A stretch of 64,000 nucleotides of DNA from Rheinheimera sp. (GTDB lineage Bacteria; Pseudomonadota; Gammaproteobacteria; Enterobacterales; Alteromonadaceae), in contig SSFI01000014.1 in NCBI GenBank assembly GCA_008015325.1, positions 103,343 to 167,342 on the forward strand. Direction: 5' to 3'. The position numbers were made by a program, and so were the translations under genes. The notes under the pieces were generated by a model that saw nothing but the letters and a program-made list of their open reading frames with translations, was not told the DNA's origin and ran no database searches. The first letter of the stretch is position 1; every line of letters starts with the position of its first letter. Of this stretch, positions 1 through 64,000 are shown one piece after another.

Positions 1-1213
1 AGTCAGCGCCTATGGTCAGTTCAGCCACGTCGCGCCGCCAGTTTTGCCGGCTGGCCGAGCCCTGATAACCAAAACCACGTAAATAATCACGTTTATCGCC
101 GCCCCAGTTGCGAAACCGTGGCACATAAAAACCGGTTGGCCGGCGGCCAAAATGATATTTGTCGAGATAACCTTCCACTTCGCCATAGGCCCCGACATTT
201 AAGTGGTGGTCCATGACGTTACGGCCAAGCGCATTGCTGCTCGAGCCTAAACCGCCTTCCCAGATGTCTGTGGCTGAATTCATTAAAATCCAGGTCGAGT
301 TAAACGCTGACGCATTTAAGAAAATGATTTTGCTGGTAAATTCGACGGTTTGATTGGTTTCACTGTCCAGCACTTCCACGCCACGGGCGCGTTTTTTGTC
401 TTTGTCGTACAGCACCTGGGTCACAATCGAATATGGCCGCACCGTCAGATTGCCGGTTTTCATCGCCACCGGCAGCGTCGACGACTGGGTGCTGAAATAA
501 GCACCAAAAGGACAGCCTAACCAGCATTTGGCGCGGTATTGGCAGTTCACGCGGTTTTGCTCTGGTTTTGGCTGCGTAATGTTGGCCGTGCGGCCACAAA
601 TCAGCTGACGACTGCCACCAAAGGCTTTTTTGATCCGGGCCGCCACGTCTTTTTCGACGATGTTCAGCTCAAAAGCCGGCAGATACTGACCGTCTGGTAA
701 CACGTCTAAGCCGTCGCGGTTGCCGGAAATGCCGGCAAAACGTTCGACATAATCGTACCAGGGCGCTAAATCGGCATAACGAATAGGCCAATCCACCGCC
801 ACGCCTTCTTCCAGGTTGGCGGTAAAATCACGCTCGTTTAAACGATAACTTTGCCGGCCCCACAATAAAGAACGGCCGCCCATGTGATAACCGCGATACC
901 AGTCAAAACGTTTTTTCTCGGTGTAAGGCGAATCCTTTTCGTTGGCCCACATACCAAAAGTACTTTCATTCAGCGGATAATCGCGTTTGAGTACCGGATA
1001 ATCCTGTTTCATTTGTTCGGTCGGCCGGTCGCGGTGCGGGTAATCCCAGGCCTCTTTCATCGCATTCGTATAGTCTTTGATATGTTCGATGTTGCGGCCA
1101 CGTTCGAGCAGCAACACTTTTAAACCTTTTTCGGTCAGCTCTTTGGCGGCCCAGCCGCCGCTGATGCCGGAGCCCACGACGATGGCGTCGTAATGATTTT
1201 GCGCAGTTGTCAT
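1..1213 (-). CDS. GMC family oxidoreductase (3' end outside window)
   Basis: Reverse strand from 1213 reads MTTAQNHYDAIVVGSGISGGWAAKELTEKGLKVLLLERGRNIEHI, an FAD-binding GxGxxG Rossmann N-terminus typical of GMC oxidoreductases; open to window edge, absent from the ORF track as a full ORF. Confidence 0.88.
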   Translation of the reverse strand, partial: MTTAQNHYDAIVVGSGISGGWAAKELTEKGLKVLLLERGRNIEHIKDYTNAMKEAWDYPHRDRPTEQMKQDYPVLKRDYPLNESTFGMWANEKDSPYTEKKRFDWYRGYHMGGRSLLWGRQSYRLNERDFTANLEEGVAVDWPIRYADLAPWYDYVERFAGISGNRDGLDVLPDGQYLPAFELNIVEKDVAARIKKAFGGSRQLICGRTANITQPKPEQNRVNCQYRAKCWLGCPFGAYFSTQSSTLPVAMKTGNLTVRPYSIVTQVLYDKDKKRARGVEVLDSETNQTVEFTSKIIFLNASAFNSTWILMNSATDIWEGGLGSSSNALGRNVMDHHLNVGAYGEVEGYLDKYHFGRRPTGFYVPRFRNWGGDKRDYLRGFGYQGSASRQNWRRDVAELTIGAD

Positions 1214-1279
1214 CTCTGTTACCTGTGATATGTGGGCGCTCTGCCGGCGCCTGCTGTCGTTTGATAAAGCTGTATCAGG

Positions 1280-2230
1280 TTAAACGTCACAAATCCGCAC
1301 GGCAGCCGCCAAAGACTGCACTTTGCCCTGTGGCGTTGCCGGCGTCGGAATGAATTCCTGCGCCAGATAGCCTTTAAACCCGGTCGCCACTATCGCTTTG
1401 GCGATCGCCGGGTAATACAGCTCCTGCGTGTCATCAATTTCATGGCGTCCCGGCACCCCGGCAGTGTGGTAATGGCCAAAATACTGATGGTTGTCCTGAA
1501 TGCTGCGGATAATGTCGCCTTCCATAATTTGCATATGGTAGATATCAAACAGCAGCTTAAAATTATTTGATTTCAGTCGTTTACAAAGCTCAATGCCAAA
1601 GCGTGAGCTATCGGCCAGATAATCCGGGTGATCGACTTTGCTGTTAAACAGCTCCATCTGCAGCACCACGCCGCGTTGCTCCGCCTGCGGCAAAATTTGC
1701 GACAAGCCAGTCACGGCGTGATTCAGTGCCGTTTCGCGGTCCATGCCGCGGGCATTGCCGGAAAAACAAATCAGGTTGGTGTAACCGGCGTCAGCGACCA
1801 AATCGATATGCGCTCTGTAGCGCTTGATAAGCTCAGGGTGAAACTCTGGGTTACACCAGCCATTGACCAGGTTAATTTCAGCGCCATTACACATCGAGCA
1901 GTCGATGCCGTATTTCTTCAGCGTCGGCCAGTCTTTAGGCCCGACCAAATCAATAGCACTGAAACCTAAGGATTTGACCAGCTGACATAGCTCCTCAATC
2001 GACAGATGGCCATAAGTCCAGCTGGCGACAGAGTGCTGCACCCGGCCTTTGAGCGCCGCTGCAGCGTTATTTGCTGCGACGCCATCTGTAGCCGGCGTTT
2101 GCGCAGCCGTTGCTGCACAGCCACTCAGTAATAATGACGGCCCGGCGACGCCAAGCGCCACACTGCCGGCAGCGAGCTGTTTCAGCATATTGCGGCGTGA
2201 CTCACCAGAATACTGGGTGGTTTTAGTCAT
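1280..2230 (-). CDS. Sugar phosphate isomerase/epimerase (hydroxypyruvate isomerase-like TIM barrel), exported
   Basis: ORF 1280..2239; SRRNMLKQLAAGSVALGVAG Tat-like signal and lipobox-like LLLSGC; xylose isomerase-like TIM barrel motifs; internal Met start at about 2230 likely. Confidence 0.8.
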   Translation of the reverse strand: MTKTTQYSGESRRNMLKQLAAGSVALGVAGPSLLLSGCAATAAQTPATDGVAANNAAAALKGRVQHSVASWTYGHLSIEELCQLVKSLGFSAIDLVGPKDWPTLKKYGIDCSMCNGAEINLVNGWCNPEFHPELIKRYRAHIDLVADAGYTNLICFSGNARGMDRETALNHAVTGLSQILPQAEQRGVVLQMELFNSKVDHPDYLADSSRFGIELCKRLKSNNFKLLFDIYHMQIMEGDIIRSIQDNHQYFGHYHTAGVPGRHEIDDTQELYYPAIAKAIVATGFKGYLAQEFIPTPATPQGKVQSLAAAVRICDV

Positions 2231-3461
2231 GACGGCCATCCTGCGCAGCTAAAGTCTCGTTTTTGAAAATCAGCGCAAACAGCACCAGCACTACCGCGGC
2301 AAAACCAGCCGGGAACAACCAGCTCTGGGTCCAGTCGGTGCCCGCAGCCGTGGTATAAGCCTGCGTCACTTGCCCTGCCACGCTAAAGCCGATCAGCATG
2401 CCAACGCCGTAGGTGGCCAGCGTAATAAGGCCCTGCGCCGCGCTTTTGTATGCCGCACCGGCTTTGCTGTTGGTATAAATCTGGCCCGAGACAAAAAAGA
2501 AGTCATAACAAATGCCGTGCAGGGCAATACCAACCAGCAATAACGCCACACCACTGCCGGCATCGCCGTAAGCAAACAGTACATAACGCAATACCCAGGC
2601 CGCCATGCCTAAAATCAAAGTCCAGCGAATACCAAAACGATTTAAAAACAGCGGCAACGCCAGCATAAAAGCGACTTCTGATACTTGCCCCAGCGTCATT
2701 TTGCCGGTGGCATTTTCGACGCCAACCGCAGTCAGAAAGGGGTTGGCATTCTGGTAATAAAACGCCAGTGGAATACAAATCAGAATGGAGGAGATAAAAA
2801 ACAGCGCGAAGTTGCGGTCTTTTAATAGTTTCAGTGCATCCAGTCCAATCAGTGCACCCAGTTTGACCTGAGTGCCGCGCGCCGCCGGCGGTGTGGCTGG
2901 TAAAGTAAAGCTGTACAGACCAAGCGCCAGAGACGCCACCGCACACATCAGGAAAGTGTTTTGCAGCGCACCGGCGGCAATCGCATCGGCCGCATCCCAG
3001 CCAAACAGGTAGCTGATGACCAGACCCGCCGCAATCCAGCCGATGGTGCCCCAGACGCGGATTTGACCAAACTCACGCTCAGGCTGCTGCATCTGACCAA
3101 AAGACACAGAGTTGACCAGCGCCAACGTTGGCATATAAGCCAGCATATAACCGAGCACTAACGGATAAAACGCAGCGAAATCCGTCGCCTGTGCCATCAG
3201 ATACATCAGCACAGCACCAATCAGATGCAGCACCGCCAAAATCCGCTCGGCGTTAAAAAAGCGGTCAGCGATAAGACCAATAAAAAACGGCGCGATAATG
3301 GCGCCCCAGCTTTGGGTGGAAAACGCCATACCGGTTTGCGGACCGTCTGCGCCCAAGTTCTGGCTTAAAAAAGTACCCAGCGTGACAAACCAGCCCCCCC
3401 AGATAAAAAACTGCAGAAACATCATCGTACTGAGGCGTATTTTTATTGTACTCATCGTCAT
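2223..3461 (-). CDS. MFS transporter, nucleoside:H+ symporter (NupG-like) family
   Basis: 412 aa polytopic protein, MFLQFFIWGGWFVTLGTFL...GLIADRFF typical of the NupG-like family. Confidence 0.8.
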   Translation of the reverse strand: MTMSTIKIRLSTMMFLQFFIWGGWFVTLGTFLSQNLGADGPQTGMAFSTQSWGAIIAPFFIGLIADRFFNAERILAVLHLIGAVLMYLMAQATDFAAFYPLVLGYMLAYMPTLALVNSVSFGQMQQPEREFGQIRVWGTIGWIAAGLVISYLFGWDAADAIAAGALQNTFLMCAVASLALGLYSFTLPATPPAARGTQVKLGALIGLDALKLLKDRNFALFFISSILICIPLAFYYQNANPFLTAVGVENATGKMTLGQVSEVAFMLALPLFLNRFGIRWTLILGMAAWVLRYVLFAYGDAGSGVALLLVGIALHGICYDFFFVSGQIYTNSKAGAAYKSAAQGLITLATYGVGMLIGFSVAGQVTQAYTTAAGTDWTQSWLFPAGFAAVVLVLFALIFKNETLAAQDGRHD

Positions 3462-3541
3462 CCCCGTGATTTTTGTTGTTGTGTTATTTGTTCTACTTGT
3501 TGTGTTTCGAGACCGCTATGACAAACCTCTGTTACAAACCG

Positions 3542-4597
3542 CTATTCGAGGCCCAAAATCCGTCTGTTACGCGCTGCATCCGAACTGCCACCGGCAAAAT
3601 CGTCAAAAGCGCGGCCGGCGCGGTCAATCAGATGCGCAGCGATAAAAGGTGCGCCCTCTTTCGCACCCTGCGCGGAGTCTTTTAAACAACATTCCCATTC
3701 CAACACGGCCCAACCGCGATAACCGTACTGAGTTAACTTACTGAAAATGCTTTTAAAATCGACCTGACCGTCGCCTAATGAACGAAACCGCCCCGGTCTG
3801 TCCACCCAGTCCTGATAACCGCCGTAAAAACCGGCGCGACCGTCTGGCCGAAACTCGGCGTCTTTAACATGGAACATTTTGATGCGGTCATGGTAGCGGT
3901 CGATAAACGCCAGATAATCCAGCTGCTGCAGCACAAAATGGCTGGGGTCAAACAGGATATTAGCGCGCGGATGAAAGTTGGTGGCCTGTAAAAACCGCTC
4001 AAAACTTGCGCCGTCGTGTAAATCTTCACCGGGGTGAATTTCATAACAGACATCTACACCAGCGGCGTCAAAGGCATCCAAAATCGGTAACCAGCGGGCG
4101 GCTAATTCGGCAAAGCCTTGCTCGACTAAACCGGCCGGACGCTGCGGCCACGGATACACCAGATGCCACAACAAGGCGCCGGAGAAAGTCGCGTGCGCCT
4201 TTAAACCCAAATTCAGGCTGGCTTTAGCCGCCAGCTTCAGCTGCGCAATGGCCCATTCAGTGCGTGCTTTCGGCTTGCCACGTAAATGCGCCGGCGCAAA
4301 GTTATCAAAGAGTTCATCATAGGCCGGATGCACCGCCACTAACTGGCCCTGCAAATGAGTGGACAGCTCAGTGATGCTGATCCCCACAGCCGCACATTGC
4401 GCTTTGATGTCATCGCAATAGGCCTGGCTGTTTGCCGCTTGTTCCAAATCAAATAGCGCCGGGTGATTGGTCGGCACCTGAATGCCTTTGTAGCCTAAAT
4501 CCGCCGCCCATTTCGCCATCGTGATGAGATTGTTAAATGGCGCGCTGTCGCCCATAAACTGCGCCAGGAAAATCGCCGGGCCTTGAATACTGTTCAT
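3542..4597 (-). CDS. Sugar phosphate isomerase/epimerase (AP endonuclease 2-like TIM barrel)
   Basis: 351 aa; motifs HPGEDLHDG, NILFDPSHF, IKMFHVKDAEF, GDGQVDFKSIF. Confidence 0.85.
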   Translation of the reverse strand: MNSIQGPAIFLAQFMGDSAPFNNLITMAKWAADLGYKGIQVPTNHPALFDLEQAANSQAYCDDIKAQCAAVGISITELSTHLQGQLVAVHPAYDELFDNFAPAHLRGKPKARTEWAIAQLKLAAKASLNLGLKAHATFSGALLWHLVYPWPQRPAGLVEQGFAELAARWLPILDAFDAAGVDVCYEIHPGEDLHDGASFERFLQATNFHPRANILFDPSHFVLQQLDYLAFIDRYHDRIKMFHVKDAEFRPDGRAGFYGGYQDWVDRPGRFRSLGDGQVDFKSIFSKLTQYGYRGWAVLEWECCLKDSAQGAKEGAPFIAAHLIDRAGRAFDDFAGGSSDAARNRRILGLE

Positions 4598-4652
4598 TGT
4601 GTGTCCTTCAAACCAAAATTCGTCAAATTCACGGCGTCAGCCACCCTTTTAA

Positions 4653-5840
4653 TTAGCCCACATCCGGCACGGCCTGCCATTTTTCGCTGCTGGCAGTGCT
4701 GACGGTGTCGATAAACGCCATGCCGCGTAAGCCGGCGCTGATGCCGGGGACTCCGGTTGGCGTGCCGCGCTCGCCTGCGCGAATAGCCTGAGCAAAATCA
4801 CGGTACAGATTGGCCATCGCTTCTAAATAACCTTCCGGGTGCCCTGCTGGTAAACGGCAACGTTTCAGCGCTTCAGCCCCTAAACCGGCCTGACCGGCAC
4901 CGGCGCGCAGCACATAAAACGGCGCGCCGTGTGGCCGGACTATGATGCTGCTTGGCTCCATCTGCTGCCATTCCAGCCCGCCTTTGTCGCCGTACAGGCG
5001 AATTTTCAGTGCGTTTTCTTCGCCGGCACAGATTTGACTGGCAATGAGCACGCCACTGGCGCCGCCATTGGTTTTAAACAGCGCCGCACCGTCGTCATCC
5101 AGCCGCCGGCCCGGTACATGACTGGTCAGTTCGGCACAAAGCTGATTGATGCGCTGGCCGCTGATAAATTCGGCGAGGCCAAAAGCATGAGTACCGATAT
5201 CAGCCATACAGCCGCTGTTACCGGCCTGCGCCGGATCTGTGCGCCAGCTTGCTTGTTTCTGCGCGCTGGCTTCTAAATTGTCGGTAAGCCAGCCCTGCGG
5301 GTATTCGACATAAATTTTGCGTAAAGTGCCCAGCACGCCGTCGGCCACCAGCTGTTTGGCCTGCCATACCATCGGGTAACCGAGATAAGTATGCGCCAGG
5401 CCATACAAGCGGTCGCTTTGCGCCAGCTCGGCTGCAAGCGTTTGTGTTTCAGCTAAGCTGACACCAGCCGGTTTTTCACAAAATACATGAAAACCTGCAG
5501 CAATGGCGGCGCGGCTGACCGGGACATGCAGCTGGTTCGGCGTAACAATTACCAGCAGCTGCATGCGCTCGTGTTCCGGCAGTGCCGCTTCACCGTCCAG
5601 CATCTGTTGCCAGCTGTCGTATACACGTTCTGGCGCGATATCGAGGCTTTCACCAGTACGCTGATTATTGCCAGAGTCGCGGCTGAAGGCACCGCACACC
5701 AGTTCAGTCTGACCATCTAATGCTGCAGCGTGGCGATGCACCGCGCCGATAAAAGCGCCTTCGCCGCCACCTAACATGCCTACACGAATTTTCTGTGAAC
5801 GGGGGCGAACGGAGTGGGTCATCTGGTTATCCTGCATCAT
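4653..5840 (-). CDS. Gfo/Idh/MocA family oxidoreductase
   Basis: ORF 4653..5939; IRVGMLGGGEGAFIGAVHR N-terminus and CEKPAGVSLAE (EKP motif). The annotated extension upstream of about 5840 runs through an operator-like palindrome, so a start at 5840 or 5822 is preferred. Confidence 0.88.
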   Translation of the reverse strand: MMQDNQMTHSVRPRSQKIRVGMLGGGEGAFIGAVHRHAAALDGQTELVCGAFSRDSGNNQRTGESLDIAPERVYDSWQQMLDGEAALPEHERMQLLVIVTPNQLHVPVSRAAIAAGFHVFCEKPAGVSLAETQTLAAELAQSDRLYGLAHTYLGYPMVWQAKQLVADGVLGTLRKIYVEYPQGWLTDNLEASAQKQASWRTDPAQAGNSGCMADIGTHAFGLAEFISGQRINQLCAELTSHVPGRRLDDDGAALFKTNGGASGVLIASQICAGEENALKIRLYGDKGGLEWQQMEPSSIIVRPHGAPFYVLRAGAGQAGLGAEALKRCRLPAGHPEGYLEAMANLYRDFAQAIRAGERGTPTGVPGISAGLRGMAFIDTVSTASSEKWQAVPDVG

Positions 5841-5916
5841 CTTTAAACGGAAATTGGCACCGGGCTCAGGCATCCGGTGTTTTTGGGAACACACGGACCA
5901 AGCCACTCGCAAAAAA

Positions 5917-5930
5917 TGTAACGGATTACA
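5917..5930. promoter_or_regulatory. Candidate LacI-family operator TGTAACGGATTACA
   Basis: TGTAA-CGGA-TTACA inverted repeat in the divergent interval between the Gfo/Idh gene and lacI-type gene. Confidence 0.55.
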
Positions 5931-6090
5931 TTTTACCACGTCAACCTAAAATCCGGCCAAAAGCAAAATATTTGCGGCATTTTTGCACAAAACCAATTTA
6001 AGCCGCGCACCAAAAACGAGCTTTTGCACTAAATTAATGCCAGATTTTGACCAGACACCTCTTCCCTGCACGGCGAAGATCGCTTATAAG

Positions 6091-6104
6091 TGATACCGGT
6101 TACA
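6091..6104. promoter_or_regulatory. Candidate LacI-family operator TGATACCGGTTACA
   Basis: Second palindrome-like site, about 70 bp upstream of the LacI-family gene. Confidence 0.5.
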
Positions 6105-6175
6105 TTGAAAGCTCTTGCATCCTCAGTCCTGCAACTGAGTAGAATGCCGGTTTGGATCCAACAACAAGTACACTT

Positions 6176-7222
6176 ATGTCCAATATCCGCGAAGTGGCCC
6201 GCCTGGCCGAAGTGTCCGTGGCTACGGTGTCCCGGACTTTGCAGCAACCCGATTTGGTGTCGCTGAAAACCCGTAATAAAGTGCTGGCCGCTGTCAAAGC
6301 GGCCGGTTACAAACCCAATTTGATGGCGGTGCGTTTTCGCTCCGGCAAGACGCATAATCTGGTGGTGTTGGTGCCGACAGTAGCCAACGTGTTCTTCGCC
6401 CGGGTTATCAGCGGCATGCAGGAAGCCGCACACGAAAACCAATACGCGCTGCTGCTCGGTAACACCCTCGGTGATGACGAGATGGAAGCGGCTTATGCCC
6501 GGATGGTGCAAACCTCGCAAGCTGACGGCCTTATTCAGCTGCGCGCCCACAACCCGTTTGATGCGCTGCAACAGCAGGACTCCGCTGACGACAGCCCGGC
6601 GCTGCTGCCAATGGTCAATGCCTGTGAAGTGCTGGATAAAGCGCCCTGCCCAACCGTGGTGCTGGATAACCGCGCCGCTGCCTGCGCCATGACTGAACAT
6701 TTATTAGCGCTTGGCCATCGCCGCATCGCGATGATTAAAGGCCCGGCCCGAAGCCCGCTGACACGCGACCGCGTCGCCGGTTATCGTGACGCACTGCAAG
6801 CAGCCGGAGTGCCTTTTGCTGCTGAGTTACTGTCACCCGGTAACTTCTCGCTGCAATCTGGTTTTGACGCTGCCGCCGATTTACTGGCGCTGCCCAATCC
6901 GCCAACCGCAATTTTCTGTGAAAACGACGAGATGGCGATTGGCGCCATGCAACGCATTAAACAACAAGGCCTGCGTGTGTCGGCGGATATCTCCGTCGCC
7001 GGCTTTGACGATATTTCTTTTGCCGCTTTTGCCGATCCGCCGCTGACCACAATCGCTCAGCCGGCGGAAGAGTTTGGCCGCACAGCGGTGCGCCTGCTGA
7101 TTGATGTGCTGGAAGGCAAACTCAGCAAAGCGCCGAAAGTGATTTTACCTTTTGACCTGGTGATCCGCGCCAGTACCGGGCCTGCACCAGCACCAAAAGA
7201 CAACCAGTCGGATAAAACTTAG
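6176..7222 (+). CDS. LacI family transcriptional regulator
   Basis: MSNIREVARLAEVSVATVSRTLQQPDLVSLKTRNKVLAAVKAAGYKPN helix-turn-helix; periplasmic-binding-like effector domain; start inside ORF 6152..7222. Confidence 0.93.
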   Translation: MSNIREVARLAEVSVATVSRTLQQPDLVSLKTRNKVLAAVKAAGYKPNLMAVRFRSGKTHNLVVLVPTVANVFFARVISGMQEAAHENQYALLLGNTLGDDEMEAAYARMVQTSQADGLIQLRAHNPFDALQQQDSADDSPALLPMVNACEVLDKAPCPTVVLDNRAAACAMTEHLLALGHRRIAMIKGPARSPLTRDRVAGYRDALQAAGVPFAAELLSPGNFSLQSGFDAAADLLALPNPPTAIFCENDEMAIGAMQRIKQQGLRVSADISVAGFDDISFAAFADPPLTTIAQPAEEFGRTAVRLLIDVLEGKLSKAPKVILPFDLVIRASTGPAPAPKDNQSDKT

Positions 7223-7262
7223 CCAAACCGATATTTGAACCACCACAACAGGGAGCTTCATC

Positions 7263-8138
7263 ATGTTCACCACCGAAAAACTGCCATCGCCGGGCCGCCG
7301 CCAATTCCTGCAGCACAGCAGTGCTGGCCTTGCGGCACTGGCTCTGCTTGGCAATCCGTTTCAGGCGCTGGCTGCTGGCTCGGGCAATTCCGCGAAAAAA
7401 GCCGGCCTGCAGCTTTATACCTTGCGTGACATGATGGAAAAAAGTGTCGCCGACACGCTGAAACTGGTGGCTGGTGTTGGTTTCGGCGATGTCGAATTCG
7501 CCGGTTATTTTGGCCACAGCGCCCAGGATATTCGCAAACTACTTGATGCCAATGGCCTTGCTGCGCCTTCAGTGCATGTGCCGCTCGAAGTGCTCAGAAG
7601 CGCGCTGCCGCAGGTGATACAGGATGCCAAAGTCATCGGTCATCACTACATAGTGCTGCCCTGGTTATCTGTCGAGCAACGTGGCGATTCGGTCGACAAC
7701 TACAAAAAACTGGCGGTGGAGCTGAACGGTTTTGCCAAACCAATCAAAGACGCCGGCCTGCAGCTGGCTTATCACAACCATGATTTTGAGCTGCTGCCGG
7801 TCAAAGGCGGTGTACCTTATGACGTGCTGCTCGGTGAGACGGATAAAGACTTAGTCAAAATGGAGCTGGATTTATTCTGGGCGGTCAAAGCCGGTGTCGA
7901 CCCGTTAAAACTGTTTGCCACCAATCCGGGCCGGTTCCCACTGGTGCATGTCAAAGATCTGGCCAAAGACGGCGCAATGGTCGATGTTGGCACCGGCACT
8001 ATCGATTTTAAAGCGATTTTTGCCAAGGCAGACCTGGCCGGCATTCGTCATCAGTTTGTCGAACATGACAACTCTGCCAACCGCATCACCACCATTCGCC
8101 AGGGCTACCAGGCGCTGTCACAGGTAATGAAAGGTTGA
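7263..8138 (+). CDS. Sugar phosphate isomerase/epimerase with Tat signal
   Basis: PGRRQFLQHSSAGLAALALLG twin-arginine signal; LAYHNHDFELLPV, ELDLFWAVKAGVDP, PLVHVKDLAKDG motifs. Confidence 0.87.
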   Translation: MFTTEKLPSPGRRQFLQHSSAGLAALALLGNPFQALAAGSGNSAKKAGLQLYTLRDMMEKSVADTLKLVAGVGFGDVEFAGYFGHSAQDIRKLLDANGLAAPSVHVPLEVLRSALPQVIQDAKVIGHHYIVLPWLSVEQRGDSVDNYKKLAVELNGFAKPIKDAGLQLAYHNHDFELLPVKGGVPYDVLLGETDKDLVKMELDLFWAVKAGVDPLKLFATNPGRFPLVHVKDLAKDGAMVDVGTGTIDFKAIFAKADLAGIRHQFVEHDNSANRITTIRQGYQALSQVMKG

Positions 8139-8150
8139 ACATGCAGCATG

Positions 8151-8169
8151 GGGCGCCGTCGCGGCGCCC
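8151..8169. repeat. GC-rich perfect hairpin GGGCGCCG-TCG-CGGCGCCC, 3' of the epimerase gene
   Basis: Inverted repeat visible just after the stop codon; no clear T-tract, so terminator function is uncertain. Confidence 0.5.
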
Positions 8170-8287
8170 TGCTATCGTTTGACTGGTTGACTGACTTAAT
8201 TTTCGCAACAGCCCCTGAGACTTGAATCACCTGACTAACTCCTGATAACCTGAAATTCACCTCTGAGCAATAACATGGATGATTTGC

Positions 8288-8821
8288 ATGCAAGCCGCCT
8301 TACGTTTTTACAGTCTGCTATGTGTTGCCGGGCTCAGCGCCTGTAGCAGCACAACTTCGACGCCATCCACTGCCAGCGCTGCAACCACAGCAGACAGCTA
8401 TCAGTTCGCCGAACTACCCGTCAATGATGCTGAGCTGCTAAAACCGCAGTGGCAGCTTTTGAAACGCTTTGAGCCCAGATATCCGGTCGAAGAAGCAATC
8501 AAAGGCCGTAATGGCTGCGCGACGGTGGAATATGTCATTACCCCGGATTATCAAATCAAAGATCTGCGTGTGATCACCGCAACGAGCCAGCATTTTGCCA
8601 AAGAATCGATGGCACAGGTCAGACGCTGGCGCTGGCAGGAATTGCCGGCCGGCATTTTGCAGGCGCCGGTCAAAACCAGCAGCCGTTTCGAGTATTGTGT
8701 CTCCGGTAAAATGGGACCGGAAGATGAATGCAACCGGGCGCTGATGAAACAAAATGCGCAATGTACAGGTAGCGATGTCCAGACCACAGTTGGCTATCGT
8801 ATTCGCAAAAAACTGCTGTAA
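8288..8821 (+). CDS. Lipoprotein with TonB C-terminal-like domain (energy transducer-like)
   Basis: LCVAGLSACSS lipobox; RYPVEEAIKGRNGCATVEYVITPDYQIKDLRVI resembles the TonB C-terminal fold; start approximate within ORF 8279..8821. Confidence 0.65.
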   Translation: MQAALRFYSLLCVAGLSACSSTTSTPSTASAATTADSYQFAELPVNDAELLKPQWQLLKRFEPRYPVEEAIKGRNGCATVEYVITPDYQIKDLRVITATSQHFAKESMAQVRRWRWQELPAGILQAPVKTSSRFEYCVSGKMGPEDECNRALMKQNAQCTGSDVQTTVGYRIRKKLL

Positions 8822-9143
8822 ACATCTATTGCAGATGCCTCTGTAAAAGCGCTGTCAGCCAGACCAGCAGCCCATGCTGATCTGGCTGCTGGCAGACACT
8901 TCCAGCCTTGCTGATCATGCATCGCATTCCAGACCAGAAGACCTGAATTGTTGTGTCGAGCATTCGATTTTACCCCTTCTTGCGCTTTTTTCTAAATCGA
9001 TTAAGATTCTGCTATACACAGTCGCGAAACCGGTGTAAAACTAATGTACGACGATTGGCGGGACTTCTGCCTGCCTCGCCTCGTGCGACAGCAAACAACA
9101 ACCAAACAACAATATAGTGCCAATCAGGCCAGGATCAGACGAG

Positions 9144-11063
<1,920 letters not shown>

Positions 11064-11211
11064 CGGCTGTTCAGCTGAAGCGCCGGCCCGGATAGCAGAG
11101 CGAAAACGCGCCGGCGTTGTTGTTGGTAAAACCTGAAGGGAATAAAAGGGACAAGTCCTTACCAGCACAGTATGATCTCCAGCTTTTCCAACACAGCAGC
11201 CGGAGTGTCCG

Positions 11212-12318
11212 ATGATCAAAACTGCAGTAATTGGCTTTGGCCTGTCCGCCCGGGTGTTCCACCTGCCTTTTCTTGCCAGCAATGCCGACTTTAACCTGGT
11301 CGGCATCAGTACCGCACAGCCAGACGCCGCTTTGTGTTGGCCCGGTGTAAAGATTTACACCGATGCCAACAGTTTGATCCAGCACACTGACGCCAGTCTG
11401 ATTGTGATCACGGCGCCAAACCGCACACACTTCAGCCTCGCCAAAACCGCTTTGCTCGCCGGCAAAGATGTATTGGTGGAAAAGCCGCTGGCGGTGACGA
11501 TGGCCGAAGCCATCGAGCTTGAAAAGCTGGCACAGCAGCATCAGCGCAAACTGACGGTGTTTCATAACCGGCGTTTTGATGATGATTTTGTCGCGCTGCA
11601 ACAGCTAATGCTTTCAGGCCAGCTTGGCACTGTGCAGCTGATGTACTCGCGCTTTGACCGCTTTCGGCCACAAGTGCAGGCGCGCTGGAAAGAGTCGGCG
11701 GAGCCAGGCAATGGCGTGTTATATGATTTAGCGCCGCATCTGCTGGATCAGGCCATTGTGCTGTTTGGCGCTCCGGACAGCATCACTGCAAGCTGTCAGA
11801 GCCTGCGTGGCGACACATCACAAGCAGCGGCCGGTATCGATTATTTTCAGCTGCGGCTTGATTACCAGGCAACAGCGGCGTTGCCCGCCCGACAGGTTTT
11901 GCTCAGTTCATCACCTTTTTGTGCCCATCCGGCACCGCGTTTTGAATTACACGGCACCGGCGGCAGTGTGGTGAGTTTCGGGCTGGACCCGCAGGAGCAA
12001 TTACTGCGTAGCGCGCTGCAGCAGACTCCCCATCAGCCCACGGCAGTGTTTGATGACGCTGCCTGGCAACAGCGCTCGCTGCAGCGCCACGCCGACATTT
12101 GGACCGCATCAGGACACGGCACACTGCCATTTACCAACAGCCATTATGGTGATTTTTATCAGCAACTGGCGCTTTATCTGCAGGATCTCGGTCCGGCACC
12201 TGTTGCGCTTGCCAACGCCATACTGGGCTTGCAACTGATTGAGCTGGCGCTGCAAAGCAGCCGGGAGCAGCGCACCATCAAGACCGGCTCAGCCAGCTGT
12301 GACGCCGGGGGAGCCTGA
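11212..12318 (+). CDS. Gfo/Idh/MocA family oxidoreductase
   Basis: MIKTAVIGFGLSARVFHLPFLASN; LVEKPLAVTMAEA; FHNRRFDDDF. Confidence 0.9.
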   Translation: MIKTAVIGFGLSARVFHLPFLASNADFNLVGISTAQPDAALCWPGVKIYTDANSLIQHTDASLIVITAPNRTHFSLAKTALLAGKDVLVEKPLAVTMAEAIELEKLAQQHQRKLTVFHNRRFDDDFVALQQLMLSGQLGTVQLMYSRFDRFRPQVQARWKESAEPGNGVLYDLAPHLLDQAIVLFGAPDSITASCQSLRGDTSQAAAGIDYFQLRLDYQATAALPARQVLLSSSPFCAHPAPRFELHGTGGSVVSFGLDPQEQLLRSALQQTPHQPTAVFDDAAWQQRSLQRHADIWTASGHGTLPFTNSHYGDFYQQLALYLQDLGPAPVALANAILGLQLIELALQSSREQRTIKTGSASCDAGGA

Positions 12319-13251
12319 CGCTGAGTCGAGCAAATACGGCAAAAACTGCGCTTTGCGTTTCCAGAACAATAAACCGGCAGAACCCTGCTCAAGGGCACCA
12401 TAACTGAAATAGTCGATGCCTTGCAGCCAGGGTTTGTCCCGTTGCAATAACATGCTGACCAACTCCAGATGCAAAAGGCTCATCACCCCTTGATGTTGGT
12501 ACTGCGCATGCCCCATCAGTTCAGCATAACGCAGCATATTGCCTATCCGATGTAGCCGGGCATAGGCCAGTAATTGTTGTGACGTGACTACGTCCCCTTG
12601 CTGGTAACCGCTAACAGGTTTAAACACCCCCAGATACAAATCCCAATGTTCAGCGGCGTCGGGCAGCTGTAGTGGCTGAAACTGCGTCGGAGCGCCGCCA
12701 AGATCGGATAATGTCAGAGTGAAAGCATCGAGCACAGGTCCAAAAGCACGAACTTTTCGTGACCGGCGGATCGCCAGCATATCGGGCGTGTGGTTGGCCA
12801 GCATAAAAGGTTGCACCACCAAACCGGCGCGACGGGCTTTTTCGGCTTCGCGCCAGAAATTGCCGGCATTTTTCTTCAGCTGACGATTGAACTGCAGCGC
12901 ATCGGCGTAATGACACAACGGCAACAACATTGCGATGCCGCGCCGCACTGGCTGCCCGGCCTGCACAAACTGGCGGTAGTAAGCCTGATATCGCCGGATC
13001 AAGGGCGACGTACTGCTCCCGGTGCCACTAAGATTTAGCTGCGCGACCGGCAACGCAGTGGTCGCAAGCGCCGGGACAAATTGCGCTAAGCGCTGTGGCC
13101 GTCGGCGACGAAACCACAAAGGCTCCAGCTGCTGCGTGTACCATTTACTGATCGCAGAGGTGAATTTACTGAAGAAAGCCAATAGCTGACCCTGTCCGCT
13201 AAAAACCCAGATCCTAAAGCGCAGCCGGCAATAACTCAATGCCGGCTGCAC
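12289..13251 (-). CDS. Uncharacterised protein, acyl/aminoacyl-transferase-like (tentative)
   Basis: 320 aa ORF, tail-to-tail overlap with 11212..12318 and 11 bp downstream of the GH97 gene; C-terminal GLLFWKRKAQFLPYLL is acetyltransferase-like, but no firm family. Confidence 0.6.
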   Translation of the reverse strand: MQPALSYCRLRFRIWVFSGQGQLLAFFSKFTSAISKWYTQQLEPLWFRRRRPQRLAQFVPALATTALPVAQLNLSGTGSSTSPLIRRYQAYYRQFVQAGQPVRRGIAMLLPLCHYADALQFNRQLKKNAGNFWREAEKARRAGLVVQPFMLANHTPDMLAIRRSRKVRAFGPVLDAFTLTLSDLGGAPTQFQPLQLPDAAEHWDLYLGVFKPVSGYQQGDVVTSQQLLAYARLHRIGNMLRYAELMGHAQYQHQGVMSLLHLELVSMLLQRDKPWLQGIDYFSYGALEQGSAGLLFWKRKAQFLPYLLDSASGSPGVTAG

Positions 13252-13262
13252 AGATCTGCCGA

Positions 13263-15365
13263 TTAATGCGGCACGAACTCCATGGCAGCGCCACCACCGG
13301 GTGCCAACGACAGCTCCAGCACATCTTTGCTGTTAACCGCACGCCGCTGAATTTGATACGCCATTGGATTGGTTTGCCAGTGCGCTTCCGGCGCATCCAG
13401 ATACAGCACAGCGTCATAAATCTTGTCAGCGTCTAAAAACGACAACGGCAGTTTGACTGTGCGGGCCTGCTCATTACTCGTAGCGCCGACAAACCAGCGG
13501 TTGGAGTGTTTATCCTGCCGTGCCATCACCAGGTACTGACCGATTTTGCCGTCCAGCGCCACACTCTGTTGCCAGTCGGTCGGCACCGCACCAATAAAAG
13601 CAAACGCCGGATGCAGTTTGCCGCCCGGTGCATAATTTTCCGGCAAATCGGCCACCATCTGCAGCGGGCTATACAAAGTGACATACAGTGCCAACTGATT
13701 GACCAAGGTGCTCGGCACACGGTTATTCGGCCGGTGTTTTTGGTAGTTGAAGTTAAAAATGCCCGGCGTGAAATCAATGGGCCCGGACAAACCGCGGGTA
13801 AAAGGAATAATCACCGTGTGATTGGGCGCATTGCCGGTATCCGGGCTGCCGCCGTTATACTCCATACCGCGTACCGATTCGCGTGTCATCAGATTCGGGT
13901 AAGTGCGGCTTAAGCCAGTGTCTTTCACCGTTTCATGCGCATTGACCATCACCTTGTGTGCAGCTGCAGTGTCGACCACTTTTTTAAAGTGCTGCACCAT
14001 ATACTGGCCGTCATGCCACTCACGTCCGTCCAGCCGTTTGCCGACATACCCCATCTTGACGCTGTGGATACCAAGGCGCTGGTAGTACTTAAATGCATCG
14101 GCCATTTGTTGTTCGTAATAAGTGATACCAGCAGCGGTTTCATGATGGCCGATCAGGCCAACGCCTTTGGCTTTGGCATAAGCGGCGACTTTATCGATAT
14201 CGAAGCCTTTCACTGGTTTGGTGAAACTAAAGGTCGGCGGCCGCTGCCACCACTGCCCTTCCCAGCCCTGATTCCAGCCCTCAACCAATAAGCCGTCGAT
14301 GTCATGTTTGCTCGCAAAATCAATATATTGCATGGCGCGTGCTGTCGTTGCGCCTTGCAGCGGGCCCGGCGACCAGTCTCTTTCGCCAATATGCATCTCC
14401 CACCAGATGCCCATGTATTTACCCGGTTTAATGTAGCTGGTATCTGTACCGGCAGCCATTGGTTCATTCAGGTTTAAAATCAGGCTGGAATTTAAAAGTG
14501 CCGCTTCAGTCGGCGCGATTTGGATAGTACGCCATGGGCTTTGGAATGGTGCTTTGGTGTAAACCCGTTCGACCTGTGCAGCAGTATCATTGCCAGAATT
14601 GGCACCGCCCCAGGGCATCAGGTCGGCTTTCAGCGTGATATGGTTGTCGGTGATATTGCGCAGCGTCATTGAGCTGTAATCAACCAGCGCTGCTTCATGC
14701 ACGGCCAGCGCGATGCCATCATCAGTTAAGGTCAGCGGCGTATGCGCCACCGATACAGTCGATAACGCCGAATTCATATACTGATATTCAAAACTTAAGT
14801 TGCGGTACGCCTCAATCCACCAGGTGGAGAAGTTACGGGCAAAAGCAAATTCAGTCAGCTCATCGGTGATGACCAAATCGCCCGCCAGCGCCGGCTGCGC
14901 TGGCAGCTGGTAACGAAACGCCACCCCGTCATCATAACTGCGAAACACCAGTGTGAACTTGCGGCCTGGCGCTTTGGACTCCTGCAACTGCAACGTCAGT
15001 TCATTAAAATGATCGCGGATCTTGCTGCGTTGGCCCCATACCGGCTGCCAGGTTAAATCCTGACTGCGGTTACTGACCTTGCCCGCCACCAGGCCAGTTT
15101 TTAATGGCGGCTGGCCTTTAAACACCAGCCCCAGCACCGACGGCTTTAACACCGCTTTGCCACGATAACTGACCTGATAGGTCAGCGCTTCACCAGACAA
15201 CACCAGCTCCACGCTAATTTGCTGGTCCGGCGACAACAACTGCCAGCGCTGCGGCGTTATGAGCTGCTCTTCGGCCTGCACTGCGCCAACCAGTAGCAGG
15301 ACACTGAGCGTCAACACGCGGCTGATGTGATGATAAAACGCCATAGCTGCTCCATTTTTGTTCAT
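13263..15365 (-). CDS. Glycoside hydrolase family 97 (alpha-glucosidase/alpha-galactosidase, SusB-like)
   Basis: 700 aa with signal peptide; YIKPGKYMGIWWEMHIGERDW, DGLLVEGWNQGWEGQW, LIGHHETAAGITYYEQQM, NAHETVKDTGLSRTYPNLMTRESVRGMEYN are GH97 signatures. Confidence 0.92.
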   Translation of the reverse strand: MNKNGAAMAFYHHISRVLTLSVLLLVGAVQAEEQLITPQRWQLLSPDQQISVELVLSGEALTYQVSYRGKAVLKPSVLGLVFKGQPPLKTGLVAGKVSNRSQDLTWQPVWGQRSKIRDHFNELTLQLQESKAPGRKFTLVFRSYDDGVAFRYQLPAQPALAGDLVITDELTEFAFARNFSTWWIEAYRNLSFEYQYMNSALSTVSVAHTPLTLTDDGIALAVHEAALVDYSSMTLRNITDNHITLKADLMPWGGANSGNDTAAQVERVYTKAPFQSPWRTIQIAPTEAALLNSSLILNLNEPMAAGTDTSYIKPGKYMGIWWEMHIGERDWSPGPLQGATTARAMQYIDFASKHDIDGLLVEGWNQGWEGQWWQRPPTFSFTKPVKGFDIDKVAAYAKAKGVGLIGHHETAAGITYYEQQMADAFKYYQRLGIHSVKMGYVGKRLDGREWHDGQYMVQHFKKVVDTAAAHKVMVNAHETVKDTGLSRTYPNLMTRESVRGMEYNGGSPDTGNAPNHTVIIPFTRGLSGPIDFTPGIFNFNYQKHRPNNRVPSTLVNQLALYVTLYSPLQMVADLPENYAPGGKLHPAFAFIGAVPTDWQQSVALDGKIGQYLVMARQDKHSNRWFVGATSNEQARTVKLPLSFLDADKIYDAVLYLDAPEAHWQTNPMAYQIQRRAVNSKDVLELSLAPGGGAAMEFVPH

Positions 15366-15399
15366 CGGTTTGGATTGTTCCCTTGGATTTCCGGTTGCA

Positions 15400-16962
15400 T
15401 TATTCAGCGCGCCACAGCAAATGCTGTGGCTGAAAATTCAGGCTACAGCCTTGAAAAAATGCGGCCAGCTGAAGCTCAGTAAAAGCGTCACTGACGCCGG
15501 CCGGCTGCGGTTGGCGCAGCGGCGGAAATACGCCATACCCTGCCAGCAGACAATGCCAGGACGTGGCACCGAAATGACTGTCGAGTTGTTGTCGGGCAAT
15601 TTCATTGGCCAAATCCCCCTGGCGAAACCACACATCCAGAATTTGCCGCAGTGACTCGGACAGCTGCATATTGCTGCTATTGGCACGCCAGTAATGGCTG
15701 TCACTGCGACTGCTCAGTTTGTAATGCGCAACGATGTAATCGCGCACCGCTTCAAAGCGCTGGTGCACCTGACGGTTAAATTCGGCCTGTCCTTTCGCAG
15801 TAAAATCGGCAAAAGCATCAATAAATTGCTCAATCGAGCTTTGCACCAGATGCAGCGCGGTGGCCTCCAAAGGCTCAATAAACCCTTGGGACAAGCCAAG
15901 CGCCAGACAGTTTTTCTCCCAGCTACGACTGACCTGACCGACTTTCATCTGCAGATGGCGGGCATTTACCTCAGTATCCGGCAGCCCCAGGTGCTGACGT
16001 AATTCAAGCTCAGCGGCGTCTTTGGCAATAAACGCCGAGCTGTAGACATAGCCGTTGCCAGTGCGATGGCGCAGCGGAATTTGCCAGGCCCAGCCATTGC
16101 TCAGTGCCGTGGCGCGGGTTTCCACCGGCGGCATGGCAAAAGCGTCGGTGGGCAGTACCACCGCGGCATCGTTAAACAGGTTGCTGGCAAAAGATTCAAA
16201 CGGCACCTGCAACGTCTGTTGCAATAAACTGGAACGAAAGCCAGTGCAATCGACAAAAAAATCCGCGCTGATGACCTGTGTAACTTTGGCCCCGCCGTCC
16301 GCTGTTTCACCAGTCAGGCTGCCAATGCAGCCATCTGATAACTGATTGACTTGCGTCACAGTCATCGCGTGATAGTTCACACCAAGCGCCAGCGCTTTTT
16401 GCTTTAAAAACTGGCCCAATAACCCTGAGTCAAAGTGATAGCCATATTCGATGCGAAACGGAAAATTCGCACTGGGCAGCGGTGCCAGCTTTTCTGCCGC
16501 CAGATAGCCGTTGAGCAGAAATTTCTCCGGGGATGTTTCGACCGCAAGCCCGAGCCGGCGCTTAAAACAATTGCTGTAAAACGCCGTTTCGCTGTGCAAA
16601 TCCGGCTGCGAAATAAACGGATGGCTGTAGTCTGCACCCAGCCCCATCACTTGGGCCGCCGGGCTCCAGTTCACAAAACGGATATTGGTCTTGTATGTGG
16701 CCTGACAGGCCGGCATCCATTCATTGTCTGGGATACCAAGTTTTTGGAAAAAACGTTTCAGTGACGGCGTCGAACCTTCACCGACGCCGATAATGCCGAT
16801 ATCGGGCGCTTCCAGCAGCGTGATTGTTACCGCGCGCTGATTCGCTGCGGCAGGTTTAAGCCATTTGTCAGCAAACAACAAAGCCGCCATCCAGCCGGCG
16901 GTGCCGCCACCAAGAATGACAAAATGAAAAGGCTGAGATGTCGCTGACAAGGTGGCAGTCAT
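15400..16962 (-). CDS. Tryptophan halogenase-like flavoprotein (copy 1)
   Basis: VILGGGTAGWMAALLFA (GxGxxG), GVGEGSTPSLKRFF, NGWAWQIPL (WxWxIP motif), GLSQGFIEPLEATALHLVQS. Confidence 0.92.
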   Translation of the reverse strand: MTATLSATSQPFHFVILGGGTAGWMAALLFADKWLKPAAANQRAVTITLLEAPDIGIIGVGEGSTPSLKRFFQKLGIPDNEWMPACQATYKTNIRFVNWSPAAQVMGLGADYSHPFISQPDLHSETAFYSNCFKRRLGLAVETSPEKFLLNGYLAAEKLAPLPSANFPFRIEYGYHFDSGLLGQFLKQKALALGVNYHAMTVTQVNQLSDGCIGSLTGETADGGAKVTQVISADFFVDCTGFRSSLLQQTLQVPFESFASNLFNDAAVVLPTDAFAMPPVETRATALSNGWAWQIPLRHRTGNGYVYSSAFIAKDAAELELRQHLGLPDTEVNARHLQMKVGQVSRSWEKNCLALGLSQGFIEPLEATALHLVQSSIEQFIDAFADFTAKGQAEFNRQVHQRFEAVRDYIVAHYKLSSRSDSHYWRANSSNMQLSESLRQILDVWFRQGDLANEIARQQLDSHFGATSWHCLLAGYGVFPPLRQPQPAGVSDAFTELQLAAFFQGCSLNFQPQHLLWRAE

Positions 16963-16965
16963 GGC

Positions 16966-18483
16966 TCAGGCCTTGCTGTAGCGGGCGAGGAAATCATCAT
17001 GCGACAACATCTGCGCCAGCGGCTGCTGTTTGGCGTCCTGCACTTTGGCCAGCGTCGCCAGCAGTTCAGTCTCAGTTGGTACTTTGGCAGCAGGATGATA
17101 ATCCTGCGGCACAATGCCCTGCCCGAGCATCACCTGGATCCAGCTGGCGTCGCGGAAAATATCGTTATGGTCATTAAATACCTGCGCCGACTGCCGAAAC
17201 AGCGCCATTTTGTCGCGAAGCCGCTCTGGTACTGTCATATTGCGCATATCGCGCCAGAAGGCTGAATCATCGCGCTCATTGGCGTGGTAATGCAGGATGA
17301 TAAAATCACGAATGGTCTCAAATTCCTGTTTCGAATCAGCGTTGTAGTAATCGACCACTGCATCAGTGATGCCTTGATTCGGGAACACTTTGAGCAGGCG
17401 CACAATGCCAGACTGGATCAGATGAATACTGGTCGATTCCAGCGGCTCCAGAAAACCACTGGACAGGCCAATCGCCACCACGTTTTTTGCCCACTGGCTG
17501 CTGGTGCGGCCGGTTTCAAAACTGATTTTGCGCGGCTCCGCCAGCGCTTTGCTGTCCAGATTCCCCATCAAAGTGCTATGTGCTTCGTCATCACTTAAAT
17601 AATCCGAGCTGTAGACAATACCGTTGCCGTTACGGTGCGTCAGCGGAATGCGCCATTGCCAGCCGGCTTTGTGCGCGATACTGCGGGTGTATGGCACTGT
17701 TTTGGCAAAACGTTCACTCGGCACTGCCAAAGCGCTGTTGGCCGGCAGGTATTTCGACCAGGATTCATAAGCCACGCCCAGTGTTTTGCGAATCAGCAAC
17801 GCACGTAAACCGGTACAGTCGACAAATAAATCGCCGCTGATTTTGCGGCCATCTTTGAGTTGCAGCGCTTCGATATGGCCAGACATGCCATGTTGCTCAA
17901 CCGCTTCAATCATGCCTTCAGTGCGTTTGACGCCGGCAGCTTCAGCAATTTTGCGTAAAAACTGGCCGTACAACGCCGAATCAAAATGATAAGCATACGG
18001 CATTTCATACACAGGATTTGGCGTTTTGATAATGTTAAATTTGCCGGCTTCACAGCACAGATAGTTTAAATCGTAGTCCCACAAGGATTGCTTTAGCCCG
18101 GCTTGCTTCGCGCGTAACCAATAATGCTGGAAGTTACAAAAACCCAGGCTCGCCCCCGGCGCGCCAAAGGTGTGGTAATAGCTCTCGCCGGGTTTACGCC
18201 AGTTTTCAAATTTAATCGCCAGCTTCATCGTGGCGTGGGTGTCACGCAAAAAAGCTTTTTCATCAAGGCCCAAATACTGATTAAAAATCTGAATGGGCGG
18301 AATAGTGGCTTCGCCGACACCGACAATACCGATGTCGTCCGACTCGACGAGTTCAATCTCCACACTGTCTGCCAGCACTTTTTTCAGCAAAGCAGCCGTC
18401 ATCCAGCCGGCTGTGCCGCCGCCGGCGACCACGACTTTACGAATGGGTTTACCGGCAGAGCAAGTTGCAGGTGTTTGATGCAT
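16966..18483 (-). CDS. Tryptophan halogenase-like flavoprotein (copy 2, PrnA-like)
   Basis: VVVAGGGTAGWMTAALLKK, GVGEATIPPIQIFNQYLG, AGWQWRIPLTHRNGNG (WxWxIP), GLSSGFLEPLESTSIHLIQSGI. Confidence 0.93.
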   Translation of the reverse strand: MHQTPATCSAGKPIRKVVVAGGGTAGWMTAALLKKVLADSVEIELVESDDIGIVGVGEATIPPIQIFNQYLGLDEKAFLRDTHATMKLAIKFENWRKPGESYYHTFGAPGASLGFCNFQHYWLRAKQAGLKQSLWDYDLNYLCCEAGKFNIIKTPNPVYEMPYAYHFDSALYGQFLRKIAEAAGVKRTEGMIEAVEQHGMSGHIEALQLKDGRKISGDLFVDCTGLRALLIRKTLGVAYESWSKYLPANSALAVPSERFAKTVPYTRSIAHKAGWQWRIPLTHRNGNGIVYSSDYLSDDEAHSTLMGNLDSKALAEPRKISFETGRTSSQWAKNVVAIGLSSGFLEPLESTSIHLIQSGIVRLLKVFPNQGITDAVVDYYNADSKQEFETIRDFIILHYHANERDDSAFWRDMRNMTVPERLRDKMALFRQSAQVFNDHNDIFRDASWIQVMLGQGIVPQDYHPAAKVPTETELLATLAKVQDAKQQPLAQMLSHDDFLARYSKA

Positions 18484-18556
18484 AACAACTCCCTTGCATA
18501 ATAATGTATGGGTCTAGACTCTGTACGCTACATTAAAGCCTACACCAATACAGAAA

Positions 18557-18591
18557 AAAGGCCTCAATACCAAGAACTTATTGAGGCCTTT
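18557..18591. terminator. Rho-independent terminator/attenuator hairpin
   Basis: AAAGGCCTCAATA ... TATTGAGGCCTTT, 13-bp perfect stem; T-run on the minus strand, between the TonB receptor gene and the halogenase genes. Confidence 0.8.
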
Positions 18592-18603
18592 ACACCGGGT
18601 CGG

Positions 18604-21525
18604 TTAATAGAACGCGTAGTTCACGTTCAGCATATAAGTCGGGCCAAACTGCCGGCGCGTGGTGACGATGCCGTCGTCGTTGACGGTTTCTTCATCCACA
18701 TCGGTCAGGTTGGTGCCCTGCAGCGATACGCGCAGGCCGTGTAACGAGGTGAAGCTGCTCTCAGAGAAGTCATAACTGATTTGCGCGTCGACCAGCGTCA
18801 CGCCATTACGACTGGCAGTCGAGATTTTGTTCGAACCACCGCGCTCATAAGTCAGGAAGTCAGAACGGTCAGTGCCGGCCACCCGTACTTCAAAGCCATT
18901 TTTCTCGTAGTAAGCCGTTAACGAGAACACTTTGTCGGACTGGCCAGGAATACGGCTGCCGTCACTCAGTTTGGCGTCAATCAAAGTACCGGATGTCGCA
19001 ACACCAAAGCCTTCTAGTACATCAGAGAACTTACTGAACGGCACGTTGGCAGTCACTTCCACGCCATGCACGCGGCCGGTCAGACCGTCTTCAAAGTATG
19101 AGAAGTAACCATAATTTGGTGGTGTGACTTTCGCGCCAGCGGCGTAGAAAATATCTGCCGGGCCATAAGTACCAGCCTGGTCGATGATACGGTCGTGGAA
19201 GCCAGGGATAAAATAGTTGGCGCCACTGTTGGTTTCATCGTTGGTGAAGTTAATCAGCTTGTTACCGTCACGGGTCCAGTTGACCAAATCTTTGTAGAAA
19301 GCAGTCACCGACAAGTAACCTTCTTCTTCGAAGTAGCTTTCAAACGCCAGGTCGAAGTTATTGGCTTCCAGCGGTTTTAACAGCGGATTGCCGGCAAATT
19401 TCGACCAGGGTGAACCATAGGTTTCCACTGCTGCAGTGCTGTTTGGAATAGCAATCAGGTCGATGTTCTGGTCGAACTTGACAAAACCGGACGCTTTCAT
19501 CTGGTCGATACGGGCGCGGCTGATGGTTTTGTTGGCGGCAAAACGCACAAAGTTGTTGTCCGACACTTCCATGCTCAGGTTCAGGCTTGGCAGCACGTGG
19601 CTGTAGCTGTCGCCTTGCTCAGTGATACAGTCGGCATCCACTTGTTTGTCGCCGTTGTCATCGCAGACGGCAAAATTCGCGCCGACAATGCCGATAAAGC
19701 CGCTTGATGACTGGTCGGTTTTGACATATTGCATACCAAAATTACCGGTGACCGGGAGATCCGCCAGCTGGGTTTCAAAGTCAGTTTTGAAATACAGCGT
19801 GGTGACTTCTTCGTTGACATCATAGGTATCGCCCAGACGATCCGGCTCTAACAAACCCGCATCATTCAGCTTGTAAGTCCCATCGTTGTATGGTGCGAAA
19901 CCATCATAAGCCACCACCTGACCCAGACCTGCCCAGGTTAAATCCGCCAGCCCGCCATACAGATACTGGCTTGGAATAGCGGTTGAGAAAGGATAAGACG
20001 TTGCTGTGGCAAAGAAGCCTTTGTTGTCTTTGTCTTTGAAGCGGTCAGAGTAATTCACGCCAACCGTCAGTTTGTTAAAGATGCTGTATTCGATATTGCC
20101 GACAGCTTCTAAACGGTAGGTTTTCAGCTCTTCGCTGAAATCGGCATAGTTCAGGAAGCCATCCTGCGCGTTGAAGTAGCTGTACGGGTCGCCGTTGGCT
20201 TGTTTCACATTAGTGGCAAACTGGCTGGCGAGGTTCGCCATACCACCGCCCCACACTTGCGGGCCGGTCAGTTGTAAGGCTTTTGGATCGGAAAAGGCAC
20301 CCAGGCCGGTCAGTTTGGTGAAAAACACACCGTCCGGGCTCATGGTGAATTCGCGTGAACCTAACTGCGATGAGTTCAGTGCGCCAGAGCGGGCCAGACC
20401 GGCATATGATTCGCCGCGTAAATCGCGTTTGCTGGATTCGCTGCTGGCAACGTCTAATCCAACCTGCCAGTCATCGTTCAGCTGATATTCGACGTTCAGG
20501 CCAAAGGTCTGCAAATCGCCGTCTTTTTTCAGCGGGTCTGTGCGCAGCACCGGGTTAGCGCCAACCTGGGTGCCTGTGGTGCTGGTGCCGCTGCCGGTGA
20601 CATTGGCAGAAGAGAACGGCTCAATAAAACCGCGCAACACACCTGAATCGGAATAATCGATATCCAGCACATCCAGCACAATGTTCAGTTTGTCGTTTGG
20701 CTGATATTGCAACACGGTGGAAATGGTATCGCGCTCCAGCTTGGTGCTGATTGAAGCAATATCAAGACCGGTTGGCAGCACTTGACCAGCAGAATTGGCA
20801 CTATAACCCCAGACGCCATATTTACGCTGGTTATTCGGTGATTCAGTCGACGCCAGCGCAACCGCCAGGCCTAAAGTGTCATCAGCGAATTTCTCGACAA
20901 AAGACAACGCATAACGTTTGCCTTTGTTATCAAATTCCGGGTTGTCAGAATCGCGGCTGTTGGATTCATAGTTGCCGTTCACAGTCAGCGTTTCTTTGGC
21001 CTGCAGCGGGCGCACCGTGCGTAAATCGACAGTACCACCAATGCCCTGCACCATCAGCGTGGCATCTGTGGTTTTGTAGATGGTGGCGCCGGTCATAATT
21101 TCGGATGGGTACAGATCGTACTCCACGCCACGGTTGTCACCGATACCAATCAGTTCACGGCCATTTAACGAGGTGCCGGTGAAATCTTCTTTAAAGCCAC
21201 GCACTGAAATACCCGAAGTGCGGCCACCGACACGTTCACCGGCAAGGCCTGGTAAACGCGATAATGATTCAGCAATCGACGAATCCGGTAATTTACCGAT
21301 ATCTTCCGCGGAGATGGCTTCGACAATGGATGAGTTATCCATTTTTTCCGCCTGAGAACGAATTAACGAGCCGCGAATACCGCGCACGGCTATCACTTCA
21401 ACTTCTTCACCGGATTTCGCGGCAGCGCCGGCCGCCTGTTGCTCTGCCGCTGTTGCAGGTACCGCCCAGATGGCGGACGAGACTGCGAGTGACAGTAACG
21501 CGGGTTTAAATAATTGTGTTCTCAT
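18604..21525 (-). CDS. TonB-dependent receptor
   Basis: Signal peptide; VEVIAVRGIRGSLIRSQAEKMDNSSIVEAISAEDIGKLPDSSIAESLSRLPGLAGERVGGRTSGISVRGF plug domain; terminal FGPTYMLNVNYAFY beta-strand. Confidence 0.95.
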   Translation of the reverse strand: MRTQLFKPALLSLAVSSAIWAVPATAAEQQAAGAAAKSGEEVEVIAVRGIRGSLIRSQAEKMDNSSIVEAISAEDIGKLPDSSIAESLSRLPGLAGERVGGRTSGISVRGFKEDFTGTSLNGRELIGIGDNRGVEYDLYPSEIMTGATIYKTTDATLMVQGIGGTVDLRTVRPLQAKETLTVNGNYESNSRDSDNPEFDNKGKRYALSFVEKFADDTLGLAVALASTESPNNQRKYGVWGYSANSAGQVLPTGLDIASISTKLERDTISTVLQYQPNDKLNIVLDVLDIDYSDSGVLRGFIEPFSSANVTGSGTSTTGTQVGANPVLRTDPLKKDGDLQTFGLNVEYQLNDDWQVGLDVASSESSKRDLRGESYAGLARSGALNSSQLGSREFTMSPDGVFFTKLTGLGAFSDPKALQLTGPQVWGGGMANLASQFATNVKQANGDPYSYFNAQDGFLNYADFSEELKTYRLEAVGNIEYSIFNKLTVGVNYSDRFKDKDNKGFFATATSYPFSTAIPSQYLYGGLADLTWAGLGQVVAYDGFAPYNDGTYKLNDAGLLEPDRLGDTYDVNEEVTTLYFKTDFETQLADLPVTGNFGMQYVKTDQSSSGFIGIVGANFAVCDDNGDKQVDADCITEQGDSYSHVLPSLNLSMEVSDNNFVRFAANKTISRARIDQMKASGFVKFDQNIDLIAIPNSTAAVETYGSPWSKFAGNPLLKPLEANNFDLAFESYFEEEGYLSVTAFYKDLVNWTRDGNKLINFTNDETNSGANYFIPGFHDRIIDQAGTYGPADIFYAAGAKVTPPNYGYFSYFEDGLTGRVHGVEVTANVPFSKFSDVLEGFGVATSGTLIDAKLSDGSRIPGQSDKVFSLTAYYEKNGFEVRVAGTDRSDFLTYERGGSNKISTASRNGVTLVDAQISYDFSESSFTSLHGLRVSLQGTNLTDVDEETVNDDGIVTTRRQFGPTYMLNVNYAFY

Positions 21526-21698
21526 TTGGTTATCCCTTGTCGATTGGTGTTGCTTATTAGTGTTGTCTTGCCTGGTTCTGTGTTCCGTCTGGCTCTGGCA
21601 GACTGGTTAAGGCTAGTTTGTCACTGCATCTTTGTCGTGGATCCAGAAACAATTTATCGCCTCGCTGCAGCGCTGTCCTGACGTGCTTTTCTTTCAAG

Positions 21699-21712
21699 CT
21701 TAATCGTTTAAG
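21699..21712. promoter_or_regulatory. Operator-like palindrome CTTAATCGTTTAAG
   Basis: CTTAA-TCGT-TTAAG inverted repeat upstream of the TonB receptor. Confidence 0.55.
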
Positions 21713-21789
21713 TTATTCCTGCAAAAAAACAACATACTCGGCAGCGCCGGATGTTGTTACGACAGATGAAAAATATGCATCCCTCTTAA

Positions 21790-21803
21790 CTTAATCGTTT
21801 TAG
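21790..21803. promoter_or_regulatory. Second operator-like site CTTAATCGTTTTAG
   Basis: Near-identical copy of the 21699 site, offset 91 bp. Confidence 0.55.
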
Positions 21804-21967
21804 ATGATCTCAATTCTGTCGTCAAGAGCTGTGCGTAAAATAATCAGTTTATCGATTGAACTTTTTGCAGCGGGCCGGCAGTGGCTATGGATCTGCACAC
21901 TGCTCGGATCACTTGGACAAAAAGAATTTATGCCGGGTTTGAAGCAAAACTGGAATGCGGGTCCTAT

Positions 21968-22255
21968 GGGCTGTTGATCTTTGGTGTTTGTTTTTGCATC
22001 AGTTTGCAGCTTTTTATGCAAGGCAGTGCGAGAGCCGTACGTGGTACCCAGTGTGTTATTCTAGACAAACGAGCACTAACGCCGCAGAAAGAGCTGCCAA
22101 ACGCTGTCCGAAGGGTTCGTTTGGCGACGTTTTGGGCTTTGTCACTCGTTGCTCACATAGAATGACTATGCTACGCGCCTCGTTTCGCGCCCATAACGCC
22201 GCCACCACGCGGTGGCCGAAACGAACAAAACTTAATCACCAAAGATCAACAGCCC
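21968..22255. mobile_element. MITE-like non-autonomous element, 288 bp
   Basis: GGGCTGTTGATCTTTGGTG at 21968-21986 and its exact reverse complement CACCAAAGATCAACAGCCC at 22237-22255; flanks CTAT/CTAG; no transposase ORF inside. Confidence 0.7.
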
Positions 22256-22353
22256 CTAGCAGTCCCGCTATGACAAACACAGCAGTGAGTACGGTGGAGA
22301 GAGGAATGGTGAGCGCGCCACTGCGACGTGTTGAGCTTCCCTCAGCCGCGTTA

Positions 22354-22758
22354 CTAACCCGCCACGCCTGCCAGCGCACTGATAAACTCCGGCACAAAAG
22401 GTTTACCTTGTGCATTGAGCGCTGTGCCGGTGATCAAAGCATCCAGCATCAGTTTGCCGTCTGGCTTGCGCCGCACTTGCTGGCGAAAACCAAAGCGCAA
22501 TTTTGATACCGGTTGGTACTGCACTGTGACAACAAACTGGTCGCCACTTTGTAACGACGCTTTGTAGTCCATCTCGGAGCGAACCACCACCAGATGAATT
22601 TTTTCCCGCGTCAGTCTGGCAAAATCAAGGCCACAGGCCAGCAGATATTCGTGCCGGGCGTGCTCGAGGTAATGAAAATATACGGCGTTATTGACGATGC
22701 CCTGCATATCGCATTCGTAGTCGCGCACTTTAAAATCAACAGAAAACAACTCAGTCAT
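22354..22758 (-). CDS. Acyl-CoA thioesterase, 4-hydroxybenzoyl-CoA thioesterase (hotdog) family
   Basis: MTELFSVDFKVRDYECDMQGIVNNAVYFHYLEHARHEYLLACGLDF; start at 22758 within ORF 22354..22839. Confidence 0.88.
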   Translation of the reverse strand: MTELFSVDFKVRDYECDMQGIVNNAVYFHYLEHARHEYLLACGLDFARLTREKIHLVVVRSEMDYKASLQSGDQFVVTVQYQPVSKLRFGFRQQVRRKPDGKLMLDALITGTALNAQGKPFVPEFISALAGVAG

Positions 22759-22775
22759 ATTTTTCCCTTTTGCCG

Positions 22776-24008
22776 CTATGCGGATGTTGACTCTGCAACT
22801 GACCATGCCGGCGTCTGTGCCAGTAAAGTTTCCAGACAATGCTGCTGTATGCCATAAAACTGCTTCAGTGCACTGATCTGCGCCAGCACCGCCTGTTGGC
22901 GCGCTGCGGCCACAGCGCCGGGCCTTTTTATCGCCAGGATCATTTTGTTTTTGCTGGTATGTTCAAGTGCAATAAATTCAAACACCTGGCTGTCATAGCC
23001 ATAGGCCTCGAGTAACAGAGCACGGATGCCGTCAGTGAGCATTTCAGCTTCCTGCCCCAGATGAATACCATGTTGCAGCAATGGCGATAACACTGCCGGA
23101 CTTTGCAGCTGTGGCCGGATCTCTTTATGGCAACAGGGCGAACACATAATCACACTGGCTCCGGCGCGGATCCCCATGTGGATGGCATGATCGGTGGCGA
23201 TATCACAGGCATGTAATGCAATCATCACGTCAAGACCGCTGCTTTGATAATGCTGCACATCGCCCTGCTCAAAGCGAATGCCCGGCTGGCTCAGCCGCGC
23301 TGCGGTGGTATTACACAAGTCGACCAGACTCTGGCGTAATTCGACACCAATCACTTCGGCCGGCAATGCCAGTTGCTGCAGATAATGCGCCACGGCAAAG
23401 GTCAGATAGGCTTTGCCAGAACCAAAATCGGCGATGGTCAGATTGTTGCGTTCCAGCAGACCGGCCTCTTTCAGTGCCCGGGCAAAAATCTCAATGAATT
23501 TATTAATTTGCTTCCACTTTTTTTGCATAGTCGGCGCAATCTGACCATCGCTGCCGGCAATGCCAAGTTCGCGTAAAAATGCAGCCTGACTATCGATAAA
23601 ACGCTGTTTTTCCCGATTATGGCTTTGCGCCGGCGCCACAACAGCAGTGGCGGTTTTGCGCGTATTAACCAGCACTTTGCCTTTTTTTGATACTGTCAGC
23701 TGAGTTTCGCTGCCGTTACATTCCAGCAGTGCGGATTTAAAGTCAGTGGTCAGCCATTGTGTTAACAGCGGCGTCAGTTCATCCGGACTGAAATTTTTAG
23801 TTTGATCAAAGGTTTTGTTTTCAAACAACACACTGAGCTGTGTGCCGGTTTTCAGTAAAATCGGCCGGATTTGGATGCGGTTCAGTTCCGCCTGGTTACC
23901 TTCATAACGCGACAACACCAGCCGCAACAGCTGGTTTTGCTCAAAAGCGTCGAAAAATTGCCGGATAAAACCGGTCAGGGATACGGAGAATTCGGGTTGG
24001 CTCATCAA
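22776..24008 (-). CDS. SAM-dependent methyltransferase
   Basis: LTIADFGSGKAYLTFAVAHYL, MIALHACDIATDHAI, MCSPCCHKEIRPQL motifs. Confidence 0.85.
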   Translation of the reverse strand: MMSQPEFSVSLTGFIRQFFDAFEQNQLLRLVLSRYEGNQAELNRIQIRPILLKTGTQLSVLFENKTFDQTKNFSPDELTPLLTQWLTTDFKSALLECNGSETQLTVSKKGKVLVNTRKTATAVVAPAQSHNREKQRFIDSQAAFLRELGIAGSDGQIAPTMQKKWKQINKFIEIFARALKEAGLLERNNLTIADFGSGKAYLTFAVAHYLQQLALPAEVIGVELRQSLVDLCNTTAARLSQPGIRFEQGDVQHYQSSGLDVMIALHACDIATDHAIHMGIRAGASVIMCSPCCHKEIRPQLQSPAVLSPLLQHGIHLGQEAEMLTDGIRALLLEAYGYDSQVFEFIALEHTSKNKMILAIKRPGAVAAARQQAVLAQISALKQFYGIQQHCLETLLAQTPAWSVAESTSA

Positions 24009-24055
24009 TCAGTCCGACGGCTAAAGGTTTTGGCGCGCAGTATATCAGACCCGGT

Positions 24056-24964
24056 CTAGTCCGGCTGCCGATCAGAGCCAACAGCTACGCCAACTGGCAG
24101 CTCTAACCAATATTCTTTTTGTTGTAACGGCGTTTCGGCTGGTAGTAATGGGTTTCCCAGCTGAAACACCAGTGATTTGTTGAACTGACTGAGCGGAAAC
24201 ACTTGTTGCGCTATCGGGTGCGCCTGCAAAAAGGCCAGCAACTCGCCGCTGCGGGCCAGTTTATCCAGGCCTTTAGTGAGCCGTTCTGCCAATACCTTAT
24301 TGTTTTTATTAACGAAATAATACATGGCAAATGGATAGTGCAGCAGCACGCTGGTGTTGTATTCCAGCTCAGGATAAGCGGCTACAAAGGCTTTTTGCTC
24401 AACCGGTCCTTCAAAAATACTCCGCGGAAAATAATCACAACGTTCGCGCCTCAGTAACTCCAGCATCTGGTCATGGCGCTCAGCGGTCATCACTTTAAGA
24501 CCTGCAGCGCGCATGATATCGCTGTCCGGCCATAACTCGCCCTGACAGGCGGTCAGGCGTTTTAATTCACTGAGCTGACTGATTTGCCGGAACGCATGCC
24601 GGTCAGTCTTGCGGATAATAAAACCACGCCAGCCCAGCCCACCGCCTAGCAACGGCACCCGGATTGGCAGTAAGTCACGTTCCAGCTCCGGCGAAGTGCC
24701 AAAATGATGCACGTCGATAAAGTTTTGCTTCATCAGCAGATAACGATAGTCACCCAGCGGCGGGGGTTGCAACTGCTGAACCCTGGCTGCGCCATACTCC
24801 GCTTTAGTGCGGTTTAGTACCAGCTGCAGCAAGTCCTGATAATAACTGACACTGGCTTCACCGGGCGATTGCAGCCCCAGCACACGAATAAGCTGCGGTT
24901 GCTCCGCCTGCGCAATCTGGCACCAGCAACTACAGCACAATAACAATCCAGTCAGCAGGCGCAT
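24056..24964 (-). CDS. Periplasmic substrate-binding (SBP family 3-like) protein
   Basis: Signal peptide MRLLTGLLLCCSCWCQIAQA; NFIDVHHFGTSPELERDLLPIRVPLLGGGLGWRGFII; C-terminal NKVLAERLTKGLDKLARSGELLAFL; start near 24964. Confidence 0.65.
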   Translation of the reverse strand: MRLLTGLLLCCSCWCQIAQAEQPQLIRVLGLQSPGEASVSYYQDLLQLVLNRTKAEYGAARVQQLQPPPLGDYRYLLMKQNFIDVHHFGTSPELERDLLPIRVPLLGGGLGWRGFIIRKTDRHAFRQISQLSELKRLTACQGELWPDSDIMRAAGLKVMTAERHDQMLELLRRERCDYFPRSIFEGPVEQKAFVAAYPELEYNTSVLLHYPFAMYYFVNKNNKVLAERLTKGLDKLARSGELLAFLQAHPIAQQVFPLSQFNKSLVFQLGNPLLPAETPLQQKEYWLELPVGVAVGSDRQPD

Positions 24965-25134
24965 CCGCGTCCTCGTTTTCCAGTGATTTTGGTCCACTAT
25001 AGTGGATGGAACTGCATCGCAGCAAGCCGCCCGGTACTGCACTCCATCTGCCTTTACAAAGCAATAACCGGCGATTAGCATGCTGCTGCATTGCGCAGTT
25101 CTGCGCCGCAAAACCAGATGAAATAAGGGGCCTT

Positions 25135-25734
25135 ATGTTACGCCGGATTTTTATGCTGACTGTATTTGTACAGCTGACAGCCTGTTCCAGTATCAGTAAA
25201 GATGAGTGTTTGCAGGATGACTGGTACAGCCTTGGCGTCAATGACGGCAAAGCTGGCGAACTCAGCAGTAAATTCCGCGAATATCAGAAAGACTGTGCCG
25301 ACCACGGCGTGATGCCGGATTTTAAAACTTATCAGCAGGGCCATAGCCAGGGGCTGGTGTTTTTCTGTGATTTCCCACACGGCGAAGCCTGGGGCCGCGC
25401 CGGCAAAGATTACAACACCGCCTGTACCGGCAAGCTCGAGCCGGCCTTTCGGCAGGGGTTCCAACAAGGCCAACGCTGGTATAAAGCGAAAAAAGTGGTC
25501 GATGAAATTGCCACAGCGATCGCCGATTTGCAAAACCGTAATCTGACGCTGCGCGAAGATATTTACGTCATTAATCAGCGGATTGCGGTCGAACAGAATG
25601 CTTCAGCCCGCGCAGCGCTGCTGAATCAGGCCGACCGGTTGCGCTATCAGATGGAAGGTTACAATCAGGAAATTGGCCGGCTGCAGATCCGGCTGGCGCA
25701 AGCTGAAGCCAATTTCGCCCCGCTGAACCGCTAA
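25135..25734 (+). CDS. DUF2799-type lipoprotein with C-terminal coiled coil
   Basis: LTACSS lipobox; DWYSLGVNDGKAG, YQQGHSQGLVFFC; heptad-like C-terminus. Confidence 0.75.
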   Translation: MLRRIFMLTVFVQLTACSSISKDECLQDDWYSLGVNDGKAGELSSKFREYQKDCADHGVMPDFKTYQQGHSQGLVFFCDFPHGEAWGRAGKDYNTACTGKLEPAFRQGFQQGQRWYKAKKVVDEIATAIADLQNRNLTLREDIYVINQRIAVEQNASARAALLNQADRLRYQMEGYNQEIGRLQIRLAQAEANFAPLNR

Positions 25735-25740
25735 CACCGC

Positions 25741-27726
25741 TCAGCGCCGTTGCAACTGCTGCTGGTACAGCTCAGACTGCTGATACCGCAGCATGCCCCA
25801 GCTCTGCACCAGCTGTAACGCTCTGACCTGATCACTGGCAGATAATTCAGCAAGGTCTGCCCAAGCTGCAGTATCACCGGCACGAAAATGCCGTTGCCGG
25901 AAGTCATACAGCAGACGCCCGTGGCTATCGATACGGGCTATTTGCTGCGGCGCGCGCACTAATCCAACCACCTGTAACACTGCAGCCGGTGGTGGTGGTG
26001 GCAATGGCACATCCAGCGCTGTTGTCAGCAACAGCGGCGCCACATCGGCATGGCCAAGCACCGGCGGAAAATCGATCTTGCGATTACTGACCATCAGCAC
26101 CTTGGTTTGGGTGTCATTGAGCTGATGACCATGACCGAGAAAACCATCATCAAATAACGATTCACCATGATCAGAGGTAAACAGCTGAGTGCTGTGCTCA
26201 CTGAGCTGATAGCTATCCAAAAGCTGTTGCAGCTGGCCAACCAACCAGTCCGCATTAGCCACGGCGTTCAGATAACTGAGCTTTAACAAAGCTTTATTTG
26301 CCGGTTGCATTTGCTGGCGGCTGATCGCCTGACGAGTCAGCAGTGGCAACATCTCTTTGTGATGATAAGGGTAATGCGCCGCCTGAATGTTCAGATAAAA
26401 AAACTGCGGCTGCGTCCAGTTCACTTGCGCAAAACGTTGTTGTATTTGTTGCAGCAGGCGCTGCTCGCTGATCCGCAAAGAGCCGGCATTCAGCGACGGG
26501 TCAAGCCGGTCGGCCAGCGCGGAGTCGGCATCAAAATAATAATGGCCAGGTCGCTTTAAGCGGGCGCTGCTCAACACATCACCAAAACGCTCAGCCTGCG
26601 CCGACAACACATTGAGCTGATAACCCCTCGCCTGCAGTGCGTCCAGCAAATTCTGTTGTGGCGGGTGATAACTCAGGCTGCGGTTAAACAGCGCTTTGAG
26701 TGAACTGGTGGTAAAACCGGTATGGCTGTAAGCATGTTCGCTATAACTACCCTGACTGGCTAACGCCGCCAGATGCGGCATCACCGCTTTGCCGTCTTGT
26801 TTTGCAAATAAGGCATCAGCACGCACACTTTCCAGTACCACCAGAAAAATATGCTGACCGGCGCGCAGCGGTAAGGTTTTAAGCGGGTCAGGCTCTGCCG
26901 CTGGCAAGGGTGGCAGATCGCCGGCGATGCCATCTTCATCAATCCCATTACCCGGAATATCCATCGCGCCCGGATACAAGCTGGTACTTAGCGGCGCAGT
27001 GTCCGCCAGCGCGCCAAAGGCACCATAACCATCGAGGTCAAGATCGGTCAGTCGATTCAGCAGTCCTGACATCAACTGTTGCGACAACTTTTTTTCCAGG
27101 CCAAAACGATACGGCTGCTCTGTCGCCAGCACTTGCCATTGCAGCGGAAATAACAGCAGCAGTAATAAAGCGCTGTAGGGCCACCAGCGCGCACCATCGG
27201 CCACCGGGCTGCGGTAACGCCGAAACGCCAGATGCACGCAATATAACAGCGTCAGCCCGATCAGCAGACCCACCAACATCGGTAACAGATGCAAACTGAG
27301 CTCGGTCAGCACCATGCTGATGGCGGCCAGCACACTGCCGCCGCCCAAATTCGCCAGTACCTGCCAGTCGAGATTGTCGCCAAAATACTGGTACAACTCG
27401 CCGCCCACCCAACCATGGCTAAGCTGCACCAGCACCACCATCAGTGCAAACCACAAATGACTGCGACTGCTGGTCCGCATCCGGCACAGCAGGTTATAAA
27501 GCATAAAGGTGCAGGCCACGGCCGTCAGGTCGGCCAGCCAGCCCGCAGATAAATACAGCAGTCGCTCGGAGAATAACAGGAAAGTATGGGGCTGCAGAAA
27601 GCCGCCGCCGGTAAACAACTGGTATTTGTGCTGAAACACCACAGCGTCAAGCACTGAACAAAAGACACTCAGCGCAATAACCACAAGCAGGGAACGGCGA
27701 TCAGGACGTGGCAACAACAATGGCAC
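25741..27726 (-). CDS. Membrane-anchored sulfatase/phosphoethanolamine transferase-like protein
   Basis: N-terminal TM segments, then HIFLVVLESVRADALF, FFYLNIQAAHYPYH, TQLFTSDHGESLFDDGFLGHGHQ (alkaline phosphatase superfamily). Confidence 0.82.
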   Translation of the reverse strand: MPLLLPRPDRRSLLVVIALSVFCSVLDAVVFQHKYQLFTGGGFLQPHTFLLFSERLLYLSAGWLADLTAVACTFMLYNLLCRMRTSSRSHLWFALMVVLVQLSHGWVGGELYQYFGDNLDWQVLANLGGGSVLAAISMVLTELSLHLLPMLVGLLIGLTLLYCVHLAFRRYRSPVADGARWWPYSALLLLLLFPLQWQVLATEQPYRFGLEKKLSQQLMSGLLNRLTDLDLDGYGAFGALADTAPLSTSLYPGAMDIPGNGIDEDGIAGDLPPLPAAEPDPLKTLPLRAGQHIFLVVLESVRADALFAKQDGKAVMPHLAALASQGSYSEHAYSHTGFTTSSLKALFNRSLSYHPPQQNLLDALQARGYQLNVLSAQAERFGDVLSSARLKRPGHYYFDADSALADRLDPSLNAGSLRISEQRLLQQIQQRFAQVNWTQPQFFYLNIQAAHYPYHHKEMLPLLTRQAISRQQMQPANKALLKLSYLNAVANADWLVGQLQQLLDSYQLSEHSTQLFTSDHGESLFDDGFLGHGHQLNDTQTKVLMVSNRKIDFPPVLGHADVAPLLLTTALDVPLPPPPPAAVLQVVGLVRAPQQIARIDSHGRLLYDFRQRHFRAGDTAAWADLAELSASDQVRALQLVQSWGMLRYQQSELYQQQLQRR

Positions 27727-27810
27727 TACCTTGTGTCAAAAAAGATGAAGCATTGTAAAGTCTGGCAGTATGCCCTGCCGCCGGTCTTGCCGCAATGCGC
27801 GCATCAGGGA

Positions 27811-29244
27811 TCAGCTGTAGTGATAAATAATTTCCAGCTGCTCAATCTCGGCTTGTTCCTCGTCTGATCTGAATTCAATCAAAATGTCATAATCGTCCCG
27901 ATAGAGCTGGAAACGGTCGCCGACATCCTGCATATCAGGAAATGCCAGGCGCAGGCCGGCTTTAGTGACCGGGATTTGCAGCGCCTTTAACAGCGCCGGG
28001 ATTTGATTCGGCTGCCCGGACTTTCGCATCACAGGTGCGGTCAGCTTAATTCGGTGGATCTCATCTTTGACCAACATCACATGTAGCTGGCTGGTTGGCA
28101 GCCACCAGGCCTGGTTTCGCCGCTGCACCAGTTGATGCAAGCGCAAATGCGCTGGGAACAGACTGGCTGCAGGTTGTTGCTGCAAGTTACGTATACTGAC
28201 ACTCTCGACAAATGACTGAACATCCTGCCAGGGTTGTTGCTGCAGTATCATTCGCACCGGCAAAGCTGCGGCACTGCTACTGCTGTAGTGAAAACCAGTT
28301 AATATAGCCGTCGCCTGCTGCTGTGACTGTGGGTTAAATTCCTCAAACCGCAGCTTCAGTTGCTGACCCGGTTGCTGTTTGCGCCAGAGCAGCGGCCTGA
28401 CTTTGTGCCAGGAGCCTAATTTTAAGGCGGCCTCCACCATATCGGTTTTATAGGCGACTTTGCCTTCTACCAGCCAGGGTTTGGCATCAAACTCGGGATG
28501 AAACTCCAGTAAATTCCGGCCAATACCACTGAGGATCTCGCTGTCGGTAAACACAGCTTTCACCAGCGGGTCCAGATAAACCCATAACCGGCGGCCATAA
28601 CCTAATAACCGGGCACCATCCTGCAGGGTTAAATCTGCAGATGGCGAGCCCCAGAGTGCGTAGACCTGCTCGGCAGTCATCTTCAGTTTCAGACCAAAGG
28701 CACCTTCCTGTAATGACAGGTGATGATGCGGCGGCACTATCACCCGATACTCTGATGCATCCTGCCGTTGCAGTGCGCCAGACACTGCGGTTTTAAATTG
28801 CATCGTACCCAGATCCACTTTGATCTGGCGAGCACCGCTGATGTCAGAACTTTTATCCGACAAGGCATTATTGCCGTCACAAAACCGGAATAATTCCAGC
28901 TCAACCAGGACTTCGGAATAGTTGCCGGGCAATTTATGCTCATTTGGTTTGATTTTTTGCACCAGCACCGCATCAAAGCGCCGCGCCGTAGCATTTTCGC
29001 GGATTTGCTGCAGATAACGGGCAACTTCAGGCACATCCCGTAACACGGCAAAACGCCATAAGTTATGGTTGCGAACTTTCAGCTCTGTTTTCAGCGGCAC
29101 CACATCCGCCTGCTTACACTCCGGCAAAAAATCAACCAGTGGCGCCAATGTTTCAGCGTGCAGCGGGGTCAGCTGCCAGGCCAATAAAACACAGCAGAAC
29201 AACGGCAACTTCATCCGGGATCCTTCAGTACAACTAAAAAACAT
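27811..29244 (-). CDS. Hypothetical secreted protein
   Basis: 477 aa ORF with signal peptide (MKLPLFCCVLLAWQLTPLHA); no recognised domain. Confidence 0.65.
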   Translation of the reverse strand: MFFSCTEGSRMKLPLFCCVLLAWQLTPLHAETLAPLVDFLPECKQADVVPLKTELKVRNHNLWRFAVLRDVPEVARYLQQIRENATARRFDAVLVQKIKPNEHKLPGNYSEVLVELELFRFCDGNNALSDKSSDISGARQIKVDLGTMQFKTAVSGALQRQDASEYRVIVPPHHHLSLQEGAFGLKLKMTAEQVYALWGSPSADLTLQDGARLLGYGRRLWVYLDPLVKAVFTDSEILSGIGRNLLEFHPEFDAKPWLVEGKVAYKTDMVEAALKLGSWHKVRPLLWRKQQPGQQLKLRFEEFNPQSQQQATAILTGFHYSSSSAAALPVRMILQQQPWQDVQSFVESVSIRNLQQQPAASLFPAHLRLHQLVQRRNQAWWLPTSQLHVMLVKDEIHRIKLTAPVMRKSGQPNQIPALLKALQIPVTKAGLRLAFPDMQDVGDRFQLYRDDYDILIEFRSDEEQAEIEQLEIIYHYS

Positions 29245-29265
29245 TTAGTTAACATATAGGCAATT

Positions 29266-29880
29266 TTATGTAACTGCAAGCTGCGCCAACTGCCGGTCGT
29301 GCCAGCGACTCAGTAAAAGCAGTGCCAGGATAGCCCCGAGCAGAGCAAAGCCCATGTCAGCCTGTGTATCCCACGCATAACCCTGCGTGCCAAGAAACTC
29401 ATCCGCTCCCTGCCCCAGCAACACAGCTGCAGCCCATTCAATCAGCTCATATGTCGCACTGATTGCGAGCACAATACATATCAGTAAAAACTGCAACATA
29501 CGCCGGCCGTGAATGTAAGCGCCGCGTAACAGAATTTCCCGAGCCACCAGCACCGGCACAAAGCCCTGCATCAGATGGCCGATTTTGTCGTATGGATTAC
29601 GGTCAAGGCCAAACCAGTCCATCAGCCAGAACCCCAGCGGCACCCTGGCATAGCTATAAGCGCCGCCGAGGCTCAACACCACGGCATGACAAAAAATCAG
29701 ACTGTACAATAAGCGGGTCAGCGGATAAGACTTGCGGGTCAGCCACAACAGCGGCCAGGCCAGTAACACTGGAAAGACTTCCAGTAACCAGGTGGTGCGG
29801 TCAAAAGGCGCAAAACCGGACCACAACAACAGCAGCAGCAACGCGGCGGAACCGGTATAAAATTGTGAGTTTGAAAGCAT
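29266..29880 (-). CDS. DUF2238 (YjdF-like) membrane protein
   Basis: 204 aa; FGLDRNPYDKIGHLMQGFVPVLVAREILLR, TYELIEWAAAVLLGQGADEFLGTQGYAWDTQADM. Confidence 0.88.
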   Translation of the reverse strand: MLSNSQFYTGSAALLLLLLWSGFAPFDRTTWLLEVFPVLLAWPLLWLTRKSYPLTRLLYSLIFCHAVVLSLGGAYSYARVPLGFWLMDWFGLDRNPYDKIGHLMQGFVPVLVAREILLRGAYIHGRRMLQFLLICIVLAISATYELIEWAAAVLLGQGADEFLGTQGYAWDTQADMGFALLGAILALLLLSRWHDRQLAQLAVT

Positions 29881-30031
29881 TGGTTCACCAATATCAGCAA
29901 TTACTGAACCAGTGTAAGCAGTAACAAGGCAGAGGTAAAGCCTGCTTTTAGGTAAATGTCGTTAACTAATAGATAAATAATGGATAAATATTGATTTTTT
30001 GTGCTGCAAAGCTGATAAAAAACGACATCAT

Positions 30032-30955
30032 TCAGCAGGCAGGTTTCCCCCAGCTACAAAGTTGCCGGGACGAGTAAAAGTGCTGTCCCCGGCCAGTCAC
30101 CGGGTCAACAAACTGCAGCTGTTGCGCCAGTAACTGTAAAGGCCCGGCCAGCGTCAGAGTTTTCGGCAGCAGCACCGGATAATATGGGTCAAACAAAATC
30201 GGACAACCTATCGCCTGCATATGCAGCCGGAGCTGATGGGTTTTGCCGGTATGGGGCGTCAGGGCAAATAAGCCAAGCTGCTGTTGCCGGGCGACCAGAC
30301 GCAGTGTCGAATGCGCATTCGGCTCCCCCTCGACCTGCTGCATCAAAAAGCGTGGCTGAAATTTTTCCAGCCGGTTACGCACCGTGAATTCCTGCGGTAA
30401 GGAAGCCTGCAACAGATGTTCCGGCAGCCGGGCTACGGCCTGGTAGGTTTTTTCAATTCGCCCTTGTGCAAACAGCTGATAATAAGCCGGGCGGCTGTGT
30501 GGATTGAGCGAAAACAGTACCAGCCCTGCAGTGTCGCGGTCCAGCCGGTGCACCGGCGCGATATCACCAAGCCCGGTATCGCGGCGCAGCCGCTCCAGCA
30601 GACATTCATTAACAAATTCGCCGCCCGGAATAACCGGCAGGCCATGCGGTTTGCAGGCCAGCAAGATATGGTCATCCCGATAAACAATCTGATGGGCGGC
30701 AGCAACTACCGGCTCTGCCACCACCTCGCGGTAATAACATAAACGCCGGCTTGGCAGAAAAGGCGTCTGCATACCGACGATTTCACCGCTGTGCCAATGC
30801 ACTTTCCCGTTCTCAAGACGCTCAGCCCAGATCTGCGGTGCGATGCGCGGAAACTGTGCACAAAGAAACTGATACAGATTGTCCCAGCCCTGGTTGACCG
30901 GCGGTAGGGTAATTTCGGAAGGCCGCGCCGCTTTAGACATCGTTACTCCTGACAA
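30032..30955 (-). CDS. RluA family pseudouridine synthase
   Basis: HRLDRDTAGLVLFS catalytic HRLDxxTSG-like motif; PHTGKTHQLRLHM. Confidence 0.92.
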   Translation of the reverse strand: MSGVTMSKAARPSEITLPPVNQGWDNLYQFLCAQFPRIAPQIWAERLENGKVHWHSGEIVGMQTPFLPSRRLCYYREVVAEPVVAAAHQIVYRDDHILLACKPHGLPVIPGGEFVNECLLERLRRDTGLGDIAPVHRLDRDTAGLVLFSLNPHSRPAYYQLFAQGRIEKTYQAVARLPEHLLQASLPQEFTVRNRLEKFQPRFLMQQVEGEPNAHSTLRLVARQQQLGLFALTPHTGKTHQLRLHMQAIGCPILFDPYYPVLLPKTLTLAGPLQLLAQQLQFVDPVTGRGQHFYSSRQLCSWGKPAC

Positions 30956-31008
30956 CAGCAGCAGAGTTCGCCGCGGTGCTCGTGGGCGCGCATCTTAACA
31001 AATAACAG

Positions 31009-32274
31009 CTACAGCGCCCACAGCAACAATGCAGCGCTCAGGATAACCAGCGCACTGACGCCAAACAGCCGCCGGCGCAGTCCGGCACTGCCCACCACAC
31101 TGACCAGTGCTGTTTTCACTAAGGTATTGCTGATCACGGCAATGACCAGCGCGGTCGCAGCCAATTGCTCGCGACCGGCTTGCTGCGCGTATTGCGCCAT
31201 TGACAGGGTAATAGCATCTACTTCCGTGGTACCGGCGATGGCGGACACCAGATAGAGCCCCTCGGCCGTTGCAAAATGTTCGGTCAGTTTCACCACCAAC
31301 AGCACGAGCGCAAACATCAGAGCAAACTGGCTGGCGGCCCATAAACTGAACGGATTACTGATGCTGGTGGCGGAATTGGCCTGCAACAGCGGCGCCCGCC
31401 GGTAAAAGTATGCCGCCATTGCCAGCGTCACCAATGCCATCGCACTGATAACCGGCCACAATGGCGCCAGCAGCGGCAGGCAAACAATACCGACCATCAG
31501 CAGCACCCGCAAAGACATCACAGCCCAGGCCAGCAAAATGCCACAGGCCAGTGCATCATCCTGATTTTCTCCCCCTTGTTGCTGCCGGCTCAGCCGGGCA
31601 AAGCTCAGACTCACCGCAGTGGACGACACCAGCCCTCCTGCCAGACCAGCAACAGCTGTGCCGCGTGCCGGCCCCAGCAAGCGGGTTGCGACATAGCCGA
31701 CCAGCGATAACACCGAGATCAGGATCACCAGCAACCAGATTTTATAGGGATTAAAAGCCTGCCAGGGGTCGAGAGCATGATCCGGCAGCAGCGGTAACAC
31801 GATAAAAGTTGCGATCAGTAACTTCAGGCCGGCATACAAATCGTCATTGCCGATTTTGTCGACTAAGCCGTGCAGCGGCTGTTTAAACGCCAGAATGGCC
31901 GATGTGATAATTGCCAGAGCCACTGCAATACCCGCATGGCCGTGCATCACTGCACCACCGAGCAGAAACACCAGCATCGCACTGAGCTCGGTAGTCAACC
32001 CCGGCATTTGTGGCTCTTCGCGTTGTTTGCGGTTATAGGCGGCCAGCACCAGCATTGATATTAGCGCCAGCACCGCCAGTTCCAGCCAGGGTTGTTGCAG
32101 TTGCAACCCAAGCCAGGCACCAACCGCCCCCAGCAGCGCCAACAACATAAAAGTGCGCACGCCGCCAAAACTGCTCAGGTTATTCACTTTGTGTTTTTCG
32201 CGCTCAATCCCGACTAAAACCCCGATAGCGAGGGCATAAGCGAAGTTTTGCAGAATAGTCAGCTCGGTTTGCAT
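31009..32274 (-). CDS. MgtC/SapB family membrane protein with DUF4010
   Basis: ALAIGVLVGIEREK N-terminus; polytopic 421 aa; GTTEVDAITLSMAQYA. Confidence 0.88.
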   Translation of the reverse strand: MQTELTILQNFAYALAIGVLVGIEREKHKVNNLSSFGGVRTFMLLALLGAVGAWLGLQLQQPWLELAVLALISMLVLAAYNRKQREEPQMPGLTTELSAMLVFLLGGAVMHGHAGIAVALAIITSAILAFKQPLHGLVDKIGNDDLYAGLKLLIATFIVLPLLPDHALDPWQAFNPYKIWLLVILISVLSLVGYVATRLLGPARGTAVAGLAGGLVSSTAVSLSFARLSRQQQGGENQDDALACGILLAWAVMSLRVLLMVGIVCLPLLAPLWPVISAMALVTLAMAAYFYRRAPLLQANSATSISNPFSLWAASQFALMFALVLLVVKLTEHFATAEGLYLVSAIAGTTEVDAITLSMAQYAQQAGREQLAATALVIAVISNTLVKTALVSVVGSAGLRRRLFGVSALVILSAALLLWAL

Positions 32275-32385
32275 GAATACCTTCGGAGGTTAAACAACGA
32301 TGAATTGATTTCAGCATTATTCCGGCGCTAAGGCTATGAGCTTGCGCAATATTTTTGCTGGCGGAGCAAGCTGTTGCAGACAAAA

Positions 32386-32403
32386 AAGGCGCCGCAGCGC
32401 CTT
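32386..32403 (-). terminator. Rho-independent terminator of the S9 peptidase gene
   Basis: AAGGCGC-CGCA-GCGCCTT hairpin followed on the minus strand by TTTTTT. Confidence 0.65.
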
Positions 32404-32424
32404 CTTTATCAGCTGGTCGCCTTA

Positions 32425-34503
32425 TTACTTTTTATGCAACTCAAACCAGGCCAGTGTATGTTCGATTTTGGCGATCATCCGGCTCGGCCGGCCGGCAATG
32501 CCATGCGGCGCGCCCGGTACCCGCACCAACGCAGTCGGCACGTGCTGTAATTGCAGCGCCTGATACAGCTGTTCGGACTCACTGATCGGTGTGCGGCGAT
32601 CGGCTTCGCCGGTCATGATCAGCGTCGGAGTTTTGATTTTGCCGGCATTGGCAATCGGCGAGCGCTGCCAGTAGTGCTGCAGGTTATCCCATGGCACCCC
32701 CGGGAACTGATGATAGGTCTGATACAAATAACTATCCCCGGTCAGCACTTTACTGACCCAGTTGATAATAGGTTTAATCACCGCCGCGGCGCGGTAGCGG
32801 TCGGTCAGACCAATGGCATAAGCGGTGGCAATGCCACCGGCCGAGCCCCCGGCGATATAAACGTTGTCGGCGTCAACAAAACCTTTGGCGATCATCGCGT
32901 TCACGCCGGAATCATGGTCGGAATAATCTTCCGGTGAGCTGTATTTGTTATGTAGCAATAGCGCAAAGCGTTCACCATAACCGGTGCTGCCGCGGTGATT
33001 GTCGTAAAACACCACATAACCTTCACGGGCAAAGCGCTGCATTTCAGCGCTGAAATGCGGGCCGTAAGCCAGGTGCGGGCCGCCGTGAATTTCCAGCATC
33101 ATCGGGTACTTTTTACTGGGGTCAAAATCTGGCGGTGTGATATACCAGCCCTGAATGGGCTCACCGTCAAAAGAAGATTTGTAGTTGATTTCGTGCACCT
33201 GACCGAGCTTTTTGTGGCCCAGCAGATCTTCGTTCAGCTGTGTCAGCTGCCGCACTTTGCCATCCTGCCACAGCGCAACATCGGCCGGGCGCGACGCATC
33301 GCCTTTGGTAAATACCAGTTTCTCAGCGCTTTGCTGATACTCACCACTTAAATACGGCTGCGGCAGGCCAGTGCCGGACAATTGGTCAGTCAGCACTTCG
33401 AGCTCACCCTCTAAATCCAGCAATGCGACTTTGCGCAGGCCTTTTTCATCATATTGCACCGTCAGCTCGTCATTGCTCCACCAATCCGGCGCATTCAGGT
33501 CCAAATCCAGCGCTGCGCCGATATCACGGCTTTTGCCCGACGCGACATCGAGCACTTTCAGTTTGCCATTAGCAAAAGGTAATTTGGCGTTGCTGCCCCA
33601 CAGATAGGCCAGTTTTTTGCCATCGGGCGAGAACACCGGGCTGGTTTCCTGGCCTGGCACTGAGGTCAGCTGTTTCAACGCACCGGATTGCAGGTCCAGC
33701 TGATACAAATCGCTGTCACGTGGCTGATATTCCCAGTCGGGCGCCAGATTGGCCGAGAATACCAGCGCTTTGCCATCCGGGCTGAAGGTCAAATCGTCGC
33801 CATAACTGCGATCGCCACTGGTCAGCTGGCGCGCTGTGCCGCCTTCGCTGCTGAGTAAAAACAGATGGCGGTATTCCGATTTCAAAAAGCCCTGCCCGTC
33901 GGCCTGATACTGCGCCCGGTCAATCACCACCACAGGTTCAGACCAGTTGGCGTCTTTGGGCTTTTTCGGCATTTTCACCAGCGTCGTCAGCTTTGACGGC
34001 GCCGCCGGCAGATTCATGGTAAAAGCCAGCTGTTTGCCATCCGGTGACCAGGTCAGATTGGACGGGCTTTTCTCGAGTGCACTGAGCTTTGTGTTTTGCG
34101 CCGTTTTGACCCAATGCAGATGAATTTGCGCTTTGCCGCTTTGATCAGAGATAAACGCCAGCCGACTGCCATCCGGTGCCCAGCGTGGCTGGCTGTAGTT
34201 AAATTTATCGGCATACAATGGCGTATGCTGGCCGCTTGCCACATCAATTTGCCACAGCGCCGTGCGGGCACGGTCTGTCATAATGTCGTTGCTGTTACGC
34301 ACATACACGATAGTGCGGCCATCCGGCGATAACTGCGGATCACTGGCCCATTCCAGCGCAAAAATATCGGCAGATTCAAAATAAGACGGGTTCACTAACG
34401 GCGGGGCTTGCGTTGGAATATCAGCAGGCACAGCGCTTGCTGCAGCACTGAAGCCGATGCAGAGTAACAAAGCATTGGCACGAGAGAATTTGGCAGTTAA
34501 CAC
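32425..34503 (-). CDS. S9 family prolyl oligopeptidase
   Basis: WD40-like propeller repeats; GGSAGGIATAYAIG (catalytic GxSxG); LIMTGEADRRTPISESEQLY; PGAPHGI. Confidence 0.93.
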   Translation of the reverse strand: MLTAKFSRANALLLCIGFSAAASAVPADIPTQAPPLVNPSYFESADIFALEWASDPQLSPDGRTIVYVRNSNDIMTDRARTALWQIDVASGQHTPLYADKFNYSQPRWAPDGSRLAFISDQSGKAQIHLHWVKTAQNTKLSALEKSPSNLTWSPDGKQLAFTMNLPAAPSKLTTLVKMPKKPKDANWSEPVVVIDRAQYQADGQGFLKSEYRHLFLLSSEGGTARQLTSGDRSYGDDLTFSPDGKALVFSANLAPDWEYQPRDSDLYQLDLQSGALKQLTSVPGQETSPVFSPDGKKLAYLWGSNAKLPFANGKLKVLDVASGKSRDIGAALDLDLNAPDWWSNDELTVQYDEKGLRKVALLDLEGELEVLTDQLSGTGLPQPYLSGEYQQSAEKLVFTKGDASRPADVALWQDGKVRQLTQLNEDLLGHKKLGQVHEINYKSSFDGEPIQGWYITPPDFDPSKKYPMMLEIHGGPHLAYGPHFSAEMQRFAREGYVVFYDNHRGSTGYGERFALLLHNKYSSPEDYSDHDSGVNAMIAKGFVDADNVYIAGGSAGGIATAYAIGLTDRYRAAAVIKPIINWVSKVLTGDSYLYQTYHQFPGVPWDNLQHYWQRSPIANAGKIKTPTLIMTGEADRRTPISESEQLYQALQLQHVPTALVRVPGAPHGIAGRPSRMIAKIEHTLAWFELHKK

Positions 34504-34627
34504 GAATCAACCTCTGGCTTTCTATGGCAAATTTTTCAGAGGTTCACACTAAAAGAGCACAGCGCGCCTGACAAGTGCATTGTACGCAATGCCGGTCCAA
34601 TGGCTGATTTTGCCGGTTAAAGCGCAG

Positions 34628-34930
34628 TTAAATTTTATCCTGCAGCGGCCGGCAGCGTTGGACGTAACGCAGAAAAATCATCAGCGGCAACAACAGCAAG
34701 CCCAGCACAACAGCAACGAGCAAGCAAAGCAAGGTGAAACTAAACCAGCCATGTGCCGGCGTGACGCCAAGACCAACCACCACGGCCAGTGTCAACAGCT
34801 GATGCAGCGGCACCGACAACCAAAGCGGATAACAATGCCGCGGCGCGAGCGTGCGGCTTAACAAGTACCAGTAACAAGTGCTGCCACCGAGTAAAGTGCA
34901 GCCGAGCAGAAAACCAAATGACAAATCCAC
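34628..34930 (-). CDS. Small hypothetical membrane protein
   Basis: 100 aa with three or more hydrophobic segments. Confidence 0.5.
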   Translation of the reverse strand: MDLSFGFLLGCTLLGGSTCYWYLLSRTLAPRHCYPLWLSVPLHQLLTLAVVVGLGVTPAHGWFSFTLLCLLVAVVLGLLLLPLMIFLRYVQRCRPLQDKI

Positions 34931-34995
34931 GACATCCCCGTTGCTGGCGAATCAGCCCGCAGCATAACCTGTCACATTCTTGGCTGACAAACAAA

Positions 34996-35028
34996 AAGCC
35001 CCAAAGCGGCGACACCGCATTGGGGCTT
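34996..35028 (-). terminator. Rho-independent terminator of the DUF885 gene
   Basis: AAGCCCCAA-AGCGG-CGACA-CCGCA-TTGGGGCTT hairpin with minus-strand T-run. Confidence 0.75.
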
Positions 35029-35074
35029 AATTGGGCTTCTGCCGGAGCTGAGCTGGTCAGTCCGAAGACAGGTT

Positions 35075-36961
35075 TCAGCCTTTTGCTTTAACGCTGTCAA
35101 CCCAGTTTTGTACCCGTTGTTCCAGCACTTTCAGTGGCAACGCGCCGCCACCGAGCACAGTGTCATGGAATCGACGGATATCAAACTTGTCGCCTAAGTC
35201 CGCTTTGGCTTTGGCACGCAACTCTAAAATTTTCAGCATACCGATTTTGTAGGACGTCGCCTGCCCCGGCCATACCAGATAACGGCGCACTTCAGATTTC
35301 ACCGCACCTTCCGCCACCGGCGAATTGGCCAGGAAGTATTCTACCGCCTGTTGTTCAGTCCAGCCTTTAGCGTGCATACCGGTATCAACCACTAAGCGTA
35401 CTGCCCGCCACATTTCGGTGATCAGGCGGCCAAAATCGTTGTACGGGTTCTTATACTGGCCCATCTCTTTGGCCAGCGTTTCGGTGTACAGCGCCCAGCC
35501 TTCCTGGTAGGCGGTGAAACCGGCCTGAGTGCGGAACTTCGGCACGCCGGTCAGCTCCTGTGCAATCGAAATCTGCATATGGTGGCCTGGGCTGCCTTCA
35601 TGATAAGCAATGGCTTCCATTTCATTTTTCGGCATCGCTTTCATGTCTGACAAATGCGCGTAATAAATGCCAGGGCGCTTACCGTCCGGTGTGCCCGGGA
35701 AATAATGCTGTGCCGCACCTGGTTGTTCGCGGAATGGTTCAACCCGTTTGATGATCAACGGCGCTTTTGGCAGGATGCCAAAATATTGCGGCAACTTGGC
35801 TTCGATTTCGCGGATAAAGGCCTCAGAATCTTTTAAATACGCCTGACGACCTTCGTCAGTGTCTTCATAAAAGAACTGCTTGTCGGTTTTAATAAACTTA
35901 AAGAATTCCTGCAAAGAGCCTTTAAAACCAACCTGATCCTTGATGGTGTTCATCTCTTTGGTCAGGCGCGCCACTTCGTCCAGACCAATCTGATGGATTT
36001 GGTCAGCGGTTAAATCTGTGGTCGTCGACTGTTTCAGCCGCAGATTGTAATAAGCCACACCATTTGGCTGAGTTGATACGCCAGTTGGATTCACCGCAGT
36101 TTTATCCAGCTCGCTGGTGAGGAAAGTCGCCAGATTCTGATAAGCCGGCAGGAACTGACTGGTCAGCGCGTTTTTAACATCATCAGTCAGCTTCTGCGCC
36201 GTGGCGTCATCGAGCTTGTCCGCTTTTTTCAGCGCTTCGATTTTGCCTTTGGCATCGCTCCACAGTGGGGATTCTTTGTCGGACTCAGCAAAAGGCGCGC
36301 CGGCAATCAGGTTATTAACCTGTTCAATCACCCCTTCATAAGCAAAACGCGGTGGCCGTACGCCGGCGTCGGCATATTTCTTCGCGCGTTGCTGCAATTC
36401 AGCAATGGCTTTGGCAATACCGCCGAGGCGGGTGATATAGGCTTCCATGTCTTTGACTTCTTCGACTTTATGGAAGTTGATCATCACTTGTGGTAACAGG
36501 GCATGAATGCCCTGCATCTGATTAAACACATACTGATTGACGCGGAAAGGTACAGCGTCACGTGCTTCTTCGTACTGGTAAATCCATAAATCGTAAGAAG
36601 TTTTGGCTTCAGTATCGAGCTTGCTGTAGTCGAACTTGCTTTTGAGCTCTTCCACAGTGGCGGCATACCAGGCCAGCATTTTGTCTTCGCCGGCTTCGGT
36701 CACGTCATCAATCTGGTCATTTTTGTCTTTGCGGCCCTGGAAGGTCATCTGCAGCGGGCTCATCTGCAATTGTTCTTCGTATTTTTGTTCAAACCATTGA
36801 TTAATACGTTCGGATTCTGATGGTTGAACTGCAGCAGTTTCAGCTGGCTTTGCCGCTTCAGTCTGCGCCGGCGCTGTGCTGGTGCTGTCTTTGTTGTCCG
36901 GAGCCGGATTACAGCCGGTCAGGATGGCGGCGATGGAAAGGGCTAATAAAGTATGTCGCAC
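35075..36961 (-). CDS. DUF885 family (M32-like) lipoprotein
   Basis: Lipobox ILTGCN; AIAYHEGSPGHHMQISIAQEL (HExxxxH-like); 628 aa. Confidence 0.9.
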   Translation of the reverse strand: MRHTLLALSIAAILTGCNPAPDNKDSTSTAPAQTEAAKPAETAAVQPSESERINQWFEQKYEEQLQMSPLQMTFQGRKDKNDQIDDVTEAGEDKMLAWYAATVEELKSKFDYSKLDTEAKTSYDLWIYQYEEARDAVPFRVNQYVFNQMQGIHALLPQVMINFHKVEEVKDMEAYITRLGGIAKAIAELQQRAKKYADAGVRPPRFAYEGVIEQVNNLIAGAPFAESDKESPLWSDAKGKIEALKKADKLDDATAQKLTDDVKNALTSQFLPAYQNLATFLTSELDKTAVNPTGVSTQPNGVAYYNLRLKQSTTTDLTADQIHQIGLDEVARLTKEMNTIKDQVGFKGSLQEFFKFIKTDKQFFYEDTDEGRQAYLKDSEAFIREIEAKLPQYFGILPKAPLIIKRVEPFREQPGAAQHYFPGTPDGKRPGIYYAHLSDMKAMPKNEMEAIAYHEGSPGHHMQISIAQELTGVPKFRTQAGFTAYQEGWALYTETLAKEMGQYKNPYNDFGRLITEMWRAVRLVVDTGMHAKGWTEQQAVEYFLANSPVAEGAVKSEVRRYLVWPGQATSYKIGMLKILELRAKAKADLGDKFDIRRFHDTVLGGGALPLKVLEQRVQNWVDSVKAKG

Positions 36962-37093
36962 TGGCGTGTTCCTCTGTATGGGATCCGGACAGGCCGGTTG
37001 TTGTTTTGATCGCGAAGTGCCTGCGGCACCTTGCGCTAACTTAAGCTGAAATGTGGTCAGCGTCGAAAGATAAATTGTAAACAGAACTTACTG

Positions 37094-37323
37094 TTAAAGC
37101 TCCATCATCATAAAAACACTATTCGGGTCTTCGTGGTAATCCGCAAAAGGCGGACACTCGCTAAACCCAAAGTTTTGATAAAGCGCTCTGGCTGGCGCAA
37201 GCCGGTTCAATCGGGGGCGTGTTTATTTTCAGGCGGCGACGTCGCCTGCATATCCGCTAGATGGGCGGCAAGCAAAGCCGCTATCTCCGGGCCTTGTAAA
37301 TCATCCAGACGGAAAAAAAACAT
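37094..37323 (-). pseudogene. GNAT acetyltransferase, internally deleted
   Basis: N-terminal piece MFFFRLDDLQGPEIAALLAAHLADMQATSPPENKHAPD* followed directly, in a different frame, by RLAPARALYQNFGFSECPPFADYHEDPNSVFMMMEL*. Confidence 0.85.
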
Positions 37324-37445
37324 CTCAGGTCCTGCGTAAAACGAAAGCAGCGCAAGGCGCTGTTTATATCAGTCGGTAGCGGCGGTTCTCCGCAGCACTG
37401 CGACCAAAGACCAGAAAAGTGCGACGAAAACCGCCGGCGTCCCCG

Positions 37446-37946
37446 TCAGTCGTCGCTTAATACTGAATTGGTGCCGGCATGCTGGATGCGGTCGATGACA
37501 ATAACAGTACCAAGCAGCGGCACCGCCCATTCTGGCCGGTAAATTTCGACACCATAGCTATCCGACCAGCTGAACCAGGCTTTGGACACCCGCGCCAATA
37601 ATTGATCGTTTTGCGTGATGCGGTATTCGCGTTGCCACAGATTGCCGTCTATCTCTAAAGTACCCTGCGGCGTTTGCACGGAAAAAGCCGCACGCCAGAA
37701 CGGCCAGAATTTTTTGCGCACCAGCCATTCGTCGCCAGACGGTGCCACCAGCCGGCAAGCTGGCAGAATGGTCAAATATTTACGTTTGATTTTAAGGACT
37801 TCCCGCTTCGCCAGATCGTACATGGTCTGGCTGCTGGAAATACTGAAAAACTTGCCTTTGACGGTAAAAGCCAGTCGGCCGTTTTCGTCGTCGATATCAA
37901 AACTATCAGTCAGACTCAGTATTTTTTGTTCAATCCGAAATTTCAT
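37446..37946 (-). CDS. LURP-one-related family protein
   Basis: MKFRIEQKILSLTDSFDIDDENGRLAFTVKGKFFSISSSQTMYD; start at 37946 within ORF 37446..37994. Confidence 0.85.
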   Translation of the reverse strand: MKFRIEQKILSLTDSFDIDDENGRLAFTVKGKFFSISSSQTMYDLAKREVLKIKRKYLTILPACRLVAPSGDEWLVRKKFWPFWRAAFSVQTPQGTLEIDGNLWQREYRITQNDQLLARVSKAWFSWSDSYGVEIYRPEWAVPLLGTVIVIDRIQHAGTNSVLSDD

Positions 37947-37971
37947 CACAGATCCCTCTGAAACAGTGCTG

Positions 37972-38373
37972 TCAACGCGGCCATACCCCAACAATCAAAC
38001 CATAAGCCGCAAATTGTAAAAGATGATACCCACCATCAATCAGCAGCATAGGCCAGGGCCTGTTCGCGAACTGATAATTGATGCCAAAGCTGGATAACAC
38101 AAAAAAGAATCCGACCATCAGGCCGTTATGCACCGACAGATGCAGCGACGCCGGCTGACCGAATACAAACACAAATCCAAGCGCTGCTAAAGCTGAAAAC
38201 AACAGGCTGACACCAAAAACGCGCGCCGGATGGCCTTGTGGTTGATCCATGTCGATCCTGGCGTATTTACACCAGCGTGCACCGAACAGCAACTTTGAAT
38301 ACCACAACCCGCCAATGACAAAAACTGACAACGCCATCGCCGCAATCATGCCGAAATTAGACGCTAGCCCCAT
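37972..38373 (-). CDS. DUF1761-type small membrane protein
   Basis: 133 aa; VFVIGGLWYSKLLFGARWCK and four hydrophobic segments. Confidence 0.75.
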   Translation of the reverse strand: MGLASNFGMIAAMALSVFVIGGLWYSKLLFGARWCKYARIDMDQPQGHPARVFGVSLLFSALAALGFVFVFGQPASLHLSVHNGLMVGFFFVLSSFGINYQFANRPWPMLLIDGGYHLLQFAAYGLIVGVWPR

Positions 38374-38463
38374 GATTATTCACCGGAATTCCGAGTACCA
38401 GACGCCCAGCTTAGGCGCTCTGCCAACACAGTGCAACCTGTCCTCAACTCTCCCTGCGCCCCT

Positions 38464-39063
38464 TCAACGACCAAACCAGCCTGCCTGCTGTGCTTCGGCC
38501 AGGCGCAGGGATAAATACTGCCACAGTGCCGGGCAACCCTGTGATATTGGTGCTTCTATCCGCGCTTTCACTCGCTCGTAACTGATGCCGTTTTCACGCC
38601 AGCTCTGGCCGTTGTTCGCCAGATTCAGCAACACCGGCATCGCGCGGTCGCAGGCGTGGGCAAATTGTGCTTCGACGGTCTCACCGTCCTCAAACTCCTG
38701 CCATAACGCTAACAACTGCTGCGCCTGGCTGGCCGGTAACAAGCCGAAGATCCGCTGTACCGCAGTCAGCTCTTCCACCTTGAGCGCTTGCCAGTCCGCA
38801 TCGGCATAAACAATGGTATCGCCGGTATCAATTTCGCCAATGTCATGCACCAGCAGTAGTTTAATCACCTGATTGATATCAGTATTTTCTGGTGCATAAG
38901 AAGCCAGCGACCAAGCCAGCATGGCAATTTGCCAGCTGTGCTCGGCCGAATTTTCATAGCGGTCGCTATGCAGCGTTTTGGTTTTTCGGGTCACAGTTTT
39001 GAGCTTATCAAGCTCAAGGATAAAATCGATCACAGGCTGCATCGGGGCTCCGTTACTTTGCAC
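38464..39063 (-). CDS. HD domain-containing phosphohydrolase
   Basis: SDRYENSAEHSWQIAMLAW, LLLVHDIGEIDTGDT (HD motif). Confidence 0.92.
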   Translation of the reverse strand: MQSNGAPMQPVIDFILELDKLKTVTRKTKTLHSDRYENSAEHSWQIAMLAWSLASYAPENTDINQVIKLLLVHDIGEIDTGDTIVYADADWQALKVEELTAVQRIFGLLPASQAQQLLALWQEFEDGETVEAQFAHACDRAMPVLLNLANNGQSWRENGISYERVKARIEAPISQGCPALWQYLSLRLAEAQQAGWFGR

Positions 39064-39145
39064 AGCAAAAGGCAGGCAGTGTAAAACAACAGAACAGCAT
39101 TGTCCGGCCAGCGCCGACCTTTGCCTGCCGGCGTGCGACTAACAT

Positions 39146-39631
39146 TCAAATCAGCAACTGATCACCAGCATAACGCGGCCGCAAGATCAGCCGCATCGGC
39201 ACATCCACAATGCCCATCCGCTCGCGCTGGCCTTGCTCAGCAACAAAGCCGAGGTGCTGGTACATCGGTAAGGCATATAAAGAAGCGTTGACGGTAAACT
39301 CATCCTGTTCCGGGCAATTTGCCAGCAGCGAAGCCCACAACTTTCGCGCGAGGCCTTGTCCCTGCGCCCGCTCGGCGACAAATAGATGGTACAGATGGTT
39401 CTGGCCTTTTACGGCAATCACACCGCCCAGACCTTGGTTGTCCTCTGCCAGCCAGTAACGATAATCAGCGTGCAGATAAGCCAAAATCGCCTCTGGCTGC
39501 ATCGATTCCCGCAATAAAGCACTGCCTTCAGGCGTGCAATCCGGCGCGATAAATTTATCAACTAAAGGCAATAATAATGCGCTGATAGCTGTGTGGTCGG
39601 CCGCGGTGGCAGGCCTGATCTGATAACTCAA
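39146..39631 (-). CDS. GNAT family N-acetyltransferase
   Basis: LSYQIRPATAADHTAISALLLPL; LYHLFVAERAQGQGLARKLW; possible TTG start near 39631. Confidence 0.8.
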   Translation of the reverse strand: MSYQIRPATAADHTAISALLLPLVDKFIAPDCTPEGSALLRESMQPEAILAYLHADYRYWLAEDNQGLGGVIAVKGQNHLYHLFVAERAQGQGLARKLWASLLANCPEQDEFTVNASLYALPMYQHLGFVAEQGQRERMGIVDVPMRLILRPRYAGDQLLI

Positions 39632-39809
39632 TCTTGGTTTCCCGCAAAGCGATGAAAACAAACAGTTAACACAGCTATGGTCAAGACTCAAGATTGATTG
39701 GCGCTCACGCGTTTTCTGGAAACAATGCATTTCCGCGCAGGCCTTTTGAGTCACTGGCTGAACGCATGATTTTTCGGCATGCTGGAGCAGCAGATTTGCA
39801 GGAGGCACA

Positions 39810-41075
39810 ATGTCAGCGCAAGTGTTGTCGTGGCAGCGGGTGAAACAGCTGCCAGCGCCGGTCTGGTTGTTGCTGTGGGGCAATTTTTTTGTCCGCGGCA
39901 GCTATTTTATGGTCTGGCCATTTCTGGCGGTGATTCTATATCAGCGCTACGCCTTAACGGCGACCGAAACTGGTTTTTGGTTAACCGCGGCGGCGCTCAC
40001 TGCCGTGGTTGTCGGTTTTTATGCCGGCCATTTGTCCGATCGTTTTGGTCGTAAACCGCTGATGCTGGCCGGTGCTGTCACTGGCGTGCTGGCATTTTCT
40101 GCGCTGGCGCTGGCTGACACTTTACCCATGATGCTGTGCTGTATATTTCTTGCAACCTTGCCGCGCGCCTTATGGGACGCGCCCAGTAAAGCCTGGCTCG
40201 GCGATTTATTGCCCGACAGCAAAGACCGCGAACTGGCGCTGCAGGGCTTGTATTTTATGGTCAACGCCGGCGCCGCCTGTGGCCCGGTGCTGGGTTTGTG
40301 GGCAGGTATGAGTGGCAATCCGCATGGCTTTTTTATCACAGCGGTATCTTATGCTGTACTGGGATTGGGGCTATTGTGGTTATATCGTCCGGGTAAACTC
40401 GCCAGCAGCACGGCGAATAGCCGGCCTGCGCACACGCTGAACTTCGCCGCTATCCTGCAACTGCTGCGGCAAGATCAACTGTTTGCGGTGATTATCCTTG
40501 CCAATATCCTGATTAATTTTATCTACGCTCATGCTGATTCGAGCCTGATCCAATATTTAACGCGGGCTGATTTTCCCGAACTGGTTACGCTGATCTCCAG
40601 CCTGGTGATGGTGAATTCGCTGATTATTGTCACTTGCCAGTTTCCACTGTTGCGTTTGCTTGGACACTGGCCGGTGATTAAACGTATTCATCTGGGTGTG
40701 GTGTTATTGGGCCTGTCACAAATCTGGTTTGCGCTGAATCCGGTGGACTGGTTCTGGGGCTGGTTAGCTGCCATGGCGGTGCTCAGCATTGGCGAAGCCA
40801 TTCTGTTCGCCAATATGAATGTACATCTGGACCAGCTGGCGCATCCGGCGCTGCGTGGCAGTTATTTTGGCGCCGCCAGTCTCTATGCGATTGGCTATAG
40901 CCTGTCACCCTTTATTGGCGGCCTGATTATTGATGTCCTCAGCGGGCCGGCACTCTTTGCCATCAGTGCCGGGCTTTGTGTGCTGGTGTTTGGTTGCTAT
41001 GCTGTCGCACCGCGGCTGCGCCGGCCAGATTTTAGCCGACTGAACCAGGTGCAGGCGTTAACAAAAGCTGATTAA
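39810..41075 (+). CDS. MFS transporter (MdtH-like)
   Basis: FYAGHLSDRFGRKPLMLAGAV (MFS motif A); 421 aa polytopic. Confidence 0.88.
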   Translation: MSAQVLSWQRVKQLPAPVWLLLWGNFFVRGSYFMVWPFLAVILYQRYALTATETGFWLTAAALTAVVVGFYAGHLSDRFGRKPLMLAGAVTGVLAFSALALADTLPMMLCCIFLATLPRALWDAPSKAWLGDLLPDSKDRELALQGLYFMVNAGAACGPVLGLWAGMSGNPHGFFITAVSYAVLGLGLLWLYRPGKLASSTANSRPAHTLNFAAILQLLRQDQLFAVIILANILINFIYAHADSSLIQYLTRADFPELVTLISSLVMVNSLIIVTCQFPLLRLLGHWPVIKRIHLGVVLLGLSQIWFALNPVDWFWGWLAAMAVLSIGEAILFANMNVHLDQLAHPALRGSYFGAASLYAIGYSLSPFIGGLIIDVLSGPALFAISAGLCVLVFGCYAVAPRLRRPDFSRLNQVQALTKAD

Positions 41076-41159
41076 TCAGGCTATGGCGGCATCGGATCTG
41101 ATGCCATAACGGTTGAAAGCGACCCCGTCGCTTTACTCACGTCTGCCAGCGACAAGTTT

Positions 41160-42056
41160 TTATTCCGCAAAGTAGCCGGCATATTGTGCCGGCAGCGTAT
41201 CCAGCGTTTGCAAGCGGATATTCTTGTAGAAAATTTCTGCCGCCTCACTTTGCAGCTGAATTTTGCCTTGCCACATTGGAATATCCCGGCCGTGCCGATG
41301 ATAACGCGAGTTCTTCAGCACCATCACCACTTGTCCGTTCACAATGTGCAGGCTTTGGCCCTCAAAACAAATCAGCTCCACGGTATTCCATTGGTTGCCG
41401 TTTTTTTCGGCATTGAGCTGGCGCATCACAAAGCCCGGGCCACCACTGCCACGCCCGGTTTGCAGGAACGGCTGGGTGATATCCGCCACCGCGTTCATTT
41501 CGCCCTCAGGTTGAAAAGCGCGGATATCAATCGCTGAATCAGCCTGCTGCCAGTAATCGCCGGTATGGCCCTGCATGATCTGAAATTCCTGCGACAGCAT
41601 CCAGGATCGGAAATACTCTTGCCCGTGCGGCCCGTTGGCGTGATACAAAATACCGCTGTCTTTAAGTTTCTCCAGCCGTGGCGGCCATTTTTTCTCGCCA
41701 AAACGATATTGCAGAGTCAGGTGATAATTGCGAAAGGCTTGCTTCGAGGTCAAAGCGCCATAGATCTCGCCGCTGACGCGCAACACCGTCTCGCCGTCCT
41801 GTTGCAGCAGCGTGAACACGCCGTGCGGGTCCAGCCCCGGAAAAACCCCAAGTGGTGCTACTGGCTTACCCGCCGCATCAGTCGGCTGGGTGCCGTTGTA
41901 TGGGTCCTGATGCCGGTAGCTGAGAAAAGTTTCCCACTGGCTTAGTTGTGGGTCCAGCAACGAAACTGCGGGACTGGCGGCCAGCGGCGACGCGGCAAAA
42001 CCAGCTAGCAAGCCCGTCACCAGCAGTGCTGCGCTCTGACAAAGTTTGATAATCAT
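41160..42056 (-). CDS. DUF1080 (3-keto-disaccharide hydrolase) family protein
   Basis: FRNYHLTLQYRFGEKKWPP, DSGILYHANGP, SWMLSQEFQIMQGHTGDYW; signal peptide. Confidence 0.92.
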   Translation of the reverse strand: MIIKLCQSAALLVTGLLAGFAASPLAASPAVSLLDPQLSQWETFLSYRHQDPYNGTQPTDAAGKPVAPLGVFPGLDPHGVFTLLQQDGETVLRVSGEIYGALTSKQAFRNYHLTLQYRFGEKKWPPRLEKLKDSGILYHANGPHGQEYFRSWMLSQEFQIMQGHTGDYWQQADSAIDIRAFQPEGEMNAVADITQPFLQTGRGSGGPGFVMRQLNAEKNGNQWNTVELICFEGQSLHIVNGQVVMVLKNSRYHRHGRDIPMWQGKIQLQSEAAEIFYKNIRLQTLDTLPAQYAGYFAE

Positions 42057-42107
42057 CTGAAATTCCTTTTTGGCGATTACTCAGATAGTTACCCGTTTCC
42101 CCAGCTT

Positions 42108-42122
42108 TGTAAAGCGCTTACA
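42108..42122. promoter_or_regulatory. Candidate LacI-type operator TGTAAAGCGCTTACA
   Basis: TGTAA-AGCGC-TTACA inverted repeat about 52 bp upstream of the DUF1080 start. Confidence 0.55.
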
Positions 42123-42144
42123 TTAATGAGCTCTGTTGCGGGAA

Positions 42145-42321
42145 TTAAGAATTACAACAGTCGGCTTTGGGCGCAGTTCCCCGCCATAACACGATGATGG
42201 CAATCAGTCCAATCACCGGTAACAATAACAAAGCAAAAAAGTCTGGCGCACCGGTTAGCACAGCAGCACCCACCGCCAGCGCCCAGAGCAACAGTTGGGT
42301 CAGCACCAGTTTAATTCTCAT
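42145..42321 (-). CDS. Small hypothetical membrane protein
   Basis: MRIKLVLTQLLLWALAVGAAVLTGAPDFFALLLLPVIGLIAIIVLWRG, two TM segments. Confidence 0.5.
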   Translation of the reverse strand: MRIKLVLTQLLLWALAVGAAVLTGAPDFFALLLLPVIGLIAIIVLWRGTAPKADCCNS

Positions 42322-42479
42322 TTTTAACTCCCGGATCGTGAGGGAACACCAGCATAACGCTGGCAATTCCGGCCTTCCTCCATACTACGGCCAATGCGCA
42401 ATGAGCCGCGACTGGTCGCAGTCCGGGCCGGTTTATGCTATCTTGCGCAGCCGTTTTTCCTGCACTGACCGGACCTGTT

Positions 42480-43223
42480 ATGACTGCCACTGCCCTCTAC
42501 ACCGATTTGTCCGGCTATTATGATTTGATGTGTGCGGACATCAATTATCAGGCGCAAAGTGCGACAGTGCACCGCATCGACCAGTTTTTTGGTAACGGTG
42601 GTAAACGCCATCTGGATTTAGCCTGTGGCACCGGCCCACACATCCGCTATTTACTGGATTTAGGTTATCAGAGTGCCGGCCTCGACCTCAATCAGCCAAT
42701 GCTGGACCTGGCGCAACAACGCTGTCCGGAAGCCAGTTTTTCCTGCCAGAGTATGTGCGAATTTGAGGTCAATCAGCCGGTAGACCTCATCACCTGTTTT
42801 TTATACTCGCTGCATTACAGTCAGACTATCGCCGGCCTACGCGCCTGTATCCGGCAGGCACATCTGGCGTTAAATTCAGGCGGTGTGTTTTGTTTTAATG
42901 CCGTCGATAAAAGCCAAATCGACAACAACTCCGCCGTGTCACATCAGGCCCGTCAGGGCGACAGCCTGTTTCAGTTCAGCTCCGGCTGGTTTTATCCAGG
43001 CGGCGGTGAGCAGCAGCAATTACGGCTGCGGATTGAAAAAACCGAAGATGGCCAGACCGAAATCTGGCAAGACGCGCACCCGATGGTCGCAGTCACTTTT
43101 GCTGAATTACAACAGCTGCTGGAACCTTATTTCGACGTGCAGATGCTGCAACACGACTACGACAAACTGGTGGCATGGGACGGCCATTCCGGTAATGCGC
43201 TGTTTGTTTGTGTCAAACACTGA
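42480..43223 (+). CDS. Class I SAM-dependent methyltransferase
   Basis: YTDLSGYYDLMCADINYQAQ; HLDLACGTGPHIRYLLDLGYQSAGLDLNQPML. Confidence 0.92.
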   Translation: MTATALYTDLSGYYDLMCADINYQAQSATVHRIDQFFGNGGKRHLDLACGTGPHIRYLLDLGYQSAGLDLNQPMLDLAQQRCPEASFSCQSMCEFEVNQPVDLITCFLYSLHYSQTIAGLRACIRQAHLALNSGGVFCFNAVDKSQIDNNSAVSHQARQGDSLFQFSSGWFYPGGGEQQQLRLRIEKTEDGQTEIWQDAHPMVAVTFAELQQLLEPYFDVQMLQHDYDKLVAWDGHSGNALFVCVKH

Positions 43224-43346
43224 CCGTTTATCCTCCGCGCCTGCAGCTTAAACGAAAAAGACAGACGTCAGCTGCTGTAACGTGGCAACATAACAACTTC
43301 ATTTCCCGACGATTGCCAGCCCAAAGCCAGCACGTCCCTGTGAGAG

Positions 43347-45002
43347 TTGCTTATGACAAGATTGCATCGCAGTTCCATGTTTATTCCACTTTGCGCTGTG
43401 CTGCTGAGCAGCTGCGCACTGGCCGCGGACAAGACGCCGCTGCCTCAAACTGAATTTAACCCGGCTTTTGGCCGTTACTTTGCAGAAGTCGCCGCCGACG
43501 AGCTGCAAGGCCGCGCGCCAGCCACGGTCGGCGAAGAACGCACCGTGAGTTATATCGAACAGCAGTTTCAGCGGCTTGGCTTAACGCCATTTAGCAAAAA
43601 CAGCTACCGCCAGGCGGTGCCTGTGGTGCAAATCGACCCGGTGGCGGTGTCAGCGCTGAGTCTCAACGGCGACAAACTGCCAAAAAGTCTGGCCTATAAA
43701 ACCGACATGATGGCCTGGTCGACGCGGATGCAACCGCAGGTTGAAGTCAAAAACAGCGAACTGGTGTTTGTCGGCTACGGCATAGTCGCGCCGGAATATG
43801 GCTGGAACGACTATAAAGATGTCGATGTGAAAGGCAAAACCGTGGTGATGTTTGTCAATGACCCGGGCTTTGCCACCGGCGATAACAAACTTTTCACCGG
43901 CAAAGCCATGACTTACTACGGCCGCTGGACTTACAAGTTCGAAGAAGCGGCACGTCAGGGCGCGGCGATGGCGCTGATTGTGCACGAAACCGACGCCGCC
44001 GCTTATGGCTGGAATGTCGTCTCCGGCACCAGCCCAATCCGCTTTGAACTGGCCGATAAAAACAAAAATATGCACAAAGCTGCCGTCGAAGGCTGGCTGA
44101 CAACGGAGAGTGCCGAACAACTGTTTGCCGCCTCAGGCCAGAGCATCAAGAGCCTGCGCCAAAAAGCGCTGGCCAAAGATTTTAAAGCGATCCCGCTTGG
44201 TGGCACTGCTTCAATCAGCATCAAAAATCAGCTGCGGGAAATCGATTCCAGTAACGTCATTGGTTATATACCCGGCAAGCGTAAGCCTGAAGAAGCCGTG
44301 TTATATATGGCGCACTGGGACCACTTTGGCCTCGACTTCAGCCGCAAAGACGACAAAATTTTTAATGGCGCGCAGGACAATGCCGGTGGCATTGCCGGCT
44401 TAATTGCGCTGGCCGAACATTACAAGCAGCAGCCGCCACCGGAGCGTTCTGTGGTATTTATCGCTGTCACCGCTGAAGAGCGTGGCATGTTAGGTTCGCG
44501 CTGGTATGCTGCCAACCCGCTGTTTCCACTAAATAAAACAGTCGCCGGCATCAATATGGACGTGATGAATGTGTATGGCCCGATGCGCGATGTGCAGGTG
44601 TTTGGTTATGGCTCGTCGGAACTCGAACCCATGCTGGATAAATATGCCAAAGCCCAAGGCCGCTACATTGCACCGGAGCCGACGCCGGAAGATGGCTTTT
44701 ATTACCGCTCAGACCATTTTCAGCTGGCGCGTTACGGCGTACCGATGTTGTATGCCCGCGGTGGTGTCGATAGCATCGCACATGGCAAAGACTGGGGCCT
44801 TGCGCAGCGACGTGATTACACGGCGAATTATTACCACAAAGTAAATGACGAATTCAGTCCGGCCTGGGATTTACGCGGTTCACAGCAAGACTTGTGGTTG
44901 TTTTATCTGGTTGGGCAAGAATTGGCGAATTCAACAAAATGGCCAAACTGGTACGAGGGTAAAGAGTTTAAAGCGGCACGGGATGCGTCCAGAGCAAATT
45001 AG
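43347..45002 (+). CDS. M28 family metallopeptidase
   Basis: PA domain, then MAHWDHFGLD, NGAQDNAGGIAGLIALAE, FIAVTAEERGMLGSRWYA, FYYRSDHFQLARYGVP. Confidence 0.93.
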   Translation: MLMTRLHRSSMFIPLCAVLLSSCALAADKTPLPQTEFNPAFGRYFAEVAADELQGRAPATVGEERTVSYIEQQFQRLGLTPFSKNSYRQAVPVVQIDPVAVSALSLNGDKLPKSLAYKTDMMAWSTRMQPQVEVKNSELVFVGYGIVAPEYGWNDYKDVDVKGKTVVMFVNDPGFATGDNKLFTGKAMTYYGRWTYKFEEAARQGAAMALIVHETDAAAYGWNVVSGTSPIRFELADKNKNMHKAAVEGWLTTESAEQLFAASGQSIKSLRQKALAKDFKAIPLGGTASISIKNQLREIDSSNVIGYIPGKRKPEEAVLYMAHWDHFGLDFSRKDDKIFNGAQDNAGGIAGLIALAEHYKQQPPPERSVVFIAVTAEERGMLGSRWYAANPLFPLNKTVAGINMDVMNVYGPMRDVQVFGYGSSELEPMLDKYAKAQGRYIAPEPTPEDGFYYRSDHFQLARYGVPMLYARGGVDSIAHGKDWGLAQRRDYTANYYHKVNDEFSPAWDLRGSQQDLWLFYLVGQELANSTKWPNWYEGKEFKAARDASRAN

Positions 45003-45039
45003 TCATAAATACCAATAGCTTCCAAGACTCATCAATAAC

Positions 45040-45066
45040 AAGGCCCGCCAGATTGGCGGGCCTTTC
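45040..45066. terminator. Bidirectional rho-independent terminator
   Basis: GGCCCGCC-AGATT-GGCGGGCC-TTT between convergent M28 and S8 peptidase genes. Confidence 0.85.
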
Positions 45067-45096
45067 ATTCGACTAAATCAGGCTCTGACTGCCTGC

Positions 45097-46907
45097 TTAT
45101 TTAGTGAAAGTCACAGATTTCTCCACCGAACACGCTGTAGTGCTGGCGGCATTACAGACTTTATAGCTGTATGTGCCTTTTGCCGTTGGGCTGTCGCGAT
45201 GTGCACCATCATTCACCGTGGTGATGATTTTCACGCCGTTGCGGTAAACGTCCACGTTAGGGGTGGTGGCATTGGCCCAGCTCAGGTTGGCATAACGGGT
45301 TTTGCCCTGCATCTGCGCCGTTGCCGTCAGCGTAATCGCTGTGGTACCACCACCGCCGCAACCATTTTGCAGCAGGTAATCGTTGGCCGCTTTCGCCTGC
45401 ACAATACCGTATCCGAAGTAAACATCTTTACCAGCTGCGCCTGAATCCTTCGCCGTGGCTTTTAATGCGCTGCGGATCTGTGCGCCGCTACAGGTCGGGT
45501 GATTTGACCAGACTAACGCTGCAACACCAGACACTGCCGGCGTCGCCATCGAAGTCCCGCTCATCAGACCGTAATCAGTGCCGCCGATAGTGATTGTCGC
45601 AGTGGTTGATGCCAGCAACTGCGAGCGATCTTCAAACGCAGCACCTACCGCCGGAATTGACGTCGTGTTTGCAGTGCCTTCACCCAATGTCGCATACAAC
45701 ATGCCTGCGACGTTGTTGATGATCACAGCACCAACACCGCCTGACAGCTGACAGTTTTTCACTTTGTCGTGGAAGGAAATCACACCGCGGTCAATCAGAC
45801 AGACCTTACCGGCGGCGCCGGCATTGGTGGTTTCCGCAGTGCCCATAAAGAAGGTCGCGGCGCTGGCGTTGCCAATATTTTCCATCGCCGAAGAGGCAAA
45901 TGCGCCTAAATTGGTGCTGAGGCTGGCATTAGTAGCCATGCCTGCAGGATAAGTTGACAGGGTATCTACACCACCGGCTGTCACTTCAACGCAGATGTTT
46001 TCATCAGTTTTGCCATTGGCAGTGCAGCTTGGATATTGTGAGAAACTGGCAATGGCATTGTTATTGTCATTGGCGCCGATCATCATCACCGACGGATAAC
46101 CTGCCGGATAAGAACGGACATTGTTGCCGTCATTCCCGGCCGCAGCCACTACCAGACCACCGGCGTTAACAAAATTCTGGAAGGCATTTGATTCAGTGGT
46201 GTTAGCACCGCCACCACCTAAGCTCATGCTGATGATTTTTGCACCGGCGGCAGTACATTTTTGCGCTGCATAAGCCAAGTCTGACGAATAGCCCCAGCCT
46301 TCGGCGTTAAAGACTTTGATGATGTGCATCTTGACGCCTGGTGCCATACCAACCACACCCACGCCGTTATTTGCAGCACCAATAGTGCCCGCTACGTGCG
46401 TGCCGTGTGGGCCGCCGTTGACATCCCAGCTGCCGGTGCCGCTGTCATTGTCGCCAGTGATAGAGCCCCAGTCAAAATCGATGTTAGAGCGGTCCAAACC
46501 GGAATCGATGACACAGACTTTCGGCGCTGTTGCCGGATTAAAACTGACCTGATTAGCTTGTGACTGGAACACCGCATAAGGCGTGACCTGGGTCTGCATC
46601 GGATTGCCGGCCGTATCGTTAAACAGCGCCATCGGCTTACGCACTTCGTCTTTTTCTACCAGCTGAATATGCGGGTTGTTAAAAATGCCTTTGAGTTCTT
46701 CAAAAGATTTACCCGGAATTTCTACCGCAACAAAACCATCGGCATCCACTTTCACTTCACCGCCAGCCTGCTTCGTGATAGCCGTGATGATGCCTTTGTT
46801 CAGATTGTCGACCTGCAGAATGACCCGTTCGGCCTGTGCAGCAGTAGAGAAAGTCAGAGTCGATGCTACGGCAATAGCGATAGGTGCTATTTTGATCAGT
46901 TTTGCAT
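45097..46907 (-). CDS. S8 family subtilisin-like serine peptidase (start region frameshifted)
   Basis: VCVIDSGLDRSNIDFDW (Asp), GPHGTHVAGTIGA (His), LMSGTSMATPAVSGVAAL (Ser); PA-domain insert. Reading frame continues upstream of the ORF-track Met into a signal peptide KLIKIAPIAIAVASTLTFSTAAQAERV. Confidence 0.88.
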
Positions 46908-47294
46908 AATAAAATGTTCCTGCATTGGATGTTGTGTACTGACGTTTATCTTTGTATTTTGTTAGTTCGTCGCAGTCAGTTTGCTTAAGAACTTGCTAAA
47001 ACATCGCAGAAACCGATTCGCAGAGCAAGTAAAAATTTCACATTTGTAATTATTTGTTTCAAAGTAAAACTGCAACCATAGTGCAATTTTTTATACAGCA
47101 GCACAGACGTCCGTCAGCTGCTGCGCGTTGGCGCATGTTGTCGCAACACAGCGTAGGTTGATCGGATCTGCTTGCGATGCCCGGGCCCAGTTGCCACACT
47201 GGATTATCAGGTGAACTCTAGAGCACCTGCAAAAAAAATTAACAAAAATAACGAGGATTAGCCAAGCCTGATCCACAACCTGCCGGGAACGACT

Positions 47295-48899
47295 ATGCAA
47301 TCTCAAGCCAAGACCAGATTTATGCTGCGTGCCGCCCTGCTCGCTTTGAGCATCTCAGCCAGCCTGCCGCAGGCCGCACTGGCGGCAAATGCTGAACGTA
47401 CGCCGTCAGCCCCTGCCGCCGATCAGGGCGAAGGTCCTTATAGCCGGCTGATTTTACGCGGTGGCACTTTTATCAGTGGTGAAGGCGCGCCGCCGGTCGG
47501 CCCGGTGGATATCGTGATTGAAAATGATCGCATCAGCGAAATTACCGCAGTCGGTAATCCGGGCGTACCGGTGCTGCCAGAGGGCCGGCCCAAAGCCAAA
47601 GCCGGTGACAAAGAAATGGATGTCAGCGGCATGTATATTCTGCCGGGTTTTATTGATATGCACGGTCATATCGGTGGCTCCGCCAACGGCACACCCGCAG
47701 AGTATGTGTTTAAGCTCTGGCTGGCGCATGGCATCACCACAGTACGTGAACCCGGCAGTTTTAATGGCCTCGACTGGACGTTAAAACATGCCAAAGCGTC
47801 CGATACGCATAAAATCGTCGCCCCACGCATCGTGCCTTATGTTGGTTTTGGTCAGGGCCTGAGTAAACCGGTGTTCAGCCCGCAACAAGCGCGCGAATGG
47901 GTGCAGAACATTAAAAAGGCCGGCGCGGCCGGGATTAAGTTCTTTGGTGCACCGCCAGCTATTATGGCCGCTGCACTGGATGAGGCGAAAAAACAACAGC
48001 TGGGCACTATGATGCATCATGCCCAGCTCAACGTGCTGCGAATGAACGCGCTCGACAGTGCGCGGCTTGGCCTGACGTCCATGGAGCATTGGTACGGCCT
48101 GCCTGAAGCGCTGTTTACCAATCAAGTGGTGCAAAACTACAAAGCGGATTACAACTACCAAAACGAGCAGGACCGCTTCGGCGAAGCCGGCAAACTCTGG
48201 CAACAGGCCGCGGCGCCAGGCTCTGACAAATGGAATGCCGTGCGGGATGAGCTGATTAGCCTCAATTTCACCATCAACCCGACGCTGACCATTTATGAAG
48301 CCACCCGCAATGCCGAAGCGCAGCGCAACGCGCCCTGGCACGCTGATTACACTATGCCGGTCCTGACCGAGTTTTTTAAGCCGAACCGCTATGCGCATGG
48401 TTCGTTCTGGTTTAACTGGACCACAGAGCAGGAAATCGCCTGGCGCGAAAACTACCGCGTCTGGATGCAATTTTTAAATGATTACAAAAACCATGGCGGT
48501 CGCGTCACTGCAGGTTCAGACGCCGGTTATATCTATAAAATATATGGTTTTTCCTACATCCAGGAGTTGGAACTGCTGCGCGAAGCCGGCTTTAACCCGC
48601 TGGAAGTGATTCAGGCAGCGACGTTAAACGGTGCCATTGCATTGGGCCTTGATAAAGACCTTGGCAGCTTGGTGCCGGGCAAAAAAGCCGACATGGTCAT
48701 CGTCGCAGAAAATCCGCTGGCCAACTTTAAAGTGTTATATGGTAACGGCCATTATCAGCTGAACGAGCAGAACCAGCCGGAACGGACCAAAGGCGTGCGT
48801 TACACCATTAAAGATGGTGTGGTGTATGACGCGCAGCAACTGTTGAGCGACGTCCGCAACATGGTTAAAGACGCTAAAGCAGCTCCGGTCAAACCATAA
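47295..48899 (+). CDS. Amidohydrolase family protein
   Basis: ILPGFIDMHGHIGG (HxH), GGRVTAGSDAGYIYKIYG, LDKDLGSLVPGKKADMVIV; signal peptide. Confidence 0.92.
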   Translation: MQSQAKTRFMLRAALLALSISASLPQAALAANAERTPSAPAADQGEGPYSRLILRGGTFISGEGAPPVGPVDIVIENDRISEITAVGNPGVPVLPEGRPKAKAGDKEMDVSGMYILPGFIDMHGHIGGSANGTPAEYVFKLWLAHGITTVREPGSFNGLDWTLKHAKASDTHKIVAPRIVPYVGFGQGLSKPVFSPQQAREWVQNIKKAGAAGIKFFGAPPAIMAAALDEAKKQQLGTMMHHAQLNVLRMNALDSARLGLTSMEHWYGLPEALFTNQVVQNYKADYNYQNEQDRFGEAGKLWQQAAAPGSDKWNAVRDELISLNFTINPTLTIYEATRNAEAQRNAPWHADYTMPVLTEFFKPNRYAHGSFWFNWTTEQEIAWRENYRVWMQFLNDYKNHGGRVTAGSDAGYIYKIYGFSYIQELELLREAGFNPLEVIQAATLNGAIALGLDKDLGSLVPGKKADMVIVAENPLANFKVLYGNGHYQLNEQNQPERTKGVRYTIKDGVVYDAQQLLSDVRNMVKDAKAAPVKP

Positions 48900-49039
48900 G
48901 CAAAACCATCACAGACGCCAAATGCCACTAAGTTACGGTGGCCTTTGGCGTCGCACTTTTATCCCATTTCAATGCCATTTGCACCACCGCAGCGCAACCG
49001 TTATGCTGCCGCGGTTTTTCCAACCCGTGGGAACTTTGC

Positions 49040-49885
49040 ATGCATTTACTCTGGCTGGTCACAGCAGTCTGGGCCTTTAGTTTTTCTTTGATCGGTGAAT
49101 TTCTCGCCGCAACGGTTGACCCTTATTTAGCCGTCAGCAGCCGGATGTTACTGGCGCTGGTGTTATTCAGTCCGTTTTTACTGAAATACCGCACCACAAC
49201 GCGACTGGCGCTGCAGCTTGCTGGCATCGGTGCTGTGCAGCTCGGCCTGATGTACCTGCTGCTCTATCACAGCTTTTTATATTTGTCGGTGGCCGAAGTG
49301 CTGCTGTTTACCATTCTGACGCCGGTGTATATCTCAGTGCTGGATTATTACTGGCGTTATCAAAAATTGCACTTGCGCTGGCTGGGCCCGGCGCTGTTGG
49401 CAGTTGCCGGCGCATTAGTGATGCGTTATCAGCAACTGAGCAGTGATTTCTGGTTTGGACTGTTGCTGATCCAGGGCGCGAATTTGTGTTTTGCTTTTGG
49501 TCAGGTCGCCTATCGGCGGCTGGAATTGGGCACTTCCGGCTCGCAGAAACAGCATTTTGGCTGGTTTTTTGTCGGTGCAACTATCGTCAGCCTGGTCGCG
49601 ACCGCTCTGTTTGCCAACTGGCAGCGCCTGCCCGACACGCCGCTGGAATATGGCATTTTGCTCTGGCTGGGCCTGGTTGCTTCGGGCATTGGTTATTGGC
49701 TGTGGAATGCCGGCGCGCGGCAAGTCAGCGCCAATCAGCTGGCAGTGATGAACAACGTGTTGATCCCGGCCGGTTTGCTGGTGAACTTTGTATTCTGGCA
49801 ACATGCGGTAAACTGGTGGACATTAGCGGGCGGTTCATTGCTGATTTTGTTAAGTTTGGGCTGGGCGATGCGGCAACATGACTAA
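49040..49885 (+). CDS. EamA/DMT family transporter
   Basis: MHLLWLVTAVWAFSFSLIGEFLA; ten hydrophobic helices; start at 49040 within ORF 48938..49885. Confidence 0.88.
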   Translation: MHLLWLVTAVWAFSFSLIGEFLAATVDPYLAVSSRMLLALVLFSPFLLKYRTTTRLALQLAGIGAVQLGLMYLLLYHSFLYLSVAEVLLFTILTPVYISVLDYYWRYQKLHLRWLGPALLAVAGALVMRYQQLSSDFWFGLLLIQGANLCFAFGQVAYRRLELGTSGSQKQHFGWFFVGATIVSLVATALFANWQRLPDTPLEYGILLWLGLVASGIGYWLWNAGARQVSANQLAVMNNVLIPAGLLVNFVFWQHAVNWWTLAGGSLLILLSLGWAMRQHD

Positions 49886-50133
49886 GATTGCTGAGCTGCG
49901 CGCCAAAATCTCATTGAATGCGACAAAGCTCAAGTTCCAGTTTGTTTCACAGTGTCATCAGATTCAGTAACTGGCAGGGGCTACAGCCAACAAATGCAGG
50001 CAATGTGACCTACAGAAGATCTTCCTGCTCAAGGCATCGGCTCCTGACTCAGGGTTCTGACATCAAAATGCTGGCCGTTTTTACCGACCAGCATTTCTGA
50101 GAGCACAACGATAGAAATATACAGTGTTCTCTG

Positions 50134-50909
50134 TCATACCCGGCGGCGACGCGCAGCACCGGCCAACCCAAGAATACTTAACGACAATAAAGCTAAGCTC
50201 GAAGGCTCTGGGACATTCATAACCGGAGCGCCCAAATAGGACTCGATGTTTACGTTTGACTGTGAGTAATGCCTTTCAGCAAAGAAAAAGTCGAATTTAT
50301 ACAGCTGGCCGGCCTGAATACCCTGTTGGCTCGCAACTGTATTCATATCAAACCCTTTCGTCGCGGCAGCATGCACCCCGCCCAAATCTAAAACCAGTTT
50401 GTTGTTAATGAAGACCCAAACATCATCATCACCGGTAAAAGAAAAAGTGTTCGTTAAATTTGGATCATAAATCAGATCTAAACCAAATTGAGCAGTGAAA
50501 AAATAGTTGTGCTCATTGAATTGATCACCATCATTCGTTGTGCCCGTGATTGAATCTAATGGAAAAAATGCAGAATTGTTATAGCTAAGTTTACCTGTAA
50601 CGGTATCCACAGTTGCATTAATATTAACATTTTGCTGATTTACGCAGGTTGAGTTGGGTGTGGCAGCGTTACAATTGCTGAACCAACTTGCAAAAGTAGT
50701 CGCATTATTCACAGCACCGTCGTCATTGGCACCGATAAAAACAGGCTTACCACCAACTAACTGACTGCCATGCCGGTCTTTACACCGGATACAAAGTATT
50801 GAAAGTCTGGATGACTTTGATGAAAATCACGAATTGTTACTGAGACCGGTTGATTGATAATGGCAGCCTCTAATTTAGCAGTGAACGTAAAATAGTCCGA
50901 CAACACCAC
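50134..50909 (-). pseudogene. Fibro-slime domain protein with PEP-CTERM anchor, frameshifted and lacking a signal peptide
   Basis: C-terminal frame ...RHGSQLVGGKPVFIGANDDGAVNNATTFASWFSNC...NVPEPSSLALLSLSILGLAGAARRRRV; upstream piece in another frame, AKLEAAIINQPVSVTIRDFHQSHPDFQYFVSGVKTGMAVS*. Confidence 0.8.
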
Positions 50910-51165
50910 CGCGCAATGTAGGCCTGAGCAAACAAGTTGTCGCGTATATGGAGGTTCAGTTGAAACCCGATTATTCGCGTAATCTCTTATTTCTGGTTAT
51001 CGCTTGAACACCACTCATGCCTTGCCTGGTAACTACTGGTTCAATAACAAACTCGGCGGTTTGTTGCTCTTGCTAAAATCCCCCACCCGAAAAAGCAAAA
51101 TGCCACTCGTAGTTACCCGAATGGCCTTACAACAAATTCGATATTTTTATTCTTAAAACAGTAAG

Positions 51166-53463
<2,298 letters not shown>

Positions 53464-53640
53464 TTAAATCAGTCGCACTAATCGTATTTTTTGATTAAAA
53501 CCCAACTTTTATGCTTGTTTTCCCTAAATCCACCCTGACGTTGCGCCCTGCCGGGTTGCTGCATCCATGCTCAATCCTTTTCTGAGATGTCTTTTTGCAT
53601 TAACATCTGCGTGTTCATTTCATAACGCCGGGCGCGTGCT

Positions 53641-54816
53641 GTGTACAAAATTATCACTAATCTGCTATTGGGCGGCTGCGCTGTAGCGCCATTGTTGCTG
53701 CAAGCGCAGCAACAGCCACTGTGGTTTGGTCCGGCAGAAGCGGCTCCCTATTATGTGGTGCCGGCCCATGCAGCTCAGCAACTCGAGCTGAACGGCCACC
53801 CTGTGTTGCTGGCGTTTTCTGCTGACAGTAACCGCCTGGCAGTCGCCAGCATCGCCGACACCGGCAGAGTCAATGAATTTGGTGATGTCCGGGCGGCAGA
53901 ATTATCCGCAATTTCTACCCGGCAAAACCACAACACAGCCAAAGCGGACTTGCTGATTAGTCATGATTTTACAGCGCCGTTTGCTGTCTACGGCGCGCCA
54001 GCTCTGGCGCTTGACTGGCAAGGCGACAATATTAATCTGCTGATCGGCAATGGTGATGACGAAGTCAGCCGGCTGACTTATCTCACTACAGAGCACCGGC
54101 TGCAAAACCCGGATATTTTCGCCACGGTGCTGGCTGAGCAGATTGCGCCAAATCCACTTGAGCTTGCGATTGCGCGCTGTTTTCCCGACTGGCCGGCTGA
54201 GGTGATCAGTAGTGGGGTCAATAGCAGCAACAGCCACTGGCTGGAGCTGGGTAAAACAGCTGTGTATCAGGCGCAATATCACCAAGTGGCAGACGACATC
54301 TGGTTGCTGGACTTGCAACAATGTCAACGCAATCAGCTGTTATCTCTGCCTGAAAGGAATAGAAAGCAATGGTCAACCAATCATGTCGGCACTGTTGTTG
54401 CCGGTGGCAAGGTTCTGTTGGTGGTCCACCAGCTGCAAATCAGTGGCGATGGTCAGTCACTGCTGATGTTATTGAGCGAACAGCCGGCAATGACGCCACC
54501 GGCAGAGCGGCGTTGGCAATCCGTCAACACCGGCAATAGCAATAACCGAGAACTTGAAATGTTGGGGCAGTTACAGCAACGCACGCTGTTTCAGCTGGTC
54601 AACACGCAGCAACCTTGCGACACCCGAGTATTGAGCTTGTCCGCCGGCGGGCTGGCTGAACTGCAGATCGATGGTCATCGCATTTGTCAGGCTGCTGTGT
54701 CAAAACAAGGCCATCTGGCACTGGCCTTAGCTTCTGGCCGTGATAAAGCTGCAGCCGCAGGACTGGCTACCCGGATTTGGTTGTTACAACCCGGTTTTTT
54801 ACAACGCTTGCCCTGA
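53641..54816 (+). CDS. Hypothetical secreted protein, possibly beta-propeller-like
   Basis: 391 aa with signal peptide; repeated strand-rich segments such as LLAFSADSNRLAVASIADTGRV. Confidence 0.55.
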   Translation: MYKIITNLLLGGCAVAPLLLQAQQQPLWFGPAEAAPYYVVPAHAAQQLELNGHPVLLAFSADSNRLAVASIADTGRVNEFGDVRAAELSAISTRQNHNTAKADLLISHDFTAPFAVYGAPALALDWQGDNINLLIGNGDDEVSRLTYLTTEHRLQNPDIFATVLAEQIAPNPLELAIARCFPDWPAEVISSGVNSSNSHWLELGKTAVYQAQYHQVADDIWLLDLQQCQRNQLLSLPERNRKQWSTNHVGTVVAGGKVLLVVHQLQISGDGQSLLMLLSEQPAMTPPAERRWQSVNTGNSNNRELEMLGQLQQRTLFQLVNTQQPCDTRVLSLSAGGLAELQIDGHRICQAAVSKQGHLALALASGRDKAAAAGLATRIWLLQPGFLQRLP

Positions 54817-54823
54817 AACATTG

Positions 54824-56563
54824 CTAATGTGCAGCAGCCACCCCATCGCGACGAGAATCAGAACCTGCGACATATCCGTTGGCAGTTTTCATAACACCTT
54901 GTCCGCCACCAAATACCAGTCCTGGGTTATTGCCGTGAAAAAAGCCCTGCACGGTAGCCATCACCGGGGTTTGCGGAGCATGTCCGAGCGAATAAAGCTC
55001 ATCCACCGTACTCTGTGAGATCCCTTGTTCAAAGCTCACTCTATTCCCTTCCCAATGGCGAAACCTTGGCGCATCAATGGCTTCTTGTACATCCATACCA
55101 AACATCACCATATTCAACAGCATTTGCACATGCGCTTGAGGCTGCTGCGCTCCACCGACAATACCAAAGCTTAACCAAGGTTTTTGCTGACCCTGAGCAT
55201 CGGCTTTAGTGACAAAACCAGGAATAATGGTATGAAATGGCTTTCTACCGGGGGCAACTGTGTTGGCGCGATCTGGTTGCAGCGACAAACCTACACCACG
55301 ATTTTGTAAAGCAAAACCGGTGCCTGGGACAACAACGCCTGAGCCAAAAGGCCCGGCAATGCTGTTAATAAAAGACACCATATTGCCGTCTTTGTCTGCC
55401 ACGCTCAAATAGGTCGTATCGCTGGTATTTAACGACGCTTCAGGGTCAACTTGCTCCATAGCTTGATCCGGTTTGATCAAGGCGCGTCTCTTGGCGATAA
55501 GAGAATCGTCTAACAAATCTTCCGCTTTTATCTGCATAGACTGGGGGTCACCTACAAAATATTCGAGGTCGGCATAAGCCAACTTTTTGGCTTCAATAAG
55601 ATGGTGTAAATAAGTGGGAGAATTATGCTGCATTGCCTTTAAATCATAGGGTTCGAGGATTTTCAGCATTTCTAGCGCAGCAATGCCCTGTCCATTCGGC
55701 GGTAACTCCCATAAACGATATTCTTTATAGGACACTGACATCGGCTCCACCCACTCAGCCTGATAATTGGCGAAGTCGCTTTGGGTTAAAAAGCCACCTA
55801 ACTCTTGTACTCTTGCCGCAATTTTTTCACCCAATTCACCACCATACAGCACCTGCGGGCCTTGTGCAGCTATCAGTTTAAGTGTTTTGGCGTAGTCTGG
55901 ATTCACAAACCATTCACCGGCAACAGGTGTCCGGCCGCCATCGATTAAAAAGGTGGTTTTTGCCCCTAGGTCATAATTAATTTTATTTTCAAAAAGGCCC
56001 CATTCCTCCGCTGTTGATTTAGAGATTGGGAAGCCTTTTTCGGCCAATTCAATCGCCGGTGCCAGCGCTTGTGCCAGATTGATTGTGCCATGCGTTTCCA
56101 ACAAAATTGCCCAGCCACTTAGCGCTCCAGGCAAGGTAATCGATTGAGCACCCTCGTCGGGTACGCGATTGCGGCCTGCCAATTTGTCGAGTGTCATCAG
56201 CGCGCCGGCATGGCCACTGCCATTGATACCGATCAGGCGCTGCTCACGCTCTAACCAAACCACAGCAAACATATCGCCGCCAATCCCGGTCATATAAGGT
56301 TCCACTACACTCAACACCGCCGCGGCGGTCACTGCCGCATCCACAGCGTTGCCACCATTTTGCAGCACGGCCAAACCAGCCTGACTGGCTAAAGGTTGGC
56401 TGGTCGTCACTACGCCATGCGGTGCATACACTGCTTTTTCTTTGAATTCAGTGGTTGGCGTGCCTAACCCCGAACGAAACGACAATCCCGCCACAAGCGC
56501 TGCAATGCCAATCACTGAAATGACGGCGAATGCCCATTTCAAAAACTGAGTGATTCCCTTCAT
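54824..56563 (-). CDS. ggt: Gamma-glutamyltransferase
   Basis: GVVTTSQPLASQAGLAVLQNGGNAVDAAVTAAAVLSVVEPYMTGIGGDMFAVVW; LNTSDTTYLSVADKDGNMVSFINSI (nucleophilic Thr region). Confidence 0.94.
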   Translation of the reverse strand: MKGITQFLKWAFAVISVIGIAALVAGLSFRSGLGTPTTEFKEKAVYAPHGVVTTSQPLASQAGLAVLQNGGNAVDAAVTAAAVLSVVEPYMTGIGGDMFAVVWLEREQRLIGINGSGHAGALMTLDKLAGRNRVPDEGAQSITLPGALSGWAILLETHGTINLAQALAPAIELAEKGFPISKSTAEEWGLFENKINYDLGAKTTFLIDGGRTPVAGEWFVNPDYAKTLKLIAAQGPQVLYGGELGEKIAARVQELGGFLTQSDFANYQAEWVEPMSVSYKEYRLWELPPNGQGIAALEMLKILEPYDLKAMQHNSPTYLHHLIEAKKLAYADLEYFVGDPQSMQIKAEDLLDDSLIAKRRALIKPDQAMEQVDPEASLNTSDTTYLSVADKDGNMVSFINSIAGPFGSGVVVPGTGFALQNRGVGLSLQPDRANTVAPGRKPFHTIIPGFVTKADAQGQQKPWLSFGIVGGAQQPQAHVQMLLNMVMFGMDVQEAIDAPRFRHWEGNRVSFEQGISQSTVDELYSLGHAPQTPVMATVQGFFHGNNPGLVFGGGQGVMKTANGYVAGSDSRRDGVAAAH

Positions 56564-56597
56564 AGATTTCTGCTACTCCTGTCGTGTGATTGTTGCC

Positions 56598-56625
56598 AGT
56601 ACTTTAATTGAATAGTTAAAGTACT
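56598..56625. promoter_or_regulatory. Perfect 10-bp inverted repeat upstream of ggt
   Basis: AGTACTTTAA-TTGAATAG-TTAAAGTACT, starting 35 bp upstream of the ggt start. Confidence 0.5.
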
Positions 56626-56643
56626 CTAATGAGAAAAAAGCCC

Positions 56644-56720
56644 GCTAACGTTGAGCGCACGCGCGCGAACGCAGTGAGCGTCGCTGCAACCGAAGGCCGC
56701 AAGTGCCGCGACGTGTTAGC
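56644..56720 (-). other. attC-like structured site (integron cassette recombination site candidate)
   Basis: GCTAAC / GTTAGC outer arms, 5-nt spacers on both sides, GCGCAC / GTGCCGC inner arms with one extra base on one arm; 77 bp total. Confidence 0.4.
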
Positions 56721-57246
56721 CGAAAGCCCGAATAAGGGCAACGCGAAAACCCAAACAACGCCGCACGTGCAAATTTTAAAACTACCCCGCGAACAGCTGA
56801 CTATTGCAGCTTGGCTGCCATAAAGCGCTGAACGGAACCTGTAAATAATTGGTGAATACCAAACTACCAGAAGGGAAACGGAGAACGCAATTTCCGTTTG
56901 CACTTTACCCAAGCAACGCACTGCCCGAACAAAGCCACCTACCCTGGTGTTGGCTGCACAACCAGCCAAAAACTATAAAACCCGATTAACGGCTAACTAT
57001 TACTCAACGGCTAAACGCCCGCATTTAAGCGTGCGCCATGCCTTTGATGTTTTTTAACATCTGTTAACACTACCTAAAAAAGATACAGTTCTCAACTATT
57101 TGCCGCCAGGCCACGCTTTGTAAAATCTAAAATCGTGCGCGGAGCCCTCTTTCTGGCACATCACCTTCTATTTACAATTATCCGGGCAAGAACTTACAAC
57201 GGGAAACTGCGCAGGCTGTATTTTTCTTGCAGCAATTCCAGCAAGC

Positions 57247-57723
57247 TCAAATCCCCATACCGGCAAATAGCCGTGGGTTGTAGATATCGTGAAACACTTG
57301 TTCGAGGTGTAGTTGGCTGGCGTCCGGGTGACTGGCATTGAATAGCAGGATGCTGCCAAGGCCGGGCGGCACTGTGACGCTGGGGAGTTCCAGCGCGACT
57401 TTTTGCCGGCTGTGCAGCCAGTCGCTGCCGAGTTGTTGGGTGCAGGCGGGATAAGGGAAAATGTCCCAGTCGGCGGGCAAATTGCCGCTGAAAGGTTCAA
57501 TCAACGCATCCGGCAGCTGGTATTGGCCGAGCCGGTAGCTTTTTGGGATAAAACGCGGGGATGGCAGATAGTTGGCGACTTCCAGCATCGCTACTGCGGC
57601 AGAGCTGGCGAAATACAGCACGCGCTGGCCCGGTTGATTCCAGCGGCCGCCGCTTTTAAAACTGGCGCCTTCGCCGCTGAAATTCTCCAGAAAAGCTTCC
57701 GGGCAGATGCGGTACAGCTGCAT
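57247..57723 (-). CDS. RES domain toxin
   Basis: MQLYRICPEAFLENFSGEGASFKSGGRWNQPGQRVLYFASSAAVAMLEVANYLP. Confidence 0.92.
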   Translation of the reverse strand: MQLYRICPEAFLENFSGEGASFKSGGRWNQPGQRVLYFASSAAVAMLEVANYLPSPRFIPKSYRLGQYQLPDALIEPFSGNLPADWDIFPYPACTQQLGSDWLHSRQKVALELPSVTVPPGLGSILLFNASHPDASQLHLEQVFHDIYNPRLFAGMGI

Positions 57724-58175
57724 CAGCTGAATTCACCAAATTCAATGGCTTGCAACACGTCGGCCACCATGTTGCGGCCAACAAAACTGTCAAATAATGC
57801 GATGGGTTTGTCGCCGGATAAGGCCGGCATCGGGCTGTTCAGCCACTGGCGGGCCATATCGGGGCCAAACAGATTTTCGGCACGGCAAATCAGTTGCAAC
57901 ATATCCAGCACCGGCTCGGCCTGGTGACTGGGCAGCGTGCCTTTATACAGCCGGCTGATATTGGCGGCGCTGATGGACAAGGCCACCACTAATACGGGTT
58001 TTAATTCGGGTAACCATTGCAGCAGAGTTTTTACTTTGTCGCCGGACACGCCGTCGCGTACCAGTTGCAGATAATTGCGTTTATTTGCAAAGACTGTGGC
58101 AGAGACTGCACAGGCGTCAGAGACGGTTTTGACGGGCAAGGTTTGGCAAGGTTTGGTCTGATAGGTCACGGCCAT
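57723..58175 (-). CDS. Xre/MbcA/ParS-type antitoxin (DUF2384)
   Basis: 150 aa; ALSISAANISRLYKGTLPSHQAEPVLDMLQLICRAENLFG and AQ/AR WLNSPMPALSGDKPIALFDSFVGRNMVADVLQAIEFGEFS; stop overlaps the toxin start. Confidence 0.92.
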   Translation of the reverse strand: MAVTYQTKPCQTLPVKTVSDACAVSATVFANKRNYLQLVRDGVSGDKVKTLLQWLPELKPVLVVALSISAANISRLYKGTLPSHQAEPVLDMLQLICRAENLFGPDMARQWLNSPMPALSGDKPIALFDSFVGRNMVADVLQAIEFGEFS

Positions 58176-58224
58176 GATTTATCTCCGGTTTGCACTTTTT
58201 GACAATACATCAAAACGAGAAGAC

Positions 58225-58242
58225 CATCAAATCAAATTGATG
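58225..58242. promoter_or_regulatory. Palindromic operator candidate upstream of the TA operon
   Basis: CATCAA-ATCAAA-TTGATG about 50 bp upstream of the antitoxin start. Confidence 0.45.
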
Positions 58243-58330
58243 AACCTATGAAGCTGTTCCGCCACCGGGCAGCAACCCGACCGCTCTGTCGCTCAACAAC
58301 TGTGCCGGCACACCACTTTGCCGCCCCACT

Positions 58331-58375
58331 ACTCTGCCAATCAGCCACTCTGCCAATCAGCCACTCTGCTCAGCC
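58331..58375. repeat. 16-bp tandem repeat, about 2.8 copies
   Basis: ACTCTGCCAATCAGCC x2, then ACTCTGCTCAGCC; overlaps the 3' end of ORF 58357..58650. Confidence 0.85.
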
Positions 58376-58650
58376 GCCGGGCGTAACAGGCCGTTGCGAG
58401 CCAGTGCGCGGCGCACGCTCAGACACATTTTGCCGAAGCGGCGGATCTCGTCAAACTTTGGCAGCACGCCGCGTTTCAGCGCACTCTCCCAATAGCAGAT
58501 CTCGCCGTCGACCATCTCCAGCAGCTTTTTCGGACAACCGGCACAATCAGTATTGGCGCCGCAGATAAAAGTGGCGGGTTCATACAGCGGAAACTCGGTT
58601 TTGACTTGTGCGATGATTTGCCGCATGGCCGTAGCCCGATCTGGTTTCAT
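58357..58650 (-). CDS. Small Cys-rich hypothetical protein
   Basis: 97 aa; FICGANTDCAGCPKKLLEMVDGEICYWESALKRGVLPKFDEIRRFGKMCLS. Confidence 0.65.
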   Translation of the reverse strand: MKPDRATAMRQIIAQVKTEFPLYEPATFICGANTDCAGCPKKLLEMVDGEICYWESALKRGVLPKFDEIRRFGKMCLSVRRALARNGLLRPAAEQSG

Positions 58651-58759
58651 CTGGCGTTACTCCTGTCTGGCCCGCCACAGTCTCTGCAAATGGCGGCGAC
58701 AGGATCATCAATGAAAACCGCTGCAAGCACTATCCGGTAAAAGAGGTAGTACGACGGGG

Positions 58760-60571
58760 TTAAGCAGGTACTTTTTGTGCCAGATATTCCGGATAAAAGC
58801 GGAAATACACGCCGGTGCCGCCTGTTTCACGCCGCTCAACCCTAAGCTCGCCCTGCAGCTGCCGGCTGCGCTCCTGCATGATGGCGAGGCCATAGTGATT
58901 GAGCTTCTCGGCTTTATCCGGAATGCCGACGCCATTGTCCTCCACGCACAGTTCGACCCATTTGTCGTCAAGCTGCGTCAGCCGCACCAGCACTTCAGAG
59001 CCCCTGCTGTGATGCACCGCATTCTGACAGGCTTCGCGCACAATTTGCAGCAAGTGGATCTCTTCCTGCGGTGACAATGGAATGTTGGCTAACTGATAAT
59101 CTAGTCGAAACCGCATGCCAGACTGTTCGGCCAGCACCACCACCGCCTGTTGCAGCGCCACTTCAATACCGCCGCCATCGACTTTCAGCCGGAAGGTGGT
59201 CAACAGTTCGCGCAGCTGGCGATAAGCATTGTCCAGCCCCTGTTTCAGTTCTGCCGTAATGTCCTGTAATAACTCAGGTTTATTCAGTTCTATCGCTTTG
59301 TTGAGCCGGGTGACCTGAATTTTTAAGTAGGACAGCGCCTGCGCCAGCGAATCATGTAACTCGCGGGCAATCACGGTACGTTCCTGCATCAGCACCAGTC
59401 GCCGGCTTTGCTCCTGTTCCTGTTTCAGGCTGAGCGCAATGGCGATATGCCCGGCGACACTGCGAAACAGCTGCAGCTGCCAGTCACTGAGTTTATCGGT
59501 ATTACAGGTACGAACGACTAATACGCCATGATGCTGGCTCTCCCGCTGCACCTGAAAGCGGTAAACCCAGCCATTGTCATCAAACTGACCAGACTCGCTG
59601 GCGCTGGTGCAATCATCACAGCTGTTCCGGCTGCATTCCTGATGGCTGGCATCGGGCAGAATTTGTAAATAAGGCCGGCTGCCCCGCTCGGTCAGCAAAC
59701 AAAGTTCAATATCCTGCACCGCCACCACCTGCTGCAATTGCTGCACTATAGTGTCGAGCCGGGCGCGGTCGACCGTTTCTACGGTTAAGTCCCGTACCAT
59801 GTCGTATAAAAATTGCAGTTTGGTATTCGAAATTTGCAGCGCGTGGGTCTGGGCATCCACCCGTTTTTGCAAAGTGCCGTACATCGAGGCGATGGCATCG
59901 GACATTTTATTCAGCGTCTGCGCCAGCACGCCAAGTTCGTCCTGTTCCTGCGGTTCCACCCGGCAGGTGAAGTCACCCTGGCCGATGCGATGTGCTGCGC
60001 GGGTTAATTCACTGAGCGGCTGCTCGACCCGGTTACGCAGCCAGTGCAGCACCACAGCGGCCAGAAACACTGTGGTAAACAGCGCAAAAATTTGCACGAT
60101 GCGCAGCAAACGCACCTTGCGCTCGGCGTCGCGCTGAATAGTGCTGACCAGCACTTCGATATCATCGACCTGACGCTGCGCCTGAGTAAACCGCTCCGCC
60201 GGCGTCAGTAAAGGTAAGTTCTGTGCCAGCTGCAGCCAGTTTTGCCGGGCTTTGACAAACTGCAGGTTGAGCTCCGGATCAGCGGTTTTCATATGACTGA
60301 ATACCGGGTGCTGCCAGCTTTGCGTTAACTTTTCCTGTGCTACGATAAATGCTTCCGAGCCTGGCTGCTCACTGAGCAAAACCACTTTATAAGTCTGCAT
60401 CCTGAGTGAGCCGGCGACATTAATCGCCAACGCATCACTGTCGGCGCGATCTGACAGCCAATAGGAAATAATCATAGTGCCAAGCGCCAGCGTGACGATG
60501 ATGCCGAGCGCAATACCGATACGGCTGACGATAGACGCCTGATGCTTTAACAGTGGTTTTGATTTCGACAT
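58760..60571 (-). CDS. narX: Nitrate/nitrite sensor histidine kinase NarX
   Basis: P-box-like DALAINVAGSLRMQTYKVVL; HAMP; Cys-containing central region; VIARELHDSLAQALSYLKIQVTRL (HisKA_3); HATPase. Position next to narG. Confidence 0.88.
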   Translation of the reverse strand: MSKSKPLLKHQASIVSRIGIALGIIVTLALGTMIISYWLSDRADSDALAINVAGSLRMQTYKVVLLSEQPGSEAFIVAQEKLTQSWQHPVFSHMKTADPELNLQFVKARQNWLQLAQNLPLLTPAERFTQAQRQVDDIEVLVSTIQRDAERKVRLLRIVQIFALFTTVFLAAVVLHWLRNRVEQPLSELTRAAHRIGQGDFTCRVEPQEQDELGVLAQTLNKMSDAIASMYGTLQKRVDAQTHALQISNTKLQFLYDMVRDLTVETVDRARLDTIVQQLQQVVAVQDIELCLLTERGSRPYLQILPDASHQECSRNSCDDCTSASESGQFDDNGWVYRFQVQRESQHHGVLVVRTCNTDKLSDWQLQLFRSVAGHIAIALSLKQEQEQSRRLVLMQERTVIARELHDSLAQALSYLKIQVTRLNKAIELNKPELLQDITAELKQGLDNAYRQLRELLTTFRLKVDGGGIEVALQQAVVVLAEQSGMRFRLDYQLANIPLSPQEEIHLLQIVREACQNAVHHSRGSEVLVRLTQLDDKWVELCVEDNGVGIPDKAEKLNHYGLAIMQERSRQLQGELRVERRETGGTGVYFRFYPEYLAQKVPA

Positions 60572-60725
60572 GCCGGCTCCTGCTGCTGTTGCCCCATCAT
60601 ACCTGTTTCAACAGGCAGTTTCAGGTGCTACTCCTTTTGCGCCGCCACTCTATAAGCCATAGCTTCAGCCGGTAGCAAGCACAAATAATATCAATATAAA
60701 TCATAAAGATAACGAACAACCTCGC

Positions 60726-60741
60726 TACCCACAAAGAGGTA
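60726..60741. promoter_or_regulatory. Candidate NarL/NarP 7-2-7 site
   Basis: TACCCAC-AA-AGAGGTA, compared with TACYYMT heptamers in inverted 7-2-7 arrangement. Confidence 0.55.
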
Positions 60742-60780
60742 GCTGCCTGCTATTGTACCCGTTCCTGCTCCGTGGATTGC

Positions 60781-60794
60781 TTGCGCCAAATCAA
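60781..60794. promoter_or_regulatory. Candidate FNR box
   Basis: TTGCGCCAAATCAA versus TTGATNNNNATCAA; 96 bp upstream of the narG start. Confidence 0.5.
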
Positions 60795-60889
60795 TCATGA
60801 TTCGCCATGCGCAATCCAGACTACTGGCAAGTTCAGCATCGCAGTCTGGTGCCTCACACCGCACCGGATTGGCAAGCAGGAGTAATATA

Positions 60890-63800
60890 ATGAGTCACTT
60901 GCTCGACAAACTGCGTTTTTTTAAAACGCGCAGCACGCCCTTTGCCGAAGGGCATGGCATCACCACCAATCAGGACAGAACCTGGGAACAGGGTTACCGC
61001 CAACGCTGGCAACATGACAAGATTGTCCGTTCCACCCACGGCGTCAACTGTACCGGGTCCTGTAGCTGGAAAATTTATGTCAAAGACGGTCTGGTCACCT
61101 GGGAAACGCAGCAAACCGACTACCCGCGCACCAGACCGGATTTACCGAACCATGAACCCCGCGGTTGTCCGCGCGGCGCCAGTTATTCCTGGTATATCTA
61201 CAGCGCCAACCGGCTGAAATACCCGAAAGTGCGCCAACACCTGATGAAACTGTGGCGCGAAGCCAAAGCGGTGCATCAGGACCCGGTGTTAGCCTGGCAG
61301 TCGATTGTGTCCGATCCGGTCAAAGCCAAAAGCTACAAAGAACGCCGCGGTTTAGGCGGTTTTATCCGCGCCAGCTGGGATGAAGTCAATGAACTCATCG
61401 CTGCGGCCAATATCTACACTACCAAACAATATGGCCCGGACCGCGTCACCGGCTTCTCGCCTATTCCGGCGATGTCGATGGTGTCTTACGCTGCCGGCGC
61501 GCGCTATTTGTCATTAATTGGCGGCAACTGCTTAAGTTTTTATGACTGGTACTGCGATTTACCACCATCGTCACCGCAAGTCTGGGGCGAACAGACTGAC
61601 GTACCGGAATCGGCCGACTGGTACAACTCGAATTACATCATCGTCTGGGGCTCGAACGTGCCGCAAACACGCACGCCAGACGCGCATTTTTTAACCGAAG
61701 TGCGTTACAAAGGCACCAAAACCTGTGTCATCACTTCGGATTATTCCGAAGCCTCCAAATTCGGTGACACTTGGCTTGCACCAAAACAAGGCACAGATGC
61801 GGCCTTAGCCATGGCTTTCGGCCATGTGATTTTAAAAGAATTCCATGTCGACAGCCCAAGTAGCTATTTCACTGACTACGTACGGCGTTACACCGATATG
61901 CCGATGCTGGTGTTATTAGAAGAACACGACGGCAAGCTGACACAAGGCCGCTTCCTGCGCGCCGCAGATTTGGTCGACAACCTGGGTGAAGCCAATAACC
62001 CGGACTGGAAAACCATCGGCGTGAAACAAGATGGCAGCCTGACCAGTCCAAACGGCGCTATTGGTTATCGCTGGGGCCAGAATACCAATCAGGTTGGCAA
62101 ATGGAACCTGGAACAAAAAGACAAAGACGGCGATATCGAGCTGAAACTGTCTTTAATTGACGCGCACGACGCTATCGCAGAAGTCGCCTTCCCGTATTTT
62201 GGCGGCGCGCCGCACGAGTACAAATACTTCCAGCACACAGAACACGACGAAGTGCAAATCCGCCGTATTCCGGTGCGTAAAGTTCAGCTCAAAGACGGTA
62301 CTGAAGCCTTAGTCGCCACCGTTTATGACCTGACGCTGGCGCATTATGGCGTGGATAACGGCGCAGCGTTTGGTCTCACCGACCCCAATCGCGCGCAGTC
62401 TTATGCCGACAACGTGCCTTATACCCCGGCCTGGCAACAGGCCATTACCGGTGTCGAACCAGAAGCGCTTATTCGGGTTGCCCGTGAGTTTGCCCGTAAC
62501 GCTGACAAAACCCGTGGTCGCTCGATGGTCATCGTCGGGGCGGCACTGAACCACTGGTATCACATGGACATGAACTACCGTGGCCTCATCAATATGCTGA
62601 TGATGTGCGGTTGTATCGGTCAGAGCGGCGGCGGCTGGGCGCATTATGTCGGTCAGGAAAAACTGCGGCCACAAACCGGCTGGGCTCCGCTGGCTTTTGC
62701 GCTTGACTGGCAAAAACCACCACGTCATATGAACGGCACTTCGTTTTTCTACAACCATGCCAGCCAATGGCGTTATGAAAAACTCGATATGGCCGAAGTG
62801 GTGTCGCCACTGGCCAATAAAGAAAAATGGACCGGTTCTATTATCGACTTTAACAGCCGTGCCGAACGCATGGGCTGGTTACCTTCTGCGCCGCAGCTTG
62901 GCACCAACCCGCTGCATTTAGCCAGCAAAGCCAAAGCGGCCGGCCTCGATGTCAAAGATTATGTGGTGAACGAGCTGAAAAACGGCAGCCTGAAATTCGC
63001 CTGTCAGGAACCGGAAAATCCACAAAACTTCCCGCGCAATATGTTTATCTGGCGCTCAAACCTGCTGGGTTCCAGCGGCAAAGGCCATGAATATATGCTG
63101 CGGCATTTACTCGGCACCAAGCATGGTTTGCTCGGCAAAGACTTAGGCGGTTTTGGTGGCAAAAAACCAGAAGACGTTGAGTGGACCGACAACGCCGCCG
63201 AAGGCAAAGTCGATTTGTGGGTGACGTTAGATTTCCGCATGTCGACCACTTGTCTCTATTCCGACATCGTGCTGCCAACCGCCACCTGGTATGAAAAAGA
63301 CGACATGAATACCTCGGACATGCATCCGTTTATTCATCCGTTATCCGCCGCCATCGACCCGGTATGGGAAGCGCGCAGCGACTGGGAAATTTTTAAAGGC
63401 ATCGCCAAAGAATTCTCCCGCCTCTGCCCGGGCCATTTGGGCGTTGAGACCGATTTGGTCACCACACCGATGCACCACGACACGCCGGCCGAGCTGGCTC
63501 AGCCTTATGGCGTCAAAGCCTGGTGGAAAGGGGAATGTGAAGCCATTCCTGGGCTGACCATGCCGCACCTGAACGTGGTCGAGCGTGATTATCCCAATAC
63601 TTATCAACGTTTTACTTCACTGGGGCCATTGCTGGAAAAAGCCGGCAACGGCGGTAAAGGCATCAGCTGGGATACCAAAAATGAGGTGCATTTCCTCAAA
63701 GAGCTGAACCGCACGCATACCGCCGAAGGCGCCAACAAAGGCCTGGCGCGGATTGACAGTGCCATTGACGCCTGTGAAGTAATTTTAAGCCTGGCGCCGG

Positions 63801-64000
63801 AAACCAATGGTCAGGTCGCCGTCAAAGCCTGGGCGGCTTTATCGAAAATTACCGGCCGCGACCACCGTCATCTGGCACTGAACAAAGAAGACGAGAAAAT
63901 TCGCTGGCGCGATATCGTGGCACAGCCGCGCAAGATCATCTCCTCGCCAACCTGGTCGGGCCTTGAAGACGAGCATGTGTCCTACAACGCCGGCTACACC
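60890..64000 (+). CDS. narG: Respiratory nitrate reductase alpha subunit (3' end outside window)
   Basis: MSHLLDKLRFFKTRSTPFAEGHGITTNQDRTWEQGYRQRWQHDKIVRSTHGVNCTGSCSWKIYVKDGLVTWETQQTDYPRTRPDLPNHEPRGCPRGASYSWYIYSANRLKYP; open through 64000. Confidence 0.96.
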   Translation, partial: MSHLLDKLRFFKTRSTPFAEGHGITTNQDRTWEQGYRQRWQHDKIVRSTHGVNCTGSCSWKIYVKDGLVTWETQQTDYPRTRPDLPNHEPRGCPRGASYSWYIYSANRLKYPKVRQHLMKLWREAKAVHQDPVLAWQSIVSDPVKAKSYKERRGLGGFIRASWDEVNELIAAANIYTTKQYGPDRVTGFSPIPAMSMVSYAAGARYLSLIGGNCLSFYDWYCDLPPSSPQVWGEQTDVPESADWYNSNYIIVWGSNVPQTRTPDAHFLTEVRYKGTKTCVITSDYSEASKFGDTWLAPKQGTDAALAMAFGHVILKEFHVDSPSSYFTDYVRRYTDMPMLVLLEEHDGKLTQGRFLRAADLVDNLGEANNPDWKTIGVKQDGSLTSPNGAIGYRWGQNTNQVGKWNLEQKDKDGDIELKLSLIDAHDAIAEVAFPYFGGAPHEYKYFQHTEHDEVQIRRIPVRKVQLKDGTEALVATVYDLTLAHYGVDNGAAFGLTDPNRAQSYADNVPYTPAWQQAITGVEPEALIRVAREFARNADKTRGRSMVIVGAALNHWYHMDMNYRGLINMLMMCGCIGQSGGGWAHYVGQEKLRPQTGWAPLAFALDWQKPPRHMNGTSFFYNHASQWRYEKLDMAEVVSPLANKEKWTGSIIDFNSRAERMGWLPSAPQLGTNPLHLASKAKAAGLDVKDYVVNELKNGSLKFACQEPENPQNFPRNMFIWRSNLLGSSGKGHEYMLRHLLGTKHGLLGKDLGGFGGKKPEDVEWTDNAAEGKVDLWVTLDFRMSTTCLYSDIVLPTATWYEKDDMNTSDMHPFIHPLSAAIDPVWEARSDWEIFKGIAKEFSRLCPGHLGVETDLVTTPMHHDTPAELAQPYGVKAWWKGECEAIPGLTMPHLNVVERDYPNTYQRFTSLGPLLEKAGNGGKGISWDTKNEVHFLKELNRTHTAEGANKGLARIDSAIDACEVILSLAPETNGQVAVKAWAALSKITGRDHRHLALNKEDEKIRWRDIVAQPRKIISSPTWSGLEDEHVSYNAGYT

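Follow-up and report, generated by a model that had tools for sequence, protein, structure and literature searches.

Why should an operon that opens with a receptor of sugar-uptake type encode two flavin-dependent halogenases (FDHs), and on what would they act? The question is raised by a locus of Rheinheimera sp., lying in a stretch of 64,000 nucleotides that we analysed whole and call the window. Receptor-linked halogenases are very common in related bacteria, yet no native substrate is known for those that have been characterised. The window makes the question tractable, with its compact operon, a candidate regulon and a likely inducing sugar. Its study is aided by natural relatives that carry the first halogenase alone or none, and by a clear residue marker for the second.

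Layout of the receptor-halogenase operon

In the ORF list of the window, the order of transcription is TonB receptor, FDH-A, FDH-B, GH97 and a 320-aa open reading frame. An earlier note on this DNA had given this order, with 13263-21525 as the span of the first four genes, and we find them so, all on the minus strand:

18604-21525, minus strand: TonB-dependent receptor (TBDT), 973 aa, first gene of the operon (PF07715; TIGR01782 at 475.8 bits, cut-off 310)
16966-18483, minus strand: FDH-A, flavin-dependent halogenase, 505 aa, with EPLEST (PF04820, 611 bits)
15400-16962, minus strand: FDH-B, divergent flavin-dependent halogenase, 520 aa, with EPLEAT (PF04820, 398 bits)
13263-15365, minus strand: GH97 glycoside hydrolase of the alpha-glucosidase type (three GH97 domains)

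By its model score, the receptor is assigned to the sugar-type subfamily TIGR01782. The best PDB matches of GH97 are the alpha-glucosidase 5hqc/5hq4 (E about 1e-177, over 650 residues) and SusB (E about 1e-136); together, domains and closest characterised relatives indicate the alpha-glucosidase type. Judged by eye, its N-terminus resembles a signal peptide. The gaps between FDH-A and FDH-B and between FDH-B and GH97 are 3 bp and 34 bp long, respectively. Against the nearest relative, dN/dS is 0.014 for the TBDT, 0.058 for FDH-A, 0.092 for FDH-B and 0.064 for GH97, values which indicate purifying selection on all of these genes.

The 320-aa frame (12289-13251, minus strand) has no family match in Pfam or NCBIfam. 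The earlier note had counted it into the operon; we drop it from the system, as it is missing in the two nearest relatives and occurs sporadically, in 3 of 387 genomes of the class (its own included). It is a sporadic accessory gene. Another relative of it lies on one Caballeronia plasmid, and the relatives match its C-terminal part.

Two intact halogenases without the tryptophan-holding segment

The motifs GxGxxG, WxWxIP and EPLE(S/A)T, reported by the earlier note as kept, are present and invariant in each clade; for the two FAD motifs, GxGxxG and WxWxIP, this means 126/126 FDH-A and 78/78 FDH-B sequences. The catalytic Lys and Glu (K79 and E346 in PrnA) correspond to K87 and E349 in FDH-A and to K91 and E366 in FDH-B, and are equally invariant in these 126 and 78 sequences. 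So is the His-x-Phe pair, which faces the substrate in RebH and sandwiches its indole. The residue following the catalytic Glu separates the clades: it is Ser in 126/126 FDH-A and Ala in 78/78 FDH-B. By the catalytic residues checked, both proteins appear to be intact flavin-dependent halogenases. In addition, the predicted model of FDH-B (pLDDT 81) matches FDH structures with a TM of 0.75-0.82 and E of about 1e-39, pointing to an FDH fold.

The closest solved relatives of FDH-A are 9luq, Xcc4156 (6y1w) and BrvH (6frl). With 523 bits to Xcc4156 and 445 bits to BrvH, against about 309 and below for true tryptophan halogenases, it falls near the former two and clearly closer to them than to the latter. 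FDH-B scores 268 bits with BrvH and 257 bits with a Trp 5-halogenase; about equidistant from all solved FDHs, it constitutes a separate branch, with no clear kinship to the BrvH/Xcc4156 group. The two proteins are 35% identical. FDH-A is 48-53% identical to the other FDH-A copies of the genome, and we rejected a recent duplication of FDH-A as the origin of FDH-B.

Aligned to RebH, both FDHs miss or replace the segment that contacts tryptophan at its amino and carboxyl groups, a region we place around Y454, E461 and W466 of RebH. Because this holding segment is missing, though His, Phe, Lys and Glu are kept, FDH-A and FDH-B are very likely genuine halogenases whose substrate is not free tryptophan. 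The chemistry of the pocket suggests an indole or phenol group within something larger than that amino acid. By eye, neither FDH has a signal peptide, and both are probably cytoplasmic.

Halogenases and receptors within the genome

The genome of 3.86 Mb contains six full-length PF04820 genes in four loci, and 34 TBDT genes. Each of the four FDH loci is headed by a TBDT gene, immediately upstream and in the same orientation, and has glycosidases downstream: GH97 in the window, GH1 at C60, GH13 at C59, GH30 and GH3 at C109. The chance of four TBDT-preceded FDH loci is about 1e-8, assuming about 3,500 genes as estimated from the genome size.

Besides GH1, the companions at C60 are SapC, Cupin_8, DUF6445, a symporter and LacI. 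This locus suggests a modular kit of receptor-linked modifying enzymes, and its SapC, Cupin_8 and DUF6445 genes hint that multiple modifying enzymes serve one receptor. The second FDH there is only 31% identical to FDH-B. The order of this two-FDH locus (L011:6703-15534) is TBDT, divergent FDH, SapC, Cupin_8, FDH-A and DUF6445, then GH1, symporter and LacI. Elsewhere in the same genome (L101:1075-5035), a sugar-type receptor is followed by Cupin_8, with no FDH.

That the window has no SapC or flavin reductase gene, as noticed earlier, is borne out. SapC genes are found outside of it, at C60 and C39, and the one Flavin_Reduct gene of the genome is at C94.

The receptor and FDH-A as the stable unit

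Among 119 related genomes, PF04820 occurs in 75, with up to 12 copies in one. FDH-B is present in 40 and GH97 in 41. The earlier note had set co-occurrence no better than chance as one outcome that would refute it; both genes occur together in 29 genomes, against 13.8 expected if independent, an excess inflated by phylogeny. They lie within 20 kb of each other in about 10 of these 29, and the same set appears in Alphaproteobacteria. There, a genome-wide scan found TBDT, FDH-A, FDH-B, GH97 and GH13 together in four Sphingomonadales (L138, L143, L149, L150), with GH97, FDH-B and GH13 reordered. In the neighbourhoods of FDH-B, the run TBDT-FDH-A-FDH-B recurs in many genera, and GH97 comes directly after it only in the genus of the window. 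The pairing of receptor and halogenase is conserved over two bacterial classes; therefore, the FDHs probably serve the transporter and not an antibiotic pathway.

The number and company of the halogenases vary. A Microbulbifer locus (L166) has two FDH-A-type genes between receptor and GH97, and a Halieaceae contig (L192) has one FDH-A gene in that place. In the 121 loci surveyed, we count 20 with GH97 and 59 with an alpha-glucan or sucrose enzyme of some kind. In 40 loci picked by the receptor alone, and not fetched through FDH-B, FDH-A is directly downstream in 37; no FDH adjoins the receptor in L213, L226 and L229. In one locus of this survey (L199), a block of N follows the start of FDH-A. 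The genes after FDH-A vary, being GH97, GH31, GH13 or pullulanase. As FDH-A is kept in 37 of 40 loci while the next genes change, the FDH follows the receptor and not the sugar. The stable unit is the receptor with FDH-A, and GH97, counted into the operon by the earlier note, can be exchanged for other glycosidases: elsewhere its place is taken by GH13, GH31 or pullulanase genes.

FDH-A and FDH-B are adjacent in one direction in 31 pairs, mostly within 13 bp or overlapping. Four relatives of the same genus have TBDT-FDH-A-GH97 and no FDH-B; tblastn found no FDH-B remnants in these four loci, its matches being to FDH-A alone. Taken with the 37 receptor-anchored loci, these four show FDH-A to be the usual partner of the receptor and FDH-B an addition that may be absent. 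A supposed natural loss of the FDH in the relative G012 was discarded: its locus enters 7,000 N directly past the start of FDH-A.

Other arrangements were met on the way. Next to another receptor family, the order is TBDT, FDH-A, Cupin_8, FDH-B in several genera (L071-L075, L077, L078). In the relative G002 (L246:12810-17944), an FDH-like 460-aa protein of 21% identity is encoded between two FDH genes, before DUF6445. One FDH-B relative (L029, G067:C12:167433-168911) has an in-frame TGA, possibly marking a decaying copy or a sequencing error.

A hairpin between receptor and halogenase genes

The gap between the receptor gene and FDH-A contains one further element:

18550-18591, minus strand: terminator-like hairpin, AAAGGCCTCAAT, an 11-nt loop and ATTGAGGCCTTT, then a T run

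A strong hairpin with a T run occurs in 73 of 101 receptor-FDH gaps, where shuffles give 3.25 on average and 10 at most, and coding controls 9 and 5. The stem sequences differ from locus to locus. The element looks like an intrinsic terminator, which would hold the amount of FDH under that of the receptor. A general terminator scan missed the hairpin of the window because its loop limit was 8.

A candidate sucrose regulon

Upstream of the receptor gene and elsewhere in the window, we found operators of the LacI type:

21699-21712, no strand: LacI-type operator CTTAATCGTTTAAG, no mismatch, about 187 bp upstream of the receptor gene
21790-21803, no strand: second operator CTTAATCGTTTTAG, 1 mismatch, about 278 bp upstream of the receptor gene
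8992-9005, no strand: operator CTAAATCGATTAAG, 1 mismatch, upstream of the amylosucrase gene
9117-11063, plus strand: GH13 of the amylosucrase / sucrose-hydrolase type (Neisseria amylosucrase 1g5a, E = 2e-188)

At two mismatches or fewer, the window contains four copies of the palindrome CTTAAWCGWTTAAG, where 0.42 are expected; three of the four are in promoters. At one mismatch, the rest of the genome has it in only two places: C15:31029, in front of an MFS gene that neighbours a lacI gene, and C37:4478. It occurs upstream of 15 of 69 receptors of the window's type, where shuffles give 0.1 expected, and upstream of 0 of 32 other receptors; the 15 receptors bearing it are all in or near the window's branch. 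In the relative G016, it lies in the space separating an amylosucrase gene from a divergent gene for a PfkB-family kinase, an arrangement to be expected where sucrose is broken down.

With this palindrome shared by the TBDT, amylosucrase and MFS/lacI genes, a sux-like regulon for sucrose or an alpha-glucoside is the best reading, and in our judgement a likely one. The gene at 9117-11063 would belong to the same regulon as the receptor operon, under a putative repressor of the LacI family and its inducing sugar. Since the amylosucrase gene shares the operator, we consider sucrose or a related alpha-glucoside a likelier import than maltodextrin. The basis for sucrose is confined to the amylosucrase, the kinase and the operator.

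Another sugar cluster lies at 1280-5939 and 6152-8138 of the window: AP_endonuc_2, a NupG-like symporter, AP_endonuc_2 and Gfo/Idh/MocA, with a divergent LacI and a third AP_endonuc_2. A frame at 6029-6700 overlaps the LacI gene, has no Pfam match and was discarded as a gene. Part of the cluster directly adjoins the receptor-FDH operon in four relatives (L048, L049, L195, L198), and in L247 it extends to a 563-aa oxidoreductase-like gene and small partners. It resembles a 3-keto-glycoside pathway serving the sugars of the operon.

What the halogenases may act on

We now propose how the operon could work. Sugar would enter through the TonB receptor, and GH97, probably periplasmic, would trim alpha-glucosides; an MFS transporter and the amylosucrase, encoded elsewhere in the regulon, would complete sugar use. 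Operators, homology and gene order suggest that a LacI-family repressor bound to CTTAAWCGWTTAAG switches these genes jointly. Because of the partial terminator between them, the FDHs would be made in smaller amount than the receptor. With FADH2 presumably drawn from a general reductase, their task would be to halogenate or oxidise an aromatic group linked to outer-membrane uptake, for instance an aromatic residue in the receptor or in some other protein. The halogen would probably be bromine, as the analogy with Xcc4156 and BrvH suggests. FDH-A would be the standing enzyme, and FDH-B the optional second one. Taken whole, a sux-like operon whose FDHs, not made for free tryptophan, act on an aromatic tied to outer-membrane uptake is our best explanation, held tentatively.

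The choice of target turns on the gene order. Sugar enzymes change from locus to locus, but the FDH remains beside the receptor; a substrate connected with the receptor is therefore likelier than one connected with the sugar. A protein side chain, that of the receptor first, fits both this linkage and the chemistry of the pocket, and is a possible target on which we would not yet insist. The receptors themselves gave it no support by residue covariation: no aromatic column (Trp, Tyr or His) of their alignment tracks FDH-B, and the receptors of G016 and G010, linked to FDH-A only, are 90-92% identical to receptors with both FDHs. The invariant W239 and W425 are also kept in L213, L226 and L229, with no adjacent FDH, and have no counterpart in most of the distant FDH-linked receptors. 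No Trp is common to all linked receptors and absent from the unlinked ones. Y540 and W425 occur more often in linked receptors, but largely inside a single clade, and beyond it the alignment is poor. A further point against the receptor is that the FDHs look cytoplasmic and the receptor is exported; to our knowledge, no halogenated outer-membrane protein has been described.

Alternatively, the substrate could be a small free aromatic, such as indole, a phenol or a plant aryl glycoside, that arrives with the sugar or signals it, the product being a signal, a detoxified compound or an inhibitor of competitors. That FDH-B is tracked by no receptor residue speaks for this; against it, FDH-A follows the receptor through swaps of sugar enzymes, and no efflux, acyl-carrier or aromatic-metabolism gene recurs beside the pair in the named clusters. 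Moreover, BrvH turns over indole at a very low rate, and its authors doubt that this is its natural role (PMC5945002). We find a small molecule rather unlikely, and hold a protein side chain, receptor first, above it. The FDH-fold proteins might also act as hydroxylases or oxidases, in the way of QhpG and LodB, flavin maturation enzymes that modify tryptophan in a partner protein. Such a role is hinted at by weak matches to the QhpG and LodB models, by the Cupin_8 genes that neighbour FDHs at other loci, Cupin_8 being an oxygenase-like family, and by the Ala that all 78 FDH-B have for Ser by the catalytic Glu, near the halide site. However, the matches reach 25-37 bits, far under the cut-offs of 240 and 400, and the Lys and Glu on which halogenases rely for catalysis never vary, which leaves this reading improbable.

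Of what the earlier note had said about the substrate, the exclusion of free tryptophan stands, the receptor gained nothing from residue patterns, and a glycan or sugar fares worst. FDH chemistry requires an electron-rich aromatic, which makes a sugar chemically unlikely as the group to be halogenated. Glycosidases are always in company, as modification of an outer-membrane glycan, an imported sugar or a sugar ligand might have it, but they are swapped freely while the FDH stays; we give this very little credence. Least credible of all are classical tryptophan halogenases of an antibiotic pathway, located here by chance. The automatic family name of PF04820, Trp_halogenase, would have it so, but the tryptophan-binding segment is absent, the linkage to receptors extends over dozens of genera, and the surrounding genes are receptors, glycosidases and LacI with no biosynthetic genes among them, in agreement with the carbohydrate-uptake setting recognised earlier.

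The preferred target, a protein side chain, allows a wider and more doubtful conjecture. Sugar-type TonB receptors of Proteobacteria might be matured by their linked FDHs, in some loci with SapC, Cupin_8 and DUF6445, their aromatic side chains being halogenated or hydroxylated before export; FDH-B would then be a second site- or halide-specific enzyme, marked by its Ala. If true, an outer-membrane transporter would for the first time be seen to have a halogenation system of its own. With the receptor as target, it would also constitute a new kind of protein modification, one that tunes nutrient uptake.

Comparison with known systems

The linkage of receptors and halogenases is itself already known, and the 'undescribed system' of the earlier note is in this respect not undescribed: the association has been noticed before, for example at the Caulobacter mal locus. 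Our literature search found no open paper on the function of receptor-linked halogenases. What the present analysis adds is the regulon, an optional FDH-B clade marked by an unvarying Ala, the gene set common to two classes and the conserved hairpin.

Like FDH-A and FDH-B, BrvH of Brevundimonas BAL3 has no contacts to the carboxyl and amino groups of tryptophan, and a second FDH gene of 42.7% identity lies directly upstream of its own (PMC5945002). For BrvH and the Xanthomonas halogenases, no native substrate is known (PMC7336383). FDH-B differs from BrvH and from Xcc4156 of Xanthomonas campestris in being about equally distant from all solved FDHs and in having Ser changed to Ala. QhpG and LodB are of the same enzyme superfamily as the FDHs here; no quinoprotein partner is seen in the locus.

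The sux sucrose CUT locus of Xanthomonas campestris contains, as here, a TonB receptor, an amylosucrase, an MFS-type transporter and a LacI-family regulator (PMC1790865), which in our case are joined by the shared palindrome and homology. Unlike in sux, the regulon genes are here scattered over two contigs. In addition, sux as described, with four genes (PMC1790865), has no FDH-A, FDH-B or GH97, whereas the receptor operon here has all three. The mal locus of Caulobacter, with the MalA receptor (mentioned in PMC1790865), shares the general TonB class and the alpha-glucan enzymes. It serves maltodextrin, and the locus here would serve sucrose. A tryptophan-halogenase gene lies beside malA, as far as is known the only halogenase gene there. 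Finally, GH97 is of the same enzyme type as PspAG97A-type enzymes (5hq4/5hqc) and SusB, but its operon partners are a proteobacterial TonB receptor and FDHs, not SusC and SusD.
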